From the NCBI RefSeq assembly GCF_014202895.1, contig NZ_JACHHV010000005.1, positions 1 through 64,000 of the forward strand: a DNA stretch of 64,000 bases, read 5' to 3'. A program made the translations under genes and the position numbers. Under the pieces are notes generated by a model. It was not told the origin of the DNA. It worked only from the letters and a program-made list of their open reading frames with translations, and did no database searches. The DNA is from Lactovum miscens. Lineage in GTDB: Bacteria > Bacillota > Bacilli > Lactobacillales > Streptococcaceae. Shown here one piece after another: positions 1 through 64,000 of the stretch (the stretch's first letter is position 1; every line of letters starts with the position of its first letter).

Positions 1-95
1 GAAGGTTGGATTAATTCTTACCCAAGAAAAATGTTCAATTATAAAAATTCAAAACAGATGCTAAAACTGGCTAACTTATAATTGCAATTTTCCAA
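1..95 (+). pseudogene. Fossil 3' end of an IS30-family transposase with its terminal repeat
   Basis: The stretch aligns by eye with the 3' end of the IS30-type transposase at 22661-23715 (plus-strand sense here): it keeps the words CCAAGAAAAATGTTCAA, CAGATG and TGGCTAA, then runs into a degenerate terminal repeat ending near TTTTCCA at position 95. The reading frame is broken and only the last part lies in the window. Positions 62-90 recur identically, inverted, at 22356-22384, so this is probably a related but distinct old element. It carries no function. Confidence 0.7.
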
Positions 96-107
96 TGACT
101 TTAAAAC

Positions 108-146
108 AAAAGGAGTTCACATTTATTATTTGTGAACTTCTTTTAT
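108..146. terminator. Bidirectional hairpin terminator after pgl
   Basis: Arms 108-121 and 131-144 pair over 14 bp with one wobble and a 9-base loop. A-rich and T-rich flanks sit on both sides. It lies directly after the stop of the minus-strand lactonase gene at 151, so it most likely ends that transcript. Confidence 0.7.
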
Positions 147-150
147 AATC

Positions 151-1179
151 TTATTTAATTGGTAGGACACAGGTTATTTCGGGAGCGTAGAAGTTTTTTT
201 GTAATAATTTCAATTTTCCAGTTTCAAAGTCACGTTTAAACAGAGTCAAATTATCAGAATCTTGATGGCCTACTAAGATAAAATTTTCATCTCCTACGAG
301 ATTAAAATCACGTGGGATTTGTCCTTCCGTTTTAATAATATCTAGTAAGTTAAGCTTTTTCCCCTCTTCAGTAATTGAATAGATAGCAATAGAATCGTGT
401 CCACGGTTTGAGACATACAAGAACTTATTGTCTGAAGTTAAACGAATAGCAGCTACACCGTTATAACTTGTGAATTCTTCGGGGATTGTTGATATCTTTT
501 GAACAAGTTCAAATTGGCCATCATAATAATTCAAAACTTCAACGCTTGAGTCAAGTTCACAAGCTAGGTAAGCTGTCTTGCCATCTGAAGAAAATTCTAA
601 ATGACGATTGCCTGAGCCAGGAGCTGATTTGTATTGAGCAACGAAAGTTAATTTTCCTTTTTCAGAAACTTTATAAGTAAAGACTGAATCATTACCAAGG
701 TCACATACAGCTAAGTAATCATCTGGTGTAATTAGAGCGTAATGACAAAGAGGCCCTTTTTGCTCTGGTTTTGGTCCGTGATGATTCTCATGTTTAACAG
801 TATCAGCTAACTCAAGTGATCCATCCGCTAATTGTTTGTAGACTCGAACTTCACCTTCGTGATAATTGGCACTGTAGACGAGTCCGCGCTTAGAATCAAA
901 CGAGACATAACAATTTGAGGCGCCAGGTGCAAAGACATTATTTAATAAAGTTGCTTTTGAACCATCAAAAGTAAAAGCTGAAGTACCACCATTACCTTGA
1001 CCATCTGCTGAGACTGTGTAAAGATGTCCGTTTCCATCCACGGTGAGATACGTTGGGCCGTTCACAAAAGCAACTTCCTCTAAGTTTGAAATCATTTCTT
1101 TATCAGTGTCAAGAACGACACTATATACACCCTTCGATGCACGTTTAGTATAACCCGAAAGTAAGATTTTTTCTATCAT
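151..1179 (-). CDS. pgl: 6-phosphogluconolactonase (seven-bladed beta-propeller lactonase family)
   Basis: Predicted cytosolic lactonase that would hydrolyse 6-phosphogluconolactone in the oxidative pentose phosphate pathway. The 342-residue product starts MIEKILLSGYTKR and shows the repeated blade signatures of this family, such as NGPTYLTVDGNGHLY, SFDSKRGLVYSANYH, HYALITPDDYLAVCDLGND, RHLEFSSDGKTAYLACEL and TSDNKFLYVSNRGHDSIAIY. The frame is open 20 codons further upstream, but the start at 1179 is preceded by GAGGAAAAA, a good ribosome binding site, whereas the longer start has none. It is divergent from tpiA. Some members of the family may have other lactone substrates, so the function is by family. 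Confidence 0.85.
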   Translation of the reverse strand: MIEKILLSGYTKRASKGVYSVVLDTDKEMISNLEEVAFVNGPTYLTVDGNGHLYTVSADGQGNGGTSAFTFDGSKATLLNNVFAPGASNCYVSFDSKRGLVYSANYHEGEVRVYKQLADGSLELADTVKHENHHGPKPEQKGPLCHYALITPDDYLAVCDLGNDSVFTYKVSEKGKLTFVAQYKSAPGSGNRHLEFSSDGKTAYLACELDSSVEVLNYYDGQFELVQKISTIPEEFTSYNGVAAIRLTSDNKFLYVSNRGHDSIAIYSITEEGKKLNLLDIIKTEGQIPRDFNLVGDENFILVGHQDSDNLTLFKRDFETGKLKLLQKNFYAPEITCVLPIK

Positions 1180-1322
1180 TTTTTCCTCATTTTCTATCTT
1201 GTTACAATGCTTAAATGTAAGCGCTATGCCTACTGACACAACAATTTTACCATAAAAAATGATAAAATAAATGCGTCACAAACTATTGATCGTCAGATTC
1301 GATCGTTTAATAAGGAGAAAAA

Positions 1323-2075
1323 ATGTCACGTAAACCATTTATCGCCGGTAACTGGAAAATGAATCATAACCTCAAAGATACTTTTGCCTTCATCGCTGGA
1401 ATCGACGGCAAATTGCCAGATCCTGAAAAAATTGAAGTTGCAATTGCAGCACCTGCTTTGTACCTAGTACCATTGGTACATCATCGTGGAAAGAACACTT
1501 ATAAAGTTTCTGCTGAAAATGTCTATTTTGAAAAATCAGGCGCTTTTACTGGTGAAATTTCACCAGAAATGTTAGCTGCTGAAGGAATCGAATACTCAAT
1601 TATCGGTCACTCAGAGCGTCGTGAGTACTTCCATGAAACCGATGAAGATATCAATAAAAAAGCTCATGCTTTGTTTGCTGCTGGTGTGACACCAATTCTT
1701 TGTTGTGGTGAAACTTTAGAAACATTTGAAAGTGGTAAAACTGCTGAATGGGTTACTTCTCAAATTGAAGCTGGGCTTAAAGATTTGACTGCTGAGCAAG
1801 TTTCTAAGCTTGTTATTGCTTATGAACCAATTTGGGCAATCGGGACTGGTAAGACAGCAACTCCTGAAATAGCTGATGAAACTTGTGGTGTTGTTCGCTC
1901 AATTGTTGAAAAACTATACGGAAAAGAAGTATCAGAAGCAGTTCGTATTCAATACGGCGGATCAGTTAAACCTGATACAATTGCTGAACTTATGGCTAAA
2001 CCAAACATTGATGGTGCCTTAGTCGGTGGCGCTTCACTTCAACCCGATAGTTTCCTTGGCTTGCTGAGTTTTTAA
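1323..2075 (+). CDS. tpiA: Triosephosphate isomerase
   Basis: Interconverts dihydroxyacetone phosphate and glyceraldehyde 3-phosphate in glycolysis, in the cytosol as a dimer. The 250-residue protein has the full TIM-barrel signature: GNWKMN with the substrate-binding lysine near residue 13, GHSERR with the catalytic histidine, [13 protein letters not shown] with the catalytic glutamate, and YGGSVKP and ALVGGASL for phosphate binding. Length is normal. AAGGAG lies 6 bases before the ATG. It is a single-gene unit followed by a strong hairpin at 2256-2300. The central part resembles the lactococcal enzyme closely, which is one reason for placing the organism near Lactococcus. Confidence 0.98.
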
Positions 2076-2194
2076 TCAATAAGAATTTACTAAAAGTCAC
2101 TAAAATAAACGGAAAAGTAATCTGACTATTTTGATGTTAGCTTTTACTATATAAAAATCAGAGTATCAGAGTAATACTGATTGCCAGTTATTGC

Positions 2195-2232
2195 TTTTCT
2201 CAGGTAGTTAAACTAGTTTTATAAATTTCCAA
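2195..2232 (-). repeat. Fossil terminal repeat of an IS30-like element
   Basis: The words CAGGTAGTTAAACTAGTTTT and then ATAAATTTCCAAA parallel the transposase-upstream end of the intact IS30-family element (CAGGTGGCTAAACTAATTTT then ACAATTTGCCAAA at 23685-23718). About three quarters of the positions agree by eye. No partner end or transposase sequence is visible beside it. The rest of 2076-2468 holds a terminator and otherwise nothing recognisable. Confidence 0.5.
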
Positions 2233-2255
2233 AATTATCTTTAATATGACTTCAA

Positions 2256-2303
2256 TATAAAAGCATGCAGTGTATAAATGTTACATTGCATGCTTTTATA
2301 TTT
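2256..2303. terminator. Strong hairpin terminator after tpiA
   Basis: Arms 2256-2274 and 2282-2300 pair over 19 bp with a single G-U wobble, a 7-base loop and a following TTTT run. The A-rich left flank means it could also act on minus-strand transcripts. It lies about 180 bp after the tpiA stop. Confidence 0.8.
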
Positions 2304-2468
2304 TAATTGTACATGATTATTAATTAAATGTAGATTATCTGTTGAGCAAGCTTAATAGCATTTTTATCTTCCAAAAAATGTATCTTACTTTAATTATATG
2401 ATTAACAGTACTGAATAAATTATTTTTATAAACATTAGTTAAAAATAACTATAAGGGATATAGAAGTT

Positions 2469-3752
2469 TTAAAAGAAGAGGCTTAGTAATAGTCCAATAG
2501 AAGCAATTGCCATAATACCTGTTATTATCCATCCCATAATGTTAGAAAAAGTATTATTTGAGTACTTACCCATAATTTTTTTGTTGTTTGATATTAACAT
2601 AATTAAAACCATTAGCGGTGGCGCAGCAATGCCATTAATAATTGCAGTATAATACAACATCCTAAAGGGTTTGATTGGAAGAAAGTTTAGGACAACCCCA
2701 ATTATTACAGCTACTATAATTACCCCGTAAAACTCAGGTGCTCTTTTAATCTTTTTATTTAGGCCCTCTTTCCAATAAAAAACTTCGGATATAGCATATG
2801 CCGCAGAACCAGCCAAAACAGGTACTGCAAGTAATCCAGTCCCTAAGATACCCATAGCAAATAACAAAGATGCAAAACTTCCAGCAAATGGTTTTAATGC
2901 TTGAGCTGCTTGGGTGGCAGTATCTATATGGGTTATTCCGTGTGTTTTCAAAGTAGATGCAGTAGTTACAATAATAAAGAACATAATAATATTAGAAAAT
3001 AGCATACCTACGTTTGTGTCAATTTTCATATCCCGTACATCCACATTTTTTATATCTGGTATATCTTTTGCAGTGCCTACAGCTTTTAATCCTAATTTAT
3101 TTTTTTTATGTCCCTCTTCAACCTCCTGATTAGTCTGCCAAAAGAATAAATAGGGCGATATAGTTGTTCCGAGTATAGCCACAATATTTAGAAGATAGTC
3201 TTTACTTGTAGAAAAACTCGGTAAAAGTGTTGAATAAAGAACTTTCGGCCAATTTACTTTGATGATGAGAGCAGTTATAATATAAGCAAATAATGTTAAT
3301 GACATATATTTTAAAAATTTGGCATATATTTTATATGTAACAGTTATTTCTAGTATAACTATTAATATGGCTATACCTACCAGCCAAAATATAAATGGAA
3401 TTCCAATAAGAAGTTGACCAGTGGAAGCCATAGCTCCTAAATCAGCTCCAATATTAATTACATTAGCAATTGTTAGTAATGTCACAGCAAAGTATAATAT
3501 CTTTTTTGAGTAATGTTGTTTTATTACACCGGATAGTCCTTCCGCGCTTATCATACCAATTCGACCGCACATCTCCTGAATAACCACCATGAAGGGAAAT
3601 GAAAACAGAGCAACCCATAATTGGACGAAACCAAACTGTGCTCCAGTCTGAGAGTATGTTGCAATACCAGAAGGGTCGTCATCTGATGCTCCTGATATAA
3701 AACCTGGGCCTAAAATTCTAAGCAGCTTCTTTAACTTTTCTTTTATTTTCAT
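2469..3752 (-). CDS. NRAMP-family metal transporter with non-canonical binding motifs
   Basis: A 427-residue protein with about eleven predicted membrane segments and the NRAMP opening LGPGFISGAS. The metal-binding segments differ from the classical Mn/Fe transporters. TM1 has D26-P-S-G where MntH has D-P-x-N, and TM6 has ISPYLFFW where MntH has MPHN. That pair of changes is the mark of the NRAMP-related clade that includes bacterial magnesium-type transporters (NRMT), so manganese uptake should not be assumed. A cytoplasmic loop at about residues 215-245 contains acidic and basic residues. AAAGG precedes the ATG. It is a monocistron flanked by IS fossils. The 212 bp upstream of it show nothing clear. 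Confidence 0.8.
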   Translation of the reverse strand: MKIKEKLKKLLRILGPGFISGASDDDPSGIATYSQTGAQFGFVQLWVALFSFPFMVVIQEMCGRIGMISAEGLSGVIKQHYSKKILYFAVTLLTIANVINIGADLGAMASTGQLLIGIPFIFWLVGIAILIVILEITVTYKIYAKFLKYMSLTLFAYIITALIIKVNWPKVLYSTLLPSFSTSKDYLLNIVAILGTTISPYLFFWQTNQEVEEGHKKNKLGLKAVGTAKDIPDIKNVDVRDMKIDTNVGMLFSNIIMFFIIVTTASTLKTHGITHIDTATQAAQALKPFAGSFASLLFAMGILGTGLLAVPVLAGSAAYAISEVFYWKEGLNKKIKRAPEFYGVIIVAVIIGVVLNFLPIKPFRMLYYTAIINGIAAPPLMVLIMLISNNKKIMGKYSNNTFSNIMGWIITGIMAIASIGLLLSLFF

Positions 3753-3964
3753 TTTATACGACCTTTACGTTATTATATACACATTTAATGTTTTTAAAAT
3801 GTTACACCAAACTAAACGATATACTCAATCCTAATTGAATATGTGTATAAATGAATTATTTTTAATCTTACTACCTAATTCTAAGTTTTTTTTGTATTAC
3901 AAGTATAGCAATTATGCCACCAATTTTTTTTCAAATTCAGTTGATATCTGTTAATTTTGACTTG

Positions 3965-4700
3965 TGTGGTCATTTTGTATTGTAGTAAGCCCTTGTCAAT
4001 TTAAAAAAATTTGTCTGGCTTTTTGAAAGGTCTGATAGAAGCTTTCCATCCCTGGCATTGCCATAAGTTTTTTCCTTATGGCTCATGCTTGAGTGAAAAT
4101 CAGATTTTCTGAGGGAGAGTTTGGTCGCTTGAGCCAGTGTATTGGCTCCTTGATCTGTATGAATGACAAATTCTTTTGCATGGTGTTCTTTATTGATGAC
4201 TTGATTAAAGCAATCAATCACAGTGTTTCTTTCATCCGAGTTGACATTGACCACACCACAATTTTATAGGTATAAACATCGAAATTATCTACTAAATAAA
4301 GCATGCTATTCTCAATAGAAGTGCAAGTCATATCTGCGAGTTAATCTTATTTAACTCATTGGATTGGCGAGGTAACTTTACTTAAAAAAATTAGGACAAA
4401 ACAGAGACACTATTTTTTCGGTTATAGCAATTGCGCTGATAAGTACTTCCTTTCGCATATAATACCACTAAATACATCAATTTCCCAACACGATTCTATT
4501 TCAAATATTTTTTTGAATCGAATGCCTCGGCAATTATTGATGAGCTATAAAGGGTTTTATGTTCTCCAAAGATTTGTTTGATCTTTTCTGAGAGGATGTC
4601 GCGTTCTCGCTGAGAAATGACAATGTCGGGAGTTGTAGAAGCCTGAATATGAAACGTTAAGTATTTTACAACGTGACGATCACTAGGACTTATTTATGTT
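3965..4700 (-). pseudogene. Decayed IS3-family transposase (OrfB) remnant
   Basis: Two separated pieces of one minus-strand transposase can be read. Near 4505-4640 the translation gives QRERDILSEKIKQIFGEHKT, the conserved helix-turn-helix segment of IS3-type OrfB. At 3970-4254 a 94-codon frame contains VIDCFNQVIN and FVIHTDQGAN, the integrase core around the second catalytic aspartate, followed by a corrupted version of the glutamate region (MSHKEKTYGNARDGKLL). Stops and frameshifts separate the pieces and no intact terminal repeats were found. It fills the gap between the NRAMP gene and the decarboxylase gene. Confidence 0.75.
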
Positions 4701-4750
4701 TCATGAGAAACTTGAACCTTATTTCTTTTTTAGCCATTCTTACTAATATT

Positions 4751-4781
4751 AAAAAATGACGTCATTTAGACGCCATTTTTT
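4751..4781 (-). terminator. Terminator overlapping the end of the decarboxylase gene
   Basis: Arms 4751-4763 and 4769-4781 pair over 13 bp, with one G-U in minus-strand RNA. In the minus-strand sense the right half ends in six U residues. The stop codon lies inside the hairpin. Confidence 0.75.
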
Positions 4782-6351
4782 CTTGATATTCTTCATAGTA
4801 ATCCTTCATCAGACCAATAATCTGTTTACCAATTAAATAATAATCCTCAGTTGGAAGATTGGCTTGTGAGATTCTGAGGTTTCCTTCGCGAGACCCAAAT
4901 CCTGAACCATCCATCAAGACAACTCCGTTTTTTTCGGCTAGATTTTTTAAAAAGTCATTATGAGGAAAACTTGTAGAAAAGTACCTGCGAAAATCTTTGC
5001 CAAATTTTTTTTCAGCTAATTCATAGATGTTAATTAGTGAATAGTACTTTGCGTTCTCTCTTGAGTCATCACCAGGAAATTTTAAAGCCTTGTGCAGATC
5101 TTGATAACGTTGATCAATTAATTCAACAGTCGCCAAAAAATATGGGTCAATGTCATAACGATGAACTAAGTGTGACAGAGAAAAGAGGGCCTCCATGATT
5201 TGTTGAGGAGTTGAAAGACCAGCTGTATGATAGAGACCAACTGAACGTGAGTCTGCCACTAATCGCTCAATGAATGGAAGGTCACTTGGATCACCTGTTA
5301 CGATCTTATAGCGATTACGCAATCGTTGAAGCATATCTTGAGGTAGTTCGGAAATACGTTTATCAAATACGTTGATATCGTTGACAGCAATCAAACCAAG
5401 GCGCCAACCTGTTGCGCCAAATAGCTTAGAATAAGAGTATACCAATAGGGTGTTATAAGGCAAAACTGCATAAATAGACCTAAAGTCCTCCACGAAGGTG
5501 CCATAGACATCATCTGTGATAATCATTAAATCAGGATTGGATTCGACGGCTTTTTTTACCGCAGCCAAGGCCTCATCACTGAAGGCTGTTGATGCAGGAT
5601 TTGAAGGATTAACTATAAAGAAGGCTTTAATATCAGGATCTGCTAGTTTATCTAATTGATCTACACGAATATTCCATTTATCACTTGGATCAGAATCAAT
5701 ATAAACTTCAACTAAATCAAACTCACTTAATTCAGGAATTTGAAGATAGGGAGTAAAAATTGGTGTGTTAATAGCGATCTTATCTCCAGGTTGGATAAGA
5801 TGGTTCCTTTTTAATGAATTAAAGATATATACAATAGCAGCGGTTCCTCCTTCAGTTGGGAAGACCTTAGTTTTTTCTGATAGCTTTTCACCATCATAAA
5901 GTGTTGATTCTAGGTATTTATTTATTATTAGTTCGGTATATGGAAGAACTCGGCTAGGCTCTGGATAGTTATTGCCAATTGCACCATCAACCAACTCTTT
6001 AATAACGTCATCGGCGGCATACTCAAGGTCAAACCGAAGATAGTCCAACATAAGCATCAGAAAATTATCTGTTTCATCTTCGTCGGGCTCTAAAAATGCT
6101 TCGAAACGTTGAGCAATTCCTTTTTTGGTCGTATAACCTGCCATTTCTGCCATATCAATGGTACGTTTTGAATCCTTGATACCGAACTCAATCAATCGGT
6201 TAAAGGCGAGACGTGCCTGAGTGTTTATCCAGTTTGGGTTCCCCCGACCAGCATTTAAGAAGATATTTTCTTTCTCATTGTTTTCTGCTAGTTTTATCAT
6301 TGAAAAGCTTGTTTCAAATGCACCGAGTCCGTTAAAAAATGTTTTATCCAT
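4762..6351 (-). CDS. aspD: Bifunctional aspartate aminotransferase / aspartate 4-decarboxylase
   Basis: A PLP-dependent fold-type I enzyme of 529 residues, the length typical of aspartate 4-decarboxylases rather than the roughly 400 of simple aminotransferases. The N-terminal NAGRGNPNWINT motif is characteristic of that family. The PLP lysine lies in YSYSKLFGATGWRLG, and the conserved IITDDVYGTF, FPTEGGTAAIVYIF and NPSNPAS motifs are present. It would convert L-aspartate to L-alanine and CO2, consuming a proton. In some lactic acid bacteria it works with the antiporter AspT in a proton-motive cycle, but no aspT is adjacent here. Upstream on the minus strand is a TATAAT (6393-6398). The ribosome binding site is weak. 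Confidence 0.88.
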   Translation of the reverse strand: MDKTFFNGLGAFETSFSMIKLAENNEKENIFLNAGRGNPNWINTQARLAFNRLIEFGIKDSKRTIDMAEMAGYTTKKGIAQRFEAFLEPDEDETDNFLMLMLDYLRFDLEYAADDVIKELVDGAIGNNYPEPSRVLPYTELIINKYLESTLYDGEKLSEKTKVFPTEGGTAAIVYIFNSLKRNHLIQPGDKIAINTPIFTPYLQIPELSEFDLVEVYIDSDPSDKWNIRVDQLDKLADPDIKAFFIVNPSNPASTAFSDEALAAVKKAVESNPDLMIITDDVYGTFVEDFRSIYAVLPYNTLLVYSYSKLFGATGWRLGLIAVNDINVFDKRISELPQDMLQRLRNRYKIVTGDPSDLPFIERLVADSRSVGLYHTAGLSTPQQIMEALFSLSHLVHRYDIDPYFLATVELIDQRYQDLHKALKFPGDDSRENAKYYSLINIYELAEKKFGKDFRRYFSTSFPHNDFLKNLAEKNGVVLMDGSGFGSREGNLRISQANLPTEDYYLIGKQIIGLMKDYYEEYQEKMASK

Positions 6352-6392
6352 ATGTTTTTCTTAAATAACCTTAGTTTCTAATTACTTATAAG

Positions 6393-6422
6393 ATTATAGC
6401 ATAGCAAAGCAATGACTGTCTC
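6393..6422 (-). promoter_or_regulatory. Probable promoter of the aspartate decarboxylase gene
   Basis: On the minus strand TATAAT (6398-6393) lies 18 bases after GAGACA (6422-6417), about 40 bases ahead of the ATG at 6351. The -35 match is only moderate. It overlaps the 5' end of the divergent gene. Confidence 0.45.
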
Positions 6423-6453
6423 CTTTAAATATATTTTAGTGTACAATTGTTCT

Positions 6454-7020
6454 ATGTATCATATGGTTTTTCTAGGCGCACTGATTTCAATTTTCTTTAA
6501 TGTTCCCTATGCAATTGGAACTTTAAAGGGGAAAGTGCATCCAAATAGGGTTTCTTGGTTCTTATGGACTGTTGTACCTTTGATTGCCTTTTCGGCTTCG
6601 ATTTCTCAGACAGGCTGGAATTGGGGAGAATTCCCTGTACTAACTACATTAATACTAACGGGATTAATTTTTTTAAGTTCCATTATTTCGAAGAAGTCAT
6701 ATTGGTCGGTTTCAAGAATTGATATTTATTGTGGTTTTTTTTCAGTTCTTGCAATAGTGTTATGGATTTTTACTCACGATGCAAATCTTGCTTTGATATT
6801 GAGTCTTTTAGCCGATTTCTTTGCATTTATTCCAACTATTATCAAAGCTTGGAATCATCCTGAAACTGAAGGTCTTGGTCCATATTTAGGTGGCGTGCTA
6901 AATGCATTAACTTCTTTTTTTGCGTTTAGCGTTTGGAATTTTGCGAGCCTTGCTTTTCCTATTTATTTACTGGTTGTAAATTCTATCTTGACTGTGGTAA
7001 TCTTAAAAAAACTAAATTGA
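6454..7020 (+). CDS. Polytopic membrane protein, PQ-loop/SWEET-like by appearance
   Basis: About 188 residues with six or seven hydrophobic segments. The opening (VFLGALISIFFNVPYAIGTL, then KGKVHPNRVSWFLWTVVPLI) resembles PQ-loop-type half-transporters, and a second related motif occurs at IPTIIKAWNHPETEGLGPYL. The substrate cannot be told. The frame is open back to an ATG at 6412, but no ribosome binding site precedes either start. A TACAAT at 6442-6447 ends 6 bases before the ATG at 6454, so that start is preferred as a possible leaderless message. It is divergent from the decarboxylase gene, with hemW following 22 bp downstream. Confidence 0.6.
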   Translation: MYHMVFLGALISIFFNVPYAIGTLKGKVHPNRVSWFLWTVVPLIAFSASISQTGWNWGEFPVLTTLILTGLIFLSSIISKKSYWSVSRIDIYCGFFSVLAIVLWIFTHDANLALILSLLADFFAFIPTIIKAWNHPETEGLGPYLGGVLNALTSFFAFSVWNFASLAFPIYLLVVNSILTVVILKKLN

Positions 7021-7042
7021 AAGCAAATAAAGGAGTTATCAA

Positions 7043-8170
7043 ATGAAAAGTATTTCATCAGCTTATATTCATGTCCCATTTTGTTCACAAATTTGTTATT
7101 ATTGTGATTTTGCCAAAGTTCTAATTGAAGGACAGCCCGTTGATGATTATGTTGATGAATTGATTAAAGAATTTAATTTTTACAATATTAAAAACTTAAG
7201 AACGATCTATATTGGCGGAGGAACACCGACTACCCTTTCTCCTGAACAAATGTTCCGTCTTATATCAGGTATAAGTGAAAACCTTGATTTGTCTGTTTTA
7301 GAAGAGTTTACAGTTGAAGCAAACCCCGGTGATCTTTCAGATGAGATGATAAGTGTTTTAGCATCTTCACCAGTAAATCGTATTTCACTTGGTGTCCAGA
7401 GCTTTGATGATCATTTGCTCAAAAAGATTGGAAGAAAACACAGAGCAATTGATGTTTATAAGTCACTTGAAAAGCTTCATAGAGCCGGATTTGTTAATGT
7501 AACAATTGATTTAATTTATGGACTTCCAAATCAAACTATGGAGATGGTTAAGGCAGATGTTGCGAAATTTTTAGAGCTAGATCTGCCTCATATTGCACTC
7601 TATAGTCTTATCCTAGAAGACCATACAAGATTCATGAACATGCAAAGAAGTGGGCTTTTACATCTTCCTTCAGATGATAAAAATGCCGATATGTATGAGT
7701 ATATCATGCAAACACTTTCGGAAAAAGGCTATGTACACTATGAGATATCAAATTTTTCAAGGCCAGGGTATGAAAGCAAACATAATCTTACTTATTGGGA
7801 TAATTCTGAATATTTTGGATTTGGTGCAGGAGCTAGTGGTTATATAAATGGTGTGCGTTATAAAAATCATGGCCCTGTCCACCATTATTTGGAAGCAGCA
7901 ATAGATAAAAAAGCTATATATGAAGAAGTTTTGGGAAAAAAAGAAAAAATGGAAGAGGAGATGTTCCTTGGTCTAAGAAAAGCAGAAGGTGTTTTGCTTA
8001 AAAATTTTTCTAAAAAATTTGCTATAGACTTCAATGAAATTTACGGAGAAGTCTTAGAAAAACTGCTAAAAACTGATCTAGTAATTTTTGATGGTGAACG
8101 GCTCTCACTTAGCGAACGAGGGTTTGAACTTGGTAATGAAGTTTTTGAAATGTTCTTGCTTGATCGGTAA
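7043..8170 (+). CDS. hemW: HemW-type radical SAM heme chaperone
   Basis: A 375-residue radical-SAM protein formerly annotated as oxygen-independent coproporphyrinogen oxidase. The iron-sulfur cluster motif C14-x3-C18-x2-C21 is in HVPFCSQICYYCDFA. Other family motifs are IYIGGGTPTTL, EANPGDL, VNRISLGVQSFDDHLL and the HNLTYWDNSEYFGFGAGASGY segment. The extra cysteine of true HemN (C-x2-C-x-C) is absent, which fits HemW. HemW binds heme and helps insert it into respiratory enzymes, which suits bacteria that respire with imported heme. AAGGAG precedes the ATG. Confidence 0.9.
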   Translation: MKSISSAYIHVPFCSQICYYCDFAKVLIEGQPVDDYVDELIKEFNFYNIKNLRTIYIGGGTPTTLSPEQMFRLISGISENLDLSVLEEFTVEANPGDLSDEMISVLASSPVNRISLGVQSFDDHLLKKIGRKHRAIDVYKSLEKLHRAGFVNVTIDLIYGLPNQTMEMVKADVAKFLELDLPHIALYSLILEDHTRFMNMQRSGLLHLPSDDKNADMYEYIMQTLSEKGYVHYEISNFSRPGYESKHNLTYWDNSEYFGFGAGASGYINGVRYKNHGPVHHYLEAAIDKKAIYEEVLGKKEKMEEEMFLGLRKAEGVLLKNFSKKFAIDFNEIYGEVLEKLLKTDLVIFDGERLSLSERGFELGNEVFEMFLLDR

Positions 8171-8187
8171 ATGTGGTAAAATTAATC

Positions 8188-8991
8188 ATGCAAAAAAAAT
8201 TGAATCTAAAAACTTTAGTTATTCTATTTGTATCGTTGATTGTGGTTTTTCTCTTTTTGGCTTGGGTTAGAATAACAACCATTCATAAGCTTGGACAAGC
8301 ATATTCAAACCTTCCTGCTCTTCAAAGTGATTTAAAAAATACATCTGTTAATTTTGAAAAAAAGCCTGCAATTGATTTGTCTGCATATCAACCTTATAAA
8401 AGTGTTAACTATGCCAAATTGGCTAAAAATATTTCTGCAGCCATCGTTCGTGTGCAGGATGGAATTAAAGCAACACCTTCAATCTATATTAATAAAGATG
8501 GTTCGGATCCTGCTTTTAAGTACCATATTACTGGTTTGCAAGAACAAGGTGTTCCAGTTGCTGTTTATGCATATGCAAATGCTACGACTAAAAACCAAAT
8601 GGTAGAAGAAGCCAAGAGTTTTTATGAGCGAGCCAAAGCTTACCAGCCTACTTCTTGGTGGGTAGATGTTGAGTCACCAACAATGAAAGACCTTAATGGT
8701 GGCGTTGAAGCCTTTCGTTCTGAACTTGAAAAGCTTGGTGCCAAGAATATAGGTATTTATTCAAGGGATGATTTTTTAACTGAAAATAATATTGATACAT
8801 CAAAATTTGATGGAACCTGGCTTGCATATTATGGTCAATTAAACGATGGCTCGTTTACAGCACTTAATATAAAGCGTAGTTACCAGATTCAGCAATACAC
8901 TGATCAATTAAAAATTGATGGCTATGCAGGCCCTATTGACCATGATCGAATCTTATCAACCGCTGCATATAAAAAATTTTTTTTAATATGA
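8188..8991 (+). CDS. Membrane-anchored GH25 lysozyme-like muramidase
   Basis: A short cytoplasmic head, one membrane segment (about residues 7-26, LVILFVSLIVVFLFLAWV), then an extracytoplasmic glycoside hydrolase family 25 domain. The first catalytic aspartate is in AIDLSAYQ, and the second acidic cluster is WVDVESP. The family end motif YQIQQYTDQ then GYAGPIDHDRI is complete. It should cleave muramic-acid linkages in peptidoglycan. A GTG at 8173 would extend it by five residues. The ATG at 8188 is chosen because an extended -10 (TGGTAAAAT, 8174-8182) ends 5 bases before it and no ribosome binding site exists. It begins 17 bases after the hemW stop. Confidence 0.85.
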   Translation: MQKKLNLKTLVILFVSLIVVFLFLAWVRITTIHKLGQAYSNLPALQSDLKNTSVNFEKKPAIDLSAYQPYKSVNYAKLAKNISAAIVRVQDGIKATPSIYINKDGSDPAFKYHITGLQEQGVPVAVYAYANATTKNQMVEEAKSFYERAKAYQPTSWWVDVESPTMKDLNGGVEAFRSELEKLGAKNIGIYSRDDFLTENNIDTSKFDGTWLAYYGQLNDGSFTALNIKRSYQIQQYTDQLKIDGYAGPIDHDRILSTAAYKKFFLI

Positions 8992-9059
8992 AAATTAATT
9001 AGGTCTTAATCAGTATAAACATAAATTAATTTATGTAAATTAGAAAAGTTGTAATACAC

Positions 9060-9779
9060 ATGGGAAATATCTACTCAACAAATTATTTTGTACCTTTTTA
9101 TCATTCTGATTTAAAAGGAGATATGGCAGCATCAGCCATTTTGAATGTTGCTTTACAGGTTTCTGGAGAACAATCAGCACATTTAGGTAGGTCAGAAGAA
9201 TGGGTAATGGAAAATTACCACTATTCTTGGATCGTTACAGAGTATGAGATTGATATCAAACGCCTCCCAAAATTTTTGGAAGAAATTGTCATTGAAACCG
9301 AAGCTATAAACTATAATAAATTTTTTTGTTATAGAGACTTTAGATATAAAAGTAAGGAAGGAGAACTTCTAGTCAATATTCACTCAACTTGGGTCTTAAT
9401 GGATTCTGTAAGTCGAAAGGCAGGACGAGTTGAAGAAGAAATTGTTAAGCCTTACGAATCAGAAAAAATCAATAAGATCAAGCGTGGCCATGTATTTAGC
9501 AAGCTTGAAAATGCTAAAGTAAAAAAATATCAAATTCGCTATTCAGATATTGACTTAAATATGCATGTTAATAATAGTAAATACTATGAATGGGCAATTA
9601 ATCCTCTTGGTTTTGATTTTCTTACGCATCATCGGCCCAAAAAAATTTATATTAAATACAATCATGAAATTTTGCCAGGAGAGCAAATATCCAGTTCAGT
9701 AATGTTAAGAGATAAGATAAGTCATCATTTAATTAATGATAATGATGCACAAATTGAAATAGAATGGGAAAAAATTTAA
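9060..9779 (+). CDS. Acyl-ACP thioesterase (FatA/FatB family)
   Basis: A 239-residue double hot-dog protein that should release free fatty acids from acyl carrier protein. The N-terminal hot-dog opens with YFVPFYHSDLKGDMAASAIL, and the family's second-half motif RYSDIDLNMHVNNSKYYEW carries the Asn/His catalytic residues. Length is normal for bacterial members. The ATG has no clear ribosome binding site. Its stop overlaps the ATG of the next gene (TAATG at 9777-9781), so the two are translationally coupled. The order thioesterase, YutF-like phosphatase, TIGR01906 membrane protein is a recurring block in streptococci and lactococci. Confidence 0.88.
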   Translation: MGNIYSTNYFVPFYHSDLKGDMAASAILNVALQVSGEQSAHLGRSEEWVMENYHYSWIVTEYEIDIKRLPKFLEEIVIETEAINYNKFFCYRDFRYKSKEGELLVNIHSTWVLMDSVSRKAGRVEEEIVKPYESEKINKIKRGHVFSKLENAKVKKYQIRYSDIDLNMHVNNSKYYEWAINPLGFDFLTHHRPKKIYIKYNHEILPGEQISSSVMLRDKISHHLINDNDAQIEIEWEKI

Positions 9780-10552
9780 TGGAGCATAAAGACTACAAAG
9801 CATATGTTATTGATCTTGACGGAACAATTTATCTTGGAGAAGGCAGAATTCCAGAAGCTGAAGATTTTATTCATCGTCTTCAAGAGAAAAAAATTCCATA
9901 CTTATTTGTTACAAATAACACAACACGTCGTCCCGAAGTTGTCCAGAAGCGTCTTAGTATGAAATTCAATATTGAGACCCCACTTGAAACAGTTTATACA
10001 GTTTCCCATGCTACCGCTGATTATATGAAGGCTGATGGTAAGGGAAATAGGGTTTATATTGTTGGTGAAGAAGGACTTAAATCTGAACTACATGAGGCTG
10101 GTTTTATTGATGATGAAATCGATCCTGACTATGTGGTCGTAGCAGTTGATTTTTCATTTAATTATGACAAATTAAAGGTAGCAACATTTGCCATTCAAAA
10201 GGGCGCAACCTTTATTGGAACCAATCCTGATTTGAATTTACCTACTTCAGAAGGTTTACTGCCAGGCTCTGGGACAATTGTACGGTCGGTACAGGCGGCA
10301 ACTCAGGTAGAACCGATTATCATTGGTAAACCTACTGCAATTATTGCTGATATTATTTTGAAAAAACTTGGTTTACCAAAAGAAGATTTAATTATGGTGG
10401 GTGATAACTATTTGACTGATATATGCACAGGAATTGATAATGGGATTGATTCACTTCTTGTCACGACTGGCTTTACCAAACCTGAGGAAGTTCCTAACCT
10501 ACCTACTGCACCAACTTATGTAGTTTCTAGCCTTGCTGAATGGAAAATTTAA
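9779..10552 (+). CDS. HAD-superfamily phosphatase, YutF/NagD type (TIGR01457)
   Basis: A 257-residue haloacid dehalogenase-like phosphatase of subclass IIA. Motif I is VIDLDGTIYLG with both aspartates, motif II is FVTNNTTRR, motif III contains IIIGKP, and motif IV is MVGDNYLTDI. The substrate is probably a sugar phosphate or a nucleotide monophosphate and is not settled. A start at 9764 is possible, but the ATG at 9779 overlaps the upstream stop codon in the usual coupled way and gives the family's normal N-terminus. It is followed 3 bp later by its usual partner, the TIGR01906 membrane protein. Confidence 0.88.
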   Translation: MEHKDYKAYVIDLDGTIYLGEGRIPEAEDFIHRLQEKKIPYLFVTNNTTRRPEVVQKRLSMKFNIETPLETVYTVSHATADYMKADGKGNRVYIVGEEGLKSELHEAGFIDDEIDPDYVVVAVDFSFNYDKLKVATFAIQKGATFIGTNPDLNLPTSEGLLPGSGTIVRSVQAATQVEPIIIGKPTAIIADIILKKLGLPKEDLIMVGDNYLTDICTGIDNGIDSLLVTTGFTKPEEVPNLPTAPTYVVSSLAEWKI

Positions 10553-10555
10553 ACC

Positions 10556-11158
10556 ATGCGTGATAAGCTGTACTTTACATTAACTTTATTTTGGATTGTC
10601 GCATTTTCAGTATTTGTGACTATTTTATTATCGATTCCACTATTTTCCTTAGATATTATTTGGGAAAACCTTAGCAAGATTTCTGGTTTCTCATTTAACA
10701 TTTTGATGAAGAACTATGGATATTTGATGCGATATCTTCTCAATCCCTTTGCTGGAAAATTAAAAATGCCAAATTTTCCAGATTCGTATTCTGCATTGAT
10801 CCATTTTTCCGAAGTAAAAAATCTTTTTTTATTGGTTTTGACAATATGTATCGTATTTGCGTATTTTTATTGGAAATTTCAAAAGGATAGAATTTCCTTT
10901 CTCTTCAAAAATGGGATTAAATTTGCTATGTTTCTTCCCGTACTTCTTACTCTAGTGGTACTATTAATAGGTTTTGATAATTTTTTTATTGCTTTTCACA
11001 GAATACTTTTTAGAGATAACACATGGCTGTTTAATCCAGAAACGGATCCTATAATAAATGTTTTAACTGATAATTTTTTCATGTATTGTTTTATTATATT
11101 TGGTATTATATATGAAGTACTGCTAGGAACTTTGTACTTTAGAAAAAGTAAAAAATAA
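10556..11158 (+). CDS. TIGR01906 / DUF1461 integral membrane protein
   Basis: A 200-residue protein with four or five membrane segments (about residues 8-30, 93-112, 123-150 and 175-192). It contains the conserved central loop with LMRYLLNPF, LKMPNFPDS and HFSEVK. This family almost always follows a YutF-like HAD gene in lactobacillales, and its biochemical role is unknown. It starts 3 bp after the HAD stop, so it is part of the thioesterase operon. Confidence 0.85.
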   Translation: MRDKLYFTLTLFWIVAFSVFVTILLSIPLFSLDIIWENLSKISGFSFNILMKNYGYLMRYLLNPFAGKLKMPNFPDSYSALIHFSEVKNLFLLVLTICIVFAYFYWKFQKDRISFLFKNGIKFAMFLPVLLTLVVLLIGFDNFFIAFHRILFRDNTWLFNPETDPIINVLTDNFFMYCFIIFGIIYEVLLGTLYFRKSKK

Positions 11159-11191
11159 AAATTTGTATATTGACACGGGCCGAGGGAAGAC

Positions 11192-12298
11192 GTGAAAAGA
11201 AAGAACAAAAAGAGTCAAAGTAAATTTTATCATAAGAAATTTCATAAGTCCTCTACTACTTTGCATGGGGGATCTGAACATTCTTTGAATGCTATGGATG
11301 AAAAAGAAAGCAAAATGTATCTTGTGTCCAGTGGTCCTGAAAGGAATAGGAAAACCTTGATTGGATGCATTCTTTTTATTTTAATTCTATTGATTATTGC
11401 GAGTTCAATAGGTTTTGTTATATTCTCTAAATTTCTTGATCAAAGAGTGATAACTCTAAAAAGTTCAAAGTCAACCTCCAGTAGCCATTCTAATTCAGTT
11501 GGCTCAAGCATCACAAATTTGACAATATCCTCATCAACTGCTGAGTCCCCTTGGTTGATAACAAAGGCTGAAAATTACCTTCCAATACTGATGTATCATA
11601 ATGTACAACCTAATACACCTGATGGGAATTTTGTTTCTCCCGAAAATTTTGAATCTGTTCTACAGGCTCTTCAATCAAGTGAAATTTATACTGTTTCAAG
11701 TGATGAAGCTTCAAAAGTTCTATCAACAAATACAAAACCAGCTCAAAAATTAATATGGTTAACTTTTGACGACGGAACTCAAAATTTTTATGACTATGTT
11801 TTTCCTTTGCTTAAAAAGTATAATATGCATGCAACCAGCTTTATTATTACAAATAATGTTGTTAATAATGTGCCTGGTTTTATGACCGCTGCTGAAATTA
11901 AAGAAATTGCTTCAACGGGGCTCGTTGACTTTCAAAGTCACACAGTTAATCATGCAGACTTAAGCGTGGCAAGCGATAACCGTCAAACTGCTGAACTTCG
12001 GGATTCGAAAGCATATCTTGACAGTCTACTTAATCAGAAAACCCATGTGATATGCTACCCTTCTGGGAGCCACAACCCGAATACTTCAGTAATTGCAAGT
12101 GGGTTAGGTTACGATTTAGGTTTGCTAGATCCGGGGAGAACTTATGATGGTTTAACTGCTAAAAATGTGGCAGCTAAAACTTCAGATGGTCTCTTCACCC
12201 TTAACCGTTATCGTACATTCACCAATACCACAGGAAAGGTTGTTATAGATATGATTTCAGCTGATGAAGCGTATAATGTATTGAATACGCTTAACTAA
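11192..12298 (+). CDS. Membrane-anchored polysaccharide deacetylase (NodB family)
   Basis: A 368-residue, extracytoplasmic, type II membrane protein. It has a basic cytoplasmic tail of about 53 residues, one membrane segment (about 56-78), a serine-rich linker and then a NodB domain. Motif 1 is LTFDDGTQN (general base and metal-binding aspartate), motif 2 is SHTVNHADLS (two metal-binding histidines), and CYPSGSHN is the motif 3 region. It is a peptidoglycan or wall-polymer deacetylase candidate, like PgdA. The start is GTG at 11192 with GAGGGAAGA before it; the next ATG would remove the basic tail. It may share a transcript with the preceding block. Confidence 0.85.
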   Translation: MKRKNKKSQSKFYHKKFHKSSTTLHGGSEHSLNAMDEKESKMYLVSSGPERNRKTLIGCILFILILLIIASSIGFVIFSKFLDQRVITLKSSKSTSSSHSNSVGSSITNLTISSSTAESPWLITKAENYLPILMYHNVQPNTPDGNFVSPENFESVLQALQSSEIYTVSSDEASKVLSTNTKPAQKLIWLTFDDGTQNFYDYVFPLLKKYNMHATSFIITNNVVNNVPGFMTAAEIKEIASTGLVDFQSHTVNHADLSVASDNRQTAELRDSKAYLDSLLNQKTHVICYPSGSHNPNTSVIASGLGYDLGLLDPGRTYDGLTAKNVAAKTSDGLFTLNRYRTFTNTTGKVVIDMISADEAYNVLNTLN

Positions 12299-12381
12299 AA
12301 TTTTTTTCTTAAAATAACTTTAAAATAAATTAGACATTTTCCCTGGAAATGTTAAAATATTGGCTGAAATTGGCTTTCTGC

Positions 12382-12410
12382 TTGACAAGTTTGTGGCATT
12401 GTTGTAGTAT
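12382..12410 (+). promoter_or_regulatory. Near-consensus promoter of a small RNA
   Basis: TTGACA at 12382-12387, a 17-base spacer and TAGTAT at 12405-12410. Transcription should start near 12417. No coding frame follows before a terminator about 100 bases downstream. Confidence 0.75.
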
Positions 12411-12416
12411 AGCTTT

Positions 12417-12518
12417 ATAGTTAATTGGTTTTATTCAATCCTGTTCTGAATAAAGCAAATTAAGTCCCAACTGGATGCTTCGCTGAGCTTGACTCCGAGG
12501 TTTCCAGTTTTTTTATTT
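12417..12518 (+). ncRNA. Candidate small RNA of about 100 nt
   Basis: The unit has a strong promoter (12382-12410), a first hairpin (arms 12428-12437 and 12447-12456, 9-base loop) and a second hairpin ending in a U run (12469-12515). There is no start codon with a ribosome binding site and no frame worth naming. The transcript would end before the promoter of trmL, so it is probably not a leader of trmL. Its targets cannot be told. It does not match a 6S, 4.5S or T-box pattern that I can recognise. Confidence 0.55.
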
Positions 12519-12520
12519 TT
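12469..12520 (+). terminator. Terminator of the candidate small RNA
   Basis: AACTGGA (12469-12475) pairs with TCCAGTT (12503-12509). An inner CTTCG/CGAGG stem strengthens the hairpin, and a run of seven T follows. Confidence 0.8.
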
Positions 12521-12540
12521 TCAATGTTATAAAATTGTAT

Positions 12541-12546
12541 TATAAT
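12541..12546 (+). promoter_or_regulatory. -10 box abutting trmL
   Basis: A perfect TATAAT ends 7 bases before the trmL ATG, so transcription would start at or next to the A of the start codon. The -35 (TTTTCA, 12518-12523) is weak and lies in the U-run of the preceding terminator. Confidence 0.5.
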
Positions 12547-12553
12547 ATAGTTT

Positions 12554-13072
12554 ATGACTAATCATATTGTACTTTTTGAACCACGCATTCATTTTAATAC
12601 TGGAAACATCGCTAGGACGGCTGCGGCAACCAATTCAGTTTTACATTTAATTAAGCCACTTGGATTTGAAGTGGATGATAAACACTTAAAACGAGCTGGG
12701 CTTGATTATTGGGAAAAGGTTGATATTCGTTATCATGAAAGTTTAACTGATTTTATGGCAGCTTTAGAAAAAAATAAGCTTTATTTGATTACTAAGTTTG
12801 CGGAATATGTTTATAGCGAAGTAGATTATGCGCAACCCTTATTAGATGGGATTGACCAGTACTTTTTATTTGGTCGAGAAGACACAGGACTTCCCGAAGA
12901 ATTTATGCGTAAAAATGCTGAGAAATGTATTCGGATTCCTATGAATGATGAGCATGTTCGTTCGCTCAACCTTTCTAACTGCGCAGCACTTGTTATTTAT
13001 GAAGCGTTACGGCAACAATCTTTCATAGGTTTAGAGAGTGTTCACAAATATGAAAAGGATAAATTGAAATGA
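12554..13072 (+). CDS. trmL: tRNA (cytidine/uridine-34 2'-O)-methyltransferase, SPOUT family
   Basis: A 172-residue SPOUT enzyme that methylates the wobble ribose of leucine tRNAs. It opens with [24 protein letters not shown], has the [14 protein letters not shown] motif, and ends with [25 protein letters not shown], the SAM-binding knot. Length is normal. No ribosome binding site precedes the ATG, and a TATAAT lies 7 bases upstream, so a leaderless message is likely. Its stop overlaps the next ATG by 4 bases (ATGA). Confidence 0.92.
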
Positions 13073-13626
13073 AAACTGATCAACTACTCACTGGCGACTT
13101 AATAGGCGTGGCTGGTGTTGAATCAGACTGGGGCACAGCCATTATGGTAAGCTCCAAACGTCAAGTTTATACCATTTATGATCATGTTGGTATGCTTGAA
13201 AATCGAAAAGGCGAAGTTTTCGTTTGGAATTCTAATCCTCATGATGGTGTTATCGCTGAGCCACTTCAAGTATTCATCAACCGAGAAGAAGTTCAAATTG
13301 AAAAAAATTTTGATCTTTTTCGATTAAATGTTCCGATTAATTTTAATGGAGTGTTAGAAAAAATGACCAAATTACAGGGTCTTCCTTACAACTTTTCATT
13401 TTTACAATCTGATAAGAAGTACTATTGCTCAGATTTCGTTTCTAGGACCTTTCCTGAAGGAATTTTTCCTTTGGAAGGAATGCATTTTGCAGGAGATTTT
13501 TGGGAAGAATACTATGCTAAGCAAGGTATTGAAAAAATTCCTGAAGGTCAGCCAGGTATAAACCCAAATGACATGTTTGCACAGTCAAATGTGGATTTTA
13601 TTAATGATTTAAGAAGTATAATTTGA
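13069..13626 (+). CDS. Permuted papain-like (YiiX/NlpC-P60 superfamily) cysteine hydrolase
   Basis: A 185-residue protein with the order of catalytic residues seen in the permuted NlpC/P60 group: a histidine in YDHVGMLE followed later by the nucleophile in [12 protein letters not shown]. The opening [13 protein letters not shown] resembles the GDLI-type start of YiiX-like proteins. No signal peptide or membrane segment is visible, so it should be cytosolic. The substrate (peptide, lipid or amide bond) is unknown. It overlaps trmL by 4 bases and is followed 4 bases after its stop by recD2, so the three form one operon. Confidence 0.75.
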
Positions 13627-13630
13627 TTTA

Positions 13631-16090
13631 ATGGAAGAGAAACTATTCTTTACAGGAAAAATAGAATCTATTTTTTTTAATAACCCTTCAAACCTTTATA
13701 AGGTTTTATTAGTTGAAATAGATGATACCAATTCGGAAAGTTTTGATGATAGTGAAATCGTGGTGACAGGAACAATAGGAGATGTTGTTGAGTCTGAGAC
13801 GTATACATTTTACGGTCACATTACGAATCACCCACGCTATGGTGAGCAACTTCAAGTTGATACATATGAAAAGCTGGCCCCTACAACTGTTAATGGTTTA
13901 GTCAAGTACCTTTCCTCTGATACTTTTCCAGGTATTGGTAAGGAGACTGCTAAGAAAATTGTCAAACTCTATCCTAAAAATACAGTGGACGATATTTTAG
14001 AAAATCCTGAAAAGTTAACGAGAATTTTAAAGGAGAATAAAAAAGCAGCCTTTATTAAAAACTTATCAACTAATCATGGGATGGAAAATATTTTATCCAA
14101 GCTTTATGGCTATGGTTTGACAGGTCGACTGGCAGCTCAGATCTATAAAACTTATCAGGCAGAAAGTCTTAATATTATAAAACACAATCCTTATCAATTA
14201 GTGGAAGATATTGAGGGGGTTGGATTTTTAACTACGGATAAAATTGCTTCAGAGCTTGGGATAGAACCAAGCTCACCACATCGGTTGAAGGCCGCACTAT
14301 TTCATATTGTGAAAGATCAGCCTAATAGTACAGGTGATACCTATATAGAGGAGACGCGACTACTTTTTTTAGCCAAAGAGATGCTTGAAGCTGCTCGTCA
14401 CGTATTGATTCCTTTAGATGACTTAAAGGCACAACTAGAAGACTTGATCCAGGAGGAGAGACTTCTCAAAAGTGAGGATAAAATTTTTGATAAGCTGTTG
14501 GCTCAAGCAGAAGAAAGAATTGCGTCAAATATTACTCGACTTTTAAGACACACGGATAACATTTTAGTTGAGGATGATTTTGATTCAGCAATTAGTGAAG
14601 TTGAAAAAAAACTGGGGATCATTTATGATGACCTACAAAAGCAAGCCATTCATGATGCTTTAAAATATCCAATCTTTATTTTGACTGGTGGACCCGGTAC
14701 AGGAAAGACTACTATTATTAATGGTTTTCTCCAAGTGTATGCTCAGCTTAATAACTTGTCCTTGCGACAAGAAGACTACTCAACCGACCTTTTTCCATTT
14801 ATCTTAGCTGCTCCAACGGGACGTGCCAGTCGTCGTTTAAGTGACCTTAGTGGTCTTCCCGCATCAACTTTGCATCGTACTTTAGGAATTAACAGTGATG
14901 ATGAAAATGAGGATTTGGCAAATGACCTCTCAGGAGAAGTATTGATTGTGGATGAGTTTTCTATGGTTGATACTTGGCTCGCAAATAAGCTCTTTAGTGC
15001 TATTCCGGGTCGAATGAAAGTGATGATTGTAGGAGATTCAGATCAATTAGCCTCGGTAGGTCCAGGACAAGTGTTGGGAGACTTGCTTGCTTTTCATGAG
15101 ATTCCCTCTCTGAAGCTCAACCACATATATCGTCAGTCTGAGGATTCAACTATAACAGATTTAGCACATTCAATTAAAGAAGGAAAAATTCCTTCAGATT
15201 TTACAGAGAGAAAAGCTGATAGAAACTTTTTCCAAGCGAACTCCTTTCAACTTCCTTCACTCATTGGGCAAATTGCAACTTCATGGAAGAGAAAAGGGAA
15301 TAGTGCATTTGACTTTCAGGTTCTTATTCCAATGTATAAGGGACCCGCTGGTATTACAGCTATTAATAAAGAACTTCAGGATATATTTAATCCAAAGGGA
15401 GAAGGACTGGAATTTAATTTTATGGAAGGCCTTTTTCGTAAAGAAGATAAAGTGTTGCAACTTGTTAATGATGCAGAAAACAATGTTTTTAATGGGGATA
15501 TTGGAAAAATCATCGAGTTGATTCCAGCTAAGTACAGTGAAAGTAAACAAGATGAGTTGAACATTGATTTTGATGGACAAAAATTAAATTACATTCGTTC
15601 TGATTGGGTAAATATTCGTCTGGCTTATGCCATATCAATTCATAAATCACAGGGATCTGAATTTGAAATGGTGATTGTTCCAATGGTTTCAGGATACGCT
15701 CGAATGTTACAAAGAAATCTGGTTTATACTGCCATCACTCGTGCGAGGAAATCACTTATTATGTTGGGAGAAATTGGAGCTTTTCTGACTGCTGTTAGGA
15801 AAGAGGGAAAAAATCGAAGAACTTCATTGTTTGATCGACTTGTCCAATTGAGTGAAAAAACTTTTTCTCCTAAAACGCACCTAACAAGCACAACTTTGGA
15901 TGAAAGTACTATAGTAAATGATTATGAGCTCTCAAATAATGTTGAAAATAAATTGAATGACATAACATCTAATAGCAAAATTTTAATTCAAGAAATGATT
16001 AATTTTGAATGTATAGATCCTCTCATAGGATTGAAGGACTTAGACTTTGAGCCATTTAGAAAAGGTGAACGTTTCTTAAATTTACATTAA
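13631..16090 (+). CDS. recD2: RecD2 5'-3' DNA helicase
   Basis: An 819-residue superfamily 1B helicase of the RecD2 (YrrC) type found in bacteria without RecBC. The order is an OB-like N-terminal domain, helix-hairpin-helix repeats around residues 90-210 (FPGIGKETAKKIV, VEDIEGVGFLTTDKIA), Walker A GGPGTGKTT near residue 353, motif II VDEFSMVD, motif III GDSDQLASVGPG, and the C-terminal motifs YAISIHKSQGSEF and VYTAITRARKSL. It acts in recombination and replication-fork repair. It is the last gene of the trmL operon. The stop is overlapped by the first half of a possible Pho box for the next gene. Confidence 0.93.
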   Translation: MEEKLFFTGKIESIFFNNPSNLYKVLLVEIDDTNSESFDDSEIVVTGTIGDVVESETYTFYGHITNHPRYGEQLQVDTYEKLAPTTVNGLVKYLSSDTFPGIGKETAKKIVKLYPKNTVDDILENPEKLTRILKENKKAAFIKNLSTNHGMENILSKLYGYGLTGRLAAQIYKTYQAESLNIIKHNPYQLVEDIEGVGFLTTDKIASELGIEPSSPHRLKAALFHIVKDQPNSTGDTYIEETRLLFLAKEMLEAARHVLIPLDDLKAQLEDLIQEERLLKSEDKIFDKLLAQAEERIASNITRLLRHTDNILVEDDFDSAISEVEKKLGIIYDDLQKQAIHDALKYPIFILTGGPGTGKTTIINGFLQVYAQLNNLSLRQEDYSTDLFPFILAAPTGRASRRLSDLSGLPASTLHRTLGINSDDENEDLANDLSGEVLIVDEFSMVDTWLANKLFSAIPGRMKVMIVGDSDQLASVGPGQVLGDLLAFHEIPSLKLNHIYRQSEDSTITDLAHSIKEGKIPSDFTERKADRNFFQANSFQLPSLIGQIATSWKRKGNSAFDFQVLIPMYKGPAGITAINKELQDIFNPKGEGLEFNFMEGLFRKEDKVLQLVNDAENNVFNGDIGKIIELIPAKYSESKQDELNIDFDGQKLNYIRSDWVNIRLAYAISIHKSQGSEFEMVIVPMVSGYARMLQRNLVYTAITRARKSLIMLGEIGAFLTAVRKEGKNRRTSLFDRLVQLSEKTFSPKTHLTSTTLDESTIVNDYELSNNVENKLNDITSNSKILIQEMINFECIDPLIGLKDLDFEPFRKGERFLNLH

Positions 16091-16098
16091 ATTTACAT
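16081..16098 (+). promoter_or_regulatory. Possible PhoP-type direct repeat upstream of the phn cluster
   Basis: TTTACAT occurs at 16081-16087 and again at 16092-16098, an 11-base period that matches the spacing of Gram-positive PhoP boxes (TTWACA-type repeats). It overlaps the end of recD2 and lies about 90 bp before the phn substrate-binding gene. Only two repeats are seen and the promoter itself is not obvious. Confidence 0.4.
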
Positions 16099-16186
16099 CA
16101 ATTTTAGTGAAAGTCTATATCTATTTTGATACACTTATCATGCAAGAGGAGTTTTTGCGAAAAAATAGGGGAGCTCATTTACTAAA

Positions 16187-17251
16187 ATGAAAAAAAGTCT
16201 CAAAAGCATCATTGGTCTCACGGCTGTAGCTACAGTTGGAGCAGTTGTTTTGTCAGCTAACACGTCAGTTTCAGCAGCCAAAACTACCAACATCAAAGAA
16301 CTAAAGATCTCATTTATTCCATCAAAGAATCCAAGTGATATCACAACCGCTACACAGGGTCTTGACACATTGCTTAAAAGTGAATTAAAAAAACAAGGAT
16401 TCAAAGTTGGCAAGATCACAATGACAACAGGTACTGATTACAACGCCGTAGGTAAAGCACTTACATCCGGTACGGCTGATGTCGGCTATGGTGTATCTGG
16501 TGGTACATATGCAGCTTACGCTTCAGGTACGAAAGTTATTTTAACAGCAACTCGTAAAGGTTTAAGTAATGATGATTTGAAGAACACTAAGAATGCGACC
16601 AACCCACAATATTGGAATAACCACAAACCAACAACAAATACAACTACCGACGTTAAATCTTACCGTGGTTTGATCATTGCAGGCAACACTGAACTCGGCA
16701 AAGAGATGGCAGCTGATGTTAAATCTGGTAAAAAGATTCCTGTTGATCTGCTTAAAAAAGCTAAGTGGGGACTTTCTTCAACAACTTCAGCATCTGGCTA
16801 TCTTTATCCATCAAAATGGTTGACGGATAACTATAAGATCTCTGTACATGATCTTCCAAATGTAGTTTCTAATCTTGACTACGGCACAGCTACAGCTGAC
16901 TTAGCTTCAGGGCAAGTAGATATTATCGCTGGTTATGCAGATCTTCGTATGGACTTCGCAACAGCATGGACTACAATCGATAAAGCAACTGATACTATCT
17001 GGAACCAAACTAACGTTATCGGCGTTACAGGTGAAATCTTCAACGACGGTATCCTTGTTTCTACTAAATCAGATACTATGAAGAAAAATCCTAAACTTGC
17101 GTCAGCTCTTCAAAAAGCTATTATCGCTATGTCTAAGACTGACCAAGGTGCTAAGATTATCAAAGTATACTCACATGATGGCTATCAAGTTTCATCAGCG
17201 AAAGATTATAAACCATTCTTCAAGATCTTGAAGGACGTTGCTGGTAACTAG
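16187..17251 (+). CDS. phnD: Phosphate/phosphonate-type ABC transporter substrate-binding protein (PhnD family)
   Basis: A 354-residue periplasmic-binding-type protein that would deliver phosphonate or a related oxyanion to the transporter encoded downstream. The family motifs are ISFIPSKNPSDITTATQGLD, DVGYGVSGGTYAAYASG, YRGLIIAG, SGYLYPSKWL and NFDGILVS-like FNDGILVSTKSDT. It has an N-terminal signal (basic MKKSLK, hydrophobic stretch, SVSA-A site near residue 30) but no lipobox cysteine, which is unusual for a Gram-positive binding protein. GGGGAG lies rather far from the ATG. Hairpins after the gene separate it from phnC, so it may be the most expressed member of the cluster. Confidence 0.85.
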   Translation: MKKSLKSIIGLTAVATVGAVVLSANTSVSAAKTTNIKELKISFIPSKNPSDITTATQGLDTLLKSELKKQGFKVGKITMTTGTDYNAVGKALTSGTADVGYGVSGGTYAAYASGTKVILTATRKGLSNDDLKNTKNATNPQYWNNHKPTTNTTTDVKSYRGLIIAGNTELGKEMAADVKSGKKIPVDLLKKAKWGLSSTTSASGYLYPSKWLTDNYKISVHDLPNVVSNLDYGTATADLASGQVDIIAGYADLRMDFATAWTTIDKATDTIWNQTNVIGVTGEIFNDGILVSTKSDTMKKNPKLASALQKAIIAMSKTDQGAKIIKVYSHDGYQVSSAKDYKPFFKILKDVAGN

Positions 17252-17268
17252 TATTTATAAAATATAAT

Positions 17269-17332
17269 AGCCAAGATTGTTTTCAATTTCGGCTTTTTTA
17301 CTACATTCGCTTTCGTCGGCGAATGCAGTTTT
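17269..17332 (+). terminator. Tandem hairpins after phnD
   Basis: The first hairpin pairs 17269-17279 with 17284-17294 (one mismatch) and ends in TTTTTT. The second pairs 17301-17310 with 17319-17328 (one mismatch) and ends in TTTT. They should terminate or strongly reduce read-through from phnD. Confidence 0.7.
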
Positions 17333-17370
17333 ACAAAATTTAATCCTATGGAACTTTTCATTTTCTATTT

Positions 17371-17405
17371 AAATTACACTTACATTTTGATAAAGTGTAA
17401 TTTTT
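17371..17405 (+). terminator. Third hairpin, directly ahead of phnC
   Basis: A perfect 11-bp stem (17371-17381 with 17393-17403, 11-base loop) is followed by a short T run. It could be another attenuator or an operator palindrome. The loop contains TTACAT-like sequence resembling the Pho-type repeat before phnD. Confidence 0.5.
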
Positions 17406-17444
17406 GAAAAACCAATGAAAAAATCTTCTATACGTGGAGGTCAA

Positions 17445-18215
17445 ATGATAAGATTTGAAGGGGTAGGTAAGATCTATCCAAATGGCTATCAAGGATTGAT
17501 AGATATTAATCTCGAAATTCAAGATGGTGAATTTGTTGGAATCATCGGTACTTCAGGTGCTGGTAAGTCAACACTGGTGCGGACAATCAATGGACTGAAT
17601 GACGTGACAAGCGGAAATTTAGTCGTGAATGGTACTGATGTTGCTAAATTAAAAGGTAAGGAATTACGTAAATTTCGTCGTAAAGTTGGAATGATTTTCC
17701 AATCTTATAATCTTGTTCCACGTATTACAGTTTTGAAAAATGTTTTGACGGCAGTTGTTCCAGAGATGTCTTTCTTTAAAGTTTTATTTGGTATTTTCTC
17801 AAAAGAGGATAAAATTAAGGCGCTTGAAGCACTTGATCGTATGGGGATCTTAGATAAGGCTTACGTTCGTGCCGACCAACTTTCTGGCGGTCAACAGCAA
17901 CGTGTGTCTTTGGCGCGCACTCTTGCTCAAGATTCAGACATTATTCTGGCTGATGAGCCCGTTTCTGCGCTGGATCCTGTAACCGCAAAAGAAGTTATGG
18001 ATGATTTAAAGCGAATTAATGAAGAGCTTGGCAGGACAATTTTAATTAACATTCACCATGTGGAGTTAGCGTTGGCCTACGCAAGTCGGATTATTGCTAT
18101 TAAAAAGGGCAAAATTGTCTATGACGGACCTTCAAGCGAAGTAACTCAAAAAGTCCTTGATGAAGTATATCGCAAGGAAGAAGACTCAGATCCGAGTACA
18201 AGTGAGGAAAATTAA
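17445..18215 (+). CDS. phnC: Phosphonate-type ABC transporter ATPase
   Basis: A 256-residue ABC ATPase with Walker A GTSGAGKST, Q-loop MIFQSYNLVP, signature LSGGQQQRVSLAR, Walker B IILADEPVSALDP and the H-loop histidine in NIHHVELA. It energises the two downstream permeases. The frame is open from an ATG at 17415, but GGAGG lies 6 bases before the ATG at 17445, and MIRFEGVGKIYPNG is the usual family N-terminus. It overlaps the next gene by one base. Confidence 0.9.
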   Translation: MIRFEGVGKIYPNGYQGLIDINLEIQDGEFVGIIGTSGAGKSTLVRTINGLNDVTSGNLVVNGTDVAKLKGKELRKFRRKVGMIFQSYNLVPRITVLKNVLTAVVPEMSFFKVLFGIFSKEDKIKALEALDRMGILDKAYVRADQLSGGQQQRVSLARTLAQDSDIILADEPVSALDPVTAKEVMDDLKRINEELGRTILINIHHVELALAYASRIIAIKKGKIVYDGPSSEVTQKVLDEVYRKEEDSDPSTSEEN

Positions 18216-19015
18216 TGGAAGTCAAAACTTTTACTCTGTCAAATGGTAAAAAGGTGGAAGAGAAGCGCTCAAAAGTTTGGCTTTATTGGATCATTGTGCT
18301 TATTTTGATTGGTTCCTCAATCTACATAACACAATTTGACTTTAAAGGACTATTCACCCATGGATTCAGCCTTTTCTTTATGATCGCCGATATGTTTCCA
18401 CCTCATTGGTCTTACTTTTCAAAAGTTATGACCCCATTGCTTGATACAATTAAAATGAGTTTTTTAGGTTCAATAGCAGGTTCAATCCTAGCTATTCCTT
18501 TTGCAGTTTTAGCTGCAAATAATATTGTGAGAAACCGCTTCGTGAATCAACTTGTACGTTTTATATTGACGGTTACTCGCACCTTCCCAACTCTAGTTGT
18601 AGCTTTGGTTGCAACTCATGTCTTCGGATTGGGTACTTTTGCTGGTTTTATCGCCATCTTTATCTTTACTTTCTCATTTGTGGGTAAGCAAATGTTTGAA
18701 AATATCGAAACGGTGGACATGGGAGCTTTCGAAGCGACAGAAGCACTTGGTGTTGGACGCTTTAAATCGTTCATAGTCTCTGTTATTCCTCAAGTTGCAC
18801 CCTCTTACCTTTCTACCTCTCTCTATGCCTTTGAAGGTAACGTACGTTACTCAACCATTCTCGGTTATGTTGGTGCGGGTGGTATCGGTACGATTTTGAA
18901 TGACCGCATGGGATTTTTATTGTATCAAGACGTTGGTACAATTTTGTTAGCCATATTTGTGACAGTTATTATTATTGAATTGACCTCAACTTTGATTCGT
19001 ATGAAGTTAGCATAA
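18215..19015 (+). CDS. phnE: Phosphonate-type ABC transporter permease 1
   Basis: A 266-residue inner-membrane permease with about six membrane segments and the EAA-like loop MGAFEATEALGVGRFKSFIVSVIPQ that docks the ATPase, followed by the family's YVGAGGIGTIL segment. Its ATG overlaps the phnC stop (ATTAATGG), which shows translational coupling. With the next gene it would form a heterodimeric channel. Confidence 0.9.
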   Translation: MEVKTFTLSNGKKVEEKRSKVWLYWIIVLILIGSSIYITQFDFKGLFTHGFSLFFMIADMFPPHWSYFSKVMTPLLDTIKMSFLGSIAGSILAIPFAVLAANNIVRNRFVNQLVRFILTVTRTFPTLVVALVATHVFGLGTFAGFIAIFIFTFSFVGKQMFENIETVDMGAFEATEALGVGRFKSFIVSVIPQVAPSYLSTSLYAFEGNVRYSTILGYVGAGGIGTILNDRMGFLLYQDVGTILLAIFVTVIIIELTSTLIRMKLA

Positions 19016-19031
19016 TAAGTAAGGTGAAAAT

Positions 19032-19859
19032 ATGAATACAAATATGAGTATAAATAAAAAGATTCTTGACTACTATGAGAATCGTCCTCGTCGTTGGCAA
19101 TATATTACAATTATCCTTATTTTGGTACTCGGAATTTCTTGGTGGTCAAGCTCATCGCTTAATAGTTTGACTATGACTAAGCAAGGTTCGGCTATAGCTT
19201 TAGAGATGCTTAAGGGAATTGTAAATCCTGATACTAAGATTTTGTTTGCTTTGGGAACCTCCGGTGTACTTTACTTATTGTTGCAGACTATTGCGATTGC
19301 GATTTTAGGTACAATTGTTGGTGCTATTATTGCAGTTCCCCTATCATTTTTGTCTGCGACTAATATGATGCCAAAACCGATTGCTTATGTTGTTCGCCTT
19401 CTAATTATGGCAATTCGTACAGTTCCTTCTTTTGTTTATGCGCTATTCTTTGTCGGCATCGTTGGCATGTCCCCTTCTGCAGGGGTTATGGCTTTAGGCC
19501 TTGAGTCAGTTGGCATGATTGCCAAGCTTTTTATTGAATCAATTGAAGACCTTGACACAGGAATTATTGAATCGATGGATGCAGCTGGAGCCAGCTGGTT
19601 CCAAAAGATTCGTTTTGGTGTATTACCACAACTTTTGCCAGAATTGTTATCTAATCTGCTATACCGTTTAGACATGAATCTTCGCGACGCTTCTATCCTT
19701 GGTTTGGTTGGAGCCGGAGGTATAGGTGCCCCTTTAATCTTTGCCATGAATGGACAAATGTGGTCTAAAGCTGGATCAATTTTGATCGCTTTGTTCATCT
19801 TGATTGTCATTGTTGAATTGATTTCATCGCAAATTCGTAAAGTTTTAATGAAAGGTTAA
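19032..19859 (+). CDS. phnE: Phosphonate-type ABC transporter permease 2
   Basis: A 275-residue permease, related to but distinct from the preceding one. It has the docking loop IIESMDAAGASWFQKIRFGVLPQ and the LVGAGGIGAPL segment, plus about six membrane spans. AAGGTG precedes the ATG, 16 bases after the upstream stop. Two PhnE-type permeases with one PhnC and one PhnD is the lactococcal arrangement. No genes for C-P lyase are present, so phosphate, phosphite or an intact organophosphonate are all possible substrates. Confidence 0.88.
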   Translation: MNTNMSINKKILDYYENRPRRWQYITIILILVLGISWWSSSSLNSLTMTKQGSAIALEMLKGIVNPDTKILFALGTSGVLYLLLQTIAIAILGTIVGAIIAVPLSFLSATNMMPKPIAYVVRLLIMAIRTVPSFVYALFFVGIVGMSPSAGVMALGLESVGMIAKLFIESIEDLDTGIIESMDAAGASWFQKIRFGVLPQLLPELLSNLLYRLDMNLRDASILGLVGAGGIGAPLIFAMNGQMWSKAGSILIALFILIVIVELISSQIRKVLMKG

Positions 19860-19878
19860 TACTCCCTTTTTTAAAAAA

Positions 19879-19932
19879 GTAAATTACAAATTTAATTTAG
19901 CCACCTAAAGAAAGCAAAAGCGGTTCTACAAT
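19879..19932 (+). repeat. Fossil terminal repeat of an IS30-like element
   Basis: AAATTACAAATTTAATTTAG, then CCACCTAAAGAAAGCAAAA, matches the transposase-upstream end of the IS30-family copy at 35944 (CAAATTGTAAAATTAGTTTAG, then CCACCTGAAGAAAGAAAAA), with most positions identical. The transposase body is missing. The fossil sits 20 bp after the phn operon. Confidence 0.6.
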
Positions 19933-19939
19933 AAATTGT

Positions 19940-20095
19940 TTTGGTTTTAAAATCATTACAAATATCGAGTTTTCTAATGATGGTGCTTCTTATTACATTA
20001 CCTCAATTGTGTCAAAGAAGGCTACTTACGTATCACTTGATTATGATAAATATAAATTGGACCTTTCGCCAATCAAAAGTTGTCTTCTATATTAA
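19940..20095 (+). pseudogene. Orphan coding fossil, unrecognised
   Basis: A 51-codon open stretch ends in TAA at 20093-20095. It translates with normal-looking composition (for example TNIEFSNDGASYYITS and YVSLDYDKYKLDLSP). It has no start codon or ribosome binding site and begins right after the IS30 fossil. I do not recognise the family. It is probably the truncated remainder of a gene that once lay next to the insertion. Confidence 0.35.
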
Positions 20096-20577
20096 CTCAA
20101 ATTCTGGAAGAATCTTCATTTTTTTAAATTCAAAATTTGACTATGAAGCGCCACCCTCTTCAACTTTTGTTTTATCACAAGAAACAACAGCCACATGTTA
20201 TCAATCTCAACTTAAAATCAAAAACTTCAACTTACCTTTTATGATAAGCTGAACAAGTTGAATAGGAAAATGAAATGAGCTTGTTTACTCACCAGTAATA
20301 ACAGCTGGTACTAAGAACAAAACTTATACTTTATAACAATTTCAAAAACGAGAGCTATTGTTGCCAAAACAACTAAGTACCTCTTTAGTGTTGCAGTATT
20401 GACAGACTCTGATGTAGTATGCACTTATTTAAATACGATAGTAACTAAAATCTTGGAAAATTCAAGTGGAAATGTTTAATACTTGGTAAAATGATGTTAA
20501 AATTTGAGACAACAATAGACTGTCCATTTTTATTCAGTTTATTTTTCAATTAATAGAAAAGTAAGGTAAGTTTTTTA
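20096..20577. other. Intergenic stretch before the metallophosphatase gene
   Basis: AT-rich sequence with no convincing coding frame and no clear terminator. TTGGTA followed by TAAAAT near 20484-20500 could be a weak promoter for the next gene. Nothing else is visible. Confidence 0.4.
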
Positions 20578-22137
20578 ATGAAAATTAGAATTTTTGAGAC
20601 ATCAGACATGCATGGTTTTATTTTACCCACGAACTACACAGAGAGTGTGATGAATCTTCCCTTTGGTATGGCCAAGGCACGTACAATGATGGATTATTTA
20701 TCAGCTGAAGCAGAAGTGGCTGGAGAGGTTGTTCTGAAGATCGAGAATGGCGATATTCTCCAGGGGTCTGCCCTTGCCTATTATTTGGCAAAGCAGGTCA
20801 AAAATGGTCTTTCTCACTTGACAGAAGTGACAAATTCCTTTGGCTATGATCTTGGTTTACTTGGTAACCATGAATTTAACTATGGCCGTTCGTATATTAA
20901 TTCTTATGTCTCTCAGACTAATTATCCCATCCTTTGTGCTAATGTTCTAAATGAGGAAGGTCAACCAGCTTTTGGGGACGCCTATAAGATCTTCGAAAAA
21001 AAAGGAATAAAGATTGCAGTTCTTGGACTTTTAACTCAATATGTCCCTCATTGGGAGCACCCTACAACAATTAAAGGATTGACTTTTAAGTCGATTGTTG
21101 AGACAGCCAAAGAATATTTACCGAAGCTCCATGAATTAGCAGACATTGTAGTTGTAGCTTATCATGGTGGTTTTGAGAGTTCACTTGAAACAGGGAAACC
21201 AGAAGAAGCTTTAACAGGTGAGAATGAAGGTTATCAACTGTTAACTGAGTGTTCAAGTCTAATTGATGCATTTGTGACCGGACATCAACACCGCGAGCTC
21301 GCCCAATCTGTGCTTGGTGTTCCAATCGTTCAGCCAGGCTATCGTGGAGCCAACGTGTCTGATATTTGCTTAGAATTGGACGAAAATTTAAAAGTCATTT
21401 CCAGCACTGCTGAAATACACTCAGTTGCAGATGTGAAAGCCTCAGAAGAAGTGGTTTCAATCATTAGTCCAATCAATAATGAAGCTGAAGCCTGGCTTGA
21501 TACACCAATGGGTAAAGTGACTGGTGACATGACAATCAAAGATCCAGATTTGGCTCGTTTGATTGAACATCCTTATATTGAATTTATCAACAAGGTTCAG
21601 ATTGAAGCCTCAGGTGCTAAGGTATCAGGTACTGCTTTATTCAACAATGAATCTCTTGGTTTTGGTGAAACCATAACTATGCGTGACATTTTGACCAACT
21701 ATATATATCCTAATACATTAGCCGTATTACGCATCACTGGTGCTGATATGAAGGGAGCACTTGAGATCACTGCGAACCACTTGTCCCTTGATGCTCAAGG
21801 TAAAATCATCTTTAATCCAGACTTTGTCAACCCAAAGCCTCAGTTCTATAACTACGATATGTATGAAGGGATTGATTACACGTTTGATCTAACGAAGAAA
21901 TTTGGGTATAAGGTTACAAGGCTCGAGTTTGAAGGAAAAGAAGTTCTTCCAGATGATAGCCTTGATATTGTTGTCAATCAATACCGTGCTGTCGGCGGTG
22001 GAAATTATCCGATGTTTAAAGCTTCAAAGATCATTTCTGAAATCACTGTTGACATGACAGAGCTAATAGGCAATTATCTAAAGAAGCATCCAGTCATTGA
22101 AGCTACAAGCAATCATAACTTCCATATTGTAAAATAA
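20578..22137 (+). CDS. Calcineurin-like metallophosphatase, 5'-nucleotidase / 2',3'-cyclic phosphodiesterase family (UshA-like)
   Basis: A 519-residue two-domain enzyme. The metal-binding motifs of the N-terminal domain are in order: TSDMHGFI, IENGDILQGSAL, LGNHEFNYG, VVAYHGGFES and TGHQHREL. The C-terminal substrate domain contains ETITMRDILTNYIYPNTL and VVNQYRAVGGGNYPMF. There is no signal peptide and no wall-sorting motif, so it should act in the cytosol, unlike classical UshA. Its position behind the phn cluster suggests a role in phosphorus salvage. TAAGG lies about 11 bases before the ATG. Confidence 0.85.
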   Translation: MKIRIFETSDMHGFILPTNYTESVMNLPFGMAKARTMMDYLSAEAEVAGEVVLKIENGDILQGSALAYYLAKQVKNGLSHLTEVTNSFGYDLGLLGNHEFNYGRSYINSYVSQTNYPILCANVLNEEGQPAFGDAYKIFEKKGIKIAVLGLLTQYVPHWEHPTTIKGLTFKSIVETAKEYLPKLHELADIVVVAYHGGFESSLETGKPEEALTGENEGYQLLTECSSLIDAFVTGHQHRELAQSVLGVPIVQPGYRGANVSDICLELDENLKVISSTAEIHSVADVKASEEVVSIISPINNEAEAWLDTPMGKVTGDMTIKDPDLARLIEHPYIEFINKVQIEASGAKVSGTALFNNESLGFGETITMRDILTNYIYPNTLAVLRITGADMKGALEITANHLSLDAQGKIIFNPDFVNPKPQFYNYDMYEGIDYTFDLTKKFGYKVTRLEFEGKEVLPDDSLDIVVNQYRAVGGGNYPMFKASKIISEITVDMTELIGNYLKKHPVIEATSNHNFHIVK

Positions 22138-22647
22138 TTTTTCTGATTTAATGAATATGTCTCTTCTTGAAGGACTTTTATAATTGTCTGAATTACATTC
22201 AAACTAAATTTATGCTCTTAGTGAAAGCTCCCAACTTTCGGAGGTTGATATTTATAGGAGTTGGAATAGGCTTATTAAATATTATTCAGATCCTTCCCTA
22301 TATTTTTATGCTATAAATATTGCTGTAAAAGAAAGAGATACGGATGATAAGAGGCAAATTGCAATTATAAGTTAGCCAGTTTTAACACATGGTTTAGTTA
22401 TTGGAACATAGCGGTAAGGAAAATTGCCTTTTTAATCAGAAAATTGCTGAGGAAATACTTTCCTTCGCTAGCTGCAAGCTATATATAATCATAATAATAC
22501 TATAAGTTCTGACTTATTTACTTGCAGTTACCTCATTGATTACCGATGAAGAGCAAATTTTCTTAGCTCTCCTTCTTGATTTCATTACTATTTTCTCTCC
22601 TTTGTCTTCCAGATATCAAAAGTCTTTAAAGTATAATAAGAATTTAT
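22138..22647. other. Gene-free stretch with one IS fossil
   Basis: No gene and no clear terminator. A degenerate IS30-like terminal repeat lies at 22351-22390 and is described separately. The remainder is AT-rich and not recognisable. Confidence 0.5.
22351..22390 (-). repeat. Fossil IS30-like terminal repeat, twin of the one at 62-90
   Basis: GGCAAATTGCAATTATAAGT, then TAGCCAGTTTTA, resembles the IS30-family end. Bases 22356-22384 are identical to the reverse complement of 62-90 (29 of 29). It marks a second family of old IS30-like insertions. Confidence 0.6.
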
Positions 22648-22660
22648 AAATAATAATTTT
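22648..22660. repeat. Flanking direct repeat, left of the intact IS30-family element
   Basis: AAATAATAATTTT, repeated exactly at 23716-23728 on the other side of the element. Part of it may belong to the terminal repeat (which can be read as starting TTTGGC), so the true target duplication is between about 7 and 13 bp. Confidence 0.6.
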
Positions 22661-23715
22661 GGCAAATTGCAAATTTAATTTAGCCACCCCGATACATCTG
22701 AAATGGTGTCTGATACTTGAACATTTTTCTTGGATAATGAGCCATCCAAGTCTCAATTTTAGCAACAGCCTGAACTGTTGTTTGTTTTGTTCCTTTGGGT
22801 AAGAAGCGTCGGATCATGCGGTTATGATTCTCATTGCTTCCACGCTCAAAGCTGGCATAGGCATGACAGTAGTACACCGGACAAGTCACCGCCTCATGTA
22901 AACGGGCGAATTCACGGCCATTATCCGACGTGAGGGATTTGAACTGAGTTTCCTTTTGAAGTGCTAAAAGCGCCGTATTGACAGATTGGGCAGACTTATT
23001 TGGAATCAGACGAATGATTTCAAAGCGTGTTTGGCGCTCTGTGAGTGTCAAAAGGCAGTCATTTTTTTCTTTGGTCAACAGCACCGTATCGATTTCCCAA
23101 TGGCCGAATGCTTCACGATGGTTAATTTCCTCTGGACGTTGGTCAATGGACAAGCCATACGGACGCTTGGGGTGAGTTTTTCGGAGCTTCTTAGCCTTCT
23201 TATAATGCGGATAAAGCAAGTGATGGGTTTTTACATCAAGCCAGCCTTTGTCCACCCAGTGGTAGAGGGTGCGAAGACAAACCCCTGTCAGCTCTTGGAG
23301 AATGACTTCTAATGATTTCTTATCTCTGACACCCGCACTTATGGTTTCATTGAGGTCCGATGTGAGCTTCGAAGGACGGCCACAGTGACTCTTATTGACG
23401 CTGTGGTGTTCTTGTGCATGAAGTGCAGAATACTTTGTCTTTATTTTTAAGTGCACTTCCCCTTGACGAAGTTCATTGTTTATTGTTTGGGGCGCTTTAT
23501 TCAAGAGCTGAGCGATCCGACGGTTACTTAGCTTCTCCTTGTTGTGCCAACGTTCAATCAACTGACGTTCTGTATAAGTAATTTCTTTGCCTTTTGTGTT
23601 AGAATAACCTTGCATCTGAATTCCTTTTCTACTTTTTGTTCTTGCAAACTCAAGTATAAGAGATTCAGGTGTTTTTTTCTTGCTTCAGGTGGCTAAACTA
23701 ATTTTACAATTTGCC
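22661..23715 (-). mobile_element. Intact IS30-family insertion sequence
   Basis: About 1055 bp bounded by imperfect inverted repeats. The left end reads GGCAAATTGCAAATTTAATT and continues TAGCCACC. The right end, read inward, is GGCAAATTGTAAAATTAGTT and continues TAGCCACC. It carries one full-length transposase on the minus strand, whose stop codon lies inside the left repeat. Direct repeats flank it. It sits between the metallophosphatase gene and recQ, close to the recQ promoter. Confidence 0.88.
22680..23615 (-). CDS. IS30-family transposase
   Basis: A 311-residue DDE transposase that cuts and joins the element's ends. It has an N-terminal helix-turn-helix (YTERQLIERWHNKEKLSNRR, then IAQLLNKAPQTINNEL, residues 14-49), a second DNA-binding segment around 80-125, and the catalytic triad D176 (GHWEIDTVL), D231 (SLTSDNGREF) and E262 (RGSNENHNRMIRRFLPKG). 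All key residues are present, so it is probably active. AAAAGGAATTCAG precedes the ATG. Confidence 0.93.
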   Translation of the reverse strand: MQGYSNTKGKEITYTERQLIERWHNKEKLSNRRIAQLLNKAPQTINNELRQGEVHLKIKTKYSALHAQEHHSVNKSHCGRPSKLTSDLNETISAGVRDKKSLEVILQELTGVCLRTLYHWVDKGWLDVKTHHLLYPHYKKAKKLRKTHPKRPYGLSIDQRPEEINHREAFGHWEIDTVLLTKEKNDCLLTLTERQTRFEIIRLIPNKSAQSVNTALLALQKETQFKSLTSDNGREFARLHEAVTCPVYYCHAYASFERGSNENHNRMIRRFLPKGTKQTTVQAVAKIETWMAHYPRKMFKYQTPFQMYRGG

Positions 23716-23728
23716 AAATAATAATTTT
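23716..23728. repeat. Flanking direct repeat, right of the IS30-family element
   Basis: AAATAATAATTTT, an exact copy of 22648-22660. The pair indicates a transposition event recent enough that both copies are unchanged. Confidence 0.6.
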
Positions 23729-23799
23729 GAATATAAAGTCAATTTTTATAGTTGGCTGTCTTTTTATAATTGAATCGAAACATTTTCCTTATTTTCACG

Positions 23800-23805
23800 T
23801 ATAAT
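23800..23805 (+). promoter_or_regulatory. -10 box abutting recQ
   Basis: A perfect TATAAT ends 7 bases before the ATG at 23813. A poor -35 (GAAACA, 23777-23782) lies at 17-base spacing. Transcription would begin almost at the start codon. Confidence 0.5.
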
Positions 23806-23812
23806 GATAAGG

Positions 23813-25606
23813 ATGGAAAATTTAAGTTTAGTAAATCTTGAACAAACACTAAAAGAAAACTTTGGTTTTGATCATTTTCGGGCAGGCCAAAGGCAGATCA
23901 TTGAGCAAGTCCTTGAAGGAAAAGATACATTAGGGATTCTTCCAACTGGTGCAGGAAAATCTATTTGTTATCAACTTCCAGCCTTATTGTTTGATGGAAT
24001 TACTTTAGTAGTTTCTCCATTAATATCATTAATGAAAGATCAGGTTGATCAGCTTGAAGCTGCAGGTATTCCTGCGACATTTCTAAATAGTACAGTTGAT
24101 GAGGCCGAGTCACATTTTAGGATGTCACAGATTGAAGAAGGACTAATAAAAATTCTATTTGTCGCACCTGAACGTTTTGGGCTTGAATCATTTAATTATT
24201 TTATCTCACGTTTATTAGTCAATCTTGTTGCAATTGACGAAGCACATTGTATCTCCCAATGGGGACACGATTTTCGCCCAAGTTATTTAGCCTTTGCAAA
24301 ACGAATTGAAAATTTAAATCCTAAACCAACAGTTTTGGCTTTGACAGCAACTGCAACTGAGCGTGTTACAGCAGATATTCAGCACCTACTAAATATTAGC
24401 ACTTCAACTACTATCAAAACTGGATTTCTAAGAGAAAATCTTCGTTTTGAAGTTGTTAAAAATGTTGAAAAAAGGGCATGGCTACGTAAATATTTAGATA
24501 GTCGTGATAAGTTGGATACTGGCATAATTTATTGTTCAACTCGAAAAGATGTAGAAGAGGTGTCTGATTGGCTCAAACATCATGGCTATAATGCGAGGCG
24601 ATATCATGCGGGATTAACTGAATCAGAGCGTGCTACGAATCAAGAAGATTTTCTCTATGATAACTGTCAAATCATAGTAGCCACAAATGCTTTTGGAATG
24701 GGAATTAATAAGTCGAATGTGCGTTATGTGATTCATTATTCAACCCCGTCAAATATTGAATCATATTATCAAGAAGCAGGACGCGCTGGTCGAGATGGTC
24801 TTGAGTCAGATGCTATTTTACTCTGGGCTTTAAATGATCTTAGAATCCGTAATTTTTTAATTGAGCAAGGAGAAGGTGATGAAGCTCACAAAGAATTAGA
24901 ATATGATAAACTACGTCAAATGCAGGCATACGCAAACACAGAGTCTTGCTTACAACGTTTTATCTTACGTTACTTTGGGGATGAAGGTGAAGATTGTGGA
25001 AAATGTAGTAATTGCCTTGACCAACGTGTGTTGGCTGACATTACAATAGATTCACAGAAGGTTATGTCCTGTGTTATCCGAATGGGGGAGCATTTTGGTA
25101 AAGCAGCTGTTGCAAGTGTTCTTGCGGGCTCAAAAAACAAGAAACTTATTCAATGGAATTTTGAAAAGCTTTCAACTTATGGAATAATGAAGGGAGTAAA
25201 TCAAAAGGCAATTTCTAACCTTATTGACTTTCTCACAAGTGAAGGTTATCTTGAGGTTAGCTCAGGAAAATTCCCTTTACTTTCTGTATCAACAGCTGGA
25301 AGAATGGTTCTGAAGGGAAAAATAAAAATAGAACGTCGTGAAGCAATGGTCATTTCTAAGCCAAAACTTAACGTATCTGACAATTTCAATATTGAACTTT
25401 TTGACGCTTTAAAATCTTTACGTTTAGAAATTGCAAGATTGTTAAAGCTCCCACCCTTTATGATCTTTTCGGATGCGTCTCTCCAAGATATGACTTATCT
25501 GAAGCCACAAACGGATGAGGAATTTCTCAAGGTTTCAGGGGTTGGGCCACAAAAATTGGAAAAGTATGGCTCAAATTTCCTAAAGCTAATCAGAGAATCT
25601 AAGTGA
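23813..25606 (+). CDS. recQ: RecQ-family ATP-dependent DNA helicase
   Basis: A 597-residue superfamily 2 3'-5' helicase for recombination and fork repair. It carries the RecQ motifs FRAGQRQIIEQVLEGKDTLG (motif 0), LPTGAGKSICYQLPAL (Walker A), DEAHCISQWGHDFRPSY, LALTATAT, IVATNAFGMGINKSNVRYVI and YYQEAGRAGRDG. These are followed by the zinc-binding CxKCSNC-type segment (CGKCSNC), a winged-helix (RQC) region and an HRDC domain at about 520-597. The first in-frame ATG (23804) lies inside the TATAAT, so the ATG at 23813 is preferred; neither has a ribosome binding site. Confidence 0.92.
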   Translation: MENLSLVNLEQTLKENFGFDHFRAGQRQIIEQVLEGKDTLGILPTGAGKSICYQLPALLFDGITLVVSPLISLMKDQVDQLEAAGIPATFLNSTVDEAESHFRMSQIEEGLIKILFVAPERFGLESFNYFISRLLVNLVAIDEAHCISQWGHDFRPSYLAFAKRIENLNPKPTVLALTATATERVTADIQHLLNISTSTTIKTGFLRENLRFEVVKNVEKRAWLRKYLDSRDKLDTGIIYCSTRKDVEEVSDWLKHHGYNARRYHAGLTESERATNQEDFLYDNCQIIVATNAFGMGINKSNVRYVIHYSTPSNIESYYQEAGRAGRDGLESDAILLWALNDLRIRNFLIEQGEGDEAHKELEYDKLRQMQAYANTESCLQRFILRYFGDEGEDCGKCSNCLDQRVLADITIDSQKVMSCVIRMGEHFGKAAVASVLAGSKNKKLIQWNFEKLSTYGIMKGVNQKAISNLIDFLTSEGYLEVSSGKFPLLSVSTAGRMVLKGKIKIERREAMVISKPKLNVSDNFNIELFDALKSLRLEIARLLKLPPFMIFSDASLQDMTYLKPQTDEEFLKVSGVGPQKLEKYGSNFLKLIRESK

Positions 25607-25813
25607 TTATATTGAATTCTATGAGACTGTTAATCTTACAGTAGTGAGCTAAATATTTTATAATAAATATAATTGGTAAATTGAAAATTAAAATTAAATT
25701 TTGGCATCTAAGCATCTGAATCTATTGTTTCCATGGTATAAGAGATATTTATTATCTTGATAATTTGGTAATGGAAAGCCTCTTTTAGTTACTAAAAGCA
25801 GTTTGTTTATTGA

Positions 25814-25918
25814 GAATTGACACAGATAGATTCAGTATTACAATACAATACCAAATGGATTAAAAAGAAATTAGATTGGCTTTTACCAAAAGAATTTCGA
25901 TTAGAAATCGTAGACTAA
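25814..25918 (+). pseudogene. C-terminal coding fossil, unrecognised
   Basis: A 34-codon open stretch preceded directly by a stop and ending TAA at 25916-25918. It reads QIDSVLQYNTKWIKKKLDWL, then LPKEFRLEIVD. The composition looks like real protein, but there is no start signal. The long hairpin begins at its stop codon, as expected for a gene end with its terminator. The family is unknown to me. Confidence 0.35.
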
Positions 25919-25965
25919 CAAACAAGCTCAGGCAAAAATTTTGCTTGAGCTTGTTTGTTAAGTCT
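25912..25965. terminator. Long hairpin, probable terminator of the lost gene
   Basis: Arms 25917-25937 and 25939-25959 are complementary over about 20 bp with one wobble, and GACT/AGTC extends the stem outward. There is no strong U run on either side, so it could also be a protein-binding palindrome. Confidence 0.5.
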
Positions 25966-26093
25966 TATGAGTGAACTACATAAAAGTTTATATTTTAGGA
26001 TTCATATCAATTATTACTTGAGCTATTATCCAATTTAGTTGCTACACAATATTTTTATCCTTATTTTTGTTGAAATATCTAAACGAGTTTTTA

Positions 26094-26807
26094 TTATAGT
26101 TTTTCTAATAAAATATGATTGAAGAAAGAAATACTTTTGAAGTCCTCTTTATCACTAACATTCCACTCGAGGACAAACATTTTATCAGCCCATCTTTTCT
26201 CTACTTTATACTCATTTGGTTGTAAGGCCCAAAACGTTCTCAATCCTAAAGTCTTAGTAATCTCAATTGAAAGATCTTTAATTAACTCTGGCAAATTATA
26301 ATAATTTATTTTTCCAAAGGCTTCATTAATTTTGTTATTATTAATCAACATATCCAATGCCTGCTCCAAATTGTTCTCAAACACAACTTTTTGCATAATT
26401 GCTCCCGCATGATTATGCTTCACAATTGAAATTAGCCCTTCATTCTTTAACAAGCGATCGAATTCCTGTAAAATATCGAGGCGCTCTTCCGGACAATACT
26501 CAAAAACATTGTGGCAAAGAATGATATCAAAACTTTTGTCTTCAAACAATTTGAGACTTTTGAGATTACCGTTAATTTGATTGTAAATATTACTCACTTG
26601 ACGGTGCTTAATCATGTCAGTATTTGGCTCAATTGCAAAAACATCATTATATTTAGCAAAATGGTTGGCATTCCATCCAAAACCAGAACCAAAATCTAAG
26701 ATTTTCCTGCCTCTTAAATCTCCTAATTGTGCCCAAACCATACGATAGTAAAGTTTCAACCATGGTGTGTCCCACTGGTCATAATATTTTTGCAATCCTT
26801 GTTCCAT
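26094..26807 (-). CDS. Class I SAM-dependent methyltransferase
   Basis: A 237-residue protein with the Rossmann-type SAM-binding motif I KILDFGSGFGWNANHFAKY, the acidic end of strand 2 (VFAIEPNTDM) and motif IV DIILCHNVFEYCPEERLDILQEFDRLLK, typical of small-molecule or lipid methyltransferases of the UbiE/Methyltransf_11 type. The substrate is unknown. AAGGAG precedes the ATG. It is a monocistron between recQ and xerS. The 257 bp between it and xerS show no further feature. Confidence 0.8.
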   Translation of the reverse strand: MEQGLQKYYDQWDTPWLKLYYRMVWAQLGDLRGRKILDFGSGFGWNANHFAKYNDVFAIEPNTDMIKHRQVSNIYNQINGNLKSLKLFEDKSFDIILCHNVFEYCPEERLDILQEFDRLLKNEGLISIVKHNHAGAIMQKVVFENNLEQALDMLINNNKINEAFGKINYYNLPELIKDLSIEITKTLGLRTFWALQPNEYKVEKRWADKMFVLEWNVSDKEDFKSISFFNHILLEKL

Positions 26808-27064
26808 ATATTCTCCTTATTATGGGGTACCTTAATTTTAGTTTATCACTTTAGGTGTTAAAGATAAATATAAAATAACTCTCAAGCGCTGATGAGTTAA
26901 GGTTCCATATTCAAACTATTTAATTACAAGCTAGATGTAGTAGCAGTATTATAAATAAAATAAGTAAAATTGAATTTTTTTATTTTACACATAACCTTAT
27001 TGTAAACAAGGTTTAAATTATTGGAGAAATATTTCAAAATAAACTTTATCTGGGAATAACGCAT

Positions 27065-28138
27065 TTATAAATTATCCAATGCGTTTTTTTGTTCTTCATT
27101 AACAATATGCGTGTAAAGATCCGTTACCTGGGTACTAGAATGTCCCAACTGATGTGATACAAGCACTTCGGAGTTAGTTTGTGCATACAAACGAGTTCCC
27201 AAAGTGTGACGTAGACTATGTGGAGTAACTCTTACTTTAAATTTTTGTGAATATTTAGCCACTATTTTTTCAACAGAAGAGTTATCAATACGAGAAGCAG
27301 TACCTCGATAAATTGTTAGGAAAAGTGATGTTTCTTTCTTTTCAGGCCTGTATCGTCTTTCTCGAATAGCCAGATAGTCTTCTAAATAAGGTTTAGCAAA
27401 TTTGGCAAATGGTACGGCATCACGTTTTCCACCTTTCCGAGTTACTTCAATCACCATTGTATTAAGATTAAGATCCCTTATATTAACTCCAACCACTTCG
27501 GATAAACGGACTCCTGAGGCTAACATCAAAGCTATCAGAGCTAAATCCCGCTCTTTATTTTTTTCAAAACTTGATTTTGCACGATTTGATAAATCTTTCA
27601 CATATTCATTAGAGATATAATCTAAGAAGCCTTGAGTTTCATCACCTAAAAAGAGTTTATTTTTAATATTCTCAGCTCTTGCAGCTAAAGTTTCATGTTT
27701 TTTTGAAGTTTTTATTTTTTTCATTACATTGCGATAAAAATACGGTTCTCCGTTCAAGCCTTCAGCCTCCTCGGTAAGATACTTATAAAGGCTTGAAAGA
27801 GCGGAAATTGTCCGATTGATCGTAGTTTGTGAGACACCAAAACTGTTAGAATCTGTATTAAGTAGAGGTCTTTCACGCAAGTAGATAATAAATGCCTCTA
27901 TATTTTTTAAAGAAAGTTTTTCCAAAACTTTGAGATTTATTTCATTTGCGACACCAGAAACTATGATCCAAGAAAAAAAGCGATCATATTCCTTCAAATA
28001 TTCGTATAAAGTATTAAGTGAGTAGGGAATGGATAGCTTGGATTGGTAATATTCCAAAACAAAGTCAGGCATTTTATCCTTGAGCATCTCAATTTTTGAT
28101 ATTAATAGTTCACGTTTCATATAAAAGAAGTCTACCAT
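27065..28138 (-). CDS. xerS: Chromosome dimer-resolving tyrosine recombinase XerS
   Basis: A 357-residue single-subunit Xer recombinase, the version used by streptococci and lactococci instead of XerC/XerD. The N-terminal SAM-like DNA-binding domain spans roughly residues 1-140, followed by the catalytic domain with the arginine in [12 protein letters not shown], the lysine in [21 protein letters not shown] and [15 protein letters not shown], whose tyrosine is the nucleophile. It resolves chromosome dimers at the dif site, which lies 14 bp before its ATG, as in relatives. This places the region at the replication terminus. Confidence 0.95.
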
Positions 28139-28151
28139 TTGTATAGACTTC

Positions 28152-28182
28152 TGTCAAGAAAATCTTAGTTTTTCGGAGAGAT
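28152..28182. other. dif-type XerS recombination site, probable ICE attachment site (attL)
   Basis: A 31-bp imperfect inverted repeat. On the minus strand it reads ATCTCTCCGAAAAACTAAGA followed by TTTTCTTGACA, which closely follows the streptococcal/lactococcal difSL sequence as I remember it (TCCGAAAAACTA...ATTTTCTTGA). It has the standard position just upstream of xerS. A XerS-like integrase gene begins less than 1 kb away, followed by conjugation genes, so it probably also serves as one end of the ICE. Confidence 0.8.
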
Positions 28183-28343
28183 ATGAGTCATTTATCTCAA
28201 AAACATCGATTTTAAGTTTAAATTATTAAATTTTCAAAGTCTGTAAACATTGCTGTAATGCGGCTTGTAGAGTTTTTTTACTTTAAAGACAGCTTACCAC
28301 AAAAGTTAAATAAAAAGCTCCATTTTTTTAGGAACCTACTTGA

Positions 28344-28371
28344 TTGACTTTTGTGGATTTTATTGTATAAT
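28344..28371 (+). promoter_or_regulatory. Strong promoter of a small RNA at the element's left end
   Basis: TTGACT (28344-28349), a 16-base spacer and a perfect TATAAT (28366-28371), with the start expected near 28378. It points away from the dif site, antisense to the integrase operon. Confidence 0.7.
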
Positions 28372-28377
28372 TATTCC

Positions 28378-28448
28378 AACAATGAGTCTCAGAAAGAAGG
28401 TTTCTGAACCGAACGTCATTAGTTTTCTCAAAAAAACTAATGGCCTTT
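28378..28448 (+). ncRNA. Candidate small RNA of about 70 nt
   Basis: The unit comprises a strong promoter, a first hairpin (TCAGAAA 28389-28395 with TTTCTGA 28401-28407, loop GAAGG), and a terminator hairpin. The size and two-hairpin form resemble regulatory or antisense RNAs of mobile elements. There is no coding potential. It lies between the dif site and the integrase operon, so control of excision or copy state is a possibility. It ends about 70 bp before the 3' end of the convergent 121-residue gene. Confidence 0.55.
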
Positions 28449-28449
28449 T
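28417..28449 (+). terminator. Terminator of the small RNA
   Basis: CATTAGTTTT (28417-28426) pairs perfectly with AAAACTAATG (28433-28442), then GCC and five T. Confidence 0.85.
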
Positions 28450-28517
28450 TATTTGCTTTTAGTGTATCATTTTGAGATAACGATTGCAAGAAGTAATTTG
28501 CAATTTTCTAAAAATAA

Positions 28518-28883
28518 TTACACGTCTTTCGCTTTTTCTTCTGCTTCCTGCTTTTGAAGTGCTTTTCGGGCTTCAATTCTTGCTTTAAGCACTTCATCGA
28601 CAGTCATTTTAGGCTTCCCTGTTTTTTTATCAAAGAACATGATGACCTCTTGCGTAACTGTCAGACGTCCCTTGCGCCCTTTGTGCTTATTGTTCCATAC
28701 AAACCATCCTTCATCTGAAATAATCGTTCCGCCAACGATTTTTACCCTCATCGGGCCGTTTTGGGTTTCAACTGCTGCCTGGTCTCCGTTTGAAATACGC
28801 ACAAATTCCAAGTGAGGGGGGACTTTCCAGTAACGTTTCTTCTTGTCATTGCCGTTTAAATGGACGGCTTTTATAATTTTCAT
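28518..28883 (-). CDS. Small hypothetical protein downstream of the ICE integrase
   Basis: A 121-residue soluble protein. The first 80 residues look beta-rich (RYWKVPPHLEFVRISNGDQA, VETQNGPMRVKIVGGTIISD), and the last 35 form a charged helix (VDEVLKARIEARKALQKQEA...). It somewhat resembles DUF5839-type proteins of mobile elements; I am not sure of the family. It is 55 bp downstream of, and co-oriented with, the XerS-like integrase gene. A recombination-accessory role is possible by position only. The ribosome binding site GAGGAATTTTAAA precedes the ATG. Confidence 0.7.
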   Translation of the reverse strand: MKIIKAVHLNGNDKKKRYWKVPPHLEFVRISNGDQAAVETQNGPMRVKIVGGTIISDEGWFVWNNKHKGRKGRLTVTQEVIMFFDKKTGKPKMTVDEVLKARIEARKALQKQEAEEKAKDV

Positions 28884-28938
28884 TTTAAAATTCCTCGTTC
28901 ACCACATAATATTACCATTTGAATTTTTTCTCAATCCA

Positions 28939-29997
28939 TTATAACCTATCTAAAGCGTTGTGAAGCTCAGATTGAGCAATATGTGTGTACAATTGCGTGG
29001 CAGACGTGGAAGAATGCCCGAGTTGTGTGGCGACCAGGACCTGATCATGGGTGTTCATGTATAAGCGTGTCGCTAAGGTATGCCTTAACATGTGAGGGGT
29101 TACCCTTACTTTGTAAGCTTGAGAGTATTTTTCTACAAGTTTATTGATTGCAGCACTTGAAATACGGCTGGGTTGCCCGTTATGAAGGGTTAAAAAAAGA
29201 GCTTCTGTGTTTTCATCTGCAAAATATTTTAAAGTTCTCACATCAAGGTAATTTTTTAAAAATTTTGAAGCAAAAGGTGCAAAAGGGACTGTATCTCTAT
29301 TTCCTTCTTTTCGCATCACGGACACTAATCTTTTACTCAGTTCAAAGTCCTTAAAATCTGTATTCACAAGTTCCGCATTTCTTATTCCTGAGGCAAGAAA
29401 GAGGCTTAAAATAGCAAGGTCACGTTCTTTGTTTTTTTTAAAACTTGTTAATGCTCGAGGACTTATTAAGTTTTCATAATCATGTTCCACAAAATTTAAG
29501 AAACTATTAGTCTCAAGTCCTAAAAATAATTTTCCATCTAGTTTTGAGGCACGATAATTTAAAGTATCTGACTCTTTTTTGATGCTCACCCGTAACATGA
29601 TATTTTTAAGAATATAAGGATCTCCAAGCTCATTCTCAGCCTCGAAGGATAAGTAATTGTAAAGTGTTTTTAAAGAGGCTAACAGTCGATGCAATGCTTT
29701 TAAATGGTTTCCTTCTCGAATATTTTCTAATCTCGTTCGTTCATCAATAATAAATCTTTCAATGTCATTACGGTGTAAGTCTTCAAGCTGTTTTAAAGTA
29801 ATCTCTTTTATAGACGAAACATTTAAAATTTTTTTCTTAATCAGCCAATGAAAAAATTTTTTATACTCAAGCATGTAATCATACAAGGTCGCATAACTAT
29901 AATTATTTGAAACCTTTGAAAAATAAAAGTCCTTTACAAATTCAGGGTAGGATTCTAACATTTTTTGAATTCCAATCACATAGCCGTCTTTATTCAT
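28939..29997 (-). CDS. XerS-like tyrosine recombinase, probable ICE integrase
   Basis: A 352-residue paralogue of the neighbouring XerS; about half of the residues agree over the catalytic half by eye (for example [20 protein letters not shown] against [20 protein letters not shown]). All catalytic residues are present: the arginine in SGIRNAELV, the lysine in MRKEGNRD, HMLRHTLATRLY, and the LGHSSTSATQLYTHI histidine and tyrosine. It lies just inside the dif site, next to conjugation genes. I infer that it integrates and excises the element at dif, as in elements that exploit Xer sites. The missing right end prevents proof. Confidence 0.8.
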   Translation of the reverse strand: MNKDGYVIGIQKMLESYPEFVKDFYFSKVSNNYSYATLYDYMLEYKKFFHWLIKKKILNVSSIKEITLKQLEDLHRNDIERFIIDERTRLENIREGNHLKALHRLLASLKTLYNYLSFEAENELGDPYILKNIMLRVSIKKESDTLNYRASKLDGKLFLGLETNSFLNFVEHDYENLISPRALTSFKKNKERDLAILSLFLASGIRNAELVNTDFKDFELSKRLVSVMRKEGNRDTVPFAPFASKFLKNYLDVRTLKYFADENTEALFLTLHNGQPSRISSAAINKLVEKYSQAYKVRVTPHMLRHTLATRLYMNTHDQVLVATQLGHSSTSATQLYTHIAQSELHNALDRL

Positions 29998-30397
29998 AAA
30001 ATTTATTGTAATCTTAAATTTATGAAAATACTAGCGATGATATTGGCTTTGTTAACCTTACTATTAATATGTATTAAGGCTGCTTTTCATATTGCTATAA
30101 TATTCTCCCTTTAGAATTTTGTTCATTAAATTTCCTCATCCTCCAAATGAAGCTCTTTGTTGATCGTCTATTGTGAAAGAATAATCTTGCATCTGAATCC
30201 TTTTTTACTATTTCACCGAGATAGAACAAGCTCGTAAGACAAGGGGAACTTCATTGATGAACAGTTGATAAAGCAAAAACCCCATAGGGATAAAAAGGTA
30301 AATGATATGTAAAAAATAGAAACAAATATTACTGATAGAGAAAGCTGTTTTAAATAATAATTCCAGTTATTATTTTAATAATAGTAAGTGGTCAAAT
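29998..30397. other. Non-coding stretch with an IS30-like fossil
   Basis: Near 30145-30200 the sequence around CTTGCATCTGAATCC parallels the start-codon region of the IS30-type transposase (read on the minus strand, MQDYSFT versus MQGYSNTK). A minus-strand ATG at 30126 behind GGAGGATGAGG opens only about 20 codons and is probably a gene remnant. The rest shows nothing. Confidence 0.4.
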
Positions 30398-30736
30398 TTA
30401 TTTAATGTAATTAAAAATAAGACTTGTTATTATCGCCACAGCAGTTGGAATTATTATAGACCAAACGATTTTTTCTTTGAGAACTTCTTTTTGATCTTTT
30501 AAATATAAAGATCCTTTAGGAGTAATTCTGTAATGGTTCGAATTCTTTCGGAATTCATCTTTTACTATTAAACCTAATTGCAGTAAACTTTCTACAATTT
30601 CTATTGCCTCAGATAAATCTATTTTATTATTTGCGGCAATTAATTCTGGCGAATAATTCACTTTTGGAAGATCAATATGAGGATATAAGAAATTTTTCAA
30701 TGCTTTATATTCAGTCTTTGTTAATTCATTTTTCAT
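30398..30736 (-). CDS. Winged-helix protein with a C-terminal membrane anchor
   Basis: A 112-residue protein. Residues 5-78 look like a winged helix-turn-helix (LTKTEYKALKNFL, LSEAIEIVESLLQLGLIV, HYRITPKGSLYL). A single hydrophobic segment, IVWSIIIPTAVAIITSLIFNYI, ends the chain, leaving no external domain. That makes it tail-anchored, with the DNA-binding-type domain in the cytoplasm. GAAGG precedes the ATG. It stands alone in the accessory part of the element. It might sense membrane state or serve in defence; no function is established. Confidence 0.65.
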   Translation of the reverse strand: MKNELTKTEYKALKNFLYPHIDLPKVNYSPELIAANNKIDLSEAIEIVESLLQLGLIVKDEFRKNSNHYRITPKGSLYLKDQKEVLKEKIVWSIIIPTAVAIITSLIFNYIK

Positions 30737-31227
30737 AAAACCTTCACTTTATTTTAGTCTATCCGTTTTAATTATAGAACGGAGTTATGGTAAGTTATTG
30801 TAAAACTTGGTTTATTTGTAAGATGGTAAAGAGATCCAGTTTATTAACTTCCCTAGCCGTTGATTGAAAGTAATTTCACATACCTCAAATTATTGGCTGG
30901 ATTCTTTCACTGAGTTACCTTCTTCTATGATAAATATGACGGGTATCAGTCTTAAAATATCTCTAGCACTTAAATAAACCTTTTCTTTTTTTAATATTAA
31001 TATACAGTACAGTTTATCCTAACATCTCCATATGAAATGAATGGTTTTAAAAATTTTTTAGTTAGTTTTTTGTAGGTTCAACTTCTCTTTCGTTTAGTTA
31101 TGCACAATTAAAACTTTTTGAAAATAAAACATTTTTCAAGCCGCACATTCATGTAATTGGACTTAAGTCACAGTTTTATCTTGAGATTACACAACTTCTG
31201 CTTATAATTTTCTAAACTTTATTTGCT
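30737..31227. other. Gene-free AT-rich stretch
   Basis: About 490 bp with no coding frame of interest on either strand, no clear terminator for the ACR3 gene and no repeats that I can see. Confidence 0.4.
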
Positions 31228-32307
31228 TTATTTATTAGGTAACTTAAAATATTTTTTTCTCAATTTCAATGCAATATTTACCAGTCCAATCATCACAGGC
31301 ACTTCAACAAGTGGTCCAATGACTGCGGCGAATGCCTCCCCTGAGTTTATTCCAAATACTGCTACCGCTACGGCAATTGCTAGTTCAAAATTATTGCTTG
31401 CTGCTGTGAAGGACAAGCTGACAGCTATCGGATAGGATGTTCCTGCCCGATATGAAATCCAGAAACTGACAAAAAACATGATTACAAAATATAGCAACAG
31501 TGGAATGGCAATACGTAACACATCAAGTGGTAATGCAACAACTTTCTCACCTTTCACCGAAAACATAACTACAATAGTGAATAATAGCGCAATCAAAGTA
31601 ATACGATTGATTTTTGGCACAAATTGTTGCTCAAACCAATCTTTTCCCTTAATTTTAATCAGTCCAAAGTGAGAACTCACCCCCGCAATAAAAGGAATAC
31701 CTAAATAGATAAAGACAGTAGCTGCAAGTTGTCCAATAGTGATATGTACAGCAAAATTTCCCAGCCCCAGCAACTTAGGAAGTAGTGTCACAAATGCATA
31801 CGCCCAAACAGAGTAGAAAAGCACTTGAAAAAGAGAGTTGAAAGCAACCAGTCCCGCTGTATATTCGCTATCACCCTGCGCTAGTTCATTCCAGACGATA
31901 ACCATAGCAATGCAGCGTGCTATGCCAATCATAATCAAGCCAATCATATAACTGGGCATATCATGAAGAAATGAGACTGCCAACACAAACATTACGATTG
32001 GTCCAACAATCCAATTTTGCACCAAAGACAAGGCCAGAACTTTCCAATCACTGAAAACCTTTCCCATGTCTTCGTACTTGACCTTGGTCAGCGGTGGGTA
32101 CATCATCAATATCAAACCAATCGCAATTGGAAAAGAAGTTGTTCCGACTGACATCTGATTAATTAGATTATCAACTTTAGGAAAAAAGTAACCCAGAGCG
32201 ATTCCAGCTGCCATTGCGAGAAAAATCCAGAGGGTCAGAAAACGGTCAAGGAAAGATAGCTTTTTTGATTTGATTTTGCCAACTTTGTCAGTTAATATTT
32301 TAGTCAT
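31228..32307 (-). CDS. acr3: ACR3-family arsenite efflux permease
   Basis: A 359-residue, ten-span membrane carrier that exports arsenite. The family signature [17 protein letters not shown] holds the essential cysteine of TM4, and the [10 protein letters not shown]-type end motif is present ([20 protein letters not shown] here as [18 protein letters not shown]). A GTG at 32331 would add eight residues. The ATG at 32307 overlaps the last bases of the upstream oxidoreductase gene, the usual coupled arrangement. It is the last gene of the arsenic operon. Confidence 0.88.
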
Positions 32308-33655
32308 TATTGCTATAAATCCCTTTTTCACTTCTAATTAATAGTTTTTCTTCCAGCACTTGTGCAGCTTGCTGCACGGCATCCCACGGTGCACCAACGA
32401 CTGGCGAATAAGCAAGATCCAAATTGCTGAATTGCTCTACTGTCATATGGTTATAAATCGCTGAAGCGTAGATATCTACACGTTTAGCAACTTCTGTACC
32501 GTATGCACCTATGATTTGAGCGCCTAAAATTTGGTGACTTTTTTCATCCGCGGTCAATCGGATAGTCATCTTTTTTGAATTTGGCATGTAGGCTTTGTGG
32601 TCGTCAACTTCAATCGTGATGCTGACTGGTTTGAAATCCGTATGTGCTAATTCTGCTTTGTTCAGACCAGTGCGTGCGATAATCTTATCAAATGCACGTA
32701 ACACTTGTGTCCCTATAATACCTTCAAATTTGACAGTCTGCTCTAGCATGTTAGCACCTGCTACTCTTCCCTGCTTATGTGAAGTCGTTCCTAATGGCTG
32801 ATAAACTTTCCCTAGAAGACGATGGTCGGTCTCCACCAAATCGCCTGCTGCATAAACATCGGTCAAAGTTGTCTGCATCTGGTCATTTACTTTAACAGTA
32901 TATCCTAAACCAGCTTCAGCACCTGCCCTAAGCAAGAGTTCTGAATTTGGAATGACACCGATGGCAACTAATACAAAGTCAAACGTTTCTGCTAAGTCCT
33001 TTGCAAAAAATTCTTCACCCAAATGTACTTGCACACCGTTCGATTCGTAGATTTTTTGAATTGGCTCTGCTAAATCGGCATCTATGGTCTTTAAAATGCA
33101 TTCACCGCGTTGATAAATATGCGTTGTAATCTTCCTTTTGGAAAGTGCTTCTGCTACCTCGAGTCCAACATATCCAGCTCCAACAACAGCTATTTTTTTA
33201 AGTTTTCCTTGAATAATTTGTTGTTCTAAAGAAAAATAATCTGCCATAGTGTGAAGGTAATGAAGATTCTTAAAGCCTTCATCGGATGGTAACTTTTTCG
33301 GGCGAGCACCTGTGCCAACCATCAATTTCTGGTAGTGAAAATGATAAGTTAGCCCATCTTTTTTGACTATAAGTTCATGTGCATCTGGCTTTATTTCTGT
33401 AGCTAAAGTGTTCATCCAAAAATCAATGTCATAAGCTTCAAGGTCTGCCATCGTCCGATGTGACAAATTATGCCAATCCGGAACTTCACCACTTAAAGCG
33501 TATGGGAGTCCGCAAATAGAAAAATTAGGGTAAGCGTCCGCCAAAATCATCGTAATTTTGATATTTTTATTCAACTCACGTGCACGCAGAGCAGCAGAAA
33601 TTCCTGCATCGCTCCCACCAATAATTAAAAGTTCTGTATTAATTGCCTGTAACAT
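32300..33655 (-). CDS. FAD-dependent pyridine nucleotide-disulfide oxidoreductase (CoA-disulfide reductase/Nox type) of the arsenic operon
   Basis: A 451-residue flavoprotein with two dinucleotide-binding motifs ([15 protein letters not shown] and [17 protein letters not shown]), the FAD motif VYAAGDLVE and a C-terminal dimerisation domain. The single redox cysteine is in [12 protein letters not shown], as in CoA-disulfide reductases and NADH oxidases. Genes like it are often found in arsenic cassettes, but which step they catalyse is not settled. It lies between arsR and acr3 on the same strand and overlaps acr3 by 8 bases. AGGAAAAA precedes the ATG. Confidence 0.85.
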
Positions 33656-33851
33656 TTTTTCCTCTTAAATTTATATAATTGTTTATTGCAGCAGCTTTTA
33701 ACGTGGATCACACCTTGCACGTCTCATAATTTATAAAATTTTTAAAAAAAGTCATTATCTAATTTTAATTTCATATATTTTAAACGTTAGTTTATGATTT
33801 ACTTTAAATTAACAAACTTATTTCTTCAAAATATTATTCTACTGTAAAATT

Positions 33852-34157
33852 TTAATTTTTAGTGTTACAAGTACAGGTTGATTTGTCTGATGAAAAAAGC
33901 TCTTTGCAAACGGTTTGAAAATTGATAATAAAAGTTTTGTTGAGTTTATAATGATTCCAAGTTCCTTTTTTCTCAACAATAACGATATCTGCTTCTTCCA
34001 AAACTTTCATATGATGCGAAAGCGCAGGTTGTGTGAAATCAAAATGTGACAGAATATCGCAGGCACATAATGTACCACAGGATAGGAGGTTAACAATTTT
34101 TAGGCGATTAGGCTCTGCTAAGGCTTTAAGTACTGTTGATGTTTTATTGTAATTCAA
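33852..34157 (-). CDS. arsR: ArsR/SmtB-family metalloregulator
   Basis: A 101-residue winged-helix repressor. The metal-sensing CxC lies in helix 3 (SCGTLCACDILSHF), and the recognition helix follows (FTQPALSHHMKVLEEADIV). An extra C-terminal CTCN pair could contribute a further ligand. It should repress its own operon until arsenite or antimonite binds. It is the first gene of the minus-strand arsenic operon, 196 bp before the oxidoreductase gene, with a near-perfect operator-promoter just upstream (34173-34226). Confidence 0.9.
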   Translation of the reverse strand: MNYNKTSTVLKALAEPNRLKIVNLLSCGTLCACDILSHFDFTQPALSHHMKVLEEADIVIVEKKGTWNHYKLNKTFIINFQTVCKELFSSDKSTCTCNTKN

Positions 34158-34172
34158 TTTTCTTCTTTCTTG

Positions 34173-34226
34173 TTATATAAATGATGGTTTATATATAAAT
34201 ATAAACCATCATTTATATAATGTCAA
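34173..34226 (-). promoter_or_regulatory. ArsR operator overlapping a consensus promoter
   Basis: Two 20-bp arms (34173-34192 and 34201-34220) are perfect inverted repeats separated by 8 bases. On the minus strand TTGACA (34226-34221), a 17-base spacer and TATATT (34203-34198) form a promoter whose spacer is one entire operator arm, so repressor binding would block polymerase. Confidence 0.85.
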
Positions 34227-34558
34227 GAAAATATGAAATATAAAAAGGCTTGTTATAAAATTCAAGAAATAATCCTTTTAAAATTCTCTTGATATACCGC
34301 TGTATCTCTCAACTTTATATTTTGATATTAAAAATAGAAATTTTGACCTCGAATACACCAATTTTGAAACAAAGTTAAATACCAATTAATTTATGTTTTA
34401 ACCTATTTGACAAAATGAAATTTAATTTATTTTAAGCTATCTCAGTAGAGTCCTTTTATTGATATTCAACTGAAGCCAGTTCATGATGAATGGCAAGTTT
34501 GATATTTTCAAAACTTATTATTAATAAGTTAAATTAGTCAAAACTTTTGAAACCCCTT
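34227..34558. other. Gene-free stretch
   Basis: About 330 AT-rich bases upstream of the arsenic operon. No coding frame, repeat or RNA-like signal was recognised. Confidence 0.4.
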
Positions 34559-34800
34559 TTATTTTGTTATTGAGTTGGTTTTCGGTTGACGTTCTGAAAC
34601 ATAACGAATTCCATAGAACTTGTTCAAATCATCAACGGTTGAATTGAATTTATCACGCAAAAGCTGACGTGAAGCTCTGGATGATGCCAATTCTTGCTGA
34701 AGCTCCACGAAGGACATTGTGGCGTATTGAGACTTGGTTTCGTTCTTCTCTTTTTCCTCTTCAGCTTTTTCAAATATCAAATCCTCGCCGTCATCATCTT
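34559..34800 (-). pseudogene. Duplicated C-terminal fragment of the relaxase gene
   Basis: The frame encodes about 73 residues nearly identical to the C-terminus of the MOB-P relaxase at 39519-41249 (shared EEEKEKNETKSQYATMSFVE and LLRDKFNSTVD). The DNA is also very similar, with scattered substitutions. The 5' part is missing, cut off near 34800 where resolvase sequence begins. It is a leftover of a second transfer element or plasmid. Confidence 0.88.
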
Positions 34801-34801
34801 C

Positions 34802-35029
34802 TCAGCCTTTGTCCAATTTGAACATGACATGATACTGACCGGAACCCCGGAGGGAAAGAACTTTGCACGAAAAAACGACCCTCACTTTAAGGAGGGACGT
34901 CCATTAAAATATACGAAAGAATAAATTGAATTTGCGAAAGAGCTACGTCAGCAAGGGAGGACTTATAGAATGATTGAGCGTAAGACAGGGATTAGTGGTG
35001 CAGCGTTAAAGAGAAGGTTTAAAGAGTAA
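34802..35029 (+). pseudogene. Fragment of a serine resolvase gene
   Basis: The translation SAFVQFEHDMILTGTPEGKN, then FARKNDPHFKEGRPLKYTKE, then a stop at 34922-34924, then IEFAKELRQQGRTYRMIERK and TGISGAALKRRFKE, is the C-terminal half of a plasmid-type small serine recombinase, including its helix-turn-helix. The catalytic half is absent and an in-frame stop splits the rest, so it is dead. It abuts the relaxase fragment in opposite orientation. Confidence 0.85.
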
Positions 35030-35059
35030 ACTCCTTCGGTAACACTAAAAAAGATTATA

Positions 35060-35653
35060 TCAAATAAAATAAATATGAATTACAAAATGAGCTAAATCTG
35101 TTCTCTTATTATCTCCAATAGTCGTTTTCACCATAACACCATCTCCTTCAATATATAAGAATGGGGCTTTAATTTTTTTTTGTTCCGCATGGTCTTGATA
35201 ATAACGGTATTCGTCAAATTCTACTTGAAGCTTATGAGCTTGTTGCACAGCTTTTCTCACTGTTTCGTGGTTAATAACAAGATTATACATCATTTGTACA
35301 ATCTCAACTACTTGACAGTAAGTAACAATCGTTGAAAGTTTTGCAATTTGAAACATTAATCCTTTTGAGTGCCTCTCATAATGGCTGAGTCCCAATTTAT
35401 TATCTACAGGATAACACCAGACGCCATCTTTCTTATACCCCCGTCTGCTGAATGAAGTATCTCCAAAAGTGAACATAACAGTTCTTACGCCAAAAAGGAT
35501 GGGTTTCCACCCATTAGCTTTCATGATTGGATATATATATTCGTCGTATTGCTGTACAATTTTATAAAAACCTTGTAAATTATCATCCTTAAATTGTGAA
35601 GCCAAGTTACTTTCATTTATTACCTTTTGGTCCATCATTTTTCTGATATTCAT
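35060..35653 (-). pseudogene. Truncated ISLre2-family transposase (UPF0236)
   Basis: About 197 codons of the N-terminal part. The motif FLYIEGDGVMVKTTIGDNKR and the YPVDNKLGL and HETVRKAVQQAH segments identify the ISLre2 family, whose members are normally about 450 residues. The coding sequence stops abruptly after AHFVIHIYFI, where unrelated sequence begins. Probably an insertion remnant whose 3' two thirds were deleted. Confidence 0.8.
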
Positions 35654-35737
35654 TATAATAATAAAATTAGTTTAACAATTTAAAATAATGATTTCAAACT
35701 TTTAAAGCAAATTACTCTGTAATTAGTGTTTTAAGGA

Positions 35738-35777
35738 TGTTTTTTCCGAAAAACCTTGATTTTTCCGAAAATTCAAC
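35738..35777. other. dif-like sequence of uncertain meaning
   Basis: TTTTTCCGAAAAACCTTGAT is followed by TTTTCCGAAAATTC. The left half shares TCCGAAAAAC and the following GATTTT with the dif site at 28152-28182, but the right arm differs (CCGAAA instead of CTTGACA). TTTTTCCGAAAA occurs twice, 19 bases apart. It lies upstream of the truncated ISLre2 gene and may be part of that insertion's end rather than an attachment site. Confidence 0.3.
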
Positions 35778-35943
35778 AATTTAAGAACCCCTTGGTTGAG
35801 GCTTTTGGCAATCAACACTCAAAGTTTTATGCATAAATCTGGTAATATTAGAAGTTTTTATCAAAAATGAGAATATTATTAAAACAATTTTAGAAAAAAT
35901 TATTGATCAACTTAGTGTAATAAATGCAACTTCTTTGTTTAAT

Positions 35944-36328
35944 GGCAAATTGTAAAATTAGTTTAGCCACCTGAAGAAAGAAAAAAACACCTGAATCTCT
36001 TATGCTTGAGTTTGAAAGAACAAAAAGTAGAAAAGGTTCAGTTCAAATCACTCACTTCGGATAATGGTCGTGAATTTTCCAGTTTACATGAAGCGGTGTC
36101 TTGTCCGGTTTACTATTGTCCTACTTATTTACGCAAGCTTTGAGCGTGGAAGTAATGAGAATCATAACCGCATGATTCGACGCTTCTTACCCAAAGGAAC
36201 AAAGCAAACAACAGCTGAAGCTGTTTTGAAAATTGAGACCTGGATGAATCGTTATCCAAGAAAAATGTTCAAGTATCAGACACCATTTCAGATGTTTAAG
36301 GGTGGCTAAATTAAATTTGCAATTTGCC
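35944..36328 (+). pseudogene. Internally deleted copy of the IS30-family element
   Basis: Both terminal repeats are present, but the sequence jumps from just before the transposase start codon (AAAAGTAGAAAAGG) to about codon 223 (TTCAGTTCAAATC). A one-base insertion around 36118-36122 also shifts the frame before the YASFERGSNENHNRMIRRFL segment. AAAAGG and TCAG occur at both sides of the deletion in the intact element, which suggests a microhomology deletion. Only the third catalytic residue remains, so it is inactive on its own. Confidence 0.88.
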
Positions 36329-37399
36329 AAACTGATTTGAAAATAACCTCACGAGTTTTATATCATCTCTTTCATAAAACCCAGCAGTAGTATTTGGCGG
36401 AACATGTAAAGCATACTTTGTTAATTTAATAAATGGTAAATTGAGTTTTTCTTTTAATATATCAAATTGGAATTCATATAACGAATCTTCTCCTTTAGAA
36501 TTTACAAACTGCTTAAATGAATTGTCTAACAGTTCTCTTTTACTAATTTTATTACGCCTAACAACATTTTTTCTCAAATAGCTTTCAGTAACTTTTTTAC
36601 TGAAATAAATATTTGAACTCGAATTTAGATAAAAATATTTATTCATTTTATCTATGATCTTATCATTTTTAATATAATATTCTTTGTTCTTACTGCCTAT
36701 ATCGTACACTCTTGAATCATATAAAAATAAACATAACCTTGGAGAAAGAGGGAAATATATTTCTAATCCTAAACAACCAAATCCGAGTCCACTAGACTTT
36801 CCATTTAGTCCTTTAGCTAATATATTATCTTTAATAATAGGACTATCTGTTGTAATAAACTCTCTATTCCTTGAATTATTATTAATAAGACAAAGTTCTA
36901 AATCAAATAGGCATTTTTGAAGGGTTGAAGCTGTTGATAGAAGAATAAGACTATTTTCTTTTTCATCATAGTCTATAATCTTTTTGACTTCATCAGAAAT
37001 TTTAGTTAAATCCCCCTTAACCCCATCTATTACTGCATTTTTAAAGCGTCTTTGTTGTTCAGTTGCTATCTCATTCATTTTTAACGTTCTTAAATCACTA
37101 ATAACGATAAAATAAATTAACTGAAGATACTCCTTACTCCCTTTTAACGGAAGTTTCTTTGAACGGATTATTTCTTTTATTATCTCACCTGATTTTGTCT
37201 CAATTTTTCCAAGCTCTTCTTCCACTTCATTAGTTTTTCCATATAGATTTTGTGCTTGACCCATTGTCCGTATTGAAGCATCTTCAATATATACATCTTC
37301 TTCAACAGCGAAAGTACCAATACTTTTACTACTGCTTGAAAAGTTTCTTAAATAGAATTTAGGAACATAATGATGTCTATTTCTTTTTATCTCACTCAT
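36311..37399 (-). CDS. DUF4238-domain protein, probably truncated at its C-terminus
   Basis: About 362 residues. The N-terminal motif RNRHHYVPKFYLRNFSSS is the hallmark of DUF4238, a histidine-rich domain found in accessory and defence-associated loci whose activity is unproven. The middle is helical, with FITTDSPII as a second conserved motif. The start at 37399 is chosen because it overlaps the fossil methylase stop (ATGA) and follows TGGATGGAAA; the open frame continues 20 codons upstream into the fossil. The final residues FGKLQI and the stop codon are encoded by the terminal repeat of the IS30 remnant, so the native end was lost. Confidence 0.7.
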   Translation of the reverse strand: MSEIKRNRHHYVPKFYLRNFSSSSKSIGTFAVEEDVYIEDASIRTMGQAQNLYGKTNEVEEELGKIETKSGEIIKEIIRSKKLPLKGSKEYLQLIYFIVISDLRTLKMNEIATEQQRRFKNAVIDGVKGDLTKISDEVKKIIDYDEKENSLILLSTASTLQKCLFDLELCLINNNSRNREFITTDSPIIKDNILAKGLNGKSSGLGFGCLGLEIYFPLSPRLCLFLYDSRVYDIGSKNKEYYIKNDKIIDKMNKYFYLNSSSNIYFSKKVTESYLRKNVVRRNKISKRELLDNSFKQFVNSKGEDSLYEFQFDILKEKLNLPFIKLTKYALHVPPNTTAGFYERDDIKLVRLFSNQFGKLQI

Positions 37400-37560
37400 T
37401 TTCCATCCACAATCCGAATTTATTCTTCCGTCAGTCATACAACTCATAAAATAGTGCATCTATCTGCTTGTCAGTTGCATTTTTTACTAATCAAAGTAGG
37501 ACTCCCATTCATCTTGCTGTTTGAGCACAACAAGTCTAATTCCGTTATTTTCTTGTCCAC
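37400..37560 (-). pseudogene. Fossil 3' end of a DNA methylase / type IIG restriction gene
   Basis: Read toward lower coordinates, the pieces IRLVVLKQQDEWESYFD, then (after a gap) DKQIDALFYELYD and, one base out of frame, LTEE and IRIVDGK, match the conserved C-terminus of Eco57I-like methylase/restriction proteins. A one-base deletion and stops show that it is dead. It lies immediately before the DUF4238 gene and supplies the bases around its start. The region 37561-37733 shows nothing else. Confidence 0.65.
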
Positions 37561-37733
37561 TACTATCCTTGCAGTTGAGCCATTCTTAATTTTTTGAGAT
37601 TGATAAGTATGGATGAAAATCGATAGTTTTGAATCAAGTTTACACTAGATAACATAGTAGAAAATGAATACACTGAATCATCATGAATTTGCTATTTTTT
37701 CTTTGGGGCTGTTACAACAGTAAAACGCTTTTC

Positions 37734-38906
37734 TTATTCCAAATCATCAATATCTTCATCATCTGAGTAATCAAAATTATTTGTCCCAATTTGGGAAATC
37801 TTATTTAAGCTCTCTAAAAATACTGGATTGAACATTCCAGTTAGAGTATTAGCACGTGAGATCACTATATTTCCTACATTTGCTGAGACAATACTCAATG
37901 CATTTTGTACAGCTTGAGCATAAGTTTGAGCAAAAGCTTGAGCAAAAGTTTGCAGTAATGCAAATGAGTTTCCGAATGATGGTAATTCCGTCTTATGAAT
38001 CATCGAAGTGCTTAAGCTTTTAATTTCTTCCGTAAAATGTACTAAAAACGTCTTGATAAATTGAAAGTCTTCATTTCTAACCTTTTTATTATGAGCTACT
38101 TTGTTACGTATTTTTTTTACTTTTTTATATTTTTCGATAAACACTTTTCCTTGAAATTCAGATTTCATATATTTTGAAAAGTATTCATCCCAAGCAGAAA
38201 ACCTCCGCACCCTCCCGTCAAAATCTGTAAAGAAATCTAATAAATCGTTTAAAGCATCTGGAGTATCATCCACTCTGATCAATTTTGTTTGAAGCCCATC
38301 ACCTTCGCCTTTTTGCGCAAATATTTTTTTAAATAAAAGTGTTTCTAGTCCAGTCAGGTTAAGTTCTTCAAGTATTGGTTTTCGGTTTGTCTCCCTTAGT
38401 TGTTTTGGTAAAAAAGCGCGTTCTTCCCATTCTCTTCCTAACTCTTTAAAAAAAACTACTTGAATTAATCGTCTCAATTCATTTTCGAAATCATTGAATA
38501 AAGGATACATTTTTTCGGAATAGTATTTTGAAAGTTTTCTATCCAAGAAAAGGCACTTTCCTCGATTTTTTTGGACTATTATCTCAAATTCTTTAATGAA
38601 ATCATCATAAAAACTCATGTTTTTCCAATGAATGTCTTCTTGAATAGAAAATTCAAATATATGAGCCACATCAAAATCTATAGATTTAAAATCTGTTAAT
38701 CGTAGGCTAAATTCAATATTTTTATTTTCACGTGCCTTATAAAAAACTGTTTGAACCTGTCGACTATTATTGATAGGTTGAATTTTAGAATTTTGAAACC
38801 AAAGTGCTACACTACTCCGAGAGTTCCTAGTTGGAGAAGGATCTTCCTCAGCCGTATTATTTTTTGTAGGTGGAATAACCATAATTTCAAAAGAAAGTCT
38901 ATTCAT
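37734..38906 (-). CDS. HEPN-type candidate abortive-infection ribonuclease
   Basis: A 390-residue soluble protein of unknown family. The segment KKVKKIRNKVAHNKKVRNED (about residues 258-277) carries the R-N-x3-H motif of HEPN ribonucleases, in the usual helical setting, as in Apea/Abi-type proteins. The C-terminus has a four-residue periodic helix, TFAQAFAQTYAQAVQNAL, and a very acidic tail (DYSDDEDIDDLE). The start at 38906 follows GGAGAG by 6 bases; an open frame continues upstream into a methylase fossil. By its motif and neighbourhood I infer a phage-defence role. Confidence 0.6.
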   Translation of the reverse strand: MNRLSFEIMVIPPTKNNTAEEDPSPTRNSRSSVALWFQNSKIQPINNSRQVQTVFYKARENKNIEFSLRLTDFKSIDFDVAHIFEFSIQEDIHWKNMSFYDDFIKEFEIIVQKNRGKCLFLDRKLSKYYSEKMYPLFNDFENELRRLIQVVFFKELGREWEERAFLPKQLRETNRKPILEELNLTGLETLLFKKIFAQKGEGDGLQTKLIRVDDTPDALNDLLDFFTDFDGRVRRFSAWDEYFSKYMKSEFQGKVFIEKYKKVKKIRNKVAHNKKVRNEDFQFIKTFLVHFTEEIKSLSTSMIHKTELPSFGNSFALLQTFAQAFAQTYAQAVQNALSIVSANVGNIVISRANTLTGMFNPVFLESLNKISQIGTNNFDYSDDEDIDDLE

Positions 38907-39005
38907 TTTTCTCTCCATAATCCGAATCTCATCTTCCGTCAATCCATAAATCTCATAAACCAACTGGTCAATCTGCTTATCAGTAGCTATGAGTTTACTG
39001 CATCT
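38906..39005 (-). pseudogene. Second fossil 3' end of a DNA methylase / restriction gene
   Basis: The minus-strand translation KLIATDKQIDQLVYEIYGLT then EDEIRIMERK is again the conserved C-terminus of an Eco57I-like methylase, in frame, and similar in DNA to the fossil before the DUF4238 gene. The rest of the methylase gene is gone; unrelated sequence (the 3' end of the membrane-protein gene) begins at about 39005. The fossil contributes the ribosome binding site of the HEPN gene. Confidence 0.7.
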
Positions 39006-39317
39006 TTAAATGGTTTTCAATTGAGATGACAAAATTCCTGAAATACAGTCTATCATCTGCTGAAACCAGAGAATAATTGCAAATCCAGACAATCCATTTA
39101 TCTGAAATCCTTTTGCCTTAAAATCAAGTAATAACGGTCGTAAAAACTGTGAGAGAACGCCTACTAAAATTGCAAGTTTTACAACACCTAGCAAACCTAA
39201 AGCAATCCGTTTTTTTATTGACTTATTATCAATCTTAACGTAGTATTCCATTATTGGTACTCCTAAAGAGAAAATTGTGTAAAAAACACCCACCCAGATA
39301 AACCCAGAATTACTCAC
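39006..39317 (-). CDS. Small membrane protein of unknown function
   Basis: A 103-residue protein with three hydrophobic segments (about 7-24, 42-62 and 76-98: WVGVFYTIFSLGVPIMEYYV, LGLLGVVKLAILVGVLSQF, SGFAIILWFQQMIDCIS). No known motif. It stands upstream of the methylase fossil and the HEPN gene on the same strand, so it could be the remaining partner of either. The ribosome binding site is unclear. Confidence 0.5.
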   Translation of the reverse strand: MSNSGFIWVGVFYTIFSLGVPIMEYYVKIDNKSIKKRIALGLLGVVKLAILVGVLSQFLRPLLLDFKAKGFQINGLSGFAIILWFQQMIDCISGILSSQLKTI

Positions 39318-39449
39318 ACCTATACCTCATTCTTAAAAAATCAGTTAAATCTTTTGAGTTTTCTCTTGGTTACTTTATTTTATCCTCAAAAAATTTTTCC
39401 AAATTAATTATACACCTAACCACATTTTTTATCTTTTCTCATTTGACTA

Positions 39450-39478
39450 CAAAAAAACCCTAACTTTCGCTAGGGCTA
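39450..39478 (-). terminator. Terminator of the mobilisation/transfer operon
   Basis: In the minus-strand sense CCCTAGC and GTTAGGG form a stem with a GAAA tetraloop, followed by seven U (39457-39451). It lies 40 bases after the relaxase stop. Confidence 0.88.
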
Positions 39479-39518
39479 ATAATAGAAAACGAGAGTTTCA
39501 TCTTCTTTTTTTTATATT

Positions 39519-41249
39519 TTAAAGTCCCTGTGCAACGTTTTTCTGTTTTGTTTCAGAAGCAGACTTAATTTCATAAAACTTGTTCAACTCGTCAACGGTT
39601 GAATTGAATTTGTCACGCAAAAGCTGACGTGAAGCTCTGGCTGATACCAGCTCTTGCTGAAGTTCCACGAAGGACATTGTGGCGTATTGAGACTTGGTTT
39701 CGTTTTTCTCTTTTTCCTCTTCAGCTTTTTCAAGTATCAAATCCTCGCCATCATCTTCTTGATAATCTTCTGTCACAAAATGCTTTGCGGCTTCATTGAG
39801 TTCAATAATTTTTTCGTCCAATTCGCTTAATTTATCACGAGCTGCCTCAAGTGCAGCATTCAATTGTTGCTCCAGGTTCACCATCTGATTTCCTGTGGTT
39901 ACATCATGTTCGGCCAAGAAATTAATGGCATCTACCAGTTGATTAATTGTTGAAATAATAGGTTCTTTCTTAATAGGAATCGTTCCATAATACTTATTCA
40001 ACTGCTTGATAAGCGTTTCACCTGTGAGATAACGACCCTGGTTCTTTTCATTCTTACTAATGAAGTAAAAGTACTCCTTCTTTTTGAGATATAAAGTGTA
40101 GTTTCCATTCTCTAACTTATCAACTTTATAGCTGCCAACAAAAACCTGACCTCGATTTTCTACCCCAAAATCAAGATTGATATAGTAGCCTTTTTCATTA
40201 ACTTGATTAATTTGCCAGGGCTCTAAAGTAATTTGATAATCAAAATCGTTTCGAACAAAATCTTCAGTCTCTTCATACTGTTTGACAACATCTTCAACAG
40301 AAAATTGGCCCACATTTTCTTCAAACTGTTTTAGAAGACTTTTTAAATTATAAGCTTCAGGATCTTTCTTATTTAGAACACGGCCTCTTGTATTTCTCAA
40401 TTGAGGTTCATCAAGCAGCTTGAAGGTTGACCACTTACCTGAAAAATCAACTTCCAAGTTTAAAGCACTGGCTTTTAATGTAAAATCTTCTAAATTAGAA
40501 GAATGAGTCATCAGAAAATCCAACCGTTGCTTTATTTTGTTTTTGTAAATCTGATCTGCCTGCCATTGAGTGTATCTAAGATGTGAATTTTTAGGAGATT
40601 TTTCAATTATCTTTGCGCCTGCTTCAGATGCAATTTTATCTGATATTTTCTCAAAAAGTTCTTTTGATTGATCTTTACTCTTTCCAGATTTTGATTTTGT
40701 AATCTTCCACGGCATTGACTTTCCCGTCACAAGATTCGTAGTGTTAATAATGATGTGATTGTGTATGTGATGTTTATCAGTGTGAGTCGCAATGATAAAT
40801 TCATACTCACCACCTGTGAATTCTAAAACAGTTTTACGACCAAGTTCGTGAATTTCTTCAGGAGTTAAATGATCTTCTGGGGAGAAAGATTGGATTAAGT
40901 GACGGGCTAAGACGGCATTGTTTCTTTCCAAGCTGCTCATTTTAAACTCAAGCTTTTTGGTTTTTGGGTTAAAATCTAAATCCGTTCCTTTTGAAATGGC
41001 TGCGAGACGTTTAGTTGCCAAAAATTCAGTAGCGGCATCGTACACGTCTTCGATGTGATAACCTGAAACGAGTTGTTTGCTCATGGTTTTATCATCATTC
41101 GTTACATAAGGAAATAGATTTTCGAAATGGCTCTTCTCCTCTCCTTTTTTCTTTTTTGAAACGGTCACCTTATCCGCATTCTCAACATAATTTTTTGCTT
41201 GGATTAATTTGTTAACATTATGAATCTGAAATTGTTTTGTATAAACCAT
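39519..41249 (-). CDS. MOB-P type conjugative relaxase
   Basis: A 576-residue relaxase that would nick oriT and pilot the single strand through the transfer channel. The metal-binding HUH motif is H156-T-D-K-H-H-I-H163-N-H165 (in FIIATHTDKHHIHNHIIINT). The upstream LARHLIQSFSPEDHLTPEEI segment and a leading tyrosine-rich region are typical. Residues 430-576 are helical and charged, probably a coiled coil, and a copy of the very C-terminus persists as a fossil at 34559-34800. It follows mobC without a gap (mobC stop 41250, relaxase ATG 41249). A terminator follows. Confidence 0.9.
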   Translation of the reverse strand: MVYTKQFQIHNVNKLIQAKNYVENADKVTVSKKKKGEEKSHFENLFPYVTNDDKTMSKQLVSGYHIEDVYDAATEFLATKRLAAISKGTDLDFNPKTKKLEFKMSSLERNNAVLARHLIQSFSPEDHLTPEEIHELGRKTVLEFTGGEYEFIIATHTDKHHIHNHIIINTTNLVTGKSMPWKITKSKSGKSKDQSKELFEKISDKIASEAGAKIIEKSPKNSHLRYTQWQADQIYKNKIKQRLDFLMTHSSNLEDFTLKASALNLEVDFSGKWSTFKLLDEPQLRNTRGRVLNKKDPEAYNLKSLLKQFEENVGQFSVEDVVKQYEETEDFVRNDFDYQITLEPWQINQVNEKGYYINLDFGVENRGQVFVGSYKVDKLENGNYTLYLKKKEYFYFISKNEKNQGRYLTGETLIKQLNKYYGTIPIKKEPIISTINQLVDAINFLAEHDVTTGNQMVNLEQQLNAALEAARDKLSELDEKIIELNEAAKHFVTEDYQEDDGEDLILEKAEEEKEKNETKSQYATMSFVELQQELVSARASRQLLRDKFNSTVDELNKFYEIKSASETKQKNVAQGL

Positions 41250-41591
41250 TTACTCTGCTTCCTCCTTTAATTTTTCCGTGACCAGGTTTTTAACTTCCTC
41301 TAAAAGATGGATAACTTCCTCTATGTCATCGTCACTGATTTCGTCAAATTGATGTGCAAGCTTTACAATCTGGTTGATGTTATTTCCTATTCTTTTTACC
41401 TGACCATTCAACCTTTCAAGCTCCGTAAAATCTTTGACAGTGACCTCTCTTTGTATTAAAAGATTCCGTGCAAAATTTTGAAAATTAGCAAAAGGGCTCT
41501 CATCAACTTTACTTTTAATATATTCACTTTCTTCAGCACTCAACCTTATTTTTTTTTGAATTGGACGTTTTCGATTTTCGTTATTCGCCAT
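41250..41591 (-). CDS. MobC-type relaxosome accessory protein
   Basis: A 113-residue small basic protein. The N-terminal half (RPIQKKIRLSAEESEYIKSK, then FANFQNFARNLLIQ) looks like a ribbon-helix-helix DNA-binding domain, and the second half (LNGQVKRIGNNINQIVKLAH) is the MobC motif. It binds oriT and helps the relaxase. The frame is open 31 codons further, but AAGG precedes the ATG at 41591 and the upstream extension does not look like protein. It directly precedes the relaxase gene. Confidence 0.88.
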   Translation of the reverse strand: MANNENRKRPIQKKIRLSAEESEYIKSKVDESPFANFQNFARNLLIQREVTVKDFTELERLNGQVKRIGNNINQIVKLAHQFDEISDDDIEEVIHLLEEVKNLVTEKLKEEAE

Positions 41592-41718
41592 AGAACAAAC
41601 CTTCCTATTTCTCCGAAAAAGGAAGGCAGGGACAACTCGTTGTTTTCCCTGCACCCTTTCAAGATATGTGCCCAAGTCCACCAAATTCTAAATTGAATTT
41701 TTCCTACCTGCAAGCATA

Positions 41719-41802
41719 GTCACTGGGTACCCAGTGACGTTTTTTATAAAATGGCCTCCGTATAAACGGAAGCCATTATCTAAATTTTTGGGGGTTCCCC
41801 AA
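41719..41802. other. Candidate origin of transfer (cluster of hairpins)
   Basis: Three inverted repeats lie in 85 bp next to mobC-relaxase: a perfect 20-bp palindrome (41719-41738), a 12-bp stem with one mismatch (41750-41761 with 41766-41777), and a 6-bp stem (41788-41793 with 41797-41802). The first is followed by TTTTTT on the plus strand, so it could also be a terminator. Position beside the relaxosome genes is the main argument for oriT; I cannot identify the nic site. Confidence 0.5.
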
Positions 41803-41889
41803 TCCCCTTTTCACTTCGTTTAACCTTTCTTGATTTTTTAATTTTGATGCTCAAAATTTTTAAAAATAAAGAAGGAAAAAGATTCATTC

Positions 41890-43158
41890 TTACACATGGA
41901 AACCAGTTTTTAAAGAGAAATTTTGCTTTGAATTCTCTTTACTTTTTGAATTTTCTGCTTGTGCAAGTCGTTCTTCAAACTTATTCAAAGGTTGAATTTT
42001 TGGGGGAGCAACATTGTTGATAAAAACATTATTTTCTTGCAATAATCTTTCAAGATTCTCGTCAAGGACTTTATAGTTATTTACCTCTGTGAGAATATCT
42101 TTAGCGTAATCACTAATTTGTTCAATGCTTCCGTTCGCTTCAGTTGCCTCATAAATTGCTTGTTGCAATCCTTCTTGAGAGCCTAATATTTGTTTCCTCG
42201 TTTCTTCTTTTAGAGATTCATACTGACTGGCTGAAAAAATATCTGGCCATTCTTTAAATTCATGCAAAAATTGTGTATTCAAATCTTGATAGAAAGCTGT
42301 TTCTTCAAGAAGGGCATCAAAATGTTTTTCATCTAGGCCAACACTTTTCAAATCATAATTACTAGAAACTTCTTGTGCCAAATTACCTCGGCCTAATGTT
42401 TCAAGTTCCCCAGGAGAGAGCAGTACTTGTTTAGCTCTTTCAATGTTATCAATTTCTTTCTGGTCTAAACCAAGCTGGATTAATGAGTTGTAACCTTTAA
42501 TATTCTCAAAAGTAAATCCATCTAAATCATTCTCTACTAGGTCTTTTAAACTCCCCAACTTAGGAATGTACTCCATGAATCCAGAAGACAAGCCAGCGTC
42601 ACTACAGTAATCAAGCAAAGCTTGGGAAAGAATGCTATAAGTGCCAGGAGTGCCGTCTGCATAGGAAAAAAATAATTCTCCAGGCTCAATATTCTCAAAA
42701 CCATGCCACTCTTCAGTGTTTTCTTTTTGACGCTGAGTAAGCTCTTCAAAACTCTTAATTCTTATACCAGCATCTTCAATAATTTGTGAGAGGTTGGGGT
42801 ATTGTGCATCCAGGGCTTTTGGATTATCTTTCAAAAGCCCAGCAAGATCATCAACATTAACATCAATTTTTCTTTCAGGGATTATCTCTTCGAGACCAAA
42901 CTCTAATCTCTTTTCGTTTAGCATTTGAGTAAATTCCTTTTGAAGTTTATTAATGTCAAAGCCTTCTCCATAAATTGCTTCAAGGGTGTCGTATTCATAA
43001 TTTACAGTACCTCCCCCATTTATAAGATAAGAAAGGTCATACTTTCCAGTTCCAATATTACTCCAAAATTCTTGGTCTTGATCTGTGTCAAGATACTCAT
43101 GGAAAAATTCACTGTAAACTTCCATACCAACTTGAGATTCAATTAATATTTTATCCAT
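41890..43158 (-). CDS. Unknown transfer-operon protein with C-terminal FEERL tag
   Basis: A 422-residue acidic, soluble protein with no domain that I recognise. The N-terminus is rich in acidic and aromatic residues (FFHEYLDTDQDQEFWSNIGT), and a central part reads EEWHGFENIEPGELFFSYAD. Near the end, FEERLAQA at residues 394-401 is followed by a K/S/N-rich tail, the same motif as in three other proteins of this operon. AGGAG precedes the ATG. It lies between the 90-residue gene and the candidate oriT, and so could be exported or act early in the recipient; that is inference. Confidence 0.75.
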   Translation of the reverse strand: MDKILIESQVGMEVYSEFFHEYLDTDQDQEFWSNIGTGKYDLSYLINGGGTVNYEYDTLEAIYGEGFDINKLQKEFTQMLNEKRLEFGLEEIIPERKIDVNVDDLAGLLKDNPKALDAQYPNLSQIIEDAGIRIKSFEELTQRQKENTEEWHGFENIEPGELFFSYADGTPGTYSILSQALLDYCSDAGLSSGFMEYIPKLGSLKDLVENDLDGFTFENIKGYNSLIQLGLDQKEIDNIERAKQVLLSPGELETLGRGNLAQEVSSNYDLKSVGLDEKHFDALLEETAFYQDLNTQFLHEFKEWPDIFSASQYESLKEETRKQILGSQEGLQQAIYEATEANGSIEQISDYAKDILTEVNNYKVLDENLERLLQENNVFINNVAPPKIQPLNKFEERLAQAENSKSKENSKQNFSLKTGFHV

Positions 43159-43187
43159 TTCTATTCTCCTGGTGTATTTAAAGTCTG

Positions 43188-43460
43188 TTATTCATAAGCT
43201 GTCACAATGTCATGTAACAAACTTTCATAATCTGTGGGGTCCTTGATTCCTCTTAAATATTTTATGGTTTCAAGATAAGGGGTAAGGTCAATGTCCACTT
43301 CTGTATCTTTATATAGATTAATCAAAGCATTGATTCTTGTGATAATCTGGGTTTTGGTGAAATGCTTCCTCTTTTCATGAACGTGTGGCTTTTCACTGGT
43401 AGGGTCTGCAAGTAAAATCTGTGCGACAACAAATTGAAGTTCCTCTTGTTTTAATTCCAT
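43188..43460 (-). CDS. Small hypothetical protein of the transfer operon
   Basis: A 90-residue soluble helical protein (LKQEELQFVVAQILLADPTS, TKTQIITRINALINLYKDTE, LHDIVTAYE). No recognisable motif. GGATGAAGAATA precedes the ATG. It is co-oriented between the ArdC gene and the 422-residue gene. Confidence 0.65.
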   Translation of the reverse strand: MELKQEELQFVVAQILLADPTSEKPHVHEKRKHFTKTQIITRINALINLYKDTEVDIDLTPYLETIKYLRGIKDPTDYESLLHDIVTAYE

Positions 43461-43524
43461 TATTCTTCATCCTTTTCTTCTTGTTTTGTATTAAATGTTC
43501 GGTCTACCCTCCCCATTCGTCGGC

Positions 43525-45714
43525 TTAATGACTCAGAAGGGGAGGGGTCATTTTTGACCTGGACGGTTGGGGTTGTGTCTTTTTTACATTAGGTTTTGAC
43601 GTTTCTAGAGACTTTTTATTTGCTTCTACAAGTCGCTCTTCAAATTTGTTTTTTGGATTTTCAAGACCGTAAACTTTATTCAAAGAAGCCTCTAATTTAT
43701 CAATCGTTATCTGAGCTTGTGTTGTAATAGTTTCCAGTGACTTCTCAAAATTATCAAGTGACTGGCCATCTAAAACTGTCCAAGAAGAAAGATATGCAAA
43801 GGAATAAGAGCTGGTATCAATGCCTAAGTAGTTACTGACCACATAAGCAACCGACTCCGCTTCAAATTCTTGGCGTGCATAAATAGCATCTCCAAACGTT
43901 GCATCTGACCCTTCATGAATAGAGGCATGAGTGATCTCATGAATCAAGGTCTTTAACGTCATTTCCTCACCCATGCCTTGCTGAAGAACAATTCGCTTGT
44001 CTTTCAAGTCATAATAGCCGTTGGCCCCACCTGGAAAATCTTCGAGAGATACTTTAACGGGTGATACCTCACAAAGCCCCTTGTAGAGTTTTAGAAACCT
44101 TTGAGGGTCTTCTAAATTTTTTGTAAGTTCATAAATCTGTTTTGGAAGTTCTTCACCGTTCGTCTGACTTACATCAAAGACGGGAGTTAAAAAGAAGTAA
44201 GTTTCTTTTTTGGGTTTTCCTTCAGCATCGAGGACAGGCTTCCCGTCCTTATCTTTTTTGATCACTTGAGTTGGGGCATAGACATAAAGTGCTTTTGAGC
44301 CTTTGTTTACCTTACGGCCTAAGCCATTCCATTTTTTCATCCCAGCCACATGACTGACTTCAGGATTTTGTATCAAAAGAAGGCGATTATTCTTTGAAGA
44401 ATACTTATGAAATTTTGAAATAAACTTCAAATAGTCCTTAAAGTTATCACTCTTCAGATAATCTTGAATACCTGTCTTCAGGTGTTGAGACAAGCCTTTG
44501 TAATCCTTGTTTTTAATGAGTTCATTGACAGAAATATTAAGATTTTCCATGTTTACTGCACCTTTACTAATGGCCCAGTCTTTAAATTCTCCTACAAAAC
44601 CTGTATCCTTTTGATAAGCTTCATAAACAAATTGATCCAGGGACTTTCCTTGACGTGTTGTTTCGTCTAGTGCTTCCCATTCATCAATGAGTTGGTCATA
44701 TTCACTTCTTTGTGCCATTGTATTTCCTTTCGTTAGTGGCTTTAAAAATTCAGGGATAGAAATATCACTCTGGTGCATCGTTTCTATTTCCTTTTGTTCA
44801 AATTCTTCAGAACGCCACATCTTATTAATGTTTTCAGGATTATGCCAATCTCGAAATTTAAACTTGTAATTTGCATTTATCCCTAAGTCTAAGGTTGCTT
44901 CTAAGGAAGGGCTTAAGCCTTTGTGGGTTTCCGCAGTGAGTAAAACAATATCTTGAGCCTCTAAAATTTTCTTAGCTTCTACGGACCGTATTTCGGCTGA
45001 ATAAACGAAGTTCCCATACTCCATAGCAATTAGAGGAGATTGAGTCCAATACATGCCTTTTCCGAAAGCCGTCGCCTGTATTGTCTTTATTGACTTAATC
45101 CACTTGTCAGCCGTTTTTTGATCATCGGCTATCACCCCTCGATAAATTTTCATCGTATCTTTGTTTACCTCTTGTCTTTCGTTGTGATTTAAAAAGCCAA
45201 CATTTTCCTGTAGAATGTTGGCTCTGTTATCTAATATTGGGTGTTGTTCGTTCGATTTTCCCTTAATTTTCTGTATCCCTTCAGGGAATAAGGGAACTGT
45301 TGACCAAAGAAAGTCTTTTGAATCATTGGGAAATTGTTCTACCCTTAAGACGTAATTTTCAAACTCCTTTTTAATTTGATTTTGCATTGAAAAAATTAGA
45401 TTAGACTGTTTCTTTGGCAAAGTATTGTTTATTTCAATGACTGAGGCTACAGGAACATAGATTGCTTTCTGAAAATCTAGCCCAGGGTGTTTAAAATGTG
45501 GATTCTTTGTTTCAAAGGGCGTATCAAAATAGGCACCTCGTGGTTTTTTCCTTAAATTGGCACGTAAAGGAATGTACCAATTTTCGTCTGCATCGTAGAG
45601 TCCAACATAGCCTCTTGTTGCTTTTTCCATTAATTCGTCACTTCCAGTGCGTGCGACAGTTTCAGCTATAAATTTTTGGTCTATTGTGACTAGCTTGTAA
45701 TTTGACAACGACAT
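43525..45714 (-). CDS. Multidomain ArdC-type anti-restriction protein with N-terminal toxin-like domains
   Basis: 729 residues in at least three parts. Residues 1-130 (GYVGLYDADENWYIPLRANL, PGLDFQKAIYVPVASVIEI) resemble by eye the ToxN/AbiQ-TenpN endoribonuclease fold of type III toxins. Residues 186-290 (IYRGV, then FGKGMYWTQSPLIAMEYGN) look like an ADP-ribosyltransferase-type domain. Residues 333-660 are ArdC: an ssDNA-binding part (NFKDYLKFISKFHKYSSKNN, KGSKALYVYAPTQ) and a zinc metallopeptidase (LIHEITHASIHEG, ligands H592, H596 and a glutamate near 618-620). FEERLVEA at 691-698 and a basic tail close the chain. AAGGAG abuts the ATG, so a TTG two codons later may be the real start. An internal ATG at 44718 (residue 333) has AAAGGA at ideal spacing. 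Confidence 0.8.
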   Translation of the reverse strand: MSLSNYKLVTIDQKFIAETVARTGSDELMEKATRGYVGLYDADENWYIPLRANLRKKPRGAYFDTPFETKNPHFKHPGLDFQKAIYVPVASVIEINNTLPKKQSNLIFSMQNQIKKEFENYVLRVEQFPNDSKDFLWSTVPLFPEGIQKIKGKSNEQHPILDNRANILQENVGFLNHNERQEVNKDTMKIYRGVIADDQKTADKWIKSIKTIQATAFGKGMYWTQSPLIAMEYGNFVYSAEIRSVEAKKILEAQDIVLLTAETHKGLSPSLEATLDLGINANYKFKFRDWHNPENINKMWRSEEFEQKEIETMHQSDISIPEFLKPLTKGNTMAQRSEYDQLIDEWEALDETTRQGKSLDQFVYEAYQKDTGFVGEFKDWAISKGAVNMENLNISVNELIKNKDYKGLSQHLKTGIQDYLKSDNFKDYLKFISKFHKYSSKNNRLLLIQNPEVSHVAGMKKWNGLGRKVNKGSKALYVYAPTQVIKKDKDGKPVLDAEGKPKKETYFFLTPVFDVSQTNGEELPKQIYELTKNLEDPQRFLKLYKGLCEVSPVKVSLEDFPGGANGYYDLKDKRIVLQQGMGEEMTLKTLIHEITHASIHEGSDATFGDAIYARQEFEAESVAYVVSNYLGIDTSSYSFAYLSSWTVLDGQSLDNFEKSLETITTQAQITIDKLEASLNKVYGLENPKNKFEERLVEANKKSLETSKPNVKKTQPQPSRSKMTPPLLSH
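44710..44732 (-). promoter_or_regulatory. Internal ribosome binding site and start for ArdC alone
   Basis: On the minus strand GAAAGGAAATACA leads to ATG at 44718-44716, in frame with the long protein at residue 333. The start coincides with the beginning of the ArdC part, giving a 397-residue product. The signal is better than that of the full-length start. Confidence 0.55.
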
Positions 45715-45813
45715 CTCCTTGAGCTATAATTTATTTAAGAGAGAAGTACACGCAAGCTAGGCGGTTAACGTAGCTCATTAGGGAAGGCTTCTTTCTTTTT
45801 TTTGTACAAAAAA

Positions 45814-47025
45814 TCAACCAAGTTTGATGTTTGATTTATTTTTGAGGGTCTGATTCACGTTTTGAGACGCTTTTAATGAAGAGGTAGGTAATTTATCCAA
45901 TCTCTTCTCAAAAGCGTTTTTTGGTGCTTTTTTTGGCGACTTTACCACCTTTAATGTTTCATTCCAATCTGCTTTGACTTGACCCTCCAAAAGTTTTGGA
46001 ATATGCGAAACCACGGGGATTTTTGTAATATTAAAGTCATCCACAAAATCCTTACCAGCTTGTGTGATCACTCCTGTTTTAGCATCTGTCTTTATTTCGT
46101 CATTGTCGACGGCCAGAATGATTTTTATGGATTGAGTCGGCTGAATAGATTCTTCAATCGTATCCAGGACTTTATCTTTCATATTTTCAGGAGACTTTGT
46201 CTGAAGCTCATTTGCTAAGAGCGTTGAAATGTTACCTTTTCTTAAGCCATTCATCGAAGTCAAAACAGCATCACCTATCTTTTCTTTAAACAGCTCATAA
46301 TAGCTCATGAGGTCAATAGGAGATTCTGCTCCAGCAATGACTAAAGGCCTTTCAGAGGATATTTCAGAAGGCTTAGGAGGATTTCCTACTCTCACTGTCA
46401 TACCATAGAAGCCATTTCCAAGCGTCCGCTTCAGATGTTCTCGTTTGCCATGAGTTTCATTTCGCCAGATTCCTTGTACTGTAATTCCCTGAAGCTTTCC
46501 TTTGTTATCAAAAGCTTTAAACACAACCACAGGCTCCGTCTTTCCTGTAGCTGTATCTTTAAAGCTTGATTGTGTTATCAAACCCTGAGAGTGGAAAAAG
46601 TCAATCGTTTCATCAGAAAGCCCTCGTTCCTGCTTCAGATAATTCCTGGCCAGATCAAAAGTTTTATGGTCCGTCAAGAAATAATGGAAGTCTTTTCTTT
46701 CAGTCTGTGAGCGCCCAGTATAGCGGCTCACATCAATACCTGTCAGAAATTTAAGAGCTTCTTTGCGCTCACACTCTTTGATGAGTTCAACAAGCTGAAT
46801 TGGTCCGCCACCAATTCTTCGAGAGTTCCAATAAAAATAATTTTTCTCAACATTGAACTTTAAACTGTCGTGTTCTGACCAATAATAAGTTCCTGATTTA
46901 TGAACAACATCCATTCCGAGCTTTTCAGCAACCTCAAGAATGTTTTTACTTATTGCTTCATCAAGCAGCTTTTGGCGATCCGCATGAGACCTCAACGAGC
47001 GTTGAGGAGGACGTGTATATTGCAT
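45814..47025 (-). CDS. TOPRIM/DUF3991 primase-like protein
   Basis: A 403-residue protein. The N-terminal part has a CHC2-like layout without clear zinc cysteines (VVHKSGTYYWSEHDSLKFNV, RIGGGPIQLVELI; this is the DUF3991 region), and the C-terminal half is TOPRIM-like, with the acidic motifs VIAGAESPIDLMSYYE and IILAVDNDEI. It probably makes primers or acts on the transferred strand after entry. FEKRLDKL at residues 372-379 and a K/N/S-rich tail repeat the operon's shared C-terminal motif. GAAAGGAAAGGAAT precedes the ATG. It lies between virD4 and the ArdC gene. Confidence 0.82.
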   Translation of the reverse strand: MQYTRPPQRSLRSHADRQKLLDEAISKNILEVAEKLGMDVVHKSGTYYWSEHDSLKFNVEKNYFYWNSRRIGGGPIQLVELIKECERKEALKFLTGIDVSRYTGRSQTERKDFHYFLTDHKTFDLARNYLKQERGLSDETIDFFHSQGLITQSSFKDTATGKTEPVVVFKAFDNKGKLQGITVQGIWRNETHGKREHLKRTLGNGFYGMTVRVGNPPKPSEISSERPLVIAGAESPIDLMSYYELFKEKIGDAVLTSMNGLRKGNISTLLANELQTKSPENMKDKVLDTIEESIQPTQSIKIILAVDNDEIKTDAKTGVITQAGKDFVDDFNITKIPVVSHIPKLLEGQVKADWNETLKVVKSPKKAPKNAFEKRLDKLPTSSLKASQNVNQTLKNKSNIKLG

Positions 47026-47043
47026 ATTCCTTTCCTTTCAATT

Positions 47044-47085
47044 AAAAAAGTAGAAAAGTGGTAATTTCTACTTTTCTACTTTTTT
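47044..47085. repeat. Long hairpin between virD4 and the primase-like gene (AGTAGAAAAGT family)
   Basis: Arms 47044-47059 and 47070-47085 are perfectly complementary over 16 bp. T runs on the outer sides allow termination in either direction. Relatives of the same sequence occur at 51601-51632 and 58301-58340. Confidence 0.8.
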
Positions 47086-47090
47086 TATAT

Positions 47091-48905
47091 TTACGCTACC
47101 TCTTGCGAAATAGCTCCGTGGTCAATCAAATTTTCAGGCTTGACCTTACTCAATATCTCTTCTTCTTCGGTCATAAAGTATCTGTACTGGTACCATTTAG
47201 GGTCTGATACATCACTGGCTAATAAGGCACCATTGGGATGTTCAAAGACATTGTATTTTTTATCCCTGAAGACATTCTCGCCGGCAATAAATAAAAGGGC
47301 ATCTCCACCCCCTAGACGGCCAATTTCATCTTGAGTAAACAAATCACGAGGTTGTTTTTGCCTGCTTTCAGAGCTTCCGCCACGTCCACCTTTAGTCAGA
47401 CTTTGATTCTTTATCGAAATTGTTTGTTTACCTGCACGTTGTGAGAGCCACTTCGTGGTTTCCTGTTCATCTCCACCTAAGAAGAGAACCGTATCACAAC
47501 TATTGGCTAACGTCGCCCAGCCATGCGGATACATGGTTTTTAATTGATCCAGGGCTTGTAACAAGATGACAATTGACATATCACGGCTTCGGAAGACAGC
47601 TAACATTTTATCGATGTTTGGCAACTTTCCAATGTTCGCAAATTCATCAAGCAAGAAACGAACGTGAAGTAATTTTTTACCTTCAGGAAGCTTAATTTCC
47701 CCAGACTTGATCTTATCTGCTTTGTTTTTTAGCACTTCTGTAATTGTGGAGACAAAGATTGCTGCTATGAAGTTATAGTCATCTGAGGTATCAGGTATCT
47801 CTATAAACACGGCCGTCTTATCTTCGTTCCAGGTCTCAATATTCATGTTATCTTCACGAATCATATTTACGACTTGTTCATGGTCAAAGACAGAGAAACG
47901 AGCCGCCACAATAGCCAATACACTCATTCTGGTTTCAGCTTCAAAAAGGCTATTAAAGAGTGACCATTGTCGGTAAGCATAGTTATTAGGAAGGATAAGA
48001 TTTTGTTCTTCAAACCATTCTTCTACTGGCGATGCCGACTTTGGATTGTCTCGCTTGATGTGACGTAACATATCACCAATCATGCCAATATGAGGAAGAT
48101 AATTATTTTGTTTACCGTCAAACCAAAGATAAGCAATTAGGGCACGACTTAAGAGTGCTTCTGCCATTGCCCAAAAATCTTCTCCTTTTTGGCCGCCTTT
48201 TTTTGTGGATTCGGTGATAGCAGAAAGCACTCGATCAAGGTCCAATTCTGTATAAATGTACTTGAAAACGTTAAACTGGTTGCTATTCCACAAGTTCACC
48301 AGGTCAAATACTTTAAGTTGGAACCCGTCATCTTCAAGCATCTTTCCAAGTTCGTGTACCAACAATGACTTGGATTCTGTCACCACATAAGTCGCATTTC
48401 TCTGCATGATATTAGGCTTTACAAAAGTGTGCGTCTTCCCAGAACCTGGCCCGCCTATGACCAAGGTATTTTTATTTTTCACATAATCATTAAGAATGGC
48501 TTTACATTTAAATAATCCCATCCTTGAATGCTGCGTAAACAAGATGTTATTCAAAAAATCTGGATCTGCATAACGTTCTATTTCTTTTTCTGTAGCTAAC
48601 CTTGCCGAGCCATGTTCCTCATCATTCCGATAAATTCCATGATCATTGTTATAGAAGTAGGCCAGAAAGCCACAGGCACCAGCCACAAGAGCAAGCATCA
48701 AAGCAATAAAATTAGGAAGAATGAAAAATTTAATAACATTCTGGCTAAAATAAAAAGAGACATCTCCACTGATTAGAAAGGTCTCCTTACTTGCAATATT
48801 GTATCCTGGTAAATTTGTTAGAAAATTACCTAACCAATAACTCAAAACAAATAAAATAGCGGCCAAAATGAAATAGGGCCGCATTTTCTTTTTTTTAACT
48901 TGCAT
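47091..48905 (-). CDS. VirD4-type type IV coupling protein (TraG/TrsK family)
   Basis: A 604-residue membrane ATPase that recruits the relaxosome and other substrates to the channel. It has two membrane segments (about residues 10-31 and 58-85), Walker A GGPGSGKT at 151-158, and Walker B in HVRFLLDEFANIG at 414-426. The conserved ILLQALDQL motif and the SRQKQPRDLFTQDEIGRLGG end segment of the TraG family follow. It starts inside the end of the PcfB gene, a standard VirD4-PcfB pair. A 40-bp stretch around its Walker B codons is duplicated at 50219-50258. Confidence 0.93.
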   Translation of the reverse strand: MQVKKKKMRPYFILAAILFVLSYWLGNFLTNLPGYNIASKETFLISGDVSFYFSQNVIKFFILPNFIALMLALVAGACGFLAYFYNNDHGIYRNDEEHGSARLATEKEIERYADPDFLNNILFTQHSRMGLFKCKAILNDYVKNKNTLVIGGPGSGKTHTFVKPNIMQRNATYVVTESKSLLVHELGKMLEDDGFQLKVFDLVNLWNSNQFNVFKYIYTELDLDRVLSAITESTKKGGQKGEDFWAMAEALLSRALIAYLWFDGKQNNYLPHIGMIGDMLRHIKRDNPKSASPVEEWFEEQNLILPNNYAYRQWSLFNSLFEAETRMSVLAIVAARFSVFDHEQVVNMIREDNMNIETWNEDKTAVFIEIPDTSDDYNFIAAIFVSTITEVLKNKADKIKSGEIKLPEGKKLLHVRFLLDEFANIGKLPNIDKMLAVFRSRDMSIVILLQALDQLKTMYPHGWATLANSCDTVLFLGGDEQETTKWLSQRAGKQTISIKNQSLTKGGRGGSSESRQKQPRDLFTQDEIGRLGGGDALLFIAGENVFRDKKYNVFEHPNGALLASDVSDPKWYQYRYFMTEEEEILSKVKPENLIDHGAISQEVA

Positions 48906-48908
48906 AAC

Positions 48909-49412
48909 TTAAGCCCTTTCTTTTTTGGACTTCGTCTGCATCTGTCTGTTCAAGTTCCCTTTATATTTCATTTTTTGTGCCTCTTCAAGGCGTTCTTCAA
49001 AGGTCACTTTTCCAGACTTTCTAAGAATCCGACGAGCAAATTGATTAGGATTCGTCGCAACATTTATGAAAAATTTATCAAGAGCCTCATTTGCGGACTT
49101 TTGCTCATTAAATCGGTAATAAAAATTATAACCGCCTTCAACCTTTGTAAAGGAAAAAGTAATACCACTTTCTTTCAGGTAATCTTTCATAAGTCCTAGG
49201 TCCACCTTTTGATTCAACCACGTTTTTGTCACATCATCGTGTCGGCCGAGCAATCGGAAAACGTGAACTTCGCCTTTTAAAGGGGACACTTTGTCAAAAA
49301 GGGGATTGAGTTTATCAAGCGACAACTGAGACAGAGAGTATAAGACCTGGCTCAGTTTTGGTATGCCGTAGATAAAGAATTTATCAATGATTGCTTTATC
49401 ATCTAGTTCCAT
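48909..49412 (-). CDS. PcfB/DUF3801-family accessory protein of the coupling protein
   Basis: A 167-residue protein of the DUF3801 family (PcfB of the enterococcal pheromone plasmids), which binds the relaxosome and the VirD4 homologue. The core reads VHVFRLLGRHDDVTKTWLNQ, then YLKESGITFSFTKVEGGYNF. A TTG at 49415 could add one residue, but the ATG at 49412 has GAGGAG 7 bases upstream. FEERLEEA near residues 138-145 and a basic tail (KSKKERA) carry the operon's shared motif. Its stop is 3 bases before the virD4 ATG. Confidence 0.85.
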   Translation of the reverse strand: MELDDKAIIDKFFIYGIPKLSQVLYSLSQLSLDKLNPLFDKVSPLKGEVHVFRLLGRHDDVTKTWLNQKVDLGLMKDYLKESGITFSFTKVEGGYNFYYRFNEQKSANEALDKFFINVATNPNQFARRILRKSGKVTFEERLEEAQKMKYKGNLNRQMQTKSKKERA

Positions 49413-49430
49413 CAAATATCTCCTCTATTT

Positions 49431-50708
49431 CTATTGAATTTTCATATCCATCAGAGCCTTTTCACGGTAAGACTTCAGTTCTTGATCAAGCTGCTCCACC
49501 TGGTATTGTACCCTAGCCGCAACTTCATTTTGAATTTTTTGAGTATATTTTTTAACGATTTCTAATCTTTTATCTAAAGAAATGGCTTCAAATTTCTCAT
49601 TTGTTTCAGCCTGCTTGCGTTTAAAGTCTTCACTTAAAGTGTTAAGTTCCTTCTGTTTATTTTGGGAAAGAAGCATTTCAACTTCCCCAAGTTCCCGCCT
49701 TTTTAAACTCTCAAGTTCTTCAGACACCTGAAGTTCAATATCACTTTTTGTCATGAAATTCTGGGATGTAGGTCCTTGACTTACAACAAGGCTTGTTTCT
49801 ACTTTAGTTTCCTCAATCACCTGTTTTTCTTTGATCACGGGGCTTTCCTGAAGAGGCTGGGTCTTTTGATTGTTAACGAGACTCACTAAATTTCTCACGT
49901 CTCTTACGAGGCTATCAACTTCCGCAAACTTTTCAGGCATGGGTAAAGAAGAAATTTCTTGACTTACTGGCAGAGCTTCAGCTGATTTCACTTCATAAAT
50001 AGGAGTTTCAACGGCCGTAGCTACTTCCTTATTCTTAATTACAAGTGACTCTTCAGGTGTGGGCTCAGGAACTTCAGTTGGCTCTTGAGGGGCTTCTTGC
50101 AGCTTCCCACAATGATTACAAAAGCGAGATTTGGGTTCAATCTGCTCACCGCAGAACAGACAGAAAGCTTGAGAAACGGAAGGAATAACTGGTGCTTCTT
50201 CTTTTTCAGGTGTCCATCTTCCAATGTTCGCAAATTCATCAAGCAAGAAACGAGCGTGTTCCTTCTCTTCAATCTTCTCTTCATCCTTCTCCCAAAAATT
50301 AGGAGCTGGTGGAAAATCATCATTGTATGTTGTTTTATGAGTCTGAACAGGTTCAACTGGGTCACTGTATGTTTCCAAAACTTCGTGTCTTGGAAACTGT
50401 TCCGTTTGGATTTCTTCAAGCAGTGACGGGTCAAAAGGAACCGCTGCCTTCGTGTAAAAATTTACAAGTAAATTTTCAAAATAGGCTTCATTCTGAAGAA
50501 TTGGTAGCTTTATATTTTGAGCATAAATGGCTTTATCATTTAGATATTTTACCAGGGTTGCTGAGCCTTCTTCATGTTGCGCCTGAAGTCCTTTATTTTC
50601 ACCAATAATAAAATTAATTAGGTCATCCGCATTTTTAATGGCATCCACGTTCATATTCTGAACGTTGAGCATTTCATAGCGATATCTTTTTTTACTTAAC
50701 AGGCTCAT
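49431..50708 (-). CDS. Zinc-ribbon coiled-coil protein with a VirD4-derived insert
   Basis: A 425-residue protein of unknown role. Residues 1-100 are helical. Residues 151-163 (HARFLLDEFANIG) copy the VirD4 Walker B peptide. A zinc ribbon follows, with cysteines at 183, 186, 197 and 200 (AFCLFCGEQIEPKSRFCNHC). A proline/glutamate-rich linker comes next, then a long coiled coil from about 330 to the end (LESLKRRELGEVEMLLSQNK and following). No membrane segment. GAAGGAG precedes the ATG, and its 5' end overlaps the preceding gene by 17 bases. It may be a cytoplasmic scaffold for the transfer ATPases; that is inference. Confidence 0.75.
   Translation of the reverse strand: MSLLSKKRYRYEMLNVQNMNVDAIKNADDLINFIIGENKGLQAQHEEGSATLVKYLNDKAIYAQNIKLPILQNEAYFENLLVNFYTKAAVPFDPSLLEEIQTEQFPRHEVLETYSDPVEPVQTHKTTYNDDFPPAPNFWEKDEEKIEEKEHARFLLDEFANIGRWTPEKEEAPVIPSVSQAFCLFCGEQIEPKSRFCNHCGKLQEAPQEPTEVPEPTPEESLVIKNKEVATAVETPIYEVKSAEALPVSQEISSLPMPEKFAEVDSLVRDVRNLVSLVNNQKTQPLQESPVIKEKQVIEETKVETSLVVSQGPTSQNFMTKSDIELQVSEELESLKRRELGEVEMLLSQNKQKELNTLSEDFKRKQAETNEKFEAISLDKRLEIVKKYTQKIQNEVAARVQYQVEQLDQELKSYREKALMDMKIQ
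50219..50258 (-). repeat. 40-bp duplication of the VirD4 Walker B coding segment
   Basis: Bases 50219-50258 match 47627-47666 inside virD4 at 39 of 40 positions, in the same orientation and the same reading frame, so both encode RFLLDEFANIG. Sequence similarity stops sharply on both sides. Confidence 0.9.
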
Positions 50709-50952
50709 TTGCTACTCCTTCAGCTTCCGTGTTTATAGGCACAGAAAACACATTGCCTAATAGCTTCTCTAGGTCTGTAATCGTCATTCCCTTATCGACG
50801 AGCATGGCCGTAATAATTTCTGAGTTAACGGCCTGAAGTGCTTGTTGCTTCTTTTTAAGCAAAAGCTGTGAATTTTGAATGGCCGCTTCAGTTTTCTCAA
50901 TCTCTTGATTGAGCCGATCTCGACGTTTCGTTAAATCATCAAATTTTGTCAT
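50692..50952 (-). CDS. DUF4315-type small coiled-coil protein
   Basis: An 86-residue soluble protein. A coiled coil (DDLTKRRDRLNQEIEKTEAA, LLLKKKQQALQAVNSEI) is followed by a short C-terminal element, AMLVDKGMTITDLEKLLG, the layout of the DUF4315 proteins of conjugative transposons. The longer open frame begins 10 codons earlier, but AGGAG lies 7 bases before the ATG at 50952. Function unknown. It is co-transcribed with its neighbours. Confidence 0.8.
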   Translation of the reverse strand: MTKFDDLTKRRDRLNQEIEKTEAAIQNSQLLLKKKQQALQAVNSEIITAMLVDKGMTITDLEKLLGNVFSVPINTEAEGVANEPVK

Positions 50953-50996
50953 TGTTATTCTCCTGAAAATTGTGCCTGGCACAATTTTACTGTATT

Positions 50997-51590
50997 TTAA
51001 TTGCTGGAAGAGCTAGGATAGCTATTCTGACTGGTTGAGTTTGGAAGTGTCAACGTCACGTTTTCTAGGTTATTCACCAGGTACTTATTCCCTTCCTTCT
51101 GGAAAGTTAGACGAATCGTTTGGCTACTGGTCTGGTCATATCCCGTGCTCAAATCACCTTTATTAACTAATTGCGTGTTTTTATAATTTACCACGCAAAT
51201 GGCCGTCAAGTCTTTCGCATCAATGTAGTTAACCGAGCTATTAAAGACCTGGTTAACAATGTAGCCCTTGTAAGCCTGATTAACAGGCTGGTTTTCGGAT
51301 TTCGTAGCTTGTGTAAACATAGTATCTGTCATGAGGGGTTTATAACGGTTGCTGTTCTCGCCAATGTCCTTCTTAGTGTAATAGGCGATTAAAAATTGAT
51401 TGACCGTAGCTTCATTTAGGGCTTGTGTAGAAGGAGACGTCACAAGTTTTGTACTGGCTTTTTTTGTCACGGCTTTTTGGCCGAGATGACCCATGCTATA
51501 GCCAAAGCCTAAGCCAAGTAACAAGATAAGAATTGCACCAGATACCAGGGCAAAAGTTTTATATTTTTGAATTTTTTCGTTGTTATACAT
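50997..51590 (-). CDS. VirB8/TcpC-like conjugation channel protein
   Basis: A 197-residue protein with a short cytoplasmic N-terminus, one membrane segment (about 13-33, FALVSGAILILLLGLGFGYS) and an extracytoplasmic domain of NTF2-like appearance (ATVNQFLIAYYTKKDIGENS through LTFQKEGNKYLVNNLENVTL). It probably belongs to the inner scaffold of the type IV secretion system. No ribosome binding site precedes the ATG; instead, a 32-base palindrome ends 10 bases upstream, so translation may depend on that structure. Confidence 0.78.
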   Translation of the reverse strand: MYNNEKIQKYKTFALVSGAILILLLGLGFGYSMGHLGQKAVTKKASTKLVTSPSTQALNEATVNQFLIAYYTKKDIGENSNRYKPLMTDTMFTQATKSENQPVNQAYKGYIVNQVFNSSVNYIDAKDLTAICVVNYKNTQLVNKGDLSTGYDQTSSQTIRLTFQKEGNKYLVNNLENVTLTLPNSTSQNSYPSSSSN

Positions 51591-51600
51591 AGATAAATAG

Positions 51601-51632
51601 AAAAAGTAGAAAAGTATACTTTTCTACTTTTT
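51601..51632. repeat. 32-bp palindrome (AGTAGAAAAGT family)
   Basis: A perfect palindrome with AAAAAGTAGAAAAGTA (51601-51616) as one arm and its complement (51617-51632) as the other. It lies between the CHAP hydrolase gene and the VirB8-like gene and belongs to the same sequence family as 47044-47085 and 58301-58340. Confidence 0.85.
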
Positions 51633-51645
51633 GAATCCTTTCGTT

Positions 51646-54105
51646 TTATTTTGAAACATGAATAAAGGTAACTTCCTGAGCCGTCGATGCTGGAAGAACA
51701 CGCCATTCATAAGAATTAGAGGTACCAGCACTTTCTTCACTCACGACGTATGAACCGTCTGGATTGACAAATTCTACAATCGCCACATGACCATACTGAT
51801 CTCCTGAAGCAAAGGGATTACTGTAACTTGAAGCAATATCTCCTGCTTGAGGCGTATGAGAAACGGTTGCACCAGGGATGGCCATATAATGTCCTGCCCA
51901 TTGGCCGCCATTTCCCATGGCTGAAGTTGATGGAACAGGAATGCCCAACTGGCGTGCACGGTTAAAGGCATAAAAGACACATTGCCAGGTTGGGGATGTA
52001 TTTCCAGGATAAGGATTTCCAGAGATCACTTCGTCACTTGGTAAGGAACCTAAAGTGGCTTGAACCCGATCTTTATATTCTTGGAAGACAGCATCTCCTG
52101 AAGTTACTTGACCTGCTTCTTTAGAAGTGAAATAGTTGTACCAATTTTGTGCATCGGTGACACGTAACTGAACTTTATTTCCAGGGTTTCCTTCCCAGTT
52201 GTTCAAGAAGTAAACTGTCAGGCCTGCTACCGTTGAATCTACCTGAGCACTTGCTGTGTTTCTAACTACAACTTGTGCACCTGGTACATCTCCATTGAGC
52301 ATGAAGTCCATCTGAAGCTCTGCATCATACCATTTTTTACCTTTCGCAGACGCATAGTTAAGTAACATGGTGTGTCGGGTTCCCCCGTCAGAGGTATCCG
52401 TCCATTGGCCATAACCTAAACCTCGATGCACAATATTAGGATAATCCCCATTGTATATATCAGGTCCGCCCATGGCCAGCCAAGCTGGATCGTCCCATGA
52501 ACTGTCTGTCGCACCTACTGGAGGCGCTAAATAATCCCCTTCAGCTCTTTTAGAGTCTATCGAGCTCTCAACTTGGAGATTGCCTAAGATGGCGCAAATT
52601 CCAGCTTTGGTATAACCTAGCTTAGAAAAATAATCATAGAAGGCTTGTGCACGGCTGGCCATGGCTGCATCAGGATTAAATTTATCTGAAGCCAACGTCG
52701 TAAATTGTGTATAAGTTACAGCTGGAAAGTAAAAGCCAGGATTCACTGTCTTGTAAGTTTTTGAAGAACTGTCATAGACTTCATAACGGATGGATAAGTT
52801 ATTCCCTGTCGCTTGACCTAACAAACTACCTTCTGGCACGACCTCGCCACCCCAAAAGCGTGAAGTCGTCACACCTGACAGTGTGAGGCGTGCTTGCTTA
52901 TCATTTAAAAGAGTTAAAGAACTGTCTGAATTGATTGATTCAATCGTGCCAGTCATGGGAGCGACAATCGTTTGGCCTAGCATGACGGGAGTCTCAATGC
53001 TGTTATTCAATTGGATTTTACCATCCACATTTTCATCCCCATAACGTCTTGTAATAATAAGATTTGTCGTCCCGTAAGGAAAGGAGAGCTGATGGTCAAG
53101 TTCCTGGTAACCAATCTGATTAATTCGGTCATTCAAGTCACTTAAATCATCTGAATCGATATAATAATCAGAGCTTTTATCCTTTTCAAGGCTGGATAAA
53201 TTCGTGATTTTATAATCAGGTGAAGCACCATTAATGGCTCCCCAAAGAGTCGTAACATAATCCTGATAAGTCTTATTAGAGTTACTGGAACTTGCTGGAA
53301 GGTTATCTGTGATAGTGTAATCGTCAAACTGATTATTCATGAAGTACATGATATTATCTATTGGAGTAAAAAAACTGTTACCTGAATCGGAATGTTCGGC
53401 ATCAAGCTTTGTCATCTCGGTCCAAGAATCCGACAATTGAAAATCATCTTGTTTGATAGGCGCCTGTGACATCAAACTAATTGTACTGAACATCATAAAC
53501 ATTAAGATAGCAACAAAAAACAAGTAGGTAAAAGGGTTCGTTAAAATAACTTTTAAAAGCAGTCCCTTTTTTTCGTTTCCCATTAAAAGAGCTCGAAAAT
53601 AAGATAATCCTTCTTCAGCTTTTTTGGATTCTCTTGCAGCCTTGAAGCGCATCTGAGCGTTTCTAAGATTTTTGGCCAATTGTTTTCGGCCATTTCCCTT
53701 GAATTCTTCAGGAGTACGTACAAATCCTCGACCTCTTATGTAGTTGTAACTTCGATTGACAGCCCCATATGAATGTCGGCCGCCACTTGACACAAATTTT
53801 ACGGAGTGTTTCGTAAAGCTTTTTGCAATACGATAGTGCATTTTAGCTTGACGGTAATTTCCATGTTGACGCATCCCTTCCTGAAGAATGTCCTCACCAC
53901 CAAAGGTTTTGTTCATGATGGCACTTTTAGCACGCCACCGAAGTTGTTGTTTACCAAGCATGGCAAGGCGTGAGGCACCTTGAAATGATTTTTGACTGAT
54001 ATCAGCCTGTCCTTCTATTGAAGGAGTTTCTTCAGTTTTCGCTTCTGGGGTTTCCTCAGCTCCCTCTAAGGGTCCTTTCTTAAAGTTTGGTTTCTTTTCA
54101 CTCAT
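51646..54105 (-). CDS. Conjugation cell-wall hydrolase: lysozyme-like plus CHAP domains (VirB1/TcpG type)
   Basis: An 819-residue protein that would open peptidoglycan for the channel. It has a cytoplasmic basic region of about 180 residues and a membrane segment at about 184-212. A degenerate LytM-like beta domain (about 335-460) lacks zinc ligands. A phage-tail-type lysozyme domain (about 490-650, with ICAILGNLQVESSIDSKRAE and GLGYGQWTD) follows, and a C-terminal CHAP amidase/endopeptidase has C709 (WQCVFYAFNRA) and H773 (GHVAIVEF). Its ATG overlaps the VirB4-type gene's stop (ATGA). Confidence 0.88.
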   Translation of the reverse strand: MSEKKPNFKKGPLEGAEETPEAKTEETPSIEGQADISQKSFQGASRLAMLGKQQLRWRAKSAIMNKTFGGEDILQEGMRQHGNYRQAKMHYRIAKSFTKHSVKFVSSGGRHSYGAVNRSYNYIRGRGFVRTPEEFKGNGRKQLAKNLRNAQMRFKAARESKKAEEGLSYFRALLMGNEKKGLLLKVILTNPFTYLFFVAILMFMMFSTISLMSQAPIKQDDFQLSDSWTEMTKLDAEHSDSGNSFFTPIDNIMYFMNNQFDDYTITDNLPASSSNSNKTYQDYVTTLWGAINGASPDYKITNLSSLEKDKSSDYYIDSDDLSDLNDRINQIGYQELDHQLSFPYGTTNLIITRRYGDENVDGKIQLNNSIETPVMLGQTIVAPMTGTIESINSDSSLTLLNDKQARLTLSGVTTSRFWGGEVVPEGSLLGQATGNNLSIRYEVYDSSSKTYKTVNPGFYFPAVTYTQFTTLASDKFNPDAAMASRAQAFYDYFSKLGYTKAGICAILGNLQVESSIDSKRAEGDYLAPPVGATDSSWDDPAWLAMGGPDIYNGDYPNIVHRGLGYGQWTDTSDGGTRHTMLLNYASAKGKKWYDAELQMDFMLNGDVPGAQVVVRNTASAQVDSTVAGLTVYFLNNWEGNPGNKVQLRVTDAQNWYNYFTSKEAGQVTSGDAVFQEYKDRVQATLGSLPSDEVISGNPYPGNTSPTWQCVFYAFNRARQLGIPVPSTSAMGNGGQWAGHYMAIPGATVSHTPQAGDIASSYSNPFASGDQYGHVAIVEFVNPDGSYVVSEESAGTSNSYEWRVLPASTAQEVTFIHVSK

Positions 54106-56492
54106 ACAACGCTCTGTGCGTCCGTATTCATCAGCTCAAACAATTCTGTATGAATTGGAATCGGATTTTCGAATGGCACAATCACCCCTCCTGCTGAGAT
54201 AAGTCCCGTGCCTTGTGGAACTTTTTCATCAACAAACTTAATCAAGCTTGGTGTGAGCTTAATTACTTCGCTTAAACGATTGATGTCAACAATCTTTTGC
54301 CGCAAAAGAATAAGAAACTCACTATTTGAAATCATTTTTTTACCTGACTCATTATTGAGCAAAGTAGAGACGTTTTGGGTAATACCCGTTGGAATGGCAC
54401 CATATTTACGGACACGGGACCAAAGTTGTGTGAACCACTGGGCATTTTCTTCTGTGTCGAAATTGAGTTGTAATTCATCAAAATAGAGATAAGTCAACAG
54501 CTTGTTTTGATAGGTCACAACTTGTTTCCATATCTGGTCAAGAATCACTTTCATTGCAAATTGTTTCAGTTTAGGGTCCAATTTCTTAATATTGAAGACA
54601 ATAAAACGGGCATTTAAATCAACATTGGTTGCGTGCGCAAATATATCTTGACTACCTACAGCATAAGGCTCAACCTTCAGCGCTAAATCTTTTGCGGTCT
54701 GTTCGGGTTGTTCTTTCAAGAGCTTGAACCAATCCACCAAAGTTGGACCCTTCTCCTGTCCTTCAAAATCTGTATAAACTTGACGGGTAATACGGTCTAC
54801 TATAGCAGCTTCAGAGTCTGAGAAACTTTTTAACAAAGACTCAAAGAGACTTGAAAGTAAGTTGGCTTTTTCCTTGACCAAATCCACATTGCGGTCTTCA
54901 TCATCTAAGAGATTTTCGTCGGGCAAATCTAAGAGATTGAGGTGGTGTGAGGTACCCGTTGAAATATCTAAAACTTGGCCACCAAAGCGTTTCGCAATTG
55001 GCGTATATTCGCCTTCAGGGTCTACAATGACGATACGACGACCAGGATATTTAAGTAAATTCATAATAATTTCCCACTTAACGGTCATACCTTTACCTGA
55101 TCCTGATGAACCAACGACAATTCCTGAAGGTGTAATTAAGTCCCTTACTCGATCAATGGTAATCAGACTGTGTGTCAGCTGATTTTTCCCATAAACTTGG
55201 CCAGTTGGACTTTGTAGTTCGACGTTACTGTAAGGAATTTGACTTGCAATATTTGTCGTGGTCATATCCCGCATGTAATTCATTTCCACATCTAAATAGG
55301 GCTTCCCAATAGGCAAAATGGTATTAAGGGCCTCTTCATGATATTGTTCTACCTCGTCAAAGTCCACCTGCCAAGTATTACCTGCATCTTTAATCAGCTT
55401 TGTGTATTCTGTAAGCTTTTCAAGGCTTTCAGCAGTGAAATAAACAGCAAATATGCCTGAAAAAAGCTTTTGACCCTCTTCTCGAAACTCATCTAGATAA
55501 CCTTTAGTAGATGCCGCTATTTCAGCTGCTTCTCCTGAGATCATATCTTCCCCAATCCCATCTTTAAAGTTACGCTTTTGTTGTTTCTGAATTTCCGACT
55601 TATTTAAGGTTTGAATCGTCTGGATAGTCTTCCTGGCATCAATCATGTTATAAGGTTTAGCGTGTATCGAAATAGCACATTCAACACCTGTGTTACAGAC
55701 TTCCTTGATAAGCTTATCCTCAAGAAACTTAGGATACTGGCGGATGTAGAGTACCTTAGAAAAAAGCTCCCCCACTTTAAAATAATCCTTACTTCGAGGA
55801 AATTTAAAGTGATTGGGAACAATGAACTCTTTACTGGTTAAACCTGTAACGGCCAAGTCTTGGTAAGTGGTAATGAAATAACGATTCGGCCGTAGAAGCT
55901 TTGCAAAAACGCTTAGACGCTCAATCCCATCTAGTGTTTTCAACTTTAAAGGCACGTTGTTTTTTTCGTGACGATTTTCGAAGTTTTTCCCGATCACGTT
56001 CAGATCATGATTTGCTTGGTCCCTGGTATGTGATTGGGTGGTAAAAATTGCATATTTACGTACTTCAAAGTTCTTGTCGTCCTTCTCAAAGTCCTTTTCG
56101 GCTTTTTGATTCATTTCCTCTCGAAAATTATCAAAACCGTCACCTTGGTAGGGCAAGCGTACGTCTTTCAAAATGTGACTCTTAACCCGTTGGTTAAGGA
56201 CCAACAATTGATAACGAGATTTTATATCCAATGCATTAAGTGCTTCAGCATAGCCAATTCCTACATTTTCCTGTTCTTCTTGCGTAGAAATTTCGTAGTC
56301 GATGTCGCTCAATTGATACATTTTAGAATACTCATTATCAACAATGTGCATGAGTCCATTTTCAAATTGACTGGTATATTTAATGTTTTTAGAAGCTGAA
56401 GGGTTGGCTTGTTGTTTCACCCTTTGACTAGTTTTAATTGATGTTGTCTGTTTCTTTGACAGACGCTTGTTGCGTAAATTCAAAAGACTCAT
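54102..56492 (-). CDS. VirB4-type type IV secretion ATPase
   Basis: A 796-residue cytoplasmic AAA+-like ATPase that powers the conjugation channel. Walker A GSSGSGKGMT is at 461-470, Walker B in LTYLYFDELQLNF, with the GRRIVIVDPEGEYTPIAKRF motif typical of VirB4/TraE/TrsE. The N-terminal domain (about 40-330) is the usual VirB4 CagE-like region. AAGGAGG directly abuts the ATG at 56492 with almost no spacing, and the gene starts 59 bp inside the upstream PrgI gene. Length is normal. Confidence 0.92.
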   Translation of the reverse strand: MSLLNLRNKRLSKKQTTSIKTSQRVKQQANPSASKNIKYTSQFENGLMHIVDNEYSKMYQLSDIDYEISTQEEQENVGIGYAEALNALDIKSRYQLLVLNQRVKSHILKDVRLPYQGDGFDNFREEMNQKAEKDFEKDDKNFEVRKYAIFTTQSHTRDQANHDLNVIGKNFENRHEKNNVPLKLKTLDGIERLSVFAKLLRPNRYFITTYQDLAVTGLTSKEFIVPNHFKFPRSKDYFKVGELFSKVLYIRQYPKFLEDKLIKEVCNTGVECAISIHAKPYNMIDARKTIQTIQTLNKSEIQKQQKRNFKDGIGEDMISGEAAEIAASTKGYLDEFREEGQKLFSGIFAVYFTAESLEKLTEYTKLIKDAGNTWQVDFDEVEQYHEEALNTILPIGKPYLDVEMNYMRDMTTTNIASQIPYSNVELQSPTGQVYGKNQLTHSLITIDRVRDLITPSGIVVGSSGSGKGMTVKWEIIMNLLKYPGRRIVIVDPEGEYTPIAKRFGGQVLDISTGTSHHLNLLDLPDENLLDDEDRNVDLVKEKANLLSSLFESLLKSFSDSEAAIVDRITRQVYTDFEGQEKGPTLVDWFKLLKEQPEQTAKDLALKVEPYAVGSQDIFAHATNVDLNARFIVFNIKKLDPKLKQFAMKVILDQIWKQVVTYQNKLLTYLYFDELQLNFDTEENAQWFTQLWSRVRKYGAIPTGITQNVSTLLNNESGKKMISNSEFLILLRQKIVDINRLSEVIKLTPSLIKFVDEKVPQGTGLISAGGVIVPFENPIPIHTELFELMNTDAQSVV

Positions 56493-56790
56493 ACCTCCTT
56501 ATTTGTCCTGTTTGATAGTAACTGTCTTCTTCCATGAAATAAAGCTCGATACGTCGCCTAGTCGTCTTCCATTTGTTGGTTAACAACAAGAAAGGATAAC
56601 CACCCAAAACGATTCCTGTTGGAAAAACAACCACATAGAAAAGCCAGGTTGGTAAAAAAAACACCTCTAAGCTTAGAGGTATTAGTGCAAGACCTAAGAG
56701 CGTATAGGCCATTAATTTTCTCTTGGAAATTCTTAGAATCTTGTTTTCGACCTTGGAAAGGTCTCGATGAAACTGTGAACTTATTGCCAT
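56434..56790 (-). CDS. PrgI/TcpE-type membrane protein (VirB3-like)
   Basis: A 118-residue protein with two adjacent membrane segments (about 30-47 and 49-72: YTLLGLALIPLSLEVFFLPT, LFYVVVFPTGIVLGGYPFLL) near the N-terminus. The small size, the position directly before virB4 and the C-terminal cytoplasmic tail match PrgI family proteins, the Gram-positive counterpart of VirB3. Its start overlaps the stop of the VirB6-like gene, and its end overlaps the VirB4 gene by 59 bp. Confidence 0.82.
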   Translation of the reverse strand: MAISSQFHRDLSKVENKILRISKRKLMAYTLLGLALIPLSLEVFFLPTWLFYVVVFPTGIVLGGYPFLLLTNKWKTTRRRIELYFMEEDSYYQTGQIRRYESFEFTQQASVKETDNIN

Positions 56791-57575
56791 TACATTGCCC
56801 CCAAAATTCGCTTCGCTAGATTCTGACTCCCTAATAAGACAATAATCAGAATAACCATTTTCACAATGACCTGGACAAGCACAGAAATGTCTTGGAAAAA
56901 CTGAGAAAGTCCACTGACGTTCATTGAAAGAAGGTCAGAGGTCATGAAGGAAGGAAAAATTGCTAATACCAGTAACATCACTCCAGCTTGAAGCACAATG
57001 GCGCCAAATTGTTTTAAAAAGCCAATAGCTGTGCTTCTCATTTCATCATTCATGAAGAACACAATGATGATTGGTGCTATGGCTTTATACAGATATAGTT
57101 GAACGGAACGCATGAACACAAGAATTTGAGCAATCCATTGTGCCAACCAACTCACCATTTGTGCCACTAGTTCAACAATGGCAAAAAGTCCCTTTTCAAT
57201 AAAATTCATTCCTGTGGTTGTGCCATTAAAGGTATCTAATGCATAATTAATGGTGGTGTGCCCTGCTATTAATCTCACCACTTGAGCGCCTAGCCAGGCA
57301 ATTCCATCAATCAGTTGGTCTGAGAACATGACCAAAATCCAAGCAAAGAGATATTTCAGCGCAATTTCTGCCAACACCTCAATCGTAAGCCCTCCACCGT
57401 CTTGATCCAACTTCTTATATGTCCCAGAAAGTTCAATCAGGAAAAGGATTGTCAAGCCAGCCAGTGCCAGCACTCGTAATGCACTGGCAACCGCTGTGAC
57501 CATTTGGTTTACCGTTGGATTGTAATCATTCAGACCTTTAGTCAACTGTGAAATTAAGGTTTGTGATATATCCAT
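56790..57575 (-). CDS. VirB6/TrbL-like polytopic channel protein
   Basis: A 261-residue protein with about six membrane segments, for example ALRVLALAGLTILFLIELSG, IALKYLFAWILVMFSDQLID, APIIIVFFMNDE and ILIIVLLGSQN. It corresponds to the VirB6-like component of Gram-positive conjugation systems (TrbL/PrgH group). GAGGTCCA precedes the ATG. It lies between the pilin-like gene and the PrgI gene. Confidence 0.82.
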   Translation of the reverse strand: MDISQTLISQLTKGLNDYNPTVNQMVTAVASALRVLALAGLTILFLIELSGTYKKLDQDGGGLTIEVLAEIALKYLFAWILVMFSDQLIDGIAWLGAQVVRLIAGHTTINYALDTFNGTTTGMNFIEKGLFAIVELVAQMVSWLAQWIAQILVFMRSVQLYLYKAIAPIIIVFFMNDEMRSTAIGFLKQFGAIVLQAGVMLLVLAIFPSFMTSDLLSMNVSGLSQFFQDISVLVQVIVKMVILIIVLLGSQNLAKRILGAM

Positions 57576-57587
57576 TGGACCTCACGC

Positions 57588-57815
57588 TTACCCTGTAATT
57601 GCGGATAGTTGTGAGACGGCATAGGCCACGGCACCAGCAATAATGACTACAAAAACACCATTGATAATCATACCTTGCACAGCTTTATCCACCGTTCTTG
57701 CATCATCTTCGGCCATGCCTGCTCGAAGTCGATTAAAGTTCATGATAAACATGAAAATTGCCGCAACACCCATTGCTGAGCCGATAACTGTTAAAATTTT
57801 TGTTAATTGATCCAT
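57588..57815 (-). CDS. Small two-span membrane protein, VirB2/PrgF-like
   Basis: A 75-residue protein with two hydrophobic segments (about 8-27 and 48-69: VIGSAMGVAAIFMFIMNFNR, MIINGVFVVIIAGAVAYAVS) separated by a short charged loop, as in VirB2/TrbC pilin-like subunits. Its position before the VirB6-like gene agrees with that role. AAGGGTG precedes the ATG. It has no cleavable signal peptide. Confidence 0.72.
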   Translation of the reverse strand: MDQLTKILTVIGSAMGVAAIFMFIMNFNRLRAGMAEDDARTVDKAVQGMIINGVFVVIIAGAVAYAVSQLSAITG

Positions 57816-57845
57816 TATTTACACCCTTTTTCTTTCTGCTTTTGC

Positions 57846-58277
57846 TTATTCTTCGTCAAAATCGTCTTCTTGGTCGAAACCTTCAAATTCATCCTGGTTC
57901 AAGAAGAAGGCAATTTTATTTTCCGTTTTTCCTTTATAGCGTCTTTCTTTGATCTCAATATAGACCTCTTTCCCTTTCAAAAAGTTTGCGGTTTCTTCAT
58001 TGTAGTCAAAATCTATTTGAGGAATTTCAACCCCGTTATCTTCTATACTTGCCAATAGATAGTTAAGCAAACTTGCTGTATGTTCTTGGCCAAAGGTTAA
58101 ATTGTAGAAGCCACTGGCATCGCCATCACCGACAACTCGTAAGACAAACATTGGAAAGCCTTTTGAACTTTCATCGAGCGTAACATTTTTAATTTCAGCT
58201 TTATGAACGCCAACTTCAAAGGGGAAAAACTCTTTAGCTGCCCGAACTTCTTTAGGGCGTTGATATTCGTAACTCAT
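57846..58277 (-). CDS. SSB-like soluble protein with acidic C-terminal tail
   Basis: A 143-residue protein. A beta-rich body (VGVHKAEIKNVTLDESSKGF, PMFVLRVVGDGDASGFYNLT, KEVYIEIKERRYKGKTENKI) suggests an OB-like fold, and the end FEGFDQEDDFDEE is strongly acidic, as in single-stranded DNA-binding proteins, although it lacks the final phenylalanine of the SSB tip. It might protect transferred DNA. It is not a recognised SSB by sequence, so the call is tentative. It is followed by the pilin-like gene 30 bp downstream. Confidence 0.6.
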   Translation of the reverse strand: MSYEYQRPKEVRAAKEFFPFEVGVHKAEIKNVTLDESSKGFPMFVLRVVGDGDASGFYNLTFGQEHTASLLNYLLASIEDNGVEIPQIDFDYNEETANFLKGKEVYIEIKERRYKGKTENKIAFFLNQDEFEGFDQEDDFDEE

Positions 58278-58300
58278 TTTTATTCTCTCTTTCTTATTCT

Positions 58301-58340
58301 AAAAGTAGTAATTTCTACTTTTCTTCTTTTCTACTTTTTA
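58301..58340. repeat. Third AGTAGAAAAG-family hairpin
   Basis: AAAAGTAG (58301-58308) pairs with CTACTTTT (58315-58322) around TAATTT. A further CTTTTCTACTTTTT follows (58327-58340), giving an alternative partner. It shares TAATTTCTACTTTTCT with the hairpin at 47044-47085. Confidence 0.65.
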
Positions 58341-58352
58341 ACAAGAACAACT

Positions 58353-58505
58353 TCAGCCTTTTTCAATTATTAACTGAAATCGTTCTATTAATTTGTTTAT
58401 CACTTCACGCCATCTGAGATTTTTAGCTCGTTCTTGCTGTAGTAACTTTTCTGTTTTACGAAGTTTGCTTTGTAATTGTGCAATCTGCACATCTCTTTTA
58501 CTCAT
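58353..58505 (-). CDS. 50-residue coiled-coil peptide
   Basis: A short frame that begins MSKRDVQIAQLQSKLRKTEK and continues LLQQERAKNLRWREVINKLI, ending in a stop at 58353. Almost the whole chain is a predicted amphipathic helix or coiled coil. AAGGAG lies 8 bases before the ATG and the stop is 75 bases before the next start, so it fits well as a real gene of the operon. Function unknown. Confidence 0.7.
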   Translation of the reverse strand: MSKRDVQIAQLQSKLRKTEKLLQQERAKNLRWREVINKLIERFQLIIEKG

Positions 58506-58507
58506 TT

Positions 58508-59275
58508 TTAATTCTCCTTACTCCAAAAATATTTGGTAGGATCTGTTGAAGCTGTTTGTAAAGCGTCTGTATAAGTTCCAACATAAGTTGGCCAGTCTGT
58601 AGATTGAGCTTCTGAGGCGGATGGCATCCAGGGAGTTACAACTGAATTTAATTCTACTTTCCAATCTTTGGTCCAAAACTCTCCACCAACTGTATTAGCA
58701 GAATAAAATACAAATGCACCATTATAGCTTTGCAAAGTAGTCGTATAACTATATGTTACATAATCACCTGTTAAGGTTATATTTTGTATTTTGCTCGTTT
58801 CAAGACCCCAATTAAAATTTCCTGTTCCTTTAGCTTTCATTGATACAGTGATTACAGTCCCAATATTAATAGTGTTACTTGTTATATTATGGTTACTCAA
58901 GGCTAGGTACTTACCACTAGCTGCATAACCTGTTGTCTTCACATGTATTACATTATTTTGAGTTACTGGATCAGATAACATTTCGTCGAGTGAAAAACCA
59001 GTGCCTTGATTTGGTTGAATATTTGAGAAATTTTTGGTTCCAGTCAAAAGATTCAAATTAGGATATGTCGTTGAAAACCTGTCTGTTCCATCGGCACTAA
59101 AAGCGTAAGCAGTATGTTCAATGGGTGGACTACTCGTATTTGTTATCGTTTGACTTACTTTGTTAACAACACTTGTTCCAATATTTGGAAGTGCAGTGAT
59201 AAAAATTATAAATACAGTAGATATGAGTGTAACCGCTGAAGCAATCATAGCTAAGCTAGTTGTTGGTTGATCCAT
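58508..59275 (-). CDS. Membrane-anchored protein with a phage-tail-like carbohydrate-binding module
   Basis: A 255-residue protein. One N-terminal membrane segment (about 7-32, LAMIASAVTLISTVFIIFIT) leads to an extracytoplasmic beta domain. NLLTGTKNFSN, the CBM-like jelly-roll body and the end KVELNSVVTPWMPSASEAQS, WPTYVGTYTDALQTASTDPT, KYFWSKEN are the style of receptor-binding and baseplate proteins of lactococcal phages. Two good Shine-Dalgarno sequences precede the ATG. It lies directly downstream of the giant surface protein and probably helps it hold the recipient surface; that is inference. Confidence 0.75.
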   Translation of the reverse strand: MDQPTTSLAMIASAVTLISTVFIIFITALPNIGTSVVNKVSQTITNTSSPPIEHTAYAFSADGTDRFSTTYPNLNLLTGTKNFSNIQPNQGTGFSLDEMLSDPVTQNNVIHVKTTGYAASGKYLALSNHNITSNTINIGTVITVSMKAKGTGNFNWGLETSKIQNITLTGDYVTYSYTTTLQSYNGAFVFYSANTVGGEFWTKDWKVELNSVVTPWMPSASEAQSTDWPTYVGTYTDALQTASTDPTKYFWSKEN

Positions 59276-59297
59276 TTACTTCTCCTTTTCTCCTTTT

Positions 59298-62200
59298 CTA
59301 CTTTTTCCACCATGGATTAGATGAATCTAAGTTGTTTTCTTTTAACCAAGTTATATCCTGTTCCAGAATTCCATTTGGTAGTTTACCTGTCTTCGAATAG
59401 TCGAAGGGATCCGTCGTGATCACACCTTGCCACCATAAAGCATCATACTTAGAAGTTTTTGAGTCCAGGCTGGCAAACATCTGACCATAAATATTAATGG
59501 GTTCATTCATAGCCACGGTAAAGTGATTGACCCCAAAACTATTACTTGTAAGCTTCAGACTATAGCTTTTTGGTAAGGAAGAAATAAAGGTTGGCAAATA
59601 CATCATGTGACCTTGATTAGTATAAGCGTCTGCTGGCGTGTCTGCATCTTTCCAAGCAGAACTTCCTGTTTGATAAGAATAAACCTTGCCATTGTATTTA
59701 TTGACGGCCACGGCTGGTAATTCTGCATTTGAATAAGCAAAATTAAAGCCATTTGTAATCTGACTGGTTCCTGCCGTCGTCGTGAGATTTTGGTTAGTGA
59801 GTTGGCTGTTGGATAAAGTAACACTTTGATTGTCAGATGTAGGAACTTTCAAGAGTGTTTGGTCATCATTGAGTCCCGTTGGATAAGCTAAGTTGAATTG
59901 AATGGCGTTGGCTTTCGTCCAACTTGTGCTATTTTGTGCACCCGTATCATAACCATAATAATAAGGATACGACCCGTTTATACCATAACCAGAGAGAGTG
60001 TTAATTTTCTCTGTCGGAAAGTTCATTCCAAAGTATTCATGATATTCTTGAACGTTACTTGGGGTAGCGACGGTTTCAACGACCGATAAGTTAGTAGGTA
60101 ATGGTTTATTGTTGGTAATCACAAGGTGAGAAGCTGTGAAACCGTGTGTCTTAAACATGTCTTTCACAGTATCAGTTGTCACGGTTTGAGGCACAGATTC
60201 AGAGTCCGTGGATAGCGGCGCAAAGTAATCAATGTTGGGTAACGACCCATTTGGTAAAGGTGTAATCACAACGTTATAATTGATTTTCGCACCATTTCCA
60301 GTCCCACTACCAAAGGTCTTTAAATTTCCAGCCAAGGTTTGAGTGAAGTTTCCTGAGCTGTCCATAGCGCTATTTGGTGTCATGACCTTAGAATAGGCAA
60401 CGTTGAAATCCTGGTCGAGTATATCAATCCTGTAATTATAATTATCAAGACTGAAACCTGGTGTCTTACTTCGTATCAGATTAAGTAACATTTCATTGGC
60501 TTTACCTGTCAAATTAAGTTTGAAAGGCAAGCCAGATGATGCATCGGCCGTATCGATGGTGATTTGGTCCGCATTGATTGTTACTGCTGCTTTATCCAAA
60601 GCGGCAGCTGCGGTTTGATACTGAAGGGTTAAAACATTAGTAGTGTAGTTGCCAGTGACCACTTTAGGGCTACTTCCTGAATTAAAACCGAAGTTAGTCG
60701 TTTGATTTAAAGCAGGTACTAACTTCCACAAATTTGCACTGCCAACGGAAGGTGTTTGATAGATAGATGCAACTGAAGGCGTGTAACCCAAGCCTGAGTT
60801 GTCAGAATTTGCGAAGTCTTGCCCCTCATAAAGAAGATAAGCTTCTTGCTTAGGAGCTTTGCCTGTATAAATGTTACTAATGCTATCACGAGTGGCCAAA
60901 GTACCTGGAACTTCATTGTTGTCAAAACTCTTATTCCAAAGTGAAGCATCCGCATTAGTGCTGTCTGTATAATGGTTCACATTAACAAGCTCAGCCTTCT
61001 GGCCATAGTACATAGAAATCACTCCATCAAAATCAGGCATTGTATATGAGTAGGTGCCATTCGTGATTGTAATAGGTTCATCCTTACCTGTCTGAAGATT
61101 CGTGAGATGGTCAAAGGACTGCGTATTTCCTGCAATGTCTTTCACGTTGTGATACCAGGTTGAAGTATACATGGAGCTATTAAGAATTACATTTGGACTT
61201 AAGATTTTATCTGTTGTTGATTGAGTGTTAGGAATTTCAACACTTTGGCCAGGTGTCGTAACAACTGTTCCACCTGTCCAGGTATCACTTCCATCTTGGT
61301 AGGTGTAAGAACCTGAAGTCGTGTAAGTGGACTGCGCATAACCACCCGTATTAACAGCAGAAAGCGCAATCGCTGGAAGACCTGGAACAGTTACCCCTAC
61401 TTGAGTCCAGAAGTTGTGATACATGGTGTAACTTAAGCTAGATGTTTGCACCGCTTGATTAGGGCCAAGATAGTTCGTGCCACCAATCAGTTGAGTAACA
61501 TGAGAATAGCCACCAAATGTGAGAAGGGGCGCATTCGGATCAGCTCCACTTCCAAGATTTAAGAGACCATTTGTTCCAATAGTTAGTCGGACAGGCGAAG
61601 CATTTTCGTAATACCCTGGCGCAATTGTAATTGGGTTACCTGCCCAGCTCACTGAATAATCAGTGTTGCTGCCCCAAACCAATCCATTGTTTGTGACGGC
61701 ATAATTATACAGAACCCAAGTCCCACTGAAATTGGGATATACCCAGCCAGAATAATTACCAGCATTCGAGTCCAAATGTCCGCCACCACCTGCGCCGACA
61801 GATGGAGATGAGCCTGCTGCCCAGCCACCATTTACTGTAATGGTTTCAACAGAATTTGAATTTGTTGCCGTGCCATGTGCCACGCTCCATCCTATTGTGT
61901 AGTTTGAACCAAAGGCACTTCCTGAAAGTGTGCCACCTGGGAAGTTATCTTTCCAGGTTGTGGTATTGATTGGATCTTGTCCAACCGTCCATTTTAAACT
62001 TACACCAAATAGGCTAATGGCGGTTGATCCAGTAGGAATCGCAGAGCTAAGGCTCAATTGACCTGTTGTAGTGAGTGTAAAAGTCACACTCACAGGGTCT
62101 CCCAGAAAGCCATCTGCATCATAATATCCAGCAGTTCCAGCAATCGTTATTGTTTGATTACTTCTCGGTGAATAAGGCGCTCCCCCCCAATTAACGAGTG

Positions 62201-64000
62201 TCTTACCACCTGACACAGCACTAATTGGAATTTTTCTCGATGCAGCTGCATCAAAATTTGCATACACAGCCGTTGTATTTGAATTATATCCCCAATTTCC
62301 AAGAGTTAGTCCTGCACCTGTCATAGTGTAGGTAGTGGCACCTGAATCTGTCAAAGGCTTTGCTGGATTCCATTCTATATCTTGGACTTTTTGACCAGGA
62401 GTATAAATATAAGTCGGGTCTGTGACTGTTTCCTGTCCGCCTGAAACCACAGTATTACTTGAATTACTGTAGCTCAAGGAGGCTCCATTTGTCGTTTGCA
62501 CAACACCTGGAATATTTAAATCATAAGTCGGTGAAACCGTATTGGTGACCTGTTGACTGCTAGGGACAGAAAAATTAACTGTCAGTCCTGGATAAATCCA
62601 ATGAGATGCAAAAGCACTGGCCAGAGTTCCATCAGATTGTGCAATGGTGCCCAACGGATTACCTGTTGGGCTGTAGCTCAAACTATTATTTGCATAATTG
62701 ACAGTATCTTTGAAATAGTTTCCATAAACACGATGTGCTTGAATATCAAGTTTTACAGTGTTTGAAGTGGCTGTTGTCGTTGTGCCATTTGGATTTCCCC
62801 AGGGTACGCTTGAGGTGTTAAGTAAGGCTTGCGAGGTTGTATTGCTGGTGGAGGCACTCCGATCAAACTCTTGGACTACTTCACTTGAGCTGGCACTGTT
62901 AGAAATTGAACCAACTCCTGAAGTAAGATCAAAATTTGCATTGGGTTTACTTGGGTCGGAACTTGGTAATAGACTTGGGTCAAGTTTTCCGTGAATTACA
63001 GCCGTCCCAATATTTAAAGTTGAAGGAGATTGGCTATTGCTTGGATGGTCTCCTGAGACGTAAGTTATTGTAATGGTTTGGCCATTCACTTTGTAGTATG
63101 CATAATCGTTCGAGGCATTATAAGTCATGTTGGTTGTAATGCTTGGAATGGAATTGCTCGTGAGGTTGACCTTATTTCCATCTGTTGTGGTAATGGTAAT
63201 TGGATTGCTTGCATTGATGACAAATCCTGCTGGCAAATTGTCTGTTATCGTAGTGACAGATTGAAAGGCTTGTTCGGTTGTTGTAATATCGTATGCGGTA
63301 TTTGAACTGTCATGATATTTTGCTGTGCTGTTATAAGCATGTGATAAAGCATTCGCAAAGCCAAACTTAATAGAATAGTCAATAGTATCATTCGCTGATT
63401 TTGTGGTCTCTTCAGTGGCTGTTGTTTGACCATTGGTAGCGTCCGTCGCCGTTTTTTGAAGAGAGATCCCTGTTGGCTTTGCAGAAGCGGTTCCTTGAAC
63501 AGGAGCATCCAAAGAAGCATTGGCGATCAGGTTTTGTATAATTTGATTGCCTTGCCAAAGAATACTTCCACCGAAAAGGTTTTGCCCTGCTGTTGGACCT
63601 GCATAGAGACTGTAATAGCCTGAAAAATTTAAAGCGCCATTGATAGGCGCCCCGTAGTAACTATTATTTGGTCCTGAAGCTAAGCCATAGCCGCTGCCGT
63701 TGAAAGTGTTGATTTCATCTTGAGCACCAGAAAGACTTTTCATTTTGGCCCAAGTAAATCCACTTGAACTATTTACTGTTGCTTGCGTTGTATGAAATTC
63801 TGTTGAAATTCCACTTGATCCTGTAACTACAGAAAGATATTTAATTGGAAAGTTGCCAACTCCTGCAACTGAATACCATTGTAGAACAACGAATTTTCCA
63901 TAGTCTGGAGCCGAAACGCCTGCCTGAGCCAACCAAGTATTCTCATTGGCAATATCTTGAGCAGAATCATTTATGTGATGATAATAAAAAGCAGCTTGTT
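59298..64000 (-). CDS. Giant extracellular adhesin-like protein, partial at the window edge
   Basis: The frame stays open to the last base, giving more than 1560 residues; the true start lies outside. The sequence is rich in Ser, Thr, Asn and Gly. It contains beta-sandwich modules, including a DUF11/isopeptide-like domain near the visible N-terminus (NDTIDYSIKFGFANALSHAY, TITDNLPAGFVINASNPITI) and several repeated Trp-Gly-Asn-rich modules. The upstream residues FYYHHINDSAQDIANENTWL continue the chain. The C-terminus ends in NNLDSSNPWWKK without an LPxTG or membrane anchor, so attachment must be by other means. It is the most upstream gene seen in the conjugation operon. Probably a mating-aggregation or surface-contact protein. 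Confidence 0.75.
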   Translation of the reverse strand, partial: QAAFYYHHINDSAQDIANENTWLAQAGVSAPDYGKFVVLQWYSVAGVGNFPIKYLSVVTGSSGISTEFHTTQATVNSSSGFTWAKMKSLSGAQDEINTFNGSGYGLASGPNNSYYGAPINGALNFSGYYSLYAGPTAGQNLFGGSILWQGNQIIQNLIANASLDAPVQGTASAKPTGISLQKTATDATNGQTTATEETTKSANDTIDYSIKFGFANALSHAYNSTAKYHDSSNTAYDITTTEQAFQSVTTITDNLPAGFVINASNPITITTTDGNKVNLTSNSIPSITTNMTYNASNDYAYYKVNGQTITITYVSGDHPSNSQSPSTLNIGTAVIHGKLDPSLLPSSDPSKPNANFDLTSGVGSISNSASSSEVVQEFDRSASTSNTTSQALLNTSSVPWGNPNGTTTTATSNTVKLDIQAHRVYGNYFKDTVNYANNSLSYSPTGNPLGTIAQSDGTLASAFASHWIYPGLTVNFSVPSSQQVTNTVSPTYDLNIPGVVQTTNGASLSYSNSSNTVVSGGQETVTDPTYIYTPGQKVQDIEWNPAKPLTDSGATTYTMTGAGLTLGNWGYNSNTTAVYANFDAAASRKIPISAVSGGKTLVNWGGAPYSPRSNQTITIAGTAGYYDADGFLGDPVSVTFTLTTTGQLSLSSAIPTGSTAISLFGVSLKWTVGQDPINTTTWKDNFPGGTLSGSAFGSNYTIGWSVAHGTATNSNSVETITVNGGWAAGSSPSVGAGGGGHLDSNAGNYSGWVYPNFSGTWVLYNYAVTNNGLVWGSNTDYSVSWAGNPITIAPGYYENASPVRLTIGTNGLLNLGSGADPNAPLLTFGGYSHVTQLIGGTNYLGPNQAVQTSSLSYTMYHNFWTQVGVTVPGLPAIALSAVNTGGYAQSTYTTSGSYTYQDGSDTWTGGTVVTTPGQSVEIPNTQSTTDKILSPNVILNSSMYTSTWYHNVKDIAGNTQSFDHLTNLQTGKDEPITITNGTYSYTMPDFDGVISMYYGQKAELVNVNHYTDSTNADASLWNKSFDNNEVPGTLATRDSISNIYTGKAPKQEAYLLYEGQDFANSDNSGLGYTPSVASIYQTPSVGSANLWKLVPALNQTTNFGFNSGSSPKVVTGNYTTNVLTLQYQTAAAALDKAAVTINADQITIDTADASSGLPFKLNLTGKANEMLLNLIRSKTPGFSLDNYNYRIDILDQDFNVAYSKVMTPNSAMDSSGNFTQTLAGNLKTFGSGTGNGAKINYNVVITPLPNGSLPNIDYFAPLSTDSESVPQTVTTDTVKDMFKTHGFTASHLVITNNKPLPTNLSVVETVATPSNVQEYHEYFGMNFPTEKINTLSGYGINGSYPYYYGYDTGAQNSTSWTKANAIQFNLAYPTGLNDDQTLLKVPTSDNQSVTLSNSQLTNQNLTTTAGTSQITNGFNFAYSNAELPAVAVNKYNGKVYSYQTGSSAWKDADTPADAYTNQGHMMYLPTFISSLPKSYSLKLTSNSFGVNHFTVAMNEPINIYGQMFASLDSKTSKYDALWWQGVITTDPFDYSKTGKLPNGILEQDITWLKENNLDSSNPWWKK

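Follow-up and report, generated by a model that had tools for sequence, protein, structure and literature searches.

Orphan methylase gene ends in front of HEPN-like and DUF4238 genes of Lactovum miscens: probable traces of gene acquisition at the 3′ ends of upstream genes

The HEPN-like gene and the DUF4238 gene in the window, by which we mean the whole 64,000-nucleotide stretch of Lactovum miscens DNA analysed here, are each preceded by a relic of the 3′ end of a type IIG (Eco57I-like) methylase gene, and orphan methylase tails of this kind are common in many bacteria and archaea. We think it probable, with some reserve, that these fossils are displaced gene ends left behind when genes were acquired at the 3′ end of a gene lying upstream of them. 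A cargo gene would arrive on DNA that also carries a homologous gene end, and this end would recombine with that of the resident gene. The resident gene would remain complete, now with the incoming end and with the cargo directly after its stop codon, and its own former end would persist downstream of the cargo as an orphaned direct repeat. Repeated rounds would generate arrays of the form methylase, tail, cargo, tail, cargo. The recombination route may be the single crossover of a circle or a combination of one homologous and one non-homologous joint. In the window, the ends of two different methylases would have come to precede the HEPN-like and DUF4238 genes, with the methylase body now gone; because that body is missing, the local history is reconstructed by analogy, and because no before-and-after pair of one strain was seen, no insertion event has been observed directly.

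The minus-strand order of the locus is relaxase, 103-aa ORF, F2, HEPN-like gene, F1, DUF4238 gene and insertion-sequence remnants. F2 (38907–38993, minus strand; IATDKQIDQLVYEIYGLTEDEIRIMERK) is an open frame that reads ATDKQIDQLVYEIYGLTEDEIRIMERK. F1 (37399–37481, minus strand) reads ATDKQIDALFYELYD, followed by a one-base deletion and then by LTEE-stop-IRIVDGK-stop. Both match by profile the conserved C-terminal tail DKQIDxLVYELYGLTEEEI of type IIG enzymes, and in the whole genome the tail profile finds exactly these two matches (E 1.2e-17 for F2 and 4.6e-7 for F1) and no intact gene with such a tail. A methyltransferase body with an NPPY motif is likewise absent from the window locus, where F2 is preceded by the 103-aa ORF (39006–39317, minus strand; no Pfam match and no relative in the plasmid search) and the intact relaxase gene (39519–41249, minus strand), which lies upstream of the whole cargo stretch. 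In a tblastn search of plasmids, most matches to the F2 peptide are TaqI/Eco57I-like N-6 DNA methylases, and a full-length enzyme that bears the tail on a viral contig (L024) is classed by PADLOC as REase_MTase_IIG with 1081 bits. Among 319 genomes of the window's phylum, the tail occurs in only five others at E 1e-4, in frames of 740–1154 aa, and the window genome is alone in having orphan tails. A further vestige of the F1 methylase, LKQQDEWESYFD at about 37488–37529 (minus strand), matches the pre-tail region of intact enzymes such as L048 (IQQDEWEEYFESYQ) and L024; relative to the intact C-termini, an internal deletion lies between this vestige and the F1 tail.

The two relics are similar in DNA without being identical, with 61 of 80 aligned bases shared and a local alignment score of 39 against a best score of 21 in 2000 shuffles. 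Their joints to the downstream genes are equivalent. F1 ends in GGAAAATGAG, where the ATG of the DUF4238 gene (36311–37405, minus strand; 364 aa) and the TGA of the tail overlap as ATGA. F2 ends in GGAGAGAAAAATGAAT, joined in the same way but with one extra A in the A-run, because of which the F2 stop is lost and the tail runs in frame with the HEPN-like gene (37734–38906, minus strand; 390 aa). The HEPN start lies at an offset behind F2 identical to that of the DUF4238 start behind F1, and is preceded by GGAGAG from the tail. The downstream proteins do not include the tails: a DUF4238 homologue (L021) starts at the corresponding methionine and is located behind a resolvase gene, not a methylase tail. 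In all of these respects (a common methylase fossil before both genes, starts at the fossil stop, and shared segments that lie outside the downstream proteins) the earlier sequence-only reading of this locus was borne out.

That reading had also supposed that recombination in the 3′ end of one restriction gene swapped in different downstream genes twice. The differences between F1 and F2 fall 8/1/10 at codon positions 1/2/3 (a hand count on the alignment), as would be expected of functional methylases, and the relics therefore appear to descend from two different methylases and not from one gene swapped twice. The locus had in addition been taken to end at 39005, but the anatomy extends beyond that position because the 3′ end of the relaxase gene is duplicated around the whole stretch: one copy (39539–39760, minus strand) lies within the intact gene and an orphan copy (34579–34800, minus strand) follows the cargo in the same orientation. 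The two copies, which differ at 25 positions (6/7/12 at codon positions 1/2/3; 89% identity), form a 222-bp direct repeat that encloses the whole fossil region in a geometry like that of the tail arrays found elsewhere. Two insertion-sequence remnants were also noted in this part of the window. The end of an IS30-type element (36311–36338), present as well on contig C55 of the genome, overlaps the last DUF4238 codons, and a fragment of a UPF0236 (ISLre2-type) transposase is located at 35060–35653.

The assignment of the DUF4238 gene is secure (PF14022, E 7e-39, 134 bits against a gathering cut-off of 27), and that of the HEPN-like gene is weaker. Its match to Pfam HEPN_Swt1 (E 7.5e-4) is weak and below the cut-off, and its profile gives only weak matches in the PDB, to inositol monophosphatase; an alignment of four family members contains an invariant R-N-x-V-x-H motif, in agreement with the R-x4-6-H pattern. 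A single-sequence structure model (pLDDT 37) was unusable. No relatives of the HEPN-like gene were found in plasmids or viral contigs, and none of the DUF4238 gene in viral contigs; plasmids do contain matches to the latter. A DUF4238 protein that protects Escherichia coli against T7 is described in the P2/P4 hotspot account of PMC9122126, and the HEPN-like and DUF4238 genes of the window may have defence activity. In the window's bacterial family, strong members of the HEPN family occupy one of three positions: after purK, in a type I restriction locus between hsdS and hsdR, or after one other gene. In four type I restriction operons (L301, L302, L303 and L312), the HEPN-like gene overlaps both the hsdS end and the hsdR start. 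An intact type IIG methylase directly followed by a DUF4238 gene or by a member of the window HEPN family, which the earlier reading had proposed to look for, was not found; the HEPN family does occur behind complete genes, but these are hsdS and purK of the same bacterial family and not methylases. Other HEPN proteins are found behind orphan methylase tails at two loci (L058 and L059).

Tails without a methylase in front of them are readily found in other genomes. A degenerate DNA pattern for the tail, applied to a GTDB genome set, returned 111 stretches of which 80 were readable; about one-quarter of the tails found in this way are orphans, in that the open frame leading up to them is shorter than 95 aa, and several loci contain two. 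When 34 other genomes were searched whole, 52 of 119 tails lay in open frames shorter than 150 aa, in a set that includes genomes picked for an already seen orphan. Orphans were far rarer for the NPPY catalytic stretch of the same enzymes (1/84; Fisher 1e-13 against the tails) and for the GuaA C-terminus under the same frame test (0/27). Because the 34-genome set was partly selected for orphans, a further sample was drawn irrespective of them from the order of one of its genomes. Excluding two genomes already known, frames exceeding 400 aa account for 34 tails of this order-wide sample; 8 further tails are internal orphans, and about 6 short ones lie at contig ends. For five of the eight internal orphans, a longer copy is present upstream on the same contig within about 6 kb. 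Complete isolate replicons also contain orphan tails (CP050016, CP050017 and NZ_LR882948, the last with a weak second tail of 10 bits after an intact methylase), and misassembly is therefore excluded as their source. Several contigs (L079, L090, G780:C44, G811:C45 and G826:C30) end about 150 bases or less from a methylase tail, in the manner of assemblies broken at repeats.

Profile searches of the tail loci show that many of the tails stand in arrays of the form methylase–tail–cargo–tail–cargo. In one (L081/L166), a full methylase with its tail is followed by units with four further tails, and two others (L055/L168 and L044/L167) have four tails each. The arrays are directional: across all those examined, 27 of 28 orphans follow the longer copy in the same orientation, and the longer copy belonging to the sole upstream orphan (L176) is itself a fragment of 231 aa. 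Methylase homology in the orphans ends at most 68 aa before the VYE motif, with a median of 22 and a range of 5–68 aa. Insertion that always took place beside the methylase would leave a gradient of decay along the array, but tail scores do not fall consistently as distance from the methylase grows. Third codon positions account for 55% of the differences between tails of one array and second positions for 14%, as compared with at most 42% and at least 26%, respectively, in simulations of neutral decay passed through the same profile filter; pairs of tails within an array are mutually non-independent, making the codon-position p-values indicative only. The tails therefore appear to have diverged largely as ends of working methylases, and their differences indicate, as far as sequence comparison goes, an origin in different functional enzymes. 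The exchange site envisaged in the earlier reading is supported in outline, but with accretion in arrays, not replacement, as its outcome.

The process had been tied to restriction genes, a restriction that does not stand: the purK gene and the window relaxase show the same pattern, and it is therefore not specific to such genes. In one genome of the window's bacterial family (G309), a HEPN relative lies directly behind purK, and after it comes a 93-bp copy of the purK 3′ end in a decayed state. A search with this purK 3′ end matched 37 of 59 genomes, and in 6 of these 37 an orphan purK end lies downstream on the same strand. In these purK–purB regions (L266–L271), the stretch after purK forms a hotspot in which gene content varies and orphan purK ends occur, and the last purK codons vary strongly among genomes. 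HEPN relatives are part of the cargo in two cases (L266 and L271), and elsewhere the cargo varies by genome. Three of the six orphans (L266, L267 and L269) are clearly nearer to the purK of other genomes than to their own; in G842 (L267), it is the resident end that is atypical and the orphan that has the usual form. In two of the six, the resident end is nearest or tied. Three orphans begin at the identical base. Pooled differences between purK genes and their own orphans number 40/39/54 by codon position and are much less skewed than those of the arrays, in part owing to the pair from L268, whose comparison crosses an indel.

The cargo behind orphan tails includes Gabija GajA/GajB, a Schlafen/AlbA protein, HEPN and HEPN_LA2681 proteins, a GmrSD-type protein (HEC-05), DUF6414, DUF3800, DUF488, RhuM, MqsA antitoxins (toxin–antitoxin), DUF4258 and IS200-like transposases; a TIR protein occurs further along one array and AbiH behind an intact tail. 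Ordinary genes (Mut7-C, glycosyltransferase, lipocalin, SnoaL) are also found downstream of tails. The idea of a defence-gene exchange site agrees with the presence of these defence families, and any enrichment for them is putative. IS200-like Y1 transposases account for 3 of 46 cargo genes; at four loci (L026, L045, L180 and L182) such a gene lies behind an orphan tail, sometimes starting at the tail stop. Many cargo genes start at the tail stop or a few bases from it, and at the end of many tails the codons for IVEG, GTNGAGGG, contain an embedded ribosome-binding site from which cargo starting at the stop can be translated. Within the final 20 nt, a ribosome-binding 5-mer is present in 27 of 63 intact tails, in 28 of 49 orphan tails and in 68 of 550 other ORF ends; GAG is favored at the last conserved glutamate with borderline significance (p ~0.055 in each of the intact and orphan sets). 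The embedded site may well be used for translation of the cargo. A broader and more tentative proposal, which we regard as possible and not as the likely state of affairs, is that type IIG gene ends are a general integrase-free docking site at which cargo arriving with its own methylase end recombines with any end of this type and so docks in the same orientation, forming directional arrays of defence genes translated from the tail-encoded ribosome-binding site.

Several other explanations for the orphan ends must be weighed against displacement by incoming DNA. Cargo might enter beside the gene end with the resident end copied in place, as a long target duplication. Long direct repeats of the target do flank the inserts (F1/F2, relaxase, purK and the methylase arrays), a geometry equal to the long, variable duplications that PMC3031569 reports for restriction–modification genes, and the purK orphans for which the resident end is nearest or tied would be compatible with such copying. 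Against it, the orphan purK ends of G842, G846 and G852 are nearer to the purK of other genomes than to their own, and tails within arrays differ in the manner of functional alleles; we judge this explanation unlikely. The allele-like differences also fit the decay of tandem or neighbouring methylases, in which each tail would be the remainder of a gene that has lost its full body. Tandem long copies (L089) and partial fragments of about 130–230 aa exist, but in nearly every case the deletion would have had to end inside the last hundred codons, and internal methylase segments are almost never orphaned. Decay of this kind seems to us quite improbable as the general source of the tails.

It is also conceivable that small elements are moved by a recombinase or a single-strand transposase for which the gene end serves as attachment site. 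Left boundaries coincide near the QID codons in some cases, three purK orphans share their starting base, and, beside the Y1 transposases in the cargo, an integrase gene lies about 150 bp behind an orphan tail of CP050016. Most units, however, lack a recombinase, the left boundaries are spread over 5–68 aa, and none of four tails folded as DNA formed a hairpin beyond chance (z-scores −0.69 to 1.53), which makes site-specific integration very doubtful. No more probable, in our estimation, is that the tails are functional leaders retained for translational coupling of the downstream gene. The enrichment of ribosome-binding 5-mers at the tail end and the many cargo genes that start at or near the stop would suit this role, but many orphans, F1 included, contain stops or frameshifts or have little open frame before them. 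Acquisition of cargo at the 3′ end of an upstream gene, with displacement of the resident end, is the explanation that we favor.

These observations bear on the way in which single genes enter defence islands in the absence of visible mobile elements. Orphan gene ends are a sequence-level footprint for which any genome can be scanned, and they point to undescribed genes beside defence genes. The mechanism of acquisition becomes testable at purK in naturally transformable streptococci. We found no description of methylase-tail arrays in the literature searched, whose scope left aside preprints and most subscription papers.

Some features of the arrays are familiar from other systems. SCC at rlmH and phage 21 at icd integrate at the 3′ end of a protein-coding gene, and the element restores that end. 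As in our model, the old end is displaced behind the insert and arrays are possible; unlike these elements, most units here lack a recombinase, often consist of one gene and have no sharp common core. Integron cassettes, like the units of the tail arrays, are small gene units strung together in one direction with a site that repeats. The repeat here is a coding gene end, however, the four folded tails have no attC-like palindrome, and no integron integrase is present among the genes examined here. The P2/P4 defence hotspots of PMC9122126 resemble the arrays in carrying variable single-gene defence cargo at one place, including the DUF4238 protein, but the passage on that protein does not mention a duplicated gene end. 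Similar in geometry are the restriction–modification genes that, according to Nobusato et al. (2000), as cited in PMC3031569, insert with long, variable target duplication: in both cases, as far as that citation describes them, long and variable direct repeats of a target gene flank the insert without an obvious transposase. In those insertions, the restriction–modification genes are the insert, whereas here a methylase, purK or relaxase gene is the target and the cargo consists of other genes; moreover, the repeats seen here are often diverged alleles, and the insertions stack into arrays.
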